Origin: Myxococcota bacterium | Lineage (GTDB): Bacteria > Myxococcota_A > UBA9042 > DTJE01 | DNA length: 37,292 bases | Reading direction: 5' to 3' | Assembly (NCBI GenBank): GCA_029975745.1 | Contig: JARKOL010000159.1 | Location: 1-37,292 of the forward strand | In this document: piece by piece, positions 1 through 37,292 of the stretch | How positions within the stretch are numbered: position 1 is the stretch's first letter | How the letters are laid out: each line of letters starts with the position of its first letter | Notes under the pieces: generated by a model | The model's database searches: none | The model's input: the letters and a program-made list of their open reading frames with translations, nothing else | Told to the model about the DNA's origin: nothing | Translations under genes and position numbers: made by a program

Positions 1-151
1 TTTCTTGTGCCTGCCAAGAAGGCTGTCTCGGGAGATCAAGCAGTTACGTGACCTGATGCCCCGAATCCTGGGGTGAACTCCCTCGCCGAACGCCCGCGCG
101 AGCCCGTCAGGACTTCACCTGCGAACAGCGCGGATTGCTCCCGGATCGGTT

Positions 152-784
152 CTAGTAGATTCCCAGGTCCATCTGCGCGTCTTCGGTCGCCATCGTCCGA
201 GGGTCCCACGGGGGGTCCCAGACCAGTTCCACGGTGGCCTCGCGAAGGCCGCGGGCCAGCAGGGCGCCCTGGCGGACCATCTCCATCAACTGGGGCGCGA
301 ATGGACACATCGGCGAGGTCAAGGTCATTCGGATGTTCGCGGTACGGCCGTTGGGCGCCAGATCGACGCCGTAGATCATGCCCAGGTCGGTGATCGGCAA
401 CCCCAGCTCGGGCTCGATCACCTGGGCCAGTCCGTCCCAGATAGCGGCCTCGGTGGCGGGTCCCGACGGACGCGCGGCCAGCTCGGCCAGCGCCACATTC
501 GCCGCCTCGGTGGCCATCGAGTCCGGATCCCAGGCGGGCTCCTTGGTGAACTCCAGGCGCCCGTCCATCAAGCCGGGGATCGTTTCCAGCGCCGCGCGTA
601 TCGGGCCCAGCAGGCGGCGCGCCAGGGGCTCCTGGGCCACGCGAACCACGGCGGTCAGCCCGTGATCGACGACATCGACCGACAGCACCAGGCCCAGGTC
701 GATGATGGAGCAGCCGGTCTCGGGCTCGATGACGGTGCGCAGGGCATCCAGAACCTGCGCGCGTGTCACGGGATCGGGCGTCAT
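152..784 (-). CDS. sufT: SufT-like iron-sulfur assembly factor with two DUF59 (MIP18) domains
   Basis: A 210-residue protein built of two tandem DUF59/MIP18-type domains, roughly residues 5-95 and 110-205. Each has the family's PE..(G/C)..I.DLG motif (DLGLV near 29, DLGMIYGV near 133). Members of this family help mature Fe-S proteins and often end suf operons. Only the second copy keeps the conserved cysteine, in TSPMCP (C160). The matching part of the first copy (RVAQEP) has none, so the first half may be structural or regulatory. The ATG at 784 overlaps the TGA of sufSU (ATGA), which points to translational coupling and fixes the start. The family call is firm; the exact role (target delivery versus general assembly) is inferred from position. 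Confidence 0.88.
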   Translation of the reverse strand: MTPDPVTRAQVLDALRTVIEPETGCSIIDLGLVLSVDVVDHGLTAVVRVAQEPLARRLLGPIRAALETIPGLMDGRLEFTKEPAWDPDSMATEAANVALAELAARPSGPATEAAIWDGLAQVIEPELGLPITDLGMIYGVDLAPNGRTANIRMTLTSPMCPFAPQLMEMVRQGALLARGLREATVELVWDPPWDPRTMATEDAQMDLGIY

Positions 785-2559
785 GGGTGACCTCCTTGCG
801 TTTCGCCGTGCGCCAGGCTTTCCTCCAGCGTCGTCCAGGGCAGCAGCGCGCACTTGACCCGGACCGGAAGGTCCCGAACCCCCTGGAGCACCTCGACGTC
901 GCCCAGGTCCAGCCCCGCCGGCAGCGGTTCCCCTCGCAGCATTGCCTTGGTCCCCGCCAGCAGCGCGCGCGCCTCGGGCAGCGTCCGGCCCTTCAGGCGC
1001 ACGGCCAGCATCGACCCGGATGCCACCGAGATCGAGCACCCGTGCCCCAGAACCTGGATGCCGGCGATCCGTTCGCCCTCCAGCCGCAGCCGCAGCGTGA
1101 CCTCGTCGCCGCACAGCGGGTTCTTGCCGGACCACTCGACCTGCGCGCCATCGACCGGTTCGCGCCCCGCCGGGTGCAGGTAGTGGTCCATCACGACCTC
1201 GCGCATCAGTCCGTCGTCCCCGAGATCCTCCCCCAAGCCCGTCCCCGCACCCGTACCCGAGCCCGTCCCCGTACCCGTACCCGTCCCCGTACCCGTACCC
1301 GTCCCCACCCCCGCCCCCACCCCCGCCCCGACCCGCGGCGCGTACTTCCGTACCACGCCCTCCAGCGCATCGACCAGCCGGTCGATCTCGGCCTCGGTGG
1401 TATGGACGGAGAACGACGCCCGCGTGGTCGCGGCAAGTCCGAAGCGCTTCATCAGCGGCTGGCAGCAGTGGTGGCCTGCCCGAACCGCGATGCCGCGCGC
1501 GTCCAGTTCCTGGGCGATGTCGTGCGGGTGGGCCGCATCCAACGTGAACGACACCAGGCTGCCGGCCCAGTCCGGCCCGGGGCCGGGTCCCAGGATCCGA
1601 AGCCCCGCCAACCGGGACAGCCGGGCGTGGGCGTACGTGCCGACGGCCCGGTCGCGCTCCGCCACGTTCGCCATCCCCAGCGCCGCCAGCCAGTCGATCG
1701 CGGCGCCGAATGCGACGGCGCCTCCGATGTCCGGCGTGCCGGCCTCGTAGCGCGCGGGGGGATCGGCGTAGGTCGAGGCATCGAGTTCGACGTCGCGAAT
1801 CATCTCGCCCCCACCCAGGAAGGGGTCCATTTCGTCGTAGCGGGACGTCCGGACGACCAGCGCCCCCATGCCGGTCGGGCCCAGCATCTTGTGGGCCGAC
1901 ACGACATAGAAGTCCGGGTCCAGCACGGCAAGGTCGATCGGCAGGTGGGGCGCGGCCTGGGCGCCGTCGATCAGCACCGCGGCCCCGACGGCACGGGCGG
2001 ACGCGACGATGCGCGCAACCGGGTTGATCGTGCCCAGAACGTTCGACACGTGGGTCACCGCGACCAGTTTCACGCGAGGCGACAGCAGTGCCTCGAACGC
2101 GGCCAGATCCAGCCGCCCGTCGTCGGTGATCGGAATCTCGCGAATCACGGCCCCGGTGCGACGGGCCAGCAGGTGCCACGGCACCAGGTTCGCGTGGTGC
2201 TCCATGCGCGTGACCAGGATCTGGTCGCCCGCGCGAACGTTGCGGTCACCCCACCCATGGGCGACCAGGTTGACGCCCTCGGTCGCGTTGCGGACGAACA
2301 CGACCGCGGATGGCGATGGCGCCCCCAGGAAGGACGCGACCTTGCCCCGGGCATCCTCGTAGGCACGGGTGGCCTCCTCGGACAGCCGGTACACGCCCCG
2401 GTGGATGTTGGCGTTCGATTCCTCGTAGTACCGGGACAGGGCCGCGATTACCGCCCGCGGCTTCTGGGTCGTCGCGGCGCTGTCCAGATAGGCCAGCGCA
2501 TGCCCGTTCATCTCGCGGGCCAGGATCGGAAACTCGCGGCGAATCGCCTGGATGTCCAA
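781..2559 (-). CDS. sufS: SufS-SufU fusion: cysteine desulfurase joined to its sulfur-acceptor protein
   Basis: A single 592-residue reading frame. Residues 1-408 are a SufS-type PLP cysteine desulfurase: SAHK with K224 as PLP lysine, and RAGHHC with catalytic Cys365 followed by an extra Cys366. Residues 410-445 are a Gly-Thr/Gly-Val/Gly-Ala repeat linker. Residues 450-592 are SufU, with the three zinc/sulfur cysteines C483 (NPLCGD), C508 (GHGCSIS) and C570 (RVKCALLPW). SufU normally takes persulfide sulfur from SufS by zinc-ligand exchange; here donor and acceptor are tethered. The TTG at 2559 is chosen because GGAGG sits 7 nt upstream and the protein then begins MDIQAIRREFP, as usual for SufS. 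The nearest upstream gene is the Rieske ferredoxin. The fusion is read directly from the sequence; tighter sulfur transfer is inference. Confidence 0.95.
   Translation of the reverse strand: MDIQAIRREFPILAREMNGHALAYLDSAATTQKPRAVIAALSRYYEESNANIHRGVYRLSEEATRAYEDARGKVASFLGAPSPSAVVFVRNATEGVNLVAHGWGDRNVRAGDQILVTRMEHHANLVPWHLLARRTGAVIREIPITDDGRLDLAAFEALLSPRVKLVAVTHVSNVLGTINPVARIVASARAVGAAVLIDGAQAAPHLPIDLAVLDPDFYVVSAHKMLGPTGMGALVVRTSRYDEMDPFLGGGEMIRDVELDASTYADPPARYEAGTPDIGGAVAFGAAIDWLAALGMANVAERDRAVGTYAHARLSRLAGLRILGPGPGPDWAGSLVSFTLDAAHPHDIAQELDARGIAVRAGHHCCQPLMKRFGLAATTRASFSVHTTEAEIDRLVDALEGVVRKYAPRVGAGVGAGVGTGTGTGTGTGTGTGSGTGAGTGLGEDLGDDGLMREVVMDHYLHPAGREPVDGAQVEWSGKNPLCGDEVTLRLRLEGERIAGIQVLGHGCSISVASGSMLAVRLKGRTLPEARALLAGTKAMLRGEPLPAGLDLGDVEVLQGVRDLPVRVKCALLPWTTLEESLAHGETQGGHP
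1237..1332. repeat. in-frame hexanucleotide tandem repeat coding the SufS-SufU linker
   Basis: About 96 bp of degenerate units of the type ACCCGT/CCCCGT on the plus strand. They encode alternating Gly-Thr, Gly-Val and Gly-Ala dipeptides (residues 410-441 of the fusion) on the minus strand. A 6-bp period keeps the frame when units are gained or lost, so linker length could vary between strains without breaking the fusion. Confidence 0.85.
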
Positions 2560-2686
2560 TGTCAGTCCTCCCCCCCGGGACGCCTGGTGCCGGGTACCCG
2601 ATCCGGTCCCCGGGCCCCGTCCCCCTGGACTGCTGCGCCCACCCAAGGCCGCAAGGGCGCCGTCAAGCCGGCGCAGTCCAGGGACG

Positions 2687-3001
2687 TCAGTCCTCCCGCA
2701 CCTGCACGCGGTCGCCCTCGACACGTACGGCCCACGTCCGCAACGGCGCCACGGCGGGCATCCCCGTCGCACGCCCCGATTCCAGGTCGAACCGCCCGCC
2801 ATGGTGCGCGCACTCCCACGCCCCATCCCCCGCCAGGCATCCCGACGCCAGGTCCAGATCCTCGTGCGTGCAAAGCGCATCCAGCGCGAACACGCGTTCG
2901 CCCACGCGCACCAGCATGACCGGTTCGCCTTCCACGAAGACCGTAACCGCCGCCCCGTCCCCCAGGTCGTCCACGGCCGCCACGTCCCGCCAATCGCCCA
3001 T
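2687..3001 (-). CDS. Rieske-type [2Fe-2S] ferredoxin of the suf operon
   Basis: A 104-residue one-domain Rieske protein. The cluster ligands are visible as C44-T-H46 and C64-A-H-H67. The pattern matches small soluble Rieske ferredoxins (NirD/dioxygenase-ferredoxin type), and there is no membrane segment. Rieske ferredoxins at this place next to sufD are seen in other suf operons, where an electron-supply role in cluster assembly is suspected but not proven. Two starts are possible. The ATG at 3016 overlaps the sufD stop (TGATG) but has no clear ribosome site. The ATG at 3001 has GGAGG 5 nt upstream and was chosen. Confidence 0.88.
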   Translation of the reverse strand: MGDWRDVAAVDDLGDGAAVTVFVEGEPVMLVRVGERVFALDALCTHEDLDLASGCLAGDGAWECAHHGGRFDLESGRATGMPAVAPLRTWAVRVEGDRVQVRED

Positions 3002-3015
3002 CGCGCCCTCCCGCA

Positions 3016-4209
3016 TCAGGCCGCCGCCAACGCCGTCCGCAGCCGGTCCCGGACCCGGTCCGCCATGGCCGCCACCGGCAGTCCGGACAGCACCGGCTCG
3101 ACGAAGCCCTCGACCAGCATCGCGTAGGCATCGGAACGCGTCAGCCCCCGGGACCGCAGGAAGAACACCGCCTCCTCGTCCACGGGCGCGACCGCCGCGC
3201 CGTGCGTGCAGCGGACGTCATGGTTCAGGATCTCCAGCTCCGGGATGGTCTCGGCCACCGCGTGCTTCGACAGCAGCAACGAGCGCGCCTCCTCGAACGC
3301 CTGGCTGCGCGCGGCCCCCGGGGCGATGCGCAGCAGCCCCGTGAAGATGGACCGGCTGCGATCCGCGGCGACCGCGCGCCAGGTCACCCGGCTTTCCGAG
3401 TCCCCGACCGCGTGATCCTCGACCGCCCGGAAGTCGGCACGGGCCCGACCCGCGGTGAATGCCATGCCCAGCCCTTCGACCCGGCCTCCCGGACCCCGAA
3501 TCACGGGGGCCGCCTCGACCTTCACCAGCCCCTCGGGCATCAGGATGTGGACGTGCTGGAGCGACGCATCCCGATCCACCTGGTAGGCCGCGCGGGTGAA
3601 CGCGACGCCCCCGGGACCGCCCGATTCCAGACGGGCGTGGGTCGCCGTCGCGCCCGGCCCCAGCACGACCTCGGTCACCGCCGCGCCGAATCCGGCGGGC
3701 ACGTCCAGTTCCTCGATCACGGTCGCCTTCGCCTGGGCTCCGACCAGAACCAGGGTGCGAAGCGCCGAAAGCCTCCCGCCGTCCCCGGTCCGAAAGCGCA
3801 GCACGATCGGCGCCTCCACCCGCGCCCCGTCCGGGACGACCACGACCGCCCCCGCCGAGAACATCGCGAGGTTCGCGGCCAGCAGCGCATCGTCCATACC
3901 GGACACTTCCCCCAGGCTCTCGCCGATGCGAGCCGCCAGGTCCGATGCCAGCGCCTGGCCGAACGGCAGGACCCGCACGCCGGCAGCCACCGCCTCGTCG
4001 GGCACGTCGAAGGACGCGTCCACCGCGACCACGGGCGCCTCCAGAAGTTCGCGCGTACACGCGCCTCCCGGCAACAGGGCGGCCGCCTCGGTGAACCGGA
4101 ATCGATGCGTAGCCCGGTCGGGCAACGGCAGGTCCAACGCCCGCACGGCGGCATCGGCCCGCAGATCGGCCAGGAAGGCCGGCTCGTTCTCGAATCGCTG
4201 CAAGGTCAT
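3016..4209 (-). CDS. sufD: SufD, scaffold subunit of the SufBCD complex
   Basis: A 397-residue protein with the SufB/SufD beta-helix core. Its C-terminal half shows the family motifs: a hydrophilic helix region, LLLSKHA, then ILNHDVRCTHGAAVAPVD near residues 325-345, and FFLRSRGL. SufD pairs with SufB and docks the SufC ATPase to form the cytoplasmic scaffold where clusters are built. The His in DVRCTHG corresponds to the conserved histidine region of SufD. The ATG at 4209 has a GGAG-type site 6-7 nt upstream. sufB ends 46 nt upstream and the Rieske gene follows at once. Confidence 0.93.
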   Translation of the reverse strand: MTLQRFENEPAFLADLRADAAVRALDLPLPDRATHRFRFTEAAALLPGGACTRELLEAPVVAVDASFDVPDEAVAAGVRVLPFGQALASDLAARIGESLGEVSGMDDALLAANLAMFSAGAVVVVPDGARVEAPIVLRFRTGDGGRLSALRTLVLVGAQAKATVIEELDVPAGFGAAVTEVVLGPGATATHARLESGGPGGVAFTRAAYQVDRDASLQHVHILMPEGLVKVEAAPVIRGPGGRVEGLGMAFTAGRARADFRAVEDHAVGDSESRVTWRAVAADRSRSIFTGLLRIAPGAARSQAFEEARSLLLSKHAVAETIPELEILNHDVRCTHGAAVAPVDEEAVFFLRSRGLTRSDAYAMLVEGFVEPVLSGLPVAAMADRVRDRLRTALAAA

Positions 4210-4255
4210 CTGTCACTCCACGCCGGCGCGGACCCTGGTCCCGGCCCGCCCCCGT

Positions 4256-5665
4256 CTAGCCCACCGACCCGGTCATCTCGAGCTGGATCAGGCGGTTCAA
4301 TTCCACCGCGTATTCCATCGGCAACTCCTTGACGAAGGGCTCGATGAACCCGTTGACGATCGTCAGGGTCGCCTCGTCCTCGGTCAGCCCGCGACTGCGC
4401 AGGTAGAACATCTGGTCGTCGCCGACCCGCGACACCGTTGCCTCGTGACCGATCCGCGCGCCGTTCTCGGCGATCTCCATCGTCGGGTACGTGTCCGACC
4501 GCGAGCGCTCGTCCATCAGCAGCGCATCGCACTTCACCGACACCTTCGCGCCGGTCGCATTCGGGTACACCTTGACCAGCCCGCGGTAGGACGCCCGCCC
4601 GCCATCCTTGCTGATCGACTTGCTGGTGATCGTCGATGTCGTGTTCGGCGCCGCGTGAATCACCTTGGCGCCCGCGTCCTGGTGCATGCCCTCGCCGGCG
4701 AACGCAATCGACAGCACCTCGCCGTGCGCCCGCTCGCCGACCAGGTAGATGGCCGGATATTTCATCGTCAGGCGCGACCCCAGGTTGCCGTCAACCCACT
4801 CGACCTGGGCCCCCGCATGGGCCTGGGCCCGCTTGGTCACCAGGTTCAAGACGTTCTTCGACCAGTTCTGGATCGTGGTGTAGCGGACCTTCGAGCCGGG
4901 CAGCGCGATCACCTCGACCACCGCCGCGTGCAGGCTGTCCGTCGCGTACGTCGGCGCCGTGCATCCCTCGATGTAGTGAACGCTGGCCCCCTCGTCCACG
5001 ATGATCAGCGTCCGCTCGAACTGGCCCATGTCCTTCAGGTTGATGCGAAAGTAGGCCTGGAGCGGGATCTTGACATGCACGCCCGGCGGCACGTACAGGA
5101 ACGAGCCACCCGACCACACCGACGAGTTCAGCGACGCGAACTTGTTGTCATTGGGAGGAACGACCGTGCCGAAGTACTTGCGAACCAGTTCCGGGTGATC
5201 GCGCAGCGCCGAGTCCATGTCCGTGAAGATCACGCCCTGCTTCTCGATCTCGGCCTGGATCGAGTGGTAGACGACCTCCGACTCGTACTGGGCGCTGACG
5301 CCAGCCAGGAACTTGCGCTCGGCCTCGGGCACGCCCAGGCGCTCGAACGTGTCCTTGATGCCCTGGGGAACCTCGTCCCAGGTGCGCCCCTGGCGGTCGG
5401 CCGCACGGACGAAGTAGATGATGTTCTCGAAATCGATCGCGTCCAGGACGGCACTGTTTCCCCAGCGCGGCATCGGGCGATCGCGGAACATCCGCAGGGC
5501 CTTCAGCCGGAACGCCAGCATCCACTCGGGTTCCCCCTTGAGCCGGCTGATATCGCGGACAACCGCTTCGGACAGGCCGCGGCGCGTCTTGTACACCGAC
5601 CGATCCGGGTCCGAGAAGCCGTACTGGTAGTCGCCGACCAGTTCCGGCGAAGTCTGCGCTTCCAT
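4256..5665 (-). CDS. sufB: SufB, core scaffold of Fe-S cluster assembly
   Basis: A 469-residue protein of normal SufB length and strong family identity. Recognisable blocks are [27 protein letters not shown] with a conserved cysteine, [10 protein letters not shown], and the C-terminal YLRSRGL followed by [13 protein letters not shown]. SufB is the subunit on which the nascent cluster forms from sulfide delivered by SufS/SufU. The start at ATG 5665 is set by AAAGGAG 7 nt upstream; the open frame extends 22 codons further without a ribosome site. It follows sufC by 20 nt. Confidence 0.97.
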
Positions 5666-5685
5666 GGCAACACTCCTTTCCGGGG

Positions 5686-6477
5686 TCACGCGGATACGGC
5701 CTGGGACGCCACCGCGTCGGCCTCGACCCACTCGTAGCCCCGGGATTCCAGTTGGGTGGCCAGTTCGGGCCCGCCCGACATCGCGACGCGACCGTCCAGG
5801 AACACGTGGACATGGTCGGGTCGCACGTACTCGAGGATTCGCTGGTAGTGCGTCACCAGCACCACCGACACGCCCTGCGCGATGGCGCGGTTGATGCCCG
5901 CGGCAACCGTGCGCAGCGCGTCGATGTCCAGGCCCGAGTCGGTCTCGTCCAGCAGCGCCAGCTTCGGCTGCAGCAGCAGCATCTGGAGGATCTCCAGGCG
6001 CTTCTTCTCACCGCCCGAAAACCCGTCGTTGACGTGGCGCGTCGCGAAGGAGTCGGGAATGCCCAGGTCCGCGAAGGCCGCCGACAGCTGCTTGCGGAAC
6101 TCGCGGGCCGGGACCTCGCGCCCCATCGCCCGAAGCGCCGACCGCAGGAACTGCGCGACACCGACACCCGGAATCGCGACCGGGTACTGGAACGCCAGGA
6201 AGATGCCCGCCCGCGCCCGCTCGGTCACGTCCATCCGCAGGAGGTCGCGCCCCTGGTAGCGGATCTCGCCGCCATCCACGACGTAGGCCGGATGCCCCAT
6301 GACGACGTTGGACAGCGTGCTCTTGCCGGACCCGTTGCGCCCCATGATCGCGTGGACCTCGCCCGGCCGCACGACCAGATCGACCCCGTTCAGAATCGGC
6401 TTGCCAGAGATCGATGCGCGCAGCCCCAGGACTTCAAGAATCGGCGCCGCGACACCCGTGTTGGTTTCGTGATTCAT
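5686..6477 (-). CDS. sufC: SufC, ATPase subunit of the SufBCD complex
   Basis: A 263-residue ABC-type ATPase with Walker [10 protein letters not shown] (residues 46-54), signature FSGGEKKR, Walker [13 protein letters not shown] and switch histidine in VTHYQR. The ETDSGLD form and the absence of any membrane partner are typical of SufC, which powers conformational change in SufB-SufD. Its ATG at 6477 overlaps the TGA of the Rrf2 regulator (ATGA), so the regulator and first structural gene are coupled. GGGAG lies 9 nt upstream of the ATG. Confidence 0.97.
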
Positions 6478-6980
6478 TCGAAAATACTCCCGCTTTCGTT
6501 CGAACTCGCACCGGCGCCCTCGCTGCCTGCCGCGTGGGCCACAGCCGCGGGCCGCCAGTTCCGATCGCCCTCCATCCGGACAAGATCCTTCAGGGTCACA
6601 TTGGACAGCAGATCCGCCACCACCTGGCGCAGCGCCCCGAAGACGCGCCGCAGTCCGCAGTCGGGCGCACGCTCGCACGCCGACAGGGCCGGCGCCACGC
6701 AGCGCCCCGTCCGAAGGGCCTCGCCCGAGAACGCCGCAAAGGCGTCGTGGAGGGTAATCGTCCCGGGTTCCCTGGCCAGCCGGATGCCGCCGTGAACCCC
6801 CCGGGTCGTCTCGACCAGACCCGCCTGCCGCGCCAGCCCCACCAGTTTCGCGACGTACTGGGGCGACATCCCCTCGGCGGCCGCCACTTCGGGAATCGTC
6901 GCCGACGTGCCGCGGTCCCAGGCCTGCGCCAGCCGCATCAGGCACCGGACGCCGAACTCTTCGGTGGCGCTGACCTTCAA
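6474..6980 (-). CDS. Rrf2-family iron-sulfur regulator of the suf operon
   Basis: A 168-residue Rrf2/IscR-family winged-helix repressor. The N-terminal wHTH (MKVSATEEFGVRCL, then SPQYVAKLVGLARQAGL and TTRGVHGGIRLAR) is followed by three cysteines, C94, C102 and C108 (C-x7-C-x5-C), of the type that bind an Fe-S cluster in IscR. It probably senses cluster supply and represses its own operon. The chosen start is TTG 6980, which has GAGG 5 nt upstream and gives the canonical Rrf2 N-terminus. The frame is open to ATG 7058, but that would lie upstream of the promoter. The last 30 residues (Ser/Ala/Gly-rich) are poorly conserved in type. Confidence 0.9.
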   Translation of the reverse strand: MKVSATEEFGVRCLMRLAQAWDRGTSATIPEVAAAEGMSPQYVAKLVGLARQAGLVETTRGVHGGIRLAREPGTITLHDAFAAFSGEALRTGRCVAPALSACERAPDCGLRRVFGALRQVVADLLSNVTLKDLVRMEGDRNWRPAAVAHAAGSEGAGASSNESGSIFE

Positions 6981-7007
6981 GGGCACCTCGCAAGCGTCGC
7001 AACCAGG

Positions 7008-7040
7008 ACTAATATGGTCAAAGTTTACTGATATGTCAAG
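7008..7040 (-). promoter_or_regulatory. suf operon promoter with overlapping direct-repeat operator
   Basis: On the minus strand, TTGACA (7039-7034) is followed after 17 nt by CATATT (7016-7011), a good sigma-70-type pair that ends about 30 nt before the TTG start. The same stretch read on the plus strand holds two near-identical copies, ACTAATATGGTCAA (7008-7021) and ACTGATATGTCAAG (7027-7040). They are 19 nt apart, one covering each promoter element. This is the obvious site for autorepression by the Rrf2 protein. The promoter is clear; the operator assignment is inferred. Confidence 0.65.
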
Positions 7041-7108
7041 ATTCACCGAGACCCGCACCGTCGAGATTGCAAATCACCTGAATAGATGGAGGGTTTGACC
7101 CTGATGCA

Positions 7109-7123
7109 CCCCCGGGACGGGGG
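7109..7123 (-). terminator. GC-rich hairpin after the YbjN-like gene
   Basis: CCCCCG and CGGGGG form a perfect 6-bp stem with a 3-nt loop, starting 18 nt after the stop codon of the YbjN-like gene. There is no T-run behind it, so it may only pause polymerase or protect the mRNA end. It also separates this gene from the suf promoter region. Confidence 0.35.
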
Positions 7124-7140
7124 CTCCGGGCGCGGCGGAA

Positions 7141-7524
7141 TCAATCGAAGAAGTCGCGCAGCCCTTCGACCTGGAACAGCATCGCCTCGTCGGCGTGCAG
7201 GACTTCCAGGAAGCTGGCGAAGGCCGCCCGGTTGTAGGGCAACGGGAAGTAGCCCTCCATCATGAAGTCGCCGTCGCCATCGACGTAGGCGCGCGCGACA
7301 CCGGCCCGGGCGTTGATCTCGTTCACGATCTCCTTGAAATCAGACAGGTTGTCCTTGGCGTACTCGCTGCCGGCGAACATGATCGTGATCAGCACGCCGC
7401 CCCGGAACTCCTTGAACAGGAAGTTCAGGTACCGCTCGTGGGTAGCGCGGAAGTTGTTCTCGCCCTCCTCGACCTCGTATCCCTGGAACTCGAGATGGGT
7501 GACAATTTCCTGCAAATCGGCCAT
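7141..7524 (-). CDS. YbjN-like small protein
   Basis: A 127-residue acidic soluble protein that resembles the YbjN / type III secretion chaperone-like fold. It starts with an alpha helix and GYEVEEGENNFRATHE, then beta strands (YLNFLFKEFRGGVLITIMF), a helix with SDFKEIVNEINARAGVARAYVD, and a final F..FLEVLHAD helix. The function of such proteins is poorly known (regulatory or chaperone-like). The ATG at 7524 has GGAGG 7 nt upstream; an upstream ATG 14 codons earlier lacks a site. It appears monocistronic between the PPIase pair and the suf operon. Confidence 0.68.
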   Translation of the reverse strand: MADLQEIVTHLEFQGYEVEEGENNFRATHERYLNFLFKEFRGGVLITIMFAGSEYAKDNLSDFKEIVNEINARAGVARAYVDGDGDFMMEGYFPLPYNRAAFASFLEVLHADEAMLFQVEGLRDFFD

Positions 7525-7553
7525 GACGAGGCCTCCGTCAAGAGAGTCCACGT

Positions 7554-7583
7554 TCAATACCGCCAATGGGGACCGCGCGTCAA
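7554..7583 (-). promoter_or_regulatory. possible promoter of the YbjN-like gene
   Basis: Minus-strand TTGACG (7583-7578) and TATTGA (7559-7554) are spaced 18 nt apart, about 30 nt before the ATG. The -10 element is weak, so this is tentative. Confidence 0.32.
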
Positions 7584-7610
7584 CCGGAAGCGGCGAGGGC
7601 GCGCAAGTGG

Positions 7611-8591
7611 TCAGGGCTCCAGCGAACGAACCACGATCCGGCCCGAGGCACGCAGGCTGCGGACCCAGGCCTTGTACTCGCGTTCGAAGCCGACCTCGGT
7701 CAGTTCATAGCGGATTCGGGCACGGGCCTCCTCTGGATCGGCCAACGGCACCTTGCGCCGCTCGGTCACACGCAGCACATGGAAGCCGCCCGCGGACTGG
7801 ACCACGCCGGAAACCGCGCCCTCGGGCAGGCCGAACGCCGCCTGCTCCAGGGACGCCTGAAGACGGCCCCGCGGGAACCAGCCGACATCGCCGCCCTTCG
7901 CCGCGGATCCGTCCCCACCGAACTCCCGTGCCAGATCCTCGAAAGGCCGCTCGCCGGACGCCGCCATCCGCTGGACCTTCGATGCGTGCTCGATCAGCGC
8001 CCGCAACCCCTCCGCATCGACGTCCTCGGGGATCGGGAAGAAGATGTGCCACAGGCGGACCTCGACCTCGGCCTTTCCACCCTCGTATTCCCGCAGGAAG
8101 GCCTCCTCGATCTCGCGGTCGGTGACGCGAACCTTGGCCCCGACCTTCAGGCGCAACACCTGCGACTTGATCAGTTCCTTGCGCGCATGGGCCCGGTAGC
8201 CCGCGATGTCCGTGAACCCCAGCATCCGGACGGCGGATGCGAAGTCCTCGCTGGACCACTCGTTCTGTTCCATGATGCCCTGGATGTGGCGTTCCACGTC
8301 CTCGTCGGACGCCTTGATCCCCAGTTTGGTGGCTTCGGCCAGGATCAGCCGCTCGTCCACCAGATCGTCCAGCGCCGCCGCCAGGGTCACCGCGTCGCCC
8401 ATGGGATCCCCGCTGACCGTTCCCGCCACCGGATTGCGAGCCGACTCGGCGCGCCTGCGCACGTCGTGCAGCGTGATGGCCTCGTCCCCGATGTACGCGA
8501 CCACGCGGTCGATCAGCACCGGTTCGCGGGCCGCGACCGGCACCGCAGCCAGGACGGCCGCTCCGGCCAACCAGATCCCCATCCTACCCAT
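7611..8591 (-). CDS. SurA/PpiD-like periplasmic parvulin peptidyl-prolyl isomerase
   Basis: A 326-residue exported folding factor. An N-terminal signal (MGRMGIWLAGAAVLAAV, ending near AA-REP) is followed by a SurA N-terminal helical chaperone region (IDRVVAYIGDEAITLHDV..., residues about 24-190). A parvulin (rotamase) domain covers roughly 195-300, with the family hallmarks GGDVGWF, ..F.LPEGAVSGVVQSAGGFHVLRV. SurA-type proteins escort outer-membrane proteins through the periplasm, which supports a diderm envelope. The start at 8591 overlaps the last codons of the upstream lipoprotein gene, and AAGG is about 8 nt upstream. A second in-frame ATG lies three codons on. Confidence 0.88.
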   Translation of the reverse strand: MGRMGIWLAGAAVLAAVPVAAREPVLIDRVVAYIGDEAITLHDVRRRAESARNPVAGTVSGDPMGDAVTLAAALDDLVDERLILAEATKLGIKASDEDVERHIQGIMEQNEWSSEDFASAVRMLGFTDIAGYRAHARKELIKSQVLRLKVGAKVRVTDREIEEAFLREYEGGKAEVEVRLWHIFFPIPEDVDAEGLRALIEHASKVQRMAASGERPFEDLAREFGGDGSAAKGGDVGWFPRGRLQASLEQAAFGLPEGAVSGVVQSAGGFHVLRVTERRKVPLADPEEARARIRYELTEVGFEREYKAWVRSLRASGRIVVRSLEP

Positions 8592-9561
8592 CGACGGCCC
8601 CTTCCACGGCGCGCTCCTGGAGCACTCGCCGCAACGCATCCTCGTCCACACGGACACCCGCTTCCGTCCGCAGCGCATCCAGACGCTCGCGCCGCAGCCG
8701 CGTCCGCTCGCGCCCCATCAGGTCCGACACGATCCCGGGCCTGGCCTGGTCCAGCGTGCGGGCCACGGCCGGCTCGATGGACTCCAGGAACAAGATGTGA
8801 AAGCCATCGGGCGCCTCGACCACGCCACTCAACTGGAACGGCTCGGTCAGGGCCATCGCGGCCTCAACCACCGCCTGGGGCATGTCCGGCCCCTCGTTCC
8901 CGACACGCGGAAACCGGCCGATCGCGCCCCCCTGCCCCCGGGAAGCCGCATCCTGGGACCATTGCGCGACGAACCCCTCGAACACGCGAGCCAGGTCGTC
9001 GTCGGTCGTTTCCATCGTCTTGCGGATCCGGAACGCCAACTTGTCCGCCAGCGCCCGGTCCTGAACCCGAAGATGTCGAATTCGCACCTGCTCGGGCCGA
9101 TTGAACTCGAACCAGCGCGCCTCGTAGGCCGCCACGACGTCCGCCTCGGGAATGTCGGACGTCTTGACGGTCAGATCGACGTCGCGGCGCAGCCACCGCT
9201 CGGCCAGGTCGTCCTTCAGGGCGTCGATCACGCGCCCGTCGCGCCCCAGACCGCGCGCCTCGGCCGCCAGGGCCAGGGCCGTGTACTCCAGGTAGGCCTC
9301 CAGGAATTCCAGTTTGCGCTCGACGGTCTGGTGACGCACGCGGACGAAGACCGGCATCATCTCCAGGCGCGACTCGATCTCGCCGAAGCGGACCAGGCGC
9401 TCGCCGATGCGCGCCACCGGGATGTCGGCCGTGTCGTCCTTGCGCTCGGCGGCGACCGGCGCCACCGAGGCCCCAGTCGGGCGTTCGGGCTTGCACGCCA
9501 TGGACCACGCCACCGCGCAGCCGATGACGATCACCCACGGGATTGCCGTCCCCCTGGACAC
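8584..9561 (-). CDS. lipoprotein peptidyl-prolyl isomerase (PpiC/PrsA-like)
   Basis: A 325-residue protein with a lipoprotein signal: basic start MSRG, hydrophobic IPWVIVIGCAVAWSMA, then a lipobox-like SMAC with Cys23 as the likely lipidated residue. A helical chaperone part follows, then a parvulin-type domain from about residue 150 to 255 (IRHLRVQDRALADKLAFRIR..., GGAIGRFP, APDGFHILFLES). The domain is more divergent than that of its neighbour. It is translationally coupled to the SurA-like gene (8-nt overlap), so the two isomerases probably act together at the envelope. GTG 9561 is chosen because GGAGG stands 8 nt upstream; a GTG at 9576 is possible but lacks a site. Confidence 0.82.
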   Translation of the reverse strand: MSRGTAIPWVIVIGCAVAWSMACKPERPTGASVAPVAAERKDDTADIPVARIGERLVRFGEIESRLEMMPVFVRVRHQTVERKLEFLEAYLEYTALALAAEARGLGRDGRVIDALKDDLAERWLRRDVDLTVKTSDIPEADVVAAYEARWFEFNRPEQVRIRHLRVQDRALADKLAFRIRKTMETTDDDLARVFEGFVAQWSQDAASRGQGGAIGRFPRVGNEGPDMPQAVVEAAMALTEPFQLSGVVEAPDGFHILFLESIEPAVARTLDQARPGIVSDLMGRERTRLRRERLDALRTEAGVRVDEDALRRVLQERAVEGAVDG

Positions 9562-9605
9562 CCAGCCGACCTCCACGCCATCAGGGCGAAACGCCCGAGG
9601 TCCCG

Positions 9606-9634
9606 AGCCTACGCGATTGACGAGGCCGAATCAA
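9606..9634 (-). promoter_or_regulatory. possible promoter of the PPIase pair
   Basis: Minus-strand TTGATT (9634-9629) and TAGGCT (9611-9606) are 17 nt apart, about 45 nt before the GTG start. Between promoter and gene lies a small perfect hairpin, GGGCG-TTT-CGCCC (9596-9584), in the presumed leader. Confidence 0.35.
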
Positions 9635-9635
9635 T

Positions 9636-9654
9636 CCCGGGCGGGGTTCCCGGG
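9636..9654 (-). terminator. hairpin terminator candidate of the ornithine operon
   Basis: CCCGGG and CCCGGG form a 6-bp stem around a 7-nt loop, 27 nt after the alanine racemase stop codon. On the minus strand it is followed by ATTGATT, a partly T-rich but not classical tail. It is the only terminator-like structure at this operon end. Confidence 0.45.
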
Positions 9655-9681
9655 CAGGCAGGCCTCGGAGCGCGTCCGCGG

Positions 9682-10809
9682 TCAGTACGGGTCGTGAATC
9701 CGGACCACCCGCGGGCTGATCTGGCAGGTGACCTCGTAGGGGATCGTTCCCAGCATCCGGGCCCATTCCTCGCCGGTGATTCGGGCATCCCCGCTTCGCC
9801 CCATCAGCACGACCTCGTCACCGACCTGGACGTCCGTCACCGGGCCCAGATCGACCATGCTCTGGTCCATGCAGACGCGCCCCACCACGGGGTAGCTTCG
9901 GCCCCGGATCAGCACCCGGCCCCGGTTCGAAAACAGGCGGTTGAACCCGTCCGCGTAGCCCGCGGGAATCGTCGCGATCACGGTGTCCTGGGACGCCGTC
10001 CACGTGCGCCCGTACCCGATGGACGTGCCGGCGGTGACGCACTTCAGGAACGACACGCGCGTCACCAGGGTCATCGCCGGATGCAGTTCGATGGTCGCAG
10101 GGGTCTGGGGATCGGGACGATAGCCATAGATCATGATGCCCGGTCGGACCAGGTCCATCCAGGCCGACGTGTGGGCAAGCACGGCTCCGGAGTTCGCGCA
10201 GTGGACCAGAAGCCTGCGCCCGACCGCCGCCTGCACGGCGTCGGCAACACCCCGAAACCGGTCGATCTGGGCCCGGGTCCACGAGGGGTCGGCGGCGTCG
10301 CTGGAGGGCAGATGCGTCATCACGCCGCCCAGCATGACGCCCGGCGCTTCCCGAAGCCGCATCGCCACCGCCACGGCCTGGTCCGCGGGAACGCCGACCC
10401 GACCCATGCCGGTATCGACCTTCAGGTGGACGGCCACGTCCCGCCCGGTCGCCTGCGCGGCATGACCGACCGCGACGGCCTCGTCGTCGCTGCACACCGC
10501 CAGGGTGACGCCGGCCGCGATGGCCCCGGGCAGTTCCCACGAAAACGTCGGCCCGAACTTCAGCAACGGCAGGTGGATCCCGGCGTCCCGCAGTTCCCGG
10601 GCCTCGGGCACCGTCGCGATGCCAAGCCAGTCGGCGACACCCGTGTCCTGGGCCATCCGCGACACCGCGACGGCCCCGTGTCCATAGGCGTTCGCCTTGA
10701 CCGCGATCAGGATCCCGCGGTCCGAGCCCACCGCCGCACGAATCGCACGCAGGTTGTCCCGGATTGCCCCCAGGTGTACCCGGGCATGGGTCGCGTAGTC
10801 GAGGGTCAT
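9682..10809 (-). CDS. alr: alanine racemase
   Basis: A 375-residue fold-type III PLP enzyme of normal Alr length. The PLP lysine is K38 in AVKANAYGHG, and the second catalytic base is Tyr266 in SIGYGRTW. Other Alr marks are VDTGMGRVG, HCANSGA, VRPGIMIYGY and PVVGRVCMDQ. It interconverts L- and D-alanine. The ATG at 10809 overlaps the orr stop codon (ATGA), so it is translated as part of the ornithine operon. The 2-amino-4-oxopentanoate thiolase of this pathway releases alanine as the D isomer in the characterised system, so Alr may serve catabolism here as well as peptidoglycan synthesis. Whether the genome has another alr cannot be seen. Confidence 0.95.
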   Translation of the reverse strand: MTLDYATHARVHLGAIRDNLRAIRAAVGSDRGILIAVKANAYGHGAVAVSRMAQDTGVADWLGIATVPEARELRDAGIHLPLLKFGPTFSWELPGAIAAGVTLAVCSDDEAVAVGHAAQATGRDVAVHLKVDTGMGRVGVPADQAVAVAMRLREAPGVMLGGVMTHLPSSDAADPSWTRAQIDRFRGVADAVQAAVGRRLLVHCANSGAVLAHTSAWMDLVRPGIMIYGYRPDPQTPATIELHPAMTLVTRVSFLKCVTAGTSIGYGRTWTASQDTVIATIPAGYADGFNRLFSNRGRVLIRGRSYPVVGRVCMDQSMVDLGPVTDVQVGDEVVLMGRSGDARITGEEWARMLGTIPYEVTCQISPRVVRIHDPY

Positions 10810-11885
10810 CCGCGCATCACCACCTTCTGGACGTAGGGACTGGTACTGAGCGCCAGCAACGCCCCGTACCCCGGCATGAACGCCAGTTCGTCGCCGACCT
10901 TGATCTTGGCCTCGGCGTCCTCCACGTCAAGGATCAGGTGATCGCTGCTGCCCCCCAGAACGCGGACCCCCGGCATCTCGGGCTCGATGCCATCGACCAC
11001 GACGTCCTGCCGACCGACGTTGCAGATGGCGCGCAGCCGCATGCCGCGATCCTCGAACTCCGGCGTGCCCCCGAACGCGTCCTGCCCGCGATCGCCGATG
11101 GGAACCGAAGGCTTGCGCTCGACCTCCACGACCTCGGCCACCATGCGGAACGTGTCCTGACGGGTGCCGGGCCAGGGGCTTCGGTCGATGACGTTCCGAC
11201 CCAGGACGATCGCCTCGCCGATCCGGAAGTGGTTGACCTGCCGAGGCATGCCCCCACTGGCGATCAGGGGCAGGTTCGCGCTGTTGCCCCCGGACAGCAG
11301 TCCCAGCTCCAGGCCCGTGGCCTGGCGGCATCGATCCCGAACGTCCACCAGAGCCTGCATGTTCTCCAGTGTCGGGATGACGCCCCAGTAGCAGGCCAGG
11401 TTGCACCCCAAGCCGGCCACCTCGATCCCCGGCAGGCCGGCGGCGCCGCGCACGATCTCGATCGCCCGATCGGGCCACACACCCTCGCGCAGGTCCCCGA
11501 CATCGACCATCACCACGACCTGGTGACGCGCCCCCTGCAGCACCGCGGCGTCGGACAGCAGCCGGATCGTGTCCAGGTTGCTGTTCAGCGAGATGTCGGC
11601 GCATCGCACGACCTCGGCCGCGCAACTGGGCGCCGGAATCCGCAGCAGCATCAGGGGCCGACGAATCCCCGCCTCGACCGCCGCCTGGAGGTTGCGCATC
11701 CGGCTGTCCGCGACCATGTCGGCGCCGCCGGCCTCCAGGGCGTGCGCCACGGCGGGGTGGGCGCACGTCACCTTGGTCACCGCGGCCACCTGCGCCCCGT
11801 GCCGGTGGCACAGGTCGATGACCGAGCGGGCGTTCGCCGCGATCCGGTCCGGGTAGATTTCCAGGCGGGGCGTGCAGACCGACAT
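10806..11885 (-). CDS. orr: ornithine racemase (alanine/ornithine racemase family)
   Basis: A 359-residue PLP-barrel racemase, distinct from the neighbouring Alr. K38 in VTKVTCAHP is the PLP lysine; other marks are ADSRMRNLQ, SLNSNLDTI, VMVDVGDLREG, LSGGNSAN and LRIGEAI-like HFRIGEAIVLG. The sequence matches the family containing clostridial Orr, which turns L-ornithine into D-ornithine, the substrate of ornithine aminomutase. Its place directly after oraE and the GlmL-like gene supports ornithine over alanine as substrate. The ATG at 11885 has AAGGAGG 8 nt upstream, embedded at the end of the preceding gene (4-nt gap). Confidence 0.9.
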   Translation of the reverse strand: MSVCTPRLEIYPDRIAANARSVIDLCHRHGAQVAAVTKVTCAHPAVAHALEAGGADMVADSRMRNLQAAVEAGIRRPLMLLRIPAPSCAAEVVRCADISLNSNLDTIRLLSDAAVLQGARHQVVVMVDVGDLREGVWPDRAIEIVRGAAGLPGIEVAGLGCNLACYWGVIPTLENMQALVDVRDRCRQATGLELGLLSGGNSANLPLIASGGMPRQVNHFRIGEAIVLGRNVIDRSPWPGTRQDTFRMVAEVVEVERKPSVPIGDRGQDAFGGTPEFEDRGMRLRAICNVGRQDVVVDGIEPEMPGVRVLGGSSDHLILDVEDAEAKIKVGDELAFMPGYGALLALSTSPYVQKVVMRG

Positions 11886-11889
11886 CCGG

Positions 11890-13236
11890 TCATCCTCCTT
11901 GGCTGGCACCTTCCTTCGCGACCCAGCGCCGAAACGTCGCCCGGACATCGTCCGGGAAGACCTGGGCCAGGGTGCCCAGGGCGCTGAATCGATATTGATC
12001 GTCCACGAGGATCGTCGCGGTGGGCTCGGGCAGCAGGTGACGGCCCGCACCGGTACAGACGGCACGAAGGCAGTCCGCCGCACCCGACACGCGGGTCAGC
12101 GCGCCCCCGGTCGCCACGACCCACTGGACCGCCGTCAGATCCTTGCCCTTGACCACCGTCCGGCGCCCGGTGGGGGTGTACACGTCGGACACGACTCCCG
12201 CATGGCGCCGCGCCGCCAGGACGACCGCCTGTCCGCACAGCCACCGGGTCAGCTCGCGCTGGGCCTCGGTGCTCGGCACGGCGGCCAGGTCCCTCAGCCG
12301 CTCGCCGGCGTCGTCCTCTCCGGACAATGCGGCGACGCTGCCGGCGTTGACGAAGACTCCCAGGTCCCCCTCGACGGTCCGCTTGGCGACGGGCTCCGGC
12401 TCGATCAGGCGGGACTGCCATCGCGCGCTGCCCTGGGTGACGCTGTGGACGTCGGTGGTCGCGCCGCCGACGTCGAACACCACGCAGTCCCCGGCGACCT
12501 CGGCAAAAAGCTCGGCCGCCTGCAACACCGCCCCGGGCGTGGGCAGGATGGGGTGGCTCGTCCGTTCCGCCAGGCGCGCCATGCCCGGCGCATGCACGAT
12601 GTGGCGGTTGAACGCCTCGTGGACCCGTCGCCGCAGCGGCTCGATGTTCAGGACGTCCACCTCGGGGAACACGTTGTCCGCGACCCAGATCTCGGCACCG
12701 GACTGCCGGAACGCCTGGACCACGGCCCCGCGGGCCGCGACGTTCCCGGCGTACAGGAGGGGCACGCCCAGGCCCAGCCCCGCCAGCCGCTCGGCGTTGC
12801 GCACCACGATGCCGCGCTCGCCGTGATCGACCCCGCCGGCCAGCAGCACCAGATTCGGCAAGGCGGCCCGGATCTCGTCCAGCTGGAAGTCGTCCAGTTC
12901 GCCGGCCGTCACCATCCGGACGATGCCGCCGGCCCCAAGCGCCGCCTCGCGCGCCGCCCGCGCGGTCATCGAGGCCGTCAATCCGTGGACCGTCATCCGC
13001 AGCCCGCCCGCGGCCGAGCTGTTCACGAACGTCGGGATCCCATCGGGGACCCATCTCGAACGCGCCGACAGGTCGGCCAGGGCCGCGTCCACCCCGATTC
13101 CCACGTCGCCGCCGGCCACCGACGTCGGCGCGAACCCCTGGGCCACGACCTCGAACCCGCCTTCGGGCAGGCGCGCGAAGCCGTTCGCCTTGGTGATGGT
13201 CGAACCGACCTCGATCGTCAGGATCTCGATGCCCAC
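11890..13236 (-). CDS. GlmL-like ATPase of the ornithine degradation cluster (mutase reactivator candidate)
   Basis: A 448-residue protein of the GlmL/MutL family in the actin-like ATPase superfamily. Visible nucleotide-binding motifs are EVGSTITKANGF near the N-terminus (phosphate 1), VFDVGGATTDVHS in the middle (phosphate 2) and VVATGGALTRV late (adenosine). Relatives sit beside B12-dependent glutamate and ornithine mutases and are thought to reactivate or protect them; this is not firmly proven for ornithine aminomutase. GTG 13236 is preferred because GAGGGG lies about 6 nt upstream and gives the start MGIEILTIEVGST. ATG 13242 directly abuts that purine run. It lies between oraE and orr, as in other ornithine clusters. 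Confidence 0.87.
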   Translation of the reverse strand: MGIEILTIEVGSTITKANGFARLPEGGFEVVAQGFAPTSVAGGDVGIGVDAALADLSARSRWVPDGIPTFVNSSAAGGLRMTVHGLTASMTARAAREAALGAGGIVRMVTAGELDDFQLDEIRAALPNLVLLAGGVDHGERGIVVRNAERLAGLGLGVPLLYAGNVAARGAVVQAFRQSGAEIWVADNVFPEVDVLNIEPLRRRVHEAFNRHIVHAPGMARLAERTSHPILPTPGAVLQAAELFAEVAGDCVVFDVGGATTDVHSVTQGSARWQSRLIEPEPVAKRTVEGDLGVFVNAGSVAALSGEDDAGERLRDLAAVPSTEAQRELTRWLCGQAVVLAARRHAGVVSDVYTPTGRRTVVKGKDLTAVQWVVATGGALTRVSGAADCLRAVCTGAGRHLLPEPTATILVDDQYRFSALGTLAQVFPDDVRATFRRWVAKEGASQGG

Positions 13237-13261
13237 TGGCATCCCCTCGAAACGCCCGCCG

Positions 13262-15466
13262 TCACACCGCGCCGCGAGCCTTCAGCACCTTGACCATCGC
13301 GTTGACGACGTGCAGCCCCTTGGTGCCCCGCCCGAACGTCGCATCCATCCCCGTCTCCCGGGCCATCTCGCGGTGGACCTGGGTCCCGCCGGCCACCAGG
13401 ACGACCCGGTCCCGGATCCCCTTCTCGACGCACAGTTCCGCCAGCTTCCGCATCTGGGCCCGATGAACGTCGTTGTGGCTGATGATGGTCGAGATCAGGA
13501 TCGCGTGCGCCCCGGTCTCGACCGCCGCATCGACCAGCTTATCCACGGGCACCGACGTGCCCAGGTAGTGGTAGCGAACCCCGTACTTCTCGATGCCGCC
13601 GTGCTTGATGTCCAGGATCTCGCGCAGCCCGACGCTGTGCTCGTCCTCGCCGACGGTAGCCGCGACGACCTTCAGGCCGACGGCCTTGACCGCGTCGCGC
13701 AGTTCCTGCTCGGGCAGCAAGGTTTCCTTCTCGGGGATCTTCAGGGTCGCGCGGTCGATGTCGAACCCGACCTTGCCCTTGACCTCGACGAAGCAGCCCT
13801 CGGCCGGGTGCAGGACCATGGTGTGGATCACCTCGGGGTCCGCCAGCCCCATCTTCCTGGCCATCTCGACCGCGTACACCGGCGCGATGTCCTCGTTTTC
13901 GGGAACGAACAGCTGGATCAGGACGGTGCCGTCGCCGGCCCACTCGGCCTCGGGCCGAATCCTGCCCCCCTTGCGGTAGGGCAGCGTCTTCTCCAGGCGC
14001 TTGTGGCAGTTGTCGTCCGGGTCCAGTTCGTCGATGAACACGATCTTCGCGGGGTTGCACAGCGTGCATCCCCCGATCGGGTCGCAGGCCTTGGCCGTCC
14101 CCGAAGGCAGGTGGTTTTCCCCGAAGTGGTCGCACACGGGCGCCATGTAGTCCGGGTCGCGCGCCACCAGCGACCCCGCGCCAACCCCGCCGTTGCCGTC
14201 CCGGGCAATCCCGTCCCCGTTGCGTTCCGGGTACTTGGCCGAATCGACGAAGAAGCCCCGCTCGACCGCGGCGAAATACCCGCCGACCTCCAGCACCTCC
14301 TCCAGGAAGGCGACCGAGCGCTCCTTGATGTCCCGCACCATTTCACCCAGCGGCCCGTCATGGCGCAGGGACAGCAGTTCCTGGATGCCGTCCAGGGCGG
14401 CCCACGTCTGCTTGACCGTCTGGACGCCCCGGATGTTGTTGTAGTGCCACGGAACGTTGCGCCCCTCGTCCGGGGTGATGGTGCTCTGGATGTCGGCGCG
14501 CGTCAGCATCGAGATCAGCGTATCGACCGTGTGCGTGCGGGTGGCCTCCTCGATGTCGGCCTCGATGTACCGGGTGTTCTGCTGGGCCCGCATCTTGTAT
14601 TCGCTGAAGAAGTCCCGCAGCGCCACCGCGTAGGGCAAATCGAACCAAAGTTTCGGGGCCGGCGGGGAGTTGGGCGGGACCGTGGACAGGCCGATCAGCG
14701 CCTTGTCCATGCCGACCGCGACCGAGTACGCGCAGTTGATGCCGTGCTGGACCATCAGTTCCGGCATGACCAGCCAACCGGCCTTGGCGGTGGCGTTCGC
14801 GTTGTGCGCACCGTCGATCTGGAAGATTCGGGCGCCTGCCATGACGCGCTTCGCCTCGGCGGCATCGACGAAGGAACGGTACATGTTCACGTTGCGATAC
14901 AGCACGTTGTACTGCGGATCCTGGTGGGCGCCGTTGATGCCCTCCTCGGCGAACAGCACCGCGACCTCGGGCCCGGCCACGCCGGACACGTAGCTGTGGA
15001 AGTTGATGGGCCGCCCGACCTCGGCCTCGATCAGGTCGCAGGCCTTGCGGCTGGCCCGGATCTGCTTGCGCGTGATGGGAACGCCCCCGATGCCCTCGGG
15101 CGTGCCCTCCAGCAGGCCGTCGATGTGGCTCTGGCCCGTCGTCCGGATCACCATCAGGTGGTCCGCCCCGTGCCATGCGGCCATGCGCATCCGGCGAATG
15201 TCGTCCTCGAACCGGCCCGACGCGATCTCGGTCGTCACCACGCAGGCGGGCTGCGGGTCGATGTGGTCGAAGTACTTGGACGCAGGCAGGCCAATGGACC
15301 GCTTCAGGGGCAACGACATGTCGCGGTAGTGGAACGGTCCCATGTCGAGGCCGCCCTCGGGCTTCGTCCGCCAGGTCCATCCCTTGCGCGGCGGGTGGTA
15401 CCCCTCCAGGCCCTCCAGAATCGCCTCGATGTCCAGTTTCTCTTGTACGTTCGGTGCCTTCTTCAT
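13262..15466 (-). CDS. oraE: D-ornithine 4,5-aminomutase large subunit (B12- and PLP-dependent)
   Basis: A 734-residue OraE with a TIM-barrel catalytic part and a C-terminal Rossmann B12 domain. The cobalamin motif D-x-H-x-x-G is DEHSVG at 608-613, with H610 as axial ligand. K621 in DIKHGG is the expected PLP lysine. The 11-residue distance between them equals that of the well-studied Clostridium sticklandii enzyme (H618/K629, from memory). It moves the delta-amino group of D-ornithine to C4 by a radical mechanism, giving 2,4-diaminopentanoate. The ATG at 15466 has GGGAG 8 nt upstream. The small subunit gene is 37 nt upstream and the presumed reactivator follows. Confidence 0.96.
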   Translation of the reverse strand: MKKAPNVQEKLDIEAILEGLEGYHPPRKGWTWRTKPEGGLDMGPFHYRDMSLPLKRSIGLPASKYFDHIDPQPACVVTTEIASGRFEDDIRRMRMAAWHGADHLMVIRTTGQSHIDGLLEGTPEGIGGVPITRKQIRASRKACDLIEAEVGRPINFHSYVSGVAGPEVAVLFAEEGINGAHQDPQYNVLYRNVNMYRSFVDAAEAKRVMAGARIFQIDGAHNANATAKAGWLVMPELMVQHGINCAYSVAVGMDKALIGLSTVPPNSPPAPKLWFDLPYAVALRDFFSEYKMRAQQNTRYIEADIEEATRTHTVDTLISMLTRADIQSTITPDEGRNVPWHYNNIRGVQTVKQTWAALDGIQELLSLRHDGPLGEMVRDIKERSVAFLEEVLEVGGYFAAVERGFFVDSAKYPERNGDGIARDGNGGVGAGSLVARDPDYMAPVCDHFGENHLPSGTAKACDPIGGCTLCNPAKIVFIDELDPDDNCHKRLEKTLPYRKGGRIRPEAEWAGDGTVLIQLFVPENEDIAPVYAVEMARKMGLADPEVIHTMVLHPAEGCFVEVKGKVGFDIDRATLKIPEKETLLPEQELRDAVKAVGLKVVAATVGEDEHSVGLREILDIKHGGIEKYGVRYHYLGTSVPVDKLVDAAVETGAHAILISTIISHNDVHRAQMRKLAELCVEKGIRDRVVLVAGGTQVHREMARETGMDATFGRGTKGLHVVNAMVKVLKARGAV

Positions 15467-15503
15467 AGGGTCATCTCCCTCTCCAGGGCAAGGCCCGGGT
15501 GGC

Positions 15504-15854
15504 TCAGAACAGTCCGTCCAGCACCGACGCGTCGTCCAGGATCGCCTGCGCGGCGGCGCGAACGTCCACCCCCCGACGCTGCGACACCTTCAGAACGACA
15601 TGACCGGCGCCCTTGCCCAGCAGCCCCGCGTCCAGGATGCGCTGGACCACCCCGTGGCTGGAAACCGAATCGACCCCCATGCGCAGCAGGATCGACCGTT
15701 CGATCGAGGGGCTGGTGTGGGTCTTGGCCAGTTCGACGATCGGGGCCACGACCTGGTTCGTCAGCTCCCAGAAGCGGGCCTTGAGCTCGTCGTCCCCCAT
15801 GGCCCGAAGCGCCTCCCGACGCCGGTCGAACCGGGTGTTCCTGTCCTCATTCAT
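15504..15854 (-). CDS. oraS: D-ornithine 4,5-aminomutase small subunit
   Basis: A 116-residue protein matching OraS in length, position and content. The RFDRRREALRAMGDDELKARFW start, the TSPSIERSILLRMG core and the SQRRGVDVRAAAQAIL tail are family features. It is needed for assembly and activity of the OraE catalytic subunit. The ATG at 15854 overlaps the ortB stop by 8 nt and is preceded by GGAGG 6 nt upstream, so the frame and start are certain. Confidence 0.92.
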   Translation of the reverse strand: MNEDRNTRFDRRREALRAMGDDELKARFWELTNQVVAPIVELAKTHTSPSIERSILLRMGVDSVSSHGVVQRILDAGLLGKGAGHVVLKVSQRRGVDVRAAAQAILDDASVLDGLF

Positions 15855-17259
15855 GACTGTCCTCCGCGACGGCCCGGCGCACCCAGGCCGCGTCCTGCTT
15901 GATGTCCGCGGCCAGGAAGGCCACGTCCGCGTCCGTCCACGCGCCGACGGGGTGATGTCGAGCGGCGTTCTTCAGGTACGACAGGCGCAGGCGGTCCATG
16001 TCCTGGACGCGACCGCGCACCTGATCCAGCGTCCGAGGCAGGACGATCGCCGTCCCCGGCACGTTCTGGGCGGGATCCCCCACGCGCACCTCGATGCCGT
16101 TCTCGCGAGCAAACGACAACTGGCGATTGTGGTGCTTGCCCGCCCCCGTGTACTCGGTCTCCTGGACCACCACGATGCCTTCCCGATCCATCTGGCGGGC
16201 CAGCGTGACCGCCGCCGTCAGACTGGTGTTGCCCGCGGGACCCCGCTCCAGACCCTCGATCTTGGCCAGCAGTTCGGTGACGAAGAACACCTCGCCCTGG
16301 CTGACCAGCTGGTACTCGTCCATGTACCGCAGGCTGCGCGCCGCGTTCCTGGGCACGTCCACGCGATCGGGCCAGGTGGCGAAGGGCACCCCGAAACCCG
16401 TGTGCCCGGTGGTGAAGCTCTTGCGGTTGAAATCGACGTCCGACGCCATGTGCAGCCCTTCCAGGTCCACCGAACAGGCCACGACGCGCGTGTCCAGACA
16501 TCCGGCCGCCCGAAGCCCCCGGGCCGTGCCGGTGACGTTCCCGCCCCCGGCGTGGGTCACGACCACCGCATCCGGATCCCGGCCAAAGCGCTCCCGCACC
16601 TGGGTCGCCACCTCGTGGCCCAGGGTCTCGACCCCCCGGATCCCGAACGGGGTGTACAGGCTGGCGTTGAAGAACCCCGTTTCCTCCAGGGTCCGCAGCA
16701 GCACATAGAACAGTTCCGGGCCGACCGACAGGCGCTGGACCTCGGCGCCGTAGGCCTCGCAGGCCCGGGACTTCTCGATGATCTCGGGCTGGCAGACCCC
16801 GCGACTGTCGAAGACCTCCTGGAGGATGATGCACTTCAGGCCCCGCATCGCGGCCTGGCTGGCCACCGCGGCCCCGTAGTTTCCGCTGGTCGCCGCGACC
16901 ACCCCCTCGAATCCCCGCCGCTGGGCCTCGAAGACGCTGATGGACGCGCGGCGCGCCTTGAACGACCCGGAGGCGTTCGCCGCCTCGTCCTTGACCAGGA
17001 TCCGCGCCCCCTTGCCCGGTTCGGCGGTCCGGCGGACCCACTCGGTCAGGCGGGTCAGTTCGTGCAGGGGCGTGCCGCCCACCTTGGTCTGGGACTGGAT
17101 CCGAACGATGTCCTCCAGGCTGTACCCGGTGTCCGCCATCATGCGTTCGTAGTCGAAGGCGATGGGACTGGTCACGTAGGAATCGAAGTCGATGCCCAGG
17201 CTGGCCTTCATGATCCCGTTCCGACGGCCCAGGACCGCGGCGTAGCTCGTGTCAGCCAT
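15847..17259 (-). CDS. ortB: 2-amino-4-oxopentanoate thiolase, PLP-binding beta subunit
   Basis: A 470-residue fold-type II PLP protein related to threonine synthase. The PLP lysine is K101 in ASGSFKARRA, followed by the phosphate loop-like TSGNYGAAV and HAGGGNVTG. With OrtA it cleaves 2-amino-4-oxopentanoate with CoA into acetyl-CoA and alanine. Length and motifs fit OrtB of the clostridial ornithine pathway. The ATG at 17259 overlaps the end of ortA by 8 nt and has GGAGG 6 nt upstream. Confidence 0.94.
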   Translation of the reverse strand: MADTSYAAVLGRRNGIMKASLGIDFDSYVTSPIAFDYERMMADTGYSLEDIVRIQSQTKVGGTPLHELTRLTEWVRRTAEPGKGARILVKDEAANASGSFKARRASISVFEAQRRGFEGVVAATSGNYGAAVASQAAMRGLKCIILQEVFDSRGVCQPEIIEKSRACEAYGAEVQRLSVGPELFYVLLRTLEETGFFNASLYTPFGIRGVETLGHEVATQVRERFGRDPDAVVVTHAGGGNVTGTARGLRAAGCLDTRVVACSVDLEGLHMASDVDFNRKSFTTGHTGFGVPFATWPDRVDVPRNAARSLRYMDEYQLVSQGEVFFVTELLAKIEGLERGPAGNTSLTAAVTLARQMDREGIVVVQETEYTGAGKHHNRQLSFARENGIEVRVGDPAQNVPGTAIVLPRTLDQVRGRVQDMDRLRLSYLKNAARHHPVGAWTDADVAFLAADIKQDAAWVRRAVAEDSHE

Positions 17260-17539
17260 CGCGCACCTCCGAAATCCCGATGGGCAGCAGTTCCGGCACC
17301 GTCGGCCCGAATCCGTGGTCGTACCCCGGCTGGACCGCGCGCAGGATGCCCCGGTGCGTCCGCCCGATCAGGCTGCGCACCGCGACCTCGCCGCCCGGCA
17401 CGCCATCGTCCTCCAGGAATCCGGACAGGCGCCGCACGTAGGGACACCTTGCGGTCTCGGGGGGGATGCCCGGAGCGCGTTCGGCAGGGTGCAGCACGAT
17501 GGACTCGATCTCGACCCAGGTTCCCTTGGGAACGTTCAT
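17252..17539 (-). CDS. ortA: 2-amino-4-oxopentanoate thiolase, small alpha subunit
   Basis: A 95-residue protein matching OrtA. Marks are KGTWVEIESIVLHPAERAP, then the conserved P.DT-like segment PPETARCPYV, and a C-terminal VQPGYDHGFG...PELLPIG. It forms the thiolase with OrtB and is found only in such clusters. The ATG at 17539 has GGAGG 7 nt upstream; the frame extends 19 codons further upstream without family resemblance. It follows ord by 76 nt, the largest gap inside the operon. Confidence 0.92.
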   Translation of the reverse strand: MNVPKGTWVEIESIVLHPAERAPGIPPETARCPYVRRLSGFLEDDGVPGGEVAVRSLIGRTHRGILRAVQPGYDHGFGPTVPELLPIGISEVRDG

Positions 17540-17615
17540 GGACACACCTCCTCGCCCGGCAGGCGACGGGGAGGACGCGTGGGTCCTCCTCCCCACGCCG
17601 CCGGAGCCAAGATGC

Positions 17616-18656
17616 TCAGACCCGGCGACGGTAGGCGGTGTCGCCCATCAGTGCCGCGGGCACCGGCAGGTCCATCATGTTCTTCAGGCCCGGGGTCGCC
17701 GCCACGACGTGGGGAATCATGTTCACCGCCAACCCCATCGTGGCGATGCCGCCGGCGATCTCGGGGCCGGTGGCCATGTGGATCTCGGGCTTGCCGAAGA
17801 TGTGGATGTAGTCGCCCGTGTCCTGGCCTTCCAGGTGAGGGTGAATCTGCTGGGGATGCACCAGCTTGACGACGGGCTTGTCGCCCGCGAATCCGGTCGC
17901 GATGTGCGCGCAGCCCGCGACCATGCCGGGCCCCACCTGGACATGAGGCGTCTCGCGGTACACCTTCGAGATGATCGGCTCGCGGGATTCCTCGACGCGG
18001 GTCACGCCCAGGCCCAGAGCGTCGCTGATCATCCGGATGCTCTCGGGGAAGCCCACATGCCCCACGATGGAGCCGTCGGCAACCCCCGCCGCGAACTGCT
18101 CGGGCGTCGTCCCGACCCCCTGGGTCCGCATCACGGTGGGACCGTAGGGGCTCAGGTCGTTCACGCGGCTGGCCTCGATGCGGTCCACGCGGTGGCAGAC
18201 GCCCGACAACACGACGACCAGCAGGTCCAGCACGAAGCCGGGATTCACGCCGGTGCCCAGGACGGAAACGCCGTGGGCCTTGGCCAGGGCGTCGATCTCG
18301 GCCGCCAGTTCGGGGTGCTGCGCCTCGGGGGACGCCATCTCCTCGGCGATCGAGACGCAGTTGACGCCCGCGGTCAGAATGCGCCGCAGATCGGGCATCT
18401 GCTCGGCCGTCCACGAGGTGGTCGCCAGCACGACGACGTCGGCGTGCGCACGGTCCAGCATCGCGCCCGGATCGGCCTGCACCTGGACGCCCAGGGTCCG
18501 GCCGATGTCGAGGACATCGCCCAGATCCTTCCCGACGAACTCGGGCCGCATGTCCACGGCTCCGACCAGTTCCAGCCCGTCCTTTTCGAGCACCAGCCGC
18601 GCCATGCCGCTGCCCATGGCCCCAAGGCCCCACTGGATCACACGGATCTTCCTCAT
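17616..18656 (-). CDS. ord: 2,4-diaminopentanoate dehydrogenase
   Basis: A 346-residue NAD(P)-dependent dehydrogenase related to dihydrodipicolinate reductase. The Rossmann motif GLGAMGSGMA lies near residues 10-19; GTGVNPGFVLD and the following helix belong to the substrate domain. Ord oxidatively deaminates (2R,4S)-2,4-diaminopentanoate to 2-amino-4-oxopentanoate and gives the pathway's reducing equivalents. It is the first gene of the operon. The ATG at 18656 (MRKIRVIQ) has GGGAG 6 nt upstream; an ATG five codons earlier is less likely. Confidence 0.94.
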   Translation of the reverse strand: MRKIRVIQWGLGAMGSGMARLVLEKDGLELVGAVDMRPEFVGKDLGDVLDIGRTLGVQVQADPGAMLDRAHADVVVLATTSWTAEQMPDLRRILTAGVNCVSIAEEMASPEAQHPELAAEIDALAKAHGVSVLGTGVNPGFVLDLLVVVLSGVCHRVDRIEASRVNDLSPYGPTVMRTQGVGTTPEQFAAGVADGSIVGHVGFPESIRMISDALGLGVTRVEESREPIISKVYRETPHVQVGPGMVAGCAHIATGFAGDKPVVKLVHPQQIHPHLEGQDTGDYIHIFGKPEIHMATGPEIAGGIATMGLAVNMIPHVVAATPGLKNMMDLPVPAALMGDTAYRRRV

Positions 18657-18726
18657 CGCGTTCTCCCACATGCTGGTATTGCCCGTTCGAACCGCCCGGC
18701 GGGAACCCGCAGGCAGGAACAGTGGC

Positions 18727-18766
18727 CCGTTCGGAACGGATGCTATCACACCGATTCCGATTTCAA
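18727..18766 (-). promoter_or_regulatory. candidate ornithine operon promoter with palindromic operator
   Basis: Minus-strand TTGAAA (18766-18761) and TAGCAT (18745-18740) are 15 nt apart, which is short. Directly downstream, at the expected transcription start, lies a perfect 13-bp palindrome, CCGTTC-G-GAACGG (18739-18727). A repressor there would block initiation. The promoter pair is weak; the palindrome is certain. Confidence 0.42.
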
Positions 18767-18915
18767 GGCCGGATCGGGCACGTCACTGACATTTGCCGAC
18801 ATCCGGCCGGCGGAATCCACGTCCCGGTTCCGACACCGTCACCCCCTGCTTGCCTGGGATGGCAGTTCGAACCGGGGCGTCCATGCATCGCCAAAACCAA
18901 TGAAATTCGAGAACT

Positions 18916-18969
18916 TGACAATGTGTCATGGAAGATCTGCTTGACACCGTCGGCGTCTGCCGTTAGACC
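18916..18969 (+). promoter_or_regulatory. candidate Na/Pi cotransporter promoter
   Basis: TTGACA (18941-18946) is followed after 17 nt by TAGACC (18964-18969), a weak -10, about 26 nt before the ATG. A second TTGACA at 18915-18920 is part of the palindrome TGACA-ATG-TGTCA (18916-18928), which could be an activator or repressor site. No PhoB-box-like direct repeat was seen. Confidence 0.35.
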
Positions 18970-18994
18970 CGCGTTGACGAATCGAGGATGGTCA

Positions 18995-20299
18995 ATGCCC
19001 GTTTCCCTGGGTCCCGGCACTGCCCGCCTGGTCGGCTGGCTGAAGCTGCCGTTGTTCCTGTTCGTCCTGAACGTATTCTTCGTCAGCATCTCCCTGCTGG
19101 GTGCATTCAAGGGCCTCGGGGAAGGCTACGGCGCGGCCCTCATCAGGGATCTGGCCCAGAACCCCTTCGTCGGTCTGCTGCTTGGAATCCTGGTGACCAG
19201 CATCGTCCAGTCATCTTCCACGACCACCGCCCTGGTGGTTGCCCTGGTCGCTGGCGGTGCCTTCGGCGAGGACCACGCCGCGGCGATCCCCCTTGCCATT
19301 CCCGTGATCATGGGGGCGAACGTCGGCACCAGTGTCACGAACCTTCTGGTGTCCATGGCCCATGTGGCCAACCGCAGGGAGTTCGAAAGGGCCTTTTCCT
19401 GTGCGGTGGTCCACGATTTCTTCAACCTGCTCTCGGTGGCCATCTTCCTGCCGCTGGAAATCCTGACTGGCCTGCTTAGCAAGACATCCCTTTTCCTGGC
19501 GGAATCCTTCGCTGCGATGGGCGGTCTGAAGGTCGTCAGTCCCCTGAAGTACCTGGTGTCGCCCCAGGTTGACCTGGTCGAATCCATCTTCCGGCAGGCG
19601 GTCGCAGTCGAGTTCCTGGTGAACATCGTCGTGGCCTTCCTGCTGTTCATCGGAATTGCCTTCCTGGTTCGCAGGGCCCAGGCCGGCCTGGGTCAGGGCC
19701 TGTTGCTGGCGGGTCTGCTGGCTGTTCTGGCAAGCCTTGTCGTGCTGCTGCTTCGCCACTTCACCGATGCCGTCTACAGCGCTCCCATGGCCACCTTCCT
19801 GCTGGGACTGGGCCTGCTCTTCGGCTCCCTGATTGGCATCGTGAAGATCATGCGCTCGGTCGTGGTTCACCGCATCGAGACGCTCTTCCACGACTACGTG
19901 TTCAAGACCGCCACCCGGGCCCTGGTGGTCGGCATGCTGGTCACTGCCATCGTCCAGAGCAGTTCGGTGACCACGTCCATCATCGTGCCCCTGGCCGGTG
20001 CGGGGATCCTGTCGATCCACCAGATCTATCCGTACACCCTCGGTGCCAACGTGGGTACGACGATCACGGCGATCCTTGCGGCACTGTCCGTGGGGGACAT
20101 CGCATCGGTGGCGGTGGCGTTCGGGCACCTTCTGTTCAACGGGCTGGGCCTTGCCGTCTTCCTGCCCCTTCGCCGGATTCCAATCAACGGAGCCCTGGCC
20201 TTCGGACGCCTTGCCGCGCGCACCCGGGTCGTTGCGCTTGTTTTCGTTCTGGGCGTATTCTTCGTCGTTCCGATTTCCCTGGTGATGCTGTTCCGGTGA
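18995..20299 (+). CDS. Na+/phosphate cotransporter (NptA / PNaS family), without PhoU domain
   Basis: A 434-residue membrane protein with about nine hydrophobic segments. It has the inverted-repeat signature of Na/Pi cotransporters: QSSSTTT at residues 72-78 and QSSSVTT at 321-327, each followed by GANVGT (108-113 and again near 345). It takes up phosphate with sodium. Many bacterial members carry a C-terminal PhoU domain; here that domain is a separate gene 41 nt downstream. The ATG at 18995 has GAGG 7 nt upstream. By eye, third codon positions are richer in A/T than in the neighbouring operons, a mild hint of a different history. Confidence 0.93.
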   Translation: MPVSLGPGTARLVGWLKLPLFLFVLNVFFVSISLLGAFKGLGEGYGAALIRDLAQNPFVGLLLGILVTSIVQSSSTTTALVVALVAGGAFGEDHAAAIPLAIPVIMGANVGTSVTNLLVSMAHVANRREFERAFSCAVVHDFFNLLSVAIFLPLEILTGLLSKTSLFLAESFAAMGGLKVVSPLKYLVSPQVDLVESIFRQAVAVEFLVNIVVAFLLFIGIAFLVRRAQAGLGQGLLLAGLLAVLASLVVLLLRHFTDAVYSAPMATFLLGLGLLFGSLIGIVKIMRSVVVHRIETLFHDYVFKTATRALVVGMLVTAIVQSSSVTTSIIVPLAGAGILSIHQIYPYTLGANVGTTITAILAALSVGDIASVAVAFGHLLFNGLGLAVFLPLRRIPINGALAFGRLAARTRVVALVFVLGVFFVVPISLVMLFR

Positions 20300-20340
20300 C
20301 GCCGCCCGCGGGTGGTTGATTGGACTTCAAGGAGTCGGCC

Positions 20341-21018
20341 ATGCTCGAACGTATGTGGGAACTGCTGAAGGGCCGCCAGGGGCTGATTTCCGACGCCTGG
20401 AACGACTGTCTTCGGATGCTGGTGACCGATCGGGAGATGCTGCTGATCGTGACCGAGGCCATGAAACAGGAGACCGACATCAAGGTCCGCGAGAAGGTCG
20501 CGGCCATGGACAAGCAGATTAACGCCCAGCAGCAGGAGGTCCGAAAGAAGGTCTTCGAACACCTGGTCCTGTCCCAGGGCAAGGACATGCTGCAGGGCCT
20601 CCAGATGCTGATGATCGTCATCGACCTGGAACGCATCGGCGACTACGGGAAGAACATCGCCGAAGTCGTGGACATGGTTCCGGCTCGCCTGAACTTCCAC
20701 CAGTACGAGGGACGCTACAACGAGGTCGTGGCAGGCACCCTCGAGATGTTCGACCTGACACTGATCGCCCTGCGTGACGGGAACGAGGCCAAGGCCCAGG
20801 AGGCCTCCCTGCGCTACCGGAGCATCTCGCAGATCTGCGACGGGACCCTCGAGGAGATCGTCTCGGCCGGGGGAGTCCAGGGGGACAGCGTCGAGCAGTG
20901 GAAACTGGGCCTGGTGCTGATCCTGCGCTACCTGAAGAGGGTCAGCGCTCACCTGAAGAACGTCTGCACGTCCATGGTGAACCCGTTCCATCGCATCGGC
21001 TATCGTCCCGACCTTTGA
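20341..21018 (+). CDS. PhoU-domain protein, partner of the Na/Pi cotransporter
   Basis: A 225-residue all-helical protein with a PhoU-type metal-binding helix, IDLERIGDYGKNIAEV (E-R-x-G-D pattern). It resembles the PhoU domain that is normally fused to the C-terminus of NptA-like transporters. It probably gates or regulates the transporter rather than the Pst/PhoR system, as no pst or phoBR genes are nearby. The ATG at 20341 has AAGGAG 7 nt upstream; the frame begins 7 codons earlier without a site. Its end overlaps the convergent TspO-like gene by 19 nt. Confidence 0.85.
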   Translation: MLERMWELLKGRQGLISDAWNDCLRMLVTDREMLLIVTEAMKQETDIKVREKVAAMDKQINAQQQEVRKKVFEHLVLSQGKDMLQGLQMLMIVIDLERIGDYGKNIAEVVDMVPARLNFHQYEGRYNEVVAGTLEMFDLTLIALRDGNEAKAQEASLRYRSISQICDGTLEEIVSAGGVQGDSVEQWKLGLVLILRYLKRVSAHLKNVCTSMVNPFHRIGYRPDL

Positions 21019-21827
21019 CCCATCCGCTGGCGAAGTCTTGCGCCCTGGACGGCCACGACGGTCGCGCCGACCCCCAGCGCGACGGCGCCGGACGCCGCGG
21101 CGACCACGACGGGCCACGCGACTTCCGGCGCTCCGACTCGCTTCAGCACGATGCCCGCCAGCGCCCAGACCCCGACCGCCGCGAACGCCACGTCCCGATG
21201 GCGGACCAGCATCACGACCCCCACGGCGGCGGCCAGCAGGACGACGGCCACGGTCGATGCCACCGGGACCGGCGTCCATCCGGCCCAGACCAGCACCGCG
21301 GTCACGTTGGCCAGGGTCGCGACCGTGATCCAGCCCAGGTACACCGAGAACGGCAGCCGCGCGGCCCAGCGCTCCAGGTGGCCCGACGGGACGCGGCCGG
21401 TTCCCAGGCGCCGGTACGTGACCACCAGGGAAACCAACAGCACGATCATCAGGACCAGGGACAGGGGGAACAGGCGTGCGTGCCACGCAAGAATCCAACC
21501 CGCGTTGGCGGCCGACGACAGCACGAAGCCCGATCCGATGCGGTCCACGAATCCGGCGTGCCGTTGCGGCGACCGCCAGGCATCGACGATCCCCGCCACG
21601 ACGAAGCCACCCAACCACAGGTAGATCAGCCCCCAGATCGCGAACGTCACGCCCGCCGGCACGAACAGGTTGGGCAGCGAATCCGACACCTCGCCCGTCG
21701 TGACGCCGAACAGCGGCAGCGCGTTGGCCAGGGCATTGACCGCCACCATGGCCACGTACGCCACGGCGTTTGCCAGGGCCCAGGCCCGAACCCGGATCCG
21801 GGCGGCGACGTGGGATGCATCCGCCAT
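21000..21827 (-). CDS. TspO/MBR-related tryptophan-rich membrane protein
   Basis: A 275-residue protein with about eight hydrophobic segments. The first half carries TspO-like signatures: FVPAGVTFAIWGLIYLWLGG, then SSAANAGWILAWHARLFP, and RLPFSVYLGWITVATLANVT. TspO proteins bind porphyrins or steroids, but this longer subgroup (about 270 residues against 160 for TspO) has no known substrate. It is the last gene of the mfd operon; its ATG at 21827 overlaps the mfd stop (TGATG) with GGAGG 5 nt upstream. Confidence 0.75.
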   Translation of the reverse strand: MADASHVAARIRVRAWALANAVAYVAMVAVNALANALPLFGVTTGEVSDSLPNLFVPAGVTFAIWGLIYLWLGGFVVAGIVDAWRSPQRHAGFVDRIGSGFVLSSAANAGWILAWHARLFPLSLVLMIVLLVSLVVTYRRLGTGRVPSGHLERWAARLPFSVYLGWITVATLANVTAVLVWAGWTPVPVASTVAVVLLAAAVGVVMLVRHRDVAFAAVGVWALAGIVLKRVGAPEVAWPVVVAAASGAVALGVGATVVAVQGARLRQRMGQRSGR

Positions 21828-24800
21828 CACGACCTCCCCGCAGGAATCCCCAGCAGATGGTGCGACGAGAGGCCGGGCGATGCTTCGGACGCCTGGACCA
21901 GCCCGGCGGCCAGGCCCAGCAGATCCTCCAGGGCCGCCAGCCGAGACTCGGCCGCCGTGGCTCGGGGCATCTGGACTCGCGCGCGCCCCGCCTCGCCCCC
22001 GGGGACCGTCCGCCATCCCGCCGATGCGGCCGAGGCCAGGACCGCCGGCACCGCCGATGGATGCCCCGCGGCCGCGACCAACTGGACCGTGCCGCCGTTC
22101 AGCCCCACCTGGGCCAGCCCCAGGGTCCGGGCATGGACCTTGATCCGCATGAAGGCCGCCAACCGCTCGACGGCGGGGGGCAGTTGCCCGAAGCGGTCCG
22201 CAATCTCGGACACCACATCCGCCACATCCGCCAGATCCCGCGTCGCCGCGAGCCGCTTGTAGAACCGCAACCGCAGGCGCTCGTCGGGAATCGCGTCGGC
22301 CGGGATGCGCGCCTCGACGTCCAGCTTCAGTTCGGGATCGACCCGGTCGGACGGGGTCTCGCCCGACAACTCGGCCACCGCGTCCGACACCATTTCCAGG
22401 AACAGGTCGTAGCCGACGGCCGCCATGTGCCCCGACTGGTCCGCCCCCATCACGTCGCCGGCGCCCCGGATTTCCAGGTCCATCGACGCCAGGTGGAACC
22501 CGCTGGACAGTTCGCTGAACCGCTCGATCGCCTCGATGCGCTTGCGCGCATCATCCGTCAGCGTCGCGGGATCCCGCACCAGCAGGTAGCAGTACGCCTG
22601 TTCGGCCGCCCGGCCGACGCGCCCGCGCAGCTGGTACAACTGGGCCAACCCCAGCGAGTCCGCCCCCGAAATCAGCATCGTGTTGGCGGTCCCAACATCC
22701 AGCCCCGACTCGATGATCGTCGTGCAGACCAGGACGTCCTTCTCGCCTCGGATGAAGGCGGACATCACGCCCTCGAGGTCCGGGGCCGACATCTGGCCGT
22801 GCGCCACCGTCACCCGGGCCTCGGGAACCAGTTGGGCAATCCCGTTCGCGAATTCGTAGATGTCCTCGACCCGGTTGTGGACCACGAACACCTGGCCGCC
22901 GCGGTTCAGTTCGCGCAGCACGGCCGACCGCACCAGATCGCGGGACGATCGCGCCACGAACGTCTTGACCGCCAGGCGATCGCGCGGTGGCGTCGCGATC
23001 ACCGAAAGGTCGCGGATGCCCGACAGCGCCATGTGCAACGTCCGGGGAATCGGCGTCGCGGTCAGCGTCAGCGTGTGGACGGATGCGGCGATCTCGCGCA
23101 GCCGCTCCTTGTGGGCCACGCCGAACCGGTGCTCCTCGTCGATCACCAGCAGTCCAAGGTCCCGGAACACCACGTCCTTCGACAGCAGACGGTGGGTCCC
23201 GATCACGATGTCCACGGCACCGGACTTCAGGCCCGACAGCACCTCGCGCACGCCGGCGGGCGACTTGAACCGCGACAACGAATCGACCCGAATCGGCGTG
23301 TTTCGCAGGCGGGCCGCGAAGGTCAGCCGGTGCTGCTCGGCCAGGATCGTCGTGGGCACCAGCACCGCGACCTGGTGGCCGTCCATCGCGGCCTTGTAGG
23401 CGGAGCGCACCGCGACCTCGGTCTTGCCGAAGCCGACGTCGCCGCAGACCAGACGGTCCATCGGGCGGTCGCGAACCAGATCCTCCAGGACCTCCTCGAT
23501 GGCCCGTTCCTGATCCGGGGTCGTCTCGAAGGGGAAAGTGGCCTCGAATTCACGGAATTCGGCATCGGGCGGCGACATGGGCTCGGCGGTGGACGCCATG
23601 CGCCGCGCGTAGATCAGGCGCAGCCTGCCGGCGATCTCCTGGGCGGCCTTGCGGGCACTGCGCTTGCGCTTGACCCATGCCTGGCCCCCCAGGCGGTCCA
23701 GGTCCTTCGCACCCCCTTCGCCGGGCGCAACGTACCTTTCCAGCAGGTCCGACCGCTCGACCGGGACATACAGACGGTCCCCGCCCTTGTAGGACAGGAC
23801 CAGGCACTCGGTCGTGCGCCCTTCGACCGTGAACTCCTTCAGCCCCTCGTACGACCCGATGCCGTGATCCCGGTGGATCACCAGGTCCCCGGGTTCCAGT
23901 TCTCGAACGCCCGCCAGGGCCGCGACCCCGCGCCGCTCGGTACGGCGCCCGGCCAGGTGGTCCTTCAACCCGAAGACGGACTCGGAGGGCACCACGAGGA
24001 CGCCCAGGGAATCCAGGCCGACCGTGGTCCGCAACCGCCCGACACCCACGCGGACCGGCGCACCGGTGTCCAGAAGTTCGTTCAGGCCGCTTGCCCCGGC
24101 GACCTCGGGCGCCAGGCCCTCGGCGGCCAGCACGTCCCGGACCCGGCGCGCCTCGGCATCCGACGGCGACACGACAACCAGCCGCCGCCCCGTCTCGCCC
24201 AGATCCCGCGCCAGCTCGACCAGGCCGGCGACCCGCTGCGGCACCGGCACGTCCGGGGTCGTCGCCCGAATCAGGTCGGACCCACGGGCGAAGTCGGCCA
24301 CGGGCCCCAGCAGGCCCGGAGCGCCGACGGTGATTTGCAGCGTGCGCGCGTGCCGTCCCAGCGTGTCCAGCAGGACCGGGCCGTCGGCCGCCAGCGCCCG
24401 GGGAGGTGCGAACAGGCGCGGTTGTCCCGCCGTCGCCTCGACCGCCTCGCCCAGGGCGTCCAGCGCCGCGGACGCCGACGCGGCGCACCCCACCGGATCG
24501 ACGATCGCGACCAGGGTATCCTCGGCCAGGTAGGACGACGGCAGGTCCAGCGTCCCGTGCAACAGCGGCAGCATCGCCGCGAACGCTGGCGGCGTGCGGC
24601 CCTGGTCCAGCTGCGCCTCGATGGTGGCCACCTCGCGCGAGGGCACGCGCAGTTCGGCCGCGGCATCGGCCAGCCGGATGCGGGCCTCGCGAAGGCGGCC
24701 CGGATCGGAGGGCACCTCCCATGCGGGCACGACCCAGGTGGCGCGAATCGCCCGCTGGGTGCGCTGGGTGGCTGCATCGAAGTGCTTCAGTGCCGCCACG

Positions 24801-25405
24801 GTGTCCCCGTCCAGATCGATCCGGACCGGGTCCTCGGCAAACGGGGAATACAGATCGACGACCCCGCCGCGGACGGCGAACTCGCCCACCTCGGCCACGG
24901 TCGGGGCGCGACGGTAGCCGGCCGCCGCCAGCAGGCCGACCAGGACGTCCCGGTCCACCTCCCGACCGACCTCCAGCAACTGGACGCCCTCCATGAACGC
25001 GTCGAAGGGCACGGTGCGCCTGGCCAGGGCTGGCGCGTCCATGGCCAGCGCGAACGGCGTGTCGGCCAGCGCGAAGGTGCCCAGCGCCCCGGCGCGAGCG
25101 GCGGCGACGTACGGACTCTCGACCACTTCCTCGTAGGGCGATTCCGCGCCCCGAGGCCAGCGGGGAAATCCGAAGGGAACCGAACCGTTTCCCAGCAGCC
25201 AGCGGACCAGCGTGCCCATCCGCTCGGCCTGCGCGGCCGTCGGCAGCACCAGGAGCAACGACACGGACATGCGCGACGCGGTCATCGCCGCGGCCACCGT
25301 GGCGTGCTCGATCGACGCGGCGGTCGCGGACGTGGCCCCCGCCTCCAGCGACCGGATCAGCGCCACGATGTCCGCCGGCAACTCCCGGCGATGCCGGGGC
25401 ATCAT
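21827..25405 (-). CDS. mfd: transcription-repair coupling factor Mfd
   Basis: A 1192-residue Mfd of full length. In order it has the N-terminal UvrB-like region, the RNA-polymerase-interacting/CarD-like domain (LEPGDLVIHRDHGIGSYEGL, near 500), and the superfamily 2 translocase with Walker A GDVGFGKTE (K661), DEEH near 750, the TRG-like VAHGQM and QLRGRVGRA, then the C-terminal TRCF domain. It removes stalled RNA polymerase from damaged DNA and recruits UvrA. The ATG at 25405 overlaps the stop of the M16 gene (ATGA). Confidence 0.97.
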   Translation of the reverse strand: MMPRHRRELPADIVALIRSLEAGATSATAASIEHATVAAAMTASRMSVSLLLVLPTAAQAERMGTLVRWLLGNGSVPFGFPRWPRGAESPYEEVVESPYVAAARAGALGTFALADTPFALAMDAPALARRTVPFDAFMEGVQLLEVGREVDRDVLVGLLAAAGYRRAPTVAEVGEFAVRGGVVDLYSPFAEDPVRIDLDGDTVAALKHFDAATQRTQRAIRATWVVPAWEVPSDPGRLREARIRLADAAAELRVPSREVATIEAQLDQGRTPPAFAAMLPLLHGTLDLPSSYLAEDTLVAIVDPVGCAASASAALDALGEAVEATAGQPRLFAPPRALAADGPVLLDTLGRHARTLQITVGAPGLLGPVADFARGSDLIRATTPDVPVPQRVAGLVELARDLGETGRRLVVVSPSDAEARRVRDVLAAEGLAPEVAGASGLNELLDTGAPVRVGVGRLRTTVGLDSLGVLVVPSESVFGLKDHLAGRRTERRGVAALAGVRELEPGDLVIHRDHGIGSYEGLKEFTVEGRTTECLVLSYKGGDRLYVPVERSDLLERYVAPGEGGAKDLDRLGGQAWVKRKRSARKAAQEIAGRLRLIYARRMASTAEPMSPPDAEFREFEATFPFETTPDQERAIEEVLEDLVRDRPMDRLVCGDVGFGKTEVAVRSAYKAAMDGHQVAVLVPTTILAEQHRLTFAARLRNTPIRVDSLSRFKSPAGVREVLSGLKSGAVDIVIGTHRLLSKDVVFRDLGLLVIDEEHRFGVAHKERLREIAASVHTLTLTATPIPRTLHMALSGIRDLSVIATPPRDRLAVKTFVARSSRDLVRSAVLRELNRGGQVFVVHNRVEDIYEFANGIAQLVPEARVTVAHGQMSAPDLEGVMSAFIRGEKDVLVCTTIIESGLDVGTANTMLISGADSLGLAQLYQLRGRVGRAAEQAYCYLLVRDPATLTDDARKRIEAIERFSELSSGFHLASMDLEIRGAGDVMGADQSGHMAAVGYDLFLEMVSDAVAELSGETPSDRVDPELKLDVEARIPADAIPDERLRLRFYKRLAATRDLADVADVVSEIADRFGQLPPAVERLAAFMRIKVHARTLGLAQVGLNGGTVQLVAAAGHPSAVPAVLASAASAGWRTVPGGEAGRARVQMPRATAAESRLAALEDLLGLAAGLVQASEASPGLSSHHLLGIPAGRS

Positions 25406-26718
25406 GGGGCCAACTCATCGGTGGTGTAGGGGACGACATCGACCGAAGACACGCCCGGCAACGCGGCAAGGTCGTCGCGCAGGTCCCGGGCGGTGCCAAC
25501 CACGACGATCGCGGCCTCGCGAGGCCGATACCAGCGGGACAGGGCCGCGTTGACGGCCTGGGCATCCAGGGCCCGAACCCGCTCGACGTAGGCCTCGGTG
25601 AACTCCGGAGGCCGGTCGTACACCTCGTCCACCAGGCGCTCGAACGCCCGCTTGGCGACCGTCTCGATGGCGAACGGGAACTGGTTGGCCAGGGCATCCT
25701 TGGCGAACGCGACCTCCTCGTCGTCCAGGCCGTCGGTAGCCGCGCGGGCCATCAGGTCCAGCGTCAGGGAAATCGCCGGAACCGTGTCGCGCGTGGCCGG
25801 GAAGAAGCGGGCCGAGAACGTCCCCATCTCGCGCCCCGCGGTGATCGCGGTTCCCGCGCCGTACGACCAGCCGCGCTCCTCGCGAATCTCGCGCACCAGG
25901 CGCGACGTGAACGACCCGCCGAACGCCGTATTGCCCACCAGCAGGGGAAACAGGTCCGGGTCCCGCCACGAGATGGAGGGGTGCCCCAGCGCCACCTGGC
26001 ATTGCGTCCGTCCCGGCTTGTCCACGATCAGCACGCGCCGCCCCTCGACGCGCGGAGGCACCGTCATCCGGGCCCGCTCGGTGCGCCCCTCGGGAACGTC
26101 GGCCACCAGGCGCCGCACCAGGGCATCGGCCCCCGCGGCGTCGATCGCCCCCGCCGCCAGGACAATCAGGTTGCCCCGCCGGACGTGGGCCCGGTGGAAG
26201 GCACGACAGTCGGCGGCCTTCAGGCGCGCCACCGACGCCAGACTGCCGTCGGTCGGTCGCCCCAGCGGGTGGCCACGGTACAGGAATCGGTTGAAGAAGT
26301 GGCCCGCCAGTTCGCCGTCGTCATCCCGCAGGTTCCGCAGATCCTCCAGCACCAGGGCGCGCTCGCGTTCCACCTCGTCGGCAGGAAAGGCCGGATGCGC
26401 CAGCAGATCCGCGACGACCGCGCCCCAGTCCGCCAGGTAGCGGGGCATCACGTCGCCCACGATCGCGATCGTTTCCTTCTGGGCGGTCGTATCCAGCCCC
26501 GCCCCCAGGTCGTTGACGTCATCCATGATCTGCTGGTGGGTGCGATTGCGCGTGCCTCGCAGCAGGGTCGATGCCGCAAGGCTGGCCAGCCCCTCGCGCC
26601 CCGGAGGGTCCAGCAGCGCGCCGGCCTCGACGACCACCTCGACGATCACGTATCCCAGGTCGGGATCCTCGGCGTGGACCAGCCGGACCCCGTCCACCTG
26701 TCGCACCGCCACCGCCAT
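25402..26718 (-). CDS. M16-family peptidase, non-catalytic partner subunit
   Basis: A 438-residue M16 (insulinase/processing-protease type) protein that lacks the HxxEH zinc motif. It keeps the C-terminal substrate-binding signature FTSRLVREIREERGWSYG, which in heterodimeric M16 peptidases belongs to the non-catalytic chain. It should form a chamber with the catalytic subunit encoded 13 nt upstream and degrade peptides. No signal peptide is seen, so the pair may act in the cytoplasm. The ATG at 26718 follows a G-rich stretch; its stop overlaps mfd. Confidence 0.88.
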   Translation of the reverse strand: MAVAVRQVDGVRLVHAEDPDLGYVIVEVVVEAGALLDPPGREGLASLAASTLLRGTRNRTHQQIMDDVNDLGAGLDTTAQKETIAIVGDVMPRYLADWGAVVADLLAHPAFPADEVERERALVLEDLRNLRDDDGELAGHFFNRFLYRGHPLGRPTDGSLASVARLKAADCRAFHRAHVRRGNLIVLAAGAIDAAGADALVRRLVADVPEGRTERARMTVPPRVEGRRVLIVDKPGRTQCQVALGHPSISWRDPDLFPLLVGNTAFGGSFTSRLVREIREERGWSYGAGTAITAGREMGTFSARFFPATRDTVPAISLTLDLMARAATDGLDDEEVAFAKDALANQFPFAIETVAKRAFERLVDEVYDRPPEFTEAYVERVRALDAQAVNAALSRWYRPREAAIVVVGTARDLRDDLAALPGVSSVDVVPYTTDELAP

Positions 26719-26731
26719 GCGCCCCCCAACC

Positions 26732-28086
26732 TCAGTGACCGGCCCGAGAGGGTCGACCGAACACCACCGATGCCCGCTCGCGCCGGAGCCACTGCCCCGC
26801 CACCCGCGCCACGTCGTCCGCCGTCACGGACCGGACCGCCTCGACGAATCCGAACATCCGCCGGTAGTCGCCCGCCACCAGCTCATGGCTGCCCAACTGC
26901 GTGGCCCGGGAACCAACGGAGGACAGCGACCGCAGGAACGCGCTCTCCATGTGGTTGCGAGCCCGCTGCAACTCGCGCGGGTTCGGGCCCTCGGCCGCCA
27001 GGCGATCAATCCGGTCCAGGACGACGTCCACCGCCCTGCCCGCGTCCCGCCCCTCGTCCAGGACCACGTCCGTCACGAACACGCCGTCCAGCGCCAGCGG
27101 CTCGACCGAACCATCGACGTCGGACGCGATCTCCAGATCCTCGACCAGTGCCTGGTACACTCGCGAGGATTCGTTCGCGAACAGGACCTCGTTGACCACT
27201 TCCAGCACGTGGCTGTCCGGGTGCGCCGCGGGCACGGTGCGCCAGCCCAGCCGCACGCGCTCGGTGGCGACGGGCAGCACCAGTTCCCGGGTCCGAAGCG
27301 AGGGGCTTTCGGGCTCGGACGGGGGGTCCAGTCGAGGCACCGTCACCGGCAGAATCCCCCCGAACCACTGGGCCGCCGCCACGAGGGCCCGCTCGGGCGT
27401 CGCGTCCCCCGCGATGACCAGCGTGGCGTTTCCCGGCGAATACCACGTTCGATAGAAGTCCAGGCAGTCGGCCATCGTCAGGGCCTGGATGTCGTCCAGG
27501 AAGCCCAGCGTCGGCTTGCCGTAGGGATGCGTCGGGAACAGCTCCTCGAACAGGGCCTCCTCGATCGCCCCATCCGGGTCGTGATCCACCCGGAACGAAC
27601 GCTCGTTCTTGACGACCTCGCGCTCGGCCTCCATCTGTTCCGGGGTCAGGATCAGTCCGGTCATCCGGTCGGACTCCAGGTCCGCCGCCAGGTCCAGGCC
27701 CCAGGAGGGCAGATTCTCGTAGTAGAACGTCCAGTCCAGCCAGGTCGCCGCGTTGGTCTGGGCCCCCGCGCGTTCCAGCAGTCGATCGAACGCCGCGTGG
27801 GGATGGCGGTGCGTGCCCTTGAACATCAGATGCTCGAACAGGTGGCCAGCCCGGTTCGCCCCGCATGCTCGTGGCGCGACCCCACGCCGTACCAGACCTG
27901 GAAGGACACCAGCGGCGCACCGTGGTCCGGAGCGACGATGACCGCCATCCCGTTGCCCAGGGTGAACTTCGCGGCCATCCGATCGCGACCGAAGGCGACG
28001 CACGAGTGCAGGCGCACGGGCGCAGCCTGGGGAAAGCGATCCGCCACGCGGCGGGCGGACTCGATGAGGTCGGGGGTCGCGGTCAT
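26732..28086 (-). CDS. M16-family zinc peptidase, catalytic subunit, interrupted by a 1-nt frameshift
   Basis: The N-terminal 81 residues (from ATG 28086; FTLGNGMAVIVAPDHGAPLV, GSRHEHAGRTGLA) are in one frame, and the rest, starting HLFEHLMFKGTH, is in the next. One missing C, at about 27841-27846 (GCCCAC read as GCCAC), explains everything. With it the gene is 452 codons and the zinc motif H82-L-F-E85-H86 forms with normal flanks; the distal Glu lies in EREVVKNE. As given, translation stops after about 85 residues. The rest of the gene shows no decay. It is either an assembly error or a very recent lesion. The start overlaps the ArsA-like gene (ATGA). Confidence 0.85.
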
Positions 28087-29036
28087 CGCGCCTCGCGCCA
28101 GACCCTGGCATCCAGGTGGTCGGCCAGTACCTCGACCCGGCGCGCGACGTCGCGCTCCCCTCGCACGTCCGGCAGGGACACGATCGGAAGCGGCACCTGG
28201 CCACGCAGTCGGGTGATGTGACCTCGCTGCCACTCCGCCGTATCCGCCATGAAGCGGGCCGCGTGGATCGCCGCGCACACTCCCGGGGCAATCGGCGCGC
28301 CGGACAGCGCCCCCAGCGCCTCGACCTCCGGGGGCGTCAGCCCGCGATCCGACACCTGGTTCACCAGGATCGGCCCCATCGGCATGCCGGCCCCGATGCC
28401 CAGGCGACGGTACAACTCCACGGACTCGGTCACCGGCATCTCCTCCGGAGTCGCGACAATGTGAAACCGCGTGAAGGCGCTGTCAAGCAGCCGTTCGTTC
28501 AGGCGCCGGGCATCCTCCGCCAGAGGCCCCGCCGCGACGGTCTGGGAGACGACCGCGGGAGCCCCGACCAGGGACAGGCCGTGGCCCGTCGCCGGCGCGT
28601 CCAGGATTACCGCATCGATCGTCCCCAGCCCCGGAACGCCGTCGGTCGCCGCATGGATGATCTTGCCGATCACCAGGATCTCGGCAATCCCGGGCACGGC
28701 GGGCAACAGCCGCCGCATGAACGGGTTCTCGAACACCAGGCGATACGCCGTCCGAAGCCGCAGCTTCATCAGGCCGTATTCCCGCAGGGCATCCTCCCAC
28801 GTCACGCGGACCGACCACAGGTGATCGCCCAGCGCGACCGGGGTGTAGCCCTGGGCTTCGCGACCGAACAGGGGCGGAATGGACTGCCGGGAGGCCACCT
28901 CGATCAGCAGCGTCCGGCGCCCCCGACGGGCCGCAACGCATCCCAGGGCCGCGCACAGCGTCGTCCGACCGACACCGCCCTTGCCGACCAGCACCGTGAG
29001 CCTGGGGATTGTGGACAACACCCTCGCGTCCAACAC
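28083..29036 (-). CDS. ArsA/GET3-like ATPase with altered P-loop
   Basis: A 317-residue ATPase of the ArsA (anion-transporting/tail-anchored protein) family. The P-loop near the N-terminus reads GKGGVGRTT: the signature lysine K19 is present but the usual second lysine is arginine (R24). VILDAPATGHGLSL matches the family's D-x-x-P-T-G-H motif. It has no cysteine triad for arsenite and no arsenic genes nearby, so metal efflux is unlikely. Role unknown; it is coupled to the M16 pair. GTG 29036 is chosen for GGGAGG 6 nt upstream; an ATG at 29099 would lie in the promoter. Confidence 0.82.
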   Translation of the reverse strand: MLDARVLSTIPRLTVLVGKGGVGRTTLCAALGCVAARRGRRTLLIEVASRQSIPPLFGREAQGYTPVALGDHLWSVRVTWEDALREYGLMKLRLRTAYRLVFENPFMRRLLPAVPGIAEILVIGKIIHAATDGVPGLGTIDAVILDAPATGHGLSLVGAPAVVSQTVAAGPLAEDARRLNERLLDSAFTRFHIVATPEEMPVTESVELYRRLGIGAGMPMGPILVNQVSDRGLTPPEVEALGALSGAPIAPGVCAAIHAARFMADTAEWQRGHITRLRGQVPLPIVSLPDVRGERDVARRVEVLADHLDARVWREAR

Positions 29037-29097
29037 CGCGTGCCTCCCGGCGAGCCCGGCACACCCGAACCACGGAAGCCGGCCCGCCCGAGGCCGC

Positions 29098-29103
29098 ATT
29101 CTA
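29098..29103 (-). promoter_or_regulatory. possible -10 element of the ArsA-M16-mfd operon
   Basis: Minus-strand TAGAAT (5 of 6 matches to the sigma-70 -10 consensus) lies 61 nt before the GTG start, in the 130-nt gap after the SGNH hydrolase gene. No good -35 element was found at 16-18 nt. Confidence 0.3.
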
Positions 29104-29166
29104 CCCTCGTGCGCCCCCACCTGCCAGGACGAAGGGCTGGACGCCCTCCCCATCCCCTGCTTGCGT

Positions 29167-30285
29167 CTAGGGCATGGACGACTGGGCCACGAGGGAGATC
29201 AGGTGATCCCGAAGCACCTGGGCCACCAACTGGTGCCCCTGGGGACCGTAGTGCCAGCCATCCGCCAGGGTCAGGCCCTTCGGGCCCCGCGAATCCGGGT
29301 CGCCGCCCATCGCCTGCTCGAACGCGGGCAAGGTGTCGATGCAATCGGCACCGGTGGCCTGGCACCAGGCGGGGAAGAACGCACGCCCCTCCGGATGGGA
29401 CAGCATGGGCAGACGAACGACGACGAAGCGCGCGTCGGCCTCCTCGACCAGACGCCGACACCGCCCCAGGATCTCGGCAGCCTCCGACTCGCCGGTCCCG
29501 GGGGGCACGGCCTTCGCAAGAATCCGTTCCCAGACCACGCGGGGCAGCAGGTAGAGCATGGGCAGGATCCGGTGCATCCGGCGCACCTCCGCGGGCGGCC
29601 GGATCGGGTGGTTCCGGATGTGCCACTCGCCGCCACGCTGCTGATAGCGGGGCTTGTCGTGACAGTAGAACTCGAAGACATTTCGATGCATGTCCGGTTC
29701 GTGGAAGCCCAGGACGACCACGTCCGGCTGCAAGGGAAGCCCGTCGTCCCGAAGGGCGAACAGCATCTGGTCATGGGCGTACGCCTCGCAGCCCAGGTTG
29801 ACGACCTCGGAGCCCGGCAGCAGGGCTTCGAGTTGCGCCGGCCAGGTCTCGTGGTCACCGACGCCATGCCCGAGCGTGATGGAATCCCCCAGGACCACGA
29901 TACGCAACACGCCGGAAGGCTTGGGAATGGCGTGATCCCGGCGTCCCCTGGCTCCCGTCTGGTTGGTGGTCAGGACGCGGTTGTCCGGGTAGCTGGCTCG
30001 AAGGGACGAGGCCATCTTGTGACCACGATGCGGATCCGCGACCAGCGCGCGATCCGAGGCACCGCCGGCCCCCAGGCCCCCGCCCACGCGGTACGCCACG
30101 AACAGCCGGCCCCAGGTCGGAGAAGCGGGCCCGCAGGCCAACGGACGCGCCAGGTTGGCGTAGGCCAGGACCCCCAACCGGAGCGCCAGTTCGACCAGCA
30201 GGACGAGCAGGGCGATTCGGGCGGCCCGGAAGGCGCCCCGGCGACGCGCGCCCCGCATCGACTCCCGGTCGCCCACGATCGACAT
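29167..30285 (-). CDS. membrane-anchored SGNH/GDSL hydrolase
   Basis: A 372-residue protein. After a basic start comes one hydrophobic segment (AARIALLVLLVELALRLGVLAYANLA) that anchors or exports it. The SGNH domain follows, with block I GDSITLGHG (Ser135), a block V-type D342-x-x-H345 in DGWHYGPQGH, and a Gly/Asn-type middle. Such enzymes remove acyl groups from lipids or polysaccharides; the substrate cannot be told. The ATG at 30285 has GGGAG 8 nt upstream. It is divergent from the amidase gene, with 129 nt between. Confidence 0.82.
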   Translation of the reverse strand: MSIVGDRESMRGARRRGAFRAARIALLVLLVELALRLGVLAYANLARPLACGPASPTWGRLFVAYRVGGGLGAGGASDRALVADPHRGHKMASSLRASYPDNRVLTTNQTGARGRRDHAIPKPSGVLRIVVLGDSITLGHGVGDHETWPAQLEALLPGSEVVNLGCEAYAHDQMLFALRDDGLPLQPDVVVLGFHEPDMHRNVFEFYCHDKPRYQQRGGEWHIRNHPIRPPAEVRRMHRILPMLYLLPRVVWERILAKAVPPGTGESEAAEILGRCRRLVEEADARFVVVRLPMLSHPEGRAFFPAWCQATGADCIDTLPAFEQAMGGDPDSRGPKGLTLADGWHYGPQGHQLVAQVLRDHLISLVAQSSMP

Positions 30286-30383
30286 CCCCGACGCTCCCGA
30301 TGGTCCCGGCAAGTGTACTCCAGAACCCGTCCCACACGGCCTCCGATGGAAAGTGGGGGCCCTCGTCCCTTGACTGGGAACAC

Positions 30384-30392
30384 TGATATGAT
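30384..30392 (+). promoter_or_regulatory. extended -10 promoter of the amidase gene
   Basis: TGATATGAT, a TG-n-TATGAT extended -10 element, stands 22 nt before the amidase ATG. Extended -10 promoters need little or no -35; the TTGACT at 30370 is too close to serve. The predicted leader is about 16 nt and already contains the GGGGAG ribosome site. Confidence 0.45.
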
Positions 30393-30414
30393 CCGGACAA
30401 CCGGGGAGTTGCGG

Positions 30415-32655
30415 ATGCATGTGCGCCTGGGAACCTTTGTGTCCTGCCTGCTGCTGTGCGCCGCGGGTTTCGCCCAGGAGTTCCAGCCGCCGACGTCCGG
30501 GTTTTCGGACCGGGGCACGGCATTTCCATTCGGCTCGGCCCTGAACGGAATGCGAATCGTCGTCAGTCCGGGTCACGGCTGGCAGGGTGACCTGACCGGC
30601 GGCTTCCAGCGAGAACTGTTCAAGTGGACGAACTGCGGCGCCTGCGAGGGCGTGCGCGAGGATCTGCTGAACGCCGAGATCTGCGCCGACCACCTGGTCC
30701 CGATGCTGCGACAGGCCGGCGCGCGAGTCTACGTGGCGCGACAGATCGACCGCCAGGCACGCTCGGTCCAGGCCGACGATGGAGACGCCAGCTACCAGGA
30801 AGTCGGTCCGTGGCAGCAGGGCACCAGCCCGTCGCTGGGATTCCAGAACGACTACCGTGCATTGCACGCCCCGAAGGGCGGCAGTGCCCGGTGGACCCTG
30901 GACATTCCCGTGGAGGGCGACTACTGGGTCCAGGCTCGTTGGGCTGCCGGCGCGAATCGATGTCGGGACGCCCGCTTCACCGTGTCGCACGCCGGAGCAG
31001 ACACGGACTTCGTGGTCGATCAGCGCATTGACGGCTCGACCTGGGTGGCCCTGGGGCGCTTGCGTTTCAACGCCGGAGCCGCCCGCGTCACGCTGACACC
31101 GCCGACGACCGGGGACTGCCACGTGATTGCCGACGCCGTCCGGATCGGCGGAGGCACCGATCCGACGTCAAGGCGGCCCTGGTGGCAGGTCTCGGCGCTC
31201 CAGTGGCAGCAGGCCGCCGGCACCCCGGGCCTGGGCGACGTCAGCGACATCACCGTCCGACCGGCGCTGGCCAACGCACTGGGTGCGGACCGATTCCTGT
31301 CGTTCCACGCGAACGCCGGGGGCGGCAGCCAGGCCAGCGGCACATCGACCTACCGCCACAACTGCCTGACCGACGTCCGGTGGCAGCCGCTGGATCCGGC
31401 CGTCTGCGACCGGCCCGCCGGAAGCGCCGCGCTGCAGTACGCCATCCAGGAGCGCATCGTCACGGACCTGCGGACCGGATGGGACCCCGCCTGGAAGGAC
31501 CGGGGACGACTGGTGGCCAACTTCGGCGAACTGCGCGTGCTGGACGGCATCCCGGGCTGCATGGTCGAATCCGCCTACTTCGATGGGTTGGACACGGCGG
31601 CCGGCTTGCGCTATCCCGACAACCGAAGCCTGCACGACCCGCGGTTCCGCCGCGTGATGGCGCGCGCGATCGTGCGCGGCCTGATCGCCCAGGTCGCCCC
31701 CGGAGCCCCCTTCCCGCCCGAACCGCCGACCCACCTGAGCCTGCGCGGGGAAGCCGGCGCCTTGAAGGCAAACTGGCGGCCCAGTCCGGATGCCCTGGGC
31801 TACCGGGTCTACGTCGCGATCGATGGACGTGGATTCGGCAATGGCATGGTCACGACATCCCGCGAGCTGAGCCTGGCTGAAGTGCCGACGGGCAGCGTCG
31901 CGCTGGTCCGCGTCACCGCACTGAATGCCGGCGGCGAATCCACCCCGACCGAGGCGGTCGCCGCGATGGCGTCCCCCGATGGCCGTGCGGCCCGGATCCT
32001 GGTGATCAACGCATTCGACCGACTGGATCCCTGGGTTCGCGAGGACCACAACCGGCGGGACTACGCGATGGAGCATGGCCAGGCGCTGGCCTTGGCGGGC
32101 CACGCATTCGACGGCGCCTCGGACGAGGCGGTGCTGGCCGGCGACCTGGACCTGGACGACTACCGAATGACCGACTGGCTGATGGGCAGGGAATCGACCG
32201 AACACGAGACGTTTTCCTCGGACGCGCAGTCCCAGGTCCTGGAATACCTGGCCGGCGGCGGGTGCCTGGTGGCGTCCGGCAGCGAGATCGCCTGGGATCT
32301 GGACGCCCGAGGCTCCGCAACGGACCGCGCATTCCTGGCCGACGCCCTTGGGGCGGCCTATGCCGCCGACGACGCGGGAACCCGGCAGGTCGGGCCGGTG
32401 CCGGGCACCCTGTTCGACGGCCTGCCGCAGATCATGCTGGCGGACGCTTCCCGGGGGGCCTACGACGCACGGTCCCTGGACGTTCTGAGCCCCGTGGGGT
32501 CGGCCGCCTCGGTGCTGCAGTACGAGGGCGGCGGCACGGCGGCCGTGGCACGCGGGGCGGCGGCCGGCGGCGCGGTGCTGCTGGGCTTCCCCATCGAGAC
32601 CATCGTCGCCGTCGAGGTTCGAGCCGCGTTGATGGACCGGCTGGTCCGGTTCTGA
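30415..32655 (+). CDS. secreted N-acetylmuramoyl-L-alanine amidase with golvesin-like and Fn3 domains
   Basis: A 746-residue exported protein. A signal peptide ends at AGFA-QE (residue 20). The Amidase_3 catalytic domain has zinc ligands H54 (SPGHG), E88 and H298 (SFHAN), and catalytic E385 (MVESAYF). A golvesin/carbohydrate-binding-like domain (about 140-250) is inserted inside it, between E88 and H298. A fibronectin type III-like domain (about 437-520) and a further C-terminal domain beginning ARILVINAFDRLDPWVRED follow. It cleaves the peptide from the glycan in murein. The ATG at 30415 has GGGGAG 6 nt upstream. The stop at 32653 probably reflects a frameshift, because an anchor-like tail follows in another frame. 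Confidence 0.88.
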   Translation: MHVRLGTFVSCLLLCAAGFAQEFQPPTSGFSDRGTAFPFGSALNGMRIVVSPGHGWQGDLTGGFQRELFKWTNCGACEGVREDLLNAEICADHLVPMLRQAGARVYVARQIDRQARSVQADDGDASYQEVGPWQQGTSPSLGFQNDYRALHAPKGGSARWTLDIPVEGDYWVQARWAAGANRCRDARFTVSHAGADTDFVVDQRIDGSTWVALGRLRFNAGAARVTLTPPTTGDCHVIADAVRIGGGTDPTSRRPWWQVSALQWQQAAGTPGLGDVSDITVRPALANALGADRFLSFHANAGGGSQASGTSTYRHNCLTDVRWQPLDPAVCDRPAGSAALQYAIQERIVTDLRTGWDPAWKDRGRLVANFGELRVLDGIPGCMVESAYFDGLDTAAGLRYPDNRSLHDPRFRRVMARAIVRGLIAQVAPGAPFPPEPPTHLSLRGEAGALKANWRPSPDALGYRVYVAIDGRGFGNGMVTTSRELSLAEVPTGSVALVRVTALNAGGESTPTEAVAAMASPDGRAARILVINAFDRLDPWVREDHNRRDYAMEHGQALALAGHAFDGASDEAVLAGDLDLDDYRMTDWLMGRESTEHETFSSDAQSQVLEYLAGGGCLVASGSEIAWDLDARGSATDRAFLADALGAAYAADDAGTRQVGPVPGTLFDGLPQIMLADASRGAYDARSLDVLSPVGSAASVLQYEGGGTAAVARGAAAGGAVLLGFPIETIVAVEVRAALMDRLVRF

Positions 32656-33182
32656 GACGCGGCAGCCCGGGCCCCCAGGATCCGGACACCGACGGGCCGG
32701 CGGACGCCGTTCCCGACACCGCCGAGCCGATGCCCGACGCGATCGAGCCCCCGACGGACGCGGCGGAGCCCTGGCCTGATGCCCTGTCGGACACAGGGCC
32801 GCCCCCCCCCGACCTGGACGAGCCTCCCGAAGCGGACGCGACCGTGGCGGATGCAAGCGAGACCTGGGACGCCGGCGCTGGAACCGACTGGGGACCGATG
32901 CCGGACGCCGGAACCGACCGCACGGCCCTGGCGGACACAACGCCGGACGCGCACTGGGGCCAGGACATCGCGAACCCGCCATCGGGGGACGCCGCCCCCA
33001 ATCGACCCGGCGGCGGTTGCGCCGCCGGCCCGGCGGGGACATCCGGAGTCCCCGCCCCGCCCTGGGGGCTGCTGCTGGCTGGATGCCTTCTGGTGGCGGG
33101 GATCCAGGCCGGAAGACGATCGGGACGTCCGGAACGTCAGGGGCCGCTCGCCACGCCCCCGTCCCCCAGCAGCCGCAGGTAG
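32656..33182 (+). pseudogene. out-of-frame C-terminal tail of the amidase: acidic Pro/Asp linker and MYXO-CTERM-like anchor
   Basis: The frame entered by a one-base shift at the amidase stop encodes about 130 residues rich in Asp, Pro, Ala and Glu, a typical cell-surface spacer. It is followed by GGGCAAG, then a hydrophobic stretch (PPWGLLLAGCLLVAGI) and an Arg cluster (RRSGR). This tripartite end resembles the MYXO-CTERM sorting signal of myxobacterial surface proteins. It has no start codon with a ribosome site. Adding one C at the stop (TTCTGA to TTCCTGA) joins it to the amidase as ...LVRFLRRGSPG, total 922 residues. It overlaps the convergent dipeptidase gene by 46 nt. Confidence 0.65.
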
Positions 33183-34141
33183 TTCCGCCCCAGGATGCCG
33201 TCCACTTCGGCGGCGCTGAATCCCCGTTGCCGCAAGCCGTCCGCCACCCGGGGGTAGTCGCGGTGGTCGCGCAACCCGGCGGGGGGCCAGGTCAAGGCGT
33301 CCATGTCGGTCCCGATCCCGACGTGGCCGGGGCCAACGACCGAGGCCGCGTGGCAGCAGTGGTCCAGAAACGTCTGGATCGTGGCATCCCTTCCCAGGAA
33401 GCCGTCGGACAGGTACGGCGGAAACCAGAGGATCCCGATCATCCCGCCCGTGGCGGCAATCCGGCGTGCCTGGGCGTCGCCCAGATTCCGCGGCAGGTCC
33501 CGCAGGTCCCGCATCCCCGTGTGCGAGGACACGACGGGCCCCTCGGCCTCGACCGTCGCCTGCTCAATCGCGGCGTCGGACAGATGGGCGACATCCGGGA
33601 ACATCCCCAGGCGCCCCATCCGCCGGACGACGTCCCTGCCGGCGTGGGACAACCCCCCGTGAGGCCGATAGGCGCAGGCCGCGACGTCGGCCAGGCTGCT
33701 GGAAACGAAGTGCGCCAGGGTTGCCATCCGGACTCCGCGTGCCGCCAGCCGCTCCAGATCGGAAGGGTCCCGTTCCAGCGCATGCCCCCCCTCGATCGCC
33801 AGCACCCCGGCAACCCGACCCGACGCGGCAATCGCCCGAACCTGGGCGCCGGTCCGCGCCAGGGTCAGCCGACCGCCGGTTTCCGCGGCCACCCGATCGA
33901 GCGTGTCGATCTGGCGCAGTGCGGCCCCCACCCCAAACCAGCGCCCCGCCGGCACGTACACCGTGAAGGTCACGCAATGAACCTGGCCCGCCAGCGCGTG
34001 CTCCAGGAACAGCCGGTTGCCCAGCGGTCCCCATGGGGCCCAGCGCCGCCCGGCCCCGGAATACCCCTGCCGCAGGTAGTGCCCGTACAGCAGGAAATGG
34101 GCGTGCATGTCCGCATGACAGAGTGCCCCGACGTCCGTCAC
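33137..34141 (-). CDS. M19-family (membrane/renal type) dipeptidase
   Basis: A 334-residue metallopeptidase of the M19 family, an amidohydrolase barrel. The first metal site is HADMHAHF near the N-terminus; VLAIEGGHALE, VRMATLAH, FPDVAHLSDAAIEQA, VVSSHTGMRDL and VGIGTDMDAL follow the family order. It hydrolyses dipeptides, often with D-residues or beta-lactam-like bonds; the true substrate is unknown. GTG 34141 is chosen because AAGGAGG stands 5 nt upstream and it overlaps the stop of the radical SAM gene (GTGA). The N-terminal site has HxDxHxH rather than the usual DGHxD, so it is a divergent member. Confidence 0.87.
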   Translation of the reverse strand: MTDVGALCHADMHAHFLLYGHYLRQGYSGAGRRWAPWGPLGNRLFLEHALAGQVHCVTFTVYVPAGRWFGVGAALRQIDTLDRVAAETGGRLTLARTGAQVRAIAASGRVAGVLAIEGGHALERDPSDLERLAARGVRMATLAHFVSSSLADVAACAYRPHGGLSHAGRDVVRRMGRLGMFPDVAHLSDAAIEQATVEAEGPVVSSHTGMRDLRDLPRNLGDAQARRIAATGGMIGILWFPPYLSDGFLGRDATIQTFLDHCCHAASVVGPGHVGIGTDMDALTWPPAGLRDHRDYPRVADGLRQRGFSAAEVDGILGRNYLRLLGDGGVASGP

Positions 34142-35136
34142 TCCGGCCTCCTTGCCCCACCGGTGAAGTGGCACGCGTCCCGGAACGGCTCGTCGCCGCG
34201 ACCGAAGTCCGGCCGGTAGAACTCGGCCGCCTCGTGCTCCTGGATCAGCGCGTTGGCGAACCCCATCCGGTCCGCCACATCCACGACCCGCGCGTACTCC
34301 CCGTAGGACGTTCGCCTGGACAGCAGCGGCTCGGTCTCGGCCAGATGGGTCGGGTAGTACTGCGACATCAGTGCGATCCGGACCCCGGTGCCCACCGTAT
34401 CCCGCAGGAACGCCAGCGACTCGCGGACCCCCGCGAGATCGTTGGGCAGCACCAGCAATCGAATGATCAGGCCTCGAAGGATCGTGCCGTCGGGCCCCAG
34501 CGTGTTCCCGGTGCCCACCTGACGCGCCATTTCGACGACGGCGGCACGGGACGCCGCCACGTACCCCTCGGCACCCGACAGGTCCCGGGCAACCGCATCG
34601 TCGCTGTATCGCAGATCCGCAAGCCAGACATCGACCACGCCGTCCAGCAGGCGCAAGGTCCGCAGCCCGTCGAAGCCGCCGGTGTTGTAGACCAGGGGCA
34701 ACGTCATCCCGTCCATGCGAGCCAGGGCCAGGGCCTCGACCGCGAACGGCACGACGTGCGAGGGGGATACCCAGTTGATGTTGTGGCACCCGCGCGCCGC
34801 CAGCGTGCCCATGGCATCGGCGATGGCCCGCGGCGTCCAGGCCCGCCCCGCCGCCACCGAGTCATCCTGGCTGATCTGGGCGTTCTGGCAATAGAGGCAC
34901 CGCAAATTGCAGCCCCCGAAGAACACCGCCCCCGAGCCGCCGTGACCCGAGACTTCCGGTTCCTCGCCGAAGTGCGGCACCGCGGAGGCCACGACCGCCC
35001 CCGCACCGACGCCGCAACGCCCCACCTCCCCGGAAAGGCGATCGACGCCGCACTCGTGGGGGCACAGGCGGCAGGGTGAAAGCAGGGCGCGCAATGCCCC
35101 GATCCGGTCCGCCCAGTCCAGGAAGTTCCCGCTCAT
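34138..35136 (-). CDS. radical SAM protein, PflX / pyruvate-formate-lyase-activase-like
   Basis: A 332-residue radical SAM protein. The AdoMet cluster motif C76-x3-C80-x2-C83 is in GGCNLRCLYCQN. An N-terminal cysteine set (C22, C25, C29, C41; CRLCPHECG..GRCG) is the extra site typical of the PflX-like family. No glycyl radical enzyme lies beside it, so its target is open; such orphan activases are common. The ATG at 35136 overlaps the rdgB stop (ATGA), and it is coupled on to the dipeptidase. Confidence 0.88.
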   Translation of the reverse strand: MSGNFLDWADRIGALRALLSPCRLCPHECGVDRLSGEVGRCGVGAGAVVASAVPHFGEEPEVSGHGGSGAVFFGGCNLRCLYCQNAQISQDDSVAAGRAWTPRAIADAMGTLAARGCHNINWVSPSHVVPFAVEALALARMDGMTLPLVYNTGGFDGLRTLRLLDGVVDVWLADLRYSDDAVARDLSGAEGYVAASRAAVVEMARQVGTGNTLGPDGTILRGLIIRLLVLPNDLAGVRESLAFLRDTVGTGVRIALMSQYYPTHLAETEPLLSRRTSYGEYARVVDVADRMGFANALIQEHEAAEFYRPDFGRGDEPFRDACHFTGGARRPE

Positions 35137-35804
35137 GGCGCCAGCATGCCCTCCAATGCCTGACGCAGGGCGCGAAACGCGCGTCCCCGGTGGGACAGTC
35201 CGTTCTTTTCGTCCCGCCCAAGCTGCGCGAACGTCCGTCCCAGTTCGTCCAGGAAGAACACCGGGTCATACCCGAACCCGTCCGTGCCCATCGGCTGGTC
35301 GATGATGCGACCGGCCACCTCCCCGTGCGCCGCCAGCAGATGGCAGCCCTCGGGCACCCCTGGATGGCCCGCGATCAGGCGCACCTCGCCCGACGTCTCC
35401 GGAATCCGCCCCGTCGCCCACTCCGGTCCCAGGATGCAGACGGCGCAGCAGACGAAGCGCGCGCGCCGGTCCGCCACCCCGCGCAGGGCATCGACCAGCT
35501 TGTCGATGTTCGCGGCATCGTCCTGGGCCTCTCCGGCGAACCGGGCCGAATGCACGCCGGGCGCCCCGTCCAAAGCCTCGACCACCAGACCCGAGTCGTC
35601 CGCAAGCGCCGGCAGCCCCGTCCGCGTCCACGCGTGAACTGCCTTGATGACGGCGTTGTCCAGGAACGTGTCGCCATCCTCCGGGGGCACGGTCAGCAAG
35701 CCGACATCCCGAGGCCCCACGACCTGCACGGGCAGCCCGTCCAGGATGCCGGCCACCTCCCGGAGCTTGCCGGGATTGAACGTCGCGAACACGAACCGCG
35801 GCAT
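35133..35804 (-). CDS. rdgB: RdgB/HAM1-type dITP/XTP pyrophosphatase
   Basis: A 223-residue nucleotide pyrophosphatase that clears dITP and XTP from the precursor pool. Family marks are FATFNPGKLREV at the start, ADDSGLVVEALDG, GTDGFGYDPVFF and LSHRGRA near the end. It is slightly longer than usual because of an extra segment (about residues 128-155, GPEWATGRIPETSGEV...) before the GFGYDP motif. The ATG at 35804 has GGGGG 7-8 nt upstream and lies one nucleotide after the stop of the subtilase gene. Confidence 0.93.
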   Translation of the reverse strand: MPRFVFATFNPGKLREVAGILDGLPVQVVGPRDVGLLTVPPEDGDTFLDNAVIKAVHAWTRTGLPALADDSGLVVEALDGAPGVHSARFAGEAQDDAANIDKLVDALRGVADRRARFVCCAVCILGPEWATGRIPETSGEVRLIAGHPGVPEGCHLLAAHGEVAGRIIDQPMGTDGFGYDPVFFLDELGRTFAQLGRDEKNGLSHRGRAFRALRQALEGMLAP

Positions 35805-35805
35805 C

Positions 35806-37292
35806 CTAGCGTCCCCCTTGCAGTTGCAGCGGCAGCCGCAGCCATACGGCGCCATCCCGCTGCGACACGAAGTCCAGTTCGCCGAACCAGTGCGTCCCGC
35901 CCGGCGCGGCCGGGGGCATGCGATCGGCGCGCACCTCGACGGTGGCCGCCGACACGGGCGGAATCCGAACCCGGGCATCCCCGCCGACCGTGCCGTTCAG
36001 CGACACGGGCTGGGCCCAGATGTGGCGCACGGTGATGCCCAGGCGCGCCTCCGGGCCGCCGAACTCGCCACGCCCGCCCAAAACCTCCAGGCGGTAGGAG
36101 GCATCGCCCTTTCCTGGATTGTCCACGCGCACGGTCATGCGCGGGTTCGTGAAACCGCTGCGCACGACGGCCCGCCCCTCCGAGTCCAGCACGTTGACCG
36201 CGATGTCGGTGAATCGATTCCAGTCCTCGTCCGACAGTTCCAGGGCGACCTCGAACCCCTCGAACTCCGGGGTCAGGTGAATCCGGTGCTGTACGGGCTC
36301 CCGATTCAGGGAACGCTGGAACGTCTGGGCAACCCCCTGAATCCGTCCCCGGACCGCGCCCTGAAACGACGCCCCCATCCGGTTCAGCACGCGGCTCCGC
36401 GCCAGGGGAGCCTGGCCGGGCGCCCCTTCCAGGCGGCCGATCGGCTCGGCCTCCAGCGCGTAGAACCGGGCCTCGACCTCGACCGTCGAGGGCTGGGACG
36501 CCGCGGGCTGGCCCCACAACACCAGTTCTCCGGCGCCGCCATCCGGCAGCTCCCGCTCGGTCAGCACCGCCTGAACGGCCTTGCCCTGGACGCTGGAGAT
36601 CTGGCCATCCCCGATCCCGACTCGATGCCCGCGGCCGTCGAACACCAGCGCCGTCAGGGAGGCCCAGGATCTGCCGGCGGCACGAATCGCCAGCGTCATC
36701 GACCGGGACCCGGGCGGCGGCGAGAACGGCACGCGAACCATGCCCGCCGGTTCCACGCGCACCCCGGCCAGTCGCACCGTCGGGATGCCGTCCTGCTGGA
36801 CCGCGGGATGGGGGGTCACCACCGTGACCGGCAGCACGAAGCCCGTCCGGCCCGGACCGCGTCCCCGGATCGTGGCCACGTGAACCCCGGGCCGCGCCAC
36901 ACCCGCCGGATCGACGTGGAACGTGAAGGTGCCCTTGCCCTCTCCGCGAAGAGCCAGGCGAGCGCGAGGCACCTTCAGCCAGCCGGCGCTGCTGGACAGC
37001 GACACCTCGGCGCGCGTGTCGGCGCGTTCCTTCGGCCCCACCGTGGCAGGGTAGCGCATCGAAACCGAGACCTCCGCGGGCTCGTCGATGGGAGGCGCCC
37101 AGCCCCCGGCCCGCCAGAACGACCCCGTCCCCTTGACCGGCAGGGTCGAGGACGGCGCCTCGACCTTGAAATCGAACACGCGCCGGGACCAGGGGTCGGC
37201 CAGGCGGGATCGGAAGGCCCGCAACGCCGCGGACACATCGACCATCCCGGCCCCCTGGTCCAGGACGGTGTAGCCCGACAGGGGGCGCGCCC
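35806..37292 (-). CDS. C-terminal part of a subtilisin-like (S8) serine protease, 5' end outside the window
   Basis: The frame is open to the window edge and gives at least 495 residues. The first visible part, with LDQGAGMVDVSAAL, is the typical segment after the catalytic serine helix of S8 proteases (G-x-G-x-V-x-V). The rest is made of beta-sandwich domains without catalytic residues, as in large tripeptidyl-peptidase-II-like or cell-surface subtilases. The catalytic Asp, His and Ser must lie beyond position 37292. It is the first visible gene of the rdgB-radical SAM-dipeptidase operon. The family call rests on one segment plus architecture. Confidence 0.7.
   Translation of the reverse strand, partial: ARPLSGYTVLDQGAGMVDVSAALRAFRSRLADPWSRRVFDFKVEAPSSTLPVKGTGSFWRAGGWAPPIDEPAEVSVSMRYPATVGPKERADTRAEVSLSSSAGWLKVPRARLALRGEGKGTFTFHVDPAGVARPGVHVATIRGRGPGRTGFVLPVTVVTPHPAVQQDGIPTVRLAGVRVEPAGMVRVPFSPPPGSRSMTLAIRAAGRSWASLTALVFDGRGHRVGIGDGQISSVQGKAVQAVLTERELPDGGAGELVLWGQPAASQPSTVEVEARFYALEAEPIGRLEGAPGQAPLARSRVLNRMGASFQGAVRGRIQGVAQTFQRSLNREPVQHRIHLTPEFEGFEVALELSDEDWNRFTDIAVNVLDSEGRAVVRSGFTNPRMTVRVDNPGKGDASYRLEVLGGRGEFGGPEARLGITVRHIWAQPVSLNGTVGGDARVRIPPVSAATVEVRADRMPPAAPGGTHWFGELDFVSQRDGAVWLRLPLQLQGGR

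Follow-up and report, generated by a model that had tools for sequence, protein, structure and literature searches.

The sufSU Gene and Its Genomic Context

The window analysed, which is the whole stretch of 37,292 nucleotides of contig JARKOL010000159.1 from a Myxococcota bacterium (GCA_029975745.1; a 408-contig draft, here G000), carries on its minus strand a suf operon with the order rrf2-sufC-sufB-sufD-Rieske-sufSU-sufT. The Rrf2-family regulator (6474..7058; TIGR00738, 80 bits, cut-off 73) holds a position like that of risR in Myxococcus xanthus (PMC9973013). It is followed by sufC (5686..6438, start approximate, within an ORF at 5686-7002; TIGR01978, 316 bits, cut-off 213), sufB (4256..5731; TIGR01980, 700 bits, cut-off 346), sufD as a separate gene (3016..4209; SUFBD_core 4e-56; TIGR01981, 207 bits, cut-off 222), a gene for a small Rieske [2Fe-2S] ferredoxin (2687..3016; PF00355, 6e-17), the fused gene sufSU (781..2559) and a sufT-like gene encoding a tandem pair of DUF59 domains (152..784; PF01883, two stretches). 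Frame translation of 784-2559 (minus strand) gave 592 residues free of stops, starting with a TTG at 2559 that has GGAGG upstream, and the stop of sufSU overlaps the start of sufT (ATGA).

The same operon order is common to eight relatives with the fusion. The sufT DUF59 match covers about 200 residues also in G003, G009, G011 and G012, and only about 100 in G006, G007 and G013. The Rieske ferredoxin gene between sufD and sufSU is kept in most of the fused relatives, no match being found in G007 and G013. Elsewhere in the window, positions 9682-15466 (minus strand) contain alanine racemase genes at 9682-10809 and 10806-12083, the second recognized by its N-terminal domain only, and near them an ORF (13262-15466) with D-lysine 5,6-aminomutase alpha, ornithine aminomutase dimerisation and B12-binding domains; this region is possibly an amino acid fermentation cluster.

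Domains and Active-Site Residues of the SufSU Protein

The initial annotation had read sufSU as one frame joining SufS and SufU, in agreement with the results for the two curated NCBIfam models, both of which scored above their cut-offs on the 592-residue protein. TIGR01979 (SufS) gave 534.5 bits (cut-off 475.1) for residues 6-406 and TIGR01994 (SufU) 129.1 bits (cut-off 92.5) for residues 451-583, both in P0001 numbering, which is the numbering from TTG = 1 plus one. Pfam searches with the protein matched Aminotran_5 (1e-136) and NifU_N (5e-15). The SufS domain, a type II cysteine desulfurase (residues 2-405; 1345..2556), was also seen in the AF2 model, where it superimposed on SufS 5xt5_A of the B. 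subtilis SufS-SufU complex with a TM score of 0.98. The SufU domain, a Zn-dependent sulfurtransferase (residues 451-583; 811..1209), matched the SufU chain 5xt5_D (E 1e-28). The model for the family 2A encapsulin cargo cysteine desulfurase (NF041166) was rejected as a candidate identity: the SufS part aligns with 538 bits, below the cut-off of 800, and this partial match covers profile positions 225-621 of 623, so that the long N-terminal part is missing in the SufSU protein.

The active-site residues named in the initial annotation were all present. The PLP lysine K224 (1888..1890) is invariant across the fused set, and the catalytic (persulfide) cysteine C365 (1465..1467) was found in 111 of 111 stand-alone and nine of nine fused SufS, as was H346 (1522..1524), the equivalent of the Zn-ligand-swap histidine His354 of Mycobacterium tuberculosis SufS. 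The sulfur-acceptor/Zn cysteine C483 of SufU (1111..1113; Cys40 in M. tuberculosis), the CGD aspartate D485 after G484 (1105-1107) and the further Zn/Cys ligands C508 (1036-1038) and C570 (850-852) were each conserved in all nine fused proteins and in 122 of 122 stand-alone SufU rows, which include a few loci counted twice, the independent proteins being somewhat fewer. C366 (1462-1464), directly after C365, had been taken for an oddity, a view that did not hold, as Cys occupies this position in 16 of 117 stand-alone and six of nine fused SufS, the other three fused proteins having Ala.

SufU has been distinguished by a Lys, not a His, before the third cysteine and by a longer stretch between the second and third cysteines (PMC10216065). 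In the SufU domain K569 precedes C570, the two cysteines are spaced by 62 residues, and B. subtilis SufU aligns there without gaps. Judged by the Zn-swap histidine H346, located where the SufE-type SufS of E. coli has Tyr (PMC10216065), the SufS half is of the SufU type. By the curated models and these residues, both halves are bona fide SufS and SufU.

The Inter-Domain Linker

The two domains are joined by a low-complexity linker of about 40 residues, the inter-domain distance being 52 residues in the source protein, and AlphaFold pLDDT values were below 50 for residues 415-463. The Gly-x, mostly Gly-Thr, repeat of the linker comprises 31 residues (411-441; about 1237..1329, minus strand) and is predicted to be disordered. 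TRF called it with a period of 6 (11.5 copies, 82% matches) and also with periods of 12, 18 and 24. The longest perfect run was 45 bp at period 18 and only 17 bp at period 6, so that the array is imperfect.

The number of inter-domain residues was 49 and 42 in fused relatives from two other genera and about 15 in G013, a genome of the sister family. Within a genus the length was nearly constant, with 31, 31 and 32 residues in three species of one and 27 in both species of another, while the sequence changed. The relatives' linkers are unrelated in sequence and rich in Pro, Ala, Ser and Asp; the Gly-Thr repeat was found in the sufSU gene of no fused relative. Genera thus differ in both the sequence and the length of the linker, and the repeat is the form particular to the source species.

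Hexamer arrays of the (GGGTAC)n type were detected at eight places in G000, window positions 1237-1306 among them. The other seven (loci L216-L222 on contigs C1, C2, C39, C142, C231, C252 and C274) lie in some cases at the C-terminal tails of open frames and in others where the frame is ambiguous, those on C2 and C274 being at contig ends. Other genomes of the family, such as G006, G011 and G012, also contain many of these arrays, which are seldom met in the other families of the class. In addition, a dispersed repeat with the core ACTCCACGGACGCTGCGCGTC was present in 26 copies in G000 with up to two mismatches (C39:12488-12508, C2:6816-6836, C231:8132-8152 and 23 more), compared with 0 for the reversed control. 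Some of the copies adjoin hexamer arrays. This may be a short mobile or intergenic repeat of the source genome.

Most simply, the linker is a spacer tolerant of change into which a microsatellite typical of the genome has spread. An essential or tunable role of the Gly-Thr repeat was not supported, since the relatives have unrelated linkers and the hexamer arrays are scattered genome-wide. Nor did the comparison of linker lengths proposed in the initial annotation lend support to tuning: variation from 15 to 52 residues was seen between genera and near constancy within a genus.

Distribution and Maintenance of the Fusion

When other single chains containing both SufS and SufU were sought, as the initial annotation had suggested, they were found in seven further genomes of the family and in G013, giving a total of nine genomes from at least 6 genera; the same fusions were also seen in records L053-L058. 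Such recurrence places the fused frame far beyond chance. A close SufU was found in eight of 13 same-family genomes, the source genome included, with SufS in the same frame in all eight. Separate sufS and sufU genes with a stop between them, which could have overturned the fusion, were thus found in no family member having the pair. The remaining five genomes (G001, G002, G004, G008 and G010, one of them from the source genus with 95% completeness) contained neither SufU nor SufS above the cut-off, and in these the whole SUF sulfur branch seems to have been lost or replaced.

A 65-taxon tree of SufS plus SufU, built by a quick method, placed the nine fused proteins on one side of one branch (SH-aLRT 99). 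G013 stands on a long branch, so that a second, independent fusion is possible there. The dN/dS ratios for four pairs were 0.10-0.34 for SufS and 0.05-0.25 for SufU, values that indicate purifying selection on both domains. SufE was found in none of the nine fusion genomes, and a NifU_N search of these genomes revealed no second SufU-type protein, the matches being the fusion plus one NifU-type protein or, in G013, the fusion alone. In G000, a full-length NifU with NifU_N, BFD-like and NifU C-terminal domains adjoins a class V desulfurase match (L001; C42:29411-31430), and this locus is a second Fe-S assembly route in the source genome. Because the fused proteins form one clade with low dN/dS, and neither SufE nor a second SufU was found, the fusion appears natural, conserved, maintained and functional, and most simply of one origin.

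Beyond the source order, whose members are mostly uncultured Myxococcota, the two genes were found apart. NifU_N/SufU-type matches occurred in 305 of 379 Myxococcota genomes. Another 28 Myxococcota loci, the majority with frames of suspicious length, had no fusion, sufS and sufU lying in different frames; where Myxococcota have the two genes apart, the sufS stop is about 21-30 bp ahead of the SufU domain and sufU is read in another frame. The 26 long-frame candidates from 397 Actinomycetota and 396 Acidobacteriota genomes were likewise all separate genes. Open-frame length was rejected as evidence of fusion: at these 28 and 26 loci the SufU frames were mostly of 400-765 aa, yet two genes were present, and the length misleads because the DNA is GC-rich. 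No fusion occurred either among the 74 closest stand-alone relatives from named records, which belong to Acidobacteriota, Actinomycetota, Chloroflexota, Melainabacteria and other groups. As far as these gene comparisons reach, with the best ~150 matches considered in each search and other phyla, Bacillota above all, outside the sample, the SufS-SufU fusion is rare outside the source order in the sampled Myxococcota, Actinomycetota and Acidobacteriota.

The SufS-SufU Interface

When SufS and SufU of M. tuberculosis or B. subtilis form a complex, one of the SufU cysteines gives up its place on zinc to a histidine of SufS and is then free to accept the persulfide (PMC10216065). The same work lists SufS-SufU contact residues as strictly conserved, and 14 of 16 are kept in the source fusion: H344, H346, D347, R360, G362 and H363 of SufS, and C483, G484, D485, G507, C508, S509, R567 and C570 of SufU. 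The two that differ correspond to Leu5 and Tyr9 of SufU, both at the linker-proximal end of the domain. Tyr9 of M. tuberculosis SufU forms a hydrogen bond to SufS and is called strictly conserved (PMC10216065). It was Tyr in 122 of 122 stand-alone SufU rows and in 22 of 22 further stand-alone SufU with a readable motif, compared with none of the nine fused proteins, which have F, D, M or A. A similar loss affects the Arg that follows Pro in the 'PRN' motif (117 of 122 stand-alone SufU, none of the nine fused).

In the source fusion the Tyr9 position is M452 (1204..1206) in the alignment register of the PDB match. Tyr9 is a contact residue and non-catalytic, so that the assignment of this domain to SufU, based on the model and the ligands, stands. 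The AF2 model was obtained from an alignment of 7 fused and 19 SufS rows, and with so few rows its SufU part is of modest confidence. Alignment A3, in which the fused proteins were combined with SufS and SufU from separate genes, aligned the N-terminal half of SufU incorrectly and was kept out of the folding.

With both the Tyr and the PRN Arg lost in all nine fused proteins, docking may differ from that in the known complexes. The loss is suggestive of a tether that replaces a contact; it falls short of proof, since one clade represents one or few evolutionary events. It is conceivable, though we consider it rather doubtful, that the tether took over part of the docking; SufU would then work only with the SufS of its own chain or of its own dimer, and transfer of the persulfide would be partner-locked and unimolecular. 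If this were true, the fusion would be a natural system for comparing cis and trans hand-off in the SUF pathway.

Proposed Persulfide Relay and Alternative Explanations

We consider it likely that the locus encodes a natural, conserved sufS-sufU fusion in an ordinary suf operon, whose single chain relays cysteine-derived persulfide by means of a flexible tether. C365 of the SufS domain would form the persulfide from cysteine. By analogy with the B. subtilis and M. tuberculosis pairs, H346 would take over the zinc ligand of SufU and free C483 to reach C365, the persulfide then passing from C365 to C483 of the SufU domain carried on the flexible, unstructured linker; the SufU domain would in turn deliver sulfur to SufBCD. 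The fusion would hold the acceptor at a high local concentration and fix a 1:1 stoichiometry; the latter, already claimed for the tether in the initial annotation, follows by construction from one protein with both active halves. SufS being dimeric, the SufU domain may serve the SufS of its own chain or that of the partner subunit, and in either case transfer is expected to be in cis. A single fusion event in the ancestor of the source order is probable: loss of a sufS stop that overlapped or adjoined sufU would have brought sufU into frame. Afterwards the linker would have drifted as a spacer, the (GGGTAC)n microsatellite expanding in the source species.

Other explanations were weighed against the same data. 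The joining of two genes across the repeat by an assembly or sequencing error is hardly credible: repeats do break contigs in the source genome, as the arrays at the ends of C2 and C274 show, but independent assemblies of seven other family members and one sister-family genome contain the fusion with other, non-repetitive linkers, which refutes an artefact for the fusion as such. The frame could also yield two proteins, by an internal start or by cleavage of the linker, that act in trans as usual. The low pLDDT of the linker and the start of stand-alone sufU elsewhere only about 20-30 bp past sufS would fit this, but the linker sequence is unconserved and shows neither a protease site nor a start common to the fused proteins, and we regard two products as very unlikely.

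Improbable, too, is a tunable tether, in which the 6-bp repeat would expand and contract in frame and so vary linker length and transfer efficiency within a species. The in-frame tandem array with its perfect 45-bp stretch and the range of inter-domain lengths across the clade would fit such a tether; against it stand the lack of the repeat in any relative's sufSU, the nearly constant length in each genus sampled twice or more, the short perfect run at period 6 and the scatter of the same array type over the source genome and others of the family, which looks like neutral microsatellite turnover. Decay or repurposing of the SufU half, for instance as a zinc-bound regulator, with sulfur transfer done otherwise, would account for the loss of the interface Tyr and the PRN Arg in all fused members. 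This seems unlikely in view of catalytic and zinc residues kept in nine of nine, dN/dS well below 1 and the finding of no SufE or second SufU-type protein as a substitute.

Relation to Known Systems

Mechanistic counterparts are the separate SufS-SufU pairs of M. tuberculosis (Rv1464/Rv1465; 8odq, PMC10216065) and B. subtilis (5xt5), which belong to the same families and share the zinc, cysteine and swap-histidine residues, so that by analogy the same persulfide relay may be expected in the fusion. These pairs differ from it in being encoded by two genes, in forming a transient (SufS)2(SufU)2 complex and in having the Tyr9-SufS hydrogen bond, Tyr9 being replaced in the fusion. The operon resembles risR-sufBCDSUT of M. 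xanthus, presumably a member of the same phylum, in the order of Rrf2 regulator, suf genes, sufS, sufU and sufT; however, sufS and sufU are separate in M. xanthus (PMC9973013), and the source operon adds the Rieske gene between sufD and sufSU and a doubled sufT. ABA3 and bacterial cysteine desulfurase-rhodanese chimeras likewise join a desulfurase and its sulfur acceptor in one protein; the acceptor there is a rhodanese domain and not SufU (PMC8931425).

A single chain that unites SufS with SufU and belongs to a SUF system is already known from protists, as SufSU in Monocercomonoides (PMC5348982, PMC6006210) and SufDSU in Preaxostyla (PMC10703272), and is the closest precedent. The protist proteins are eukaryotic and, according to the later papers, also include SufD, which the source operon encodes on its own; the Preaxostyla SUF genes are reported to be of prokaryotic origin, from bacteria or archaea depending on the paper (PMC5348982, PMC6006210, PMC10703272). 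No description of a bacterial SufS-SufU fusion was found in the literature searched, and the order-wide bacterial case is new to that literature, which is weak evidence of novelty, subscription papers lying outside the search.

The fusion would be a bacterial parallel to the SufSU and SufDSU proteins of protists in which the mitochondrial ISC system has been lost. Persulfide transfer from SufS to SufU, and from SufS to SufE, has been studied with two proteins that come together only briefly. With its fixed stoichiometry and high local concentration, the fusion would be a tool for kinetics and structure. The retention of linkers of 15-52 residues across the clade suggests that the linker sequence hardly matters, and a single chain in at least six genera would mean that dissociation of the pair is dispensable and that one SufU per SufS is sufficient.

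Follow-up and report, generated by a model that had tools for sequence, protein, structure and literature searches.

The window (the whole 37,292-nucleotide stretch of DNA analysed here) contains a suf operon with the gene order rrf2-sufC-sufB-sufD-Rieske-sufSU-sufT, all on the minus strand. At its head lies an Rrf2-family (IscR-like) regulator gene (6474–7058), at which a promoter-like site was found on the same strand (7011–7039). It is followed by sufC (5686–6540; the frame as scanned, with a likely ATG start inside it) and sufB (4256–5731; the open frame starts upstream of the likely start), both identified by profile matches, and by sufD (3016–4209), which matched TIGR01981 at 207 bits, slightly below the cut-off of 222. 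Profile matches also identified the two neighbours of sufSU: a Rieske-type [2Fe-2S] ferredoxin as the next gene upstream (2687–3016) and a SufT-like protein built of two DUF59 (FeS_assembly_P) domains in tandem as the next gene downstream (152–781). A Rieske-type ferredoxin within the suf operon recurs at further loci of this gene order, among them ones from Chloroflexi and Myxococcota, and the SufT-like gene at the same place in two relatives (G006 and G007) is apparently single-domain.

Frame analysis and profile matches define sufSU (784–2559, minus strand) as a single open frame of 592 codons encoding a fused cysteine desulfurase SufS, a linker and a zinc sulfurtransferase SufU; it begins with a TTG start at 2559, preceded 7 nt upstream by GGAGG, and ends with a stop codon at 781–783. 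The arrangement of SufS, a (Gly-x) stretch and SufU in one frame had been proposed in an earlier sequence-only reading and was confirmed here. Pfam assigns Aminotran_5 to residues 24–395 (E 1e-136) and NifU_N to residues 453–535 (E 5e-15), and both parts of the same chain pass the curated NCBIfam cut-offs (TIGR01979, 534.5 bits against 475.1, for SufS; TIGR01994, 129.1 bits against 92.5, for SufU). The protein scored 537.6 bits against NF041166, the family 2A encapsulin cargo desulfurase, below the cut-off of 800, with only profile positions 225–621 aligned; membership of that family also asks for an N-terminal cargo region.

By profiles and alignment, the SufS domain comprises residues 1–405 (1345–2559) and includes the PLP lysine K224, the catalytic C365 and the substrate-site residues H121 and R380. 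The SufU domain comprises residues 450–586 (802–1212), in which the three cysteines C483, C508 and C570 and the CGD aspartate D485 provide the zinc and acceptor residues, accompanied by R567. The numbering of K224, C365 and C366 and the presence of the three SufU cysteines and the CGD aspartate had thus been read correctly from the DNA. Between the domains, repeat arrays, codons and the structural model delimit a linker of residues about 410–450 (1210–1332) with a (Gly-x)n stretch, GAGVGAGVGTGTGTGTGTGTGTGSGTGAGTGLG, encoded by an array of ACGGGN-type hexamers, so that this element of the initial reading is also real. Both domains align end to end to solved structures. The predicted structure consists of two confident domains separated by a disordered segment (residues 410–450, pLDDT about 30), and its pTM of 0.73 suggests that the relative placement of SufS and SufU is not fixed by the prediction. 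A fold search with the whole-protein model returned only SufS chains, and the assignment of the SufU fold therefore rests on sequence. No further SufU above the cut-off was found in the source genome; with a completeness of 87% and 408 contigs, the assembly may have missed a stand-alone SufU.

In Bacillus subtilis and Mycobacterium tuberculosis, SufU docks on the SufS dimer and its zinc trades the acceptor cysteine for a SufS histidine, after which the persulfide passes to the freed SufU cysteine; in M. tuberculosis the complex has the composition (SufS)2(SufU)2 (PMC10216065). All catalytic, zinc and zinc-swap residues of these systems (PDB 5XT5 for B. subtilis; 8ODQ and 9DDD for M. tuberculosis) are shared by the sufSU product. 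The SufS domain superimposes on 5xt5_A over 402 residues (1.9 Å, Z 51), and the SufU part aligns by sequence over its whole length with SufU of both organisms. What sets sufSU apart is that the two proteins form one chain and that a methionine occupies the position of a conserved SufU tyrosine. The zinc-swap histidine, H346 here and 342 in B. subtilis, is a histidine in 10/10 fused proteins and in 97/97 separate pairs, and is present in just 7 of the 23 loci without a neighbouring SufU. Since the catalytic, zinc and swap residues are all present, we infer the same chemistry within the tethered pair, and the sufSU product is predicted to carry out zinc-dependent persulfide transfer. Cys366, next to the catalytic cysteine, had been singled out as an oddity; it proved to be common in SufS, as 69 of the 97 SufS proteins encoded beside a separate SufU read HHCC at this site, and we no longer treat it as a special feature. 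In the fusion of G013 (L222), the conserved motif RAGHHC reads RAGDHC, with aspartate in place of its first histidine; the M. tuberculosis counterpart of this histidine is listed as an interface residue.

Other single-chain SufS–SufU proteins were looked for and found. This SufS is encoded in eight genomes of the family (source genome included), and in each of them SufU continues in the same open frame, with SufS parts in the family fusions 59–69% identical to the window protein. One-frame fusion also occurs in G013, from a second family of the same order, and in G050, from another family of the class, a frame cut by the contig end spans SufS from residue 262 into SufU. Across the class, SufU was above the cut-off in 16/52 genomes, 10 of which read as fused and six as separate. 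Among the matches listed for the 284 genomes of the phylum, full-length stop-free one-frame matches were confined to the family, although weaker fusions such as that of G013 appear there as a SufS match only and rare cases may be missed. Outside these groups, scanning named genomes gave 80 loci, of which the planctomycete MAG locus L038 was the sole fusion, and adjacent separate sufS and sufU genes are the state in nearly all other lineages fetched.

Separate sufS and sufU genes in close relatives, named beforehand as the finding that would speak against the fusion, were not seen. Every family genome tested has either both sufB and the fusion or neither of them, and the four members without sufB (G001, G002, G004 and G008) have no full-length SufS of this type; in G004 a contig end carries a partial match of 44%. 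The low-complexity repeat at the junction in a draft MAG might raise the suspicion that an assembly or base-calling error, through a lost stop or a frameshift, had joined two genes. We regard such an artefact as extremely improbable: the same one-frame fusion, with unrelated linkers, is found in seven other family genomes and in G013, and these eight further fusions of the order lead us to reject an erroneously lost stop. The fusion is not an assembly error, because relatives carry it in one open frame.

Fused relatives keep the operon order with three exceptions, the Rieske gene not being detected in G007 and G013 and the SufT-like gene not being detected in the examined stretch of G005. Loci L061 and L115 have the same gene order, but with sufS and sufU separate and adjacent, and L048–L051 have nearly the same order, also with separate genes and with no sufT detected. 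These loci provide the precursor state, and loss of the sufS stop in an operon with adjacent sufS and sufU is the simplest route to the fusion. In a SufS tree, the order's nine fusions group together (SH-aLRT 98). Over its ten fused rows two changes were needed, and just one of them is required by well-supported branches. L038 sits on a long branch whose position is uncertain; neither of the two trees decides whether it is a second origin, and G050 is not among the rows placed.

The linker differs widely among the fused proteins. By one fixed measure it has 41 residues in the window protein, 20, 20, 21, 38, 31, 16 and 16 in the other family members, five in G013 and 10 in L038, making that of the window protein the longest of the ten compared. 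Linkers from different genera show no sequence relationship, and only the source genome has the Gly-Thr repeat. The idea of a tether of variable length thus holds between relatives, with a range of 5 to 41 residues, but not as a property of the Gly-Thr sequence. The existence of linkers of just 5–10 residues suggests that the SufS C-terminus and the SufU N-terminus lie near each other in the complex.

The repeat itself belongs to a class that extends well beyond sufSU. ACGGGN hexamer arrays were found at 1215–1334 of the window and at about a dozen other sites of the source genome (contigs C1, C2, C39, C142, C146, C150, C189, C231, C252, C274, C277 and C323; L118–L147), while a reversed-pattern control gave no arrays in this genome. 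Several of the arrays, read by eye, lie outside genes, for example past the stop of one gene and ahead of the next. Of the relatives tested, G006 has many such arrays and G004 and G015 have fewer; none occur in the remaining ten. At three of the sites (L120, L127 and L140), the arrays are flanked by imperfect copies of one short sequence (about 29–47 nt, 93–96% identical), which gives the impression of a small dispersed element next to them.

The sequence-only reading had proposed that the 6-bp repeat serves as a tuning device, slippage altering tether length in frame and thereby adjusting sulfur transfer between cells. In favour are the array within the gene, with some 16 hexamers, and the length of the linker, yet we consider such tuning very unlikely. 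No other fused relative has the repeat in its linker, not even G006 despite its even more numerous ACGGGN arrays elsewhere; a non-repeat linker of 38 residues (G007) and the very short ones of G013 and L038 exist; and the dispersed arrays, several of them non-genic, vary at unit positions 1, 2 and 6, as does the array in sufSU. Because the same positional variation recurs elsewhere in the genome, both the frame-preserving unit and the wobble pattern come from the repeat class, not from selection on the linker, and variation restricted to wobble positions is rejected as a sign of coding selection. Judged by these comparisons, the Gly-Thr linker is best regarded as the source genome's version of a poorly conserved spacer, with the repeat being incidental.

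A further difference from separate SufU proteins concerns docking. PMC10216065 counts Tyr9 of M. tuberculosis SufU among the strictly conserved interface residues that form hydrogen bonds, and this position is a tyrosine in 96/97 separate SufU proteins from many phyla. It is reported as conserved and is not one of the family-defining catalytic residues; the sufSU product lacks it, having Met452 instead, and all nine fusions of the order carry Met, Phe or Asp there. With a methionine in place of a near-invariant docking tyrosine, the transfer interface may be non-standard. One explanation, which would add to the fusion and not replace it, is that tethering took over part of the docking and made the N-terminal tyrosine contact dispensable, letting the residue drift. 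A naive Fisher test of fused against separate proteins gives 3e-11, but the nine fusions form one clade and amount to little more than one event. Moreover, the fusions L038 and G050 retain the tyrosine, which weakens the case for its loss as a direct result of fusion, and five of the nine have phenylalanine, which may be a conservative replacement. We therefore hold relaxed docking to be a tentative idea that is rather unlikely to be right; if true, the fusions of the order would be a natural experiment for telling interface contacts that serve recognition from those that serve the chemistry.

Taken with the relatives and the conserved residues, sufSU is very probably a bona fide fusion, a tethered SufS–SufU pair that uses the known zinc-ligand-swap transfer and in which the linker sequence hardly matters. 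We infer the dimer, the sulfur path and the effect of the tether as follows. Adjacent sufS and sufU genes in an ordinary sufC-B-D-Rieske-S-U-T operon would have lost the intervening stop to give sufSU, whose product would form the usual SufS dimer, now carrying two tethered SufU domains. Cysteine would be desulfurated at Lys224-PLP, leaving a persulfide on Cys365; SufU would dock, its zinc swapping Cys483 for His346 of SufS, and Cys483 would accept the sulfur for delivery towards the SufBCD scaffold. The flexible linker, here filled by a genome-wide hexanucleotide repeat class, would raise the local concentration of the acceptor. That the tether fixes the partners at 1:1 is true, as it is of every fusion; since the known complex already has the composition (SufS)2(SufU)2, however, the stoichiometry would be unchanged and only the dependence on diffusion would differ.

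The known SufS–SufU mechanism is unchanged by the fusion, which independently supports SufU as a dedicated partner of SufS acting at its active site. As a single chain with a 1:1 ratio it could also serve structural studies of persulfide hand-off, and the linkers found in nature, about 5 to 41 residues long, invite the question of how much tethering helps. A literature search, in which subscription papers were thinly covered, found no described SufS–SufU fusion, a faint indication that it might be new to description. A related case is CD-Rhd of Pseudorhodoferax sp., a natural desulfurase–rhodanese fusion that is bifunctional and dimeric (PMC8931425). Like sufSU, it joins a cysteine desulfurase to a persulfide acceptor, but the acceptor is a rhodanese and not SufU, and the protein was found via COG1104 and not within the SufS group.

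A desulfurase and a NifU-type acceptor also lie side by side elsewhere in the source genome, as adjacent but separate NifU-like and NifS/IscS-like genes on contig C42, where the NifU, judged by eye, looks like a long multi-domain form. A similar NifU-/NifS-like pair is present in G001, which is without SUF, and such a pair may explain how some family members live without that system.
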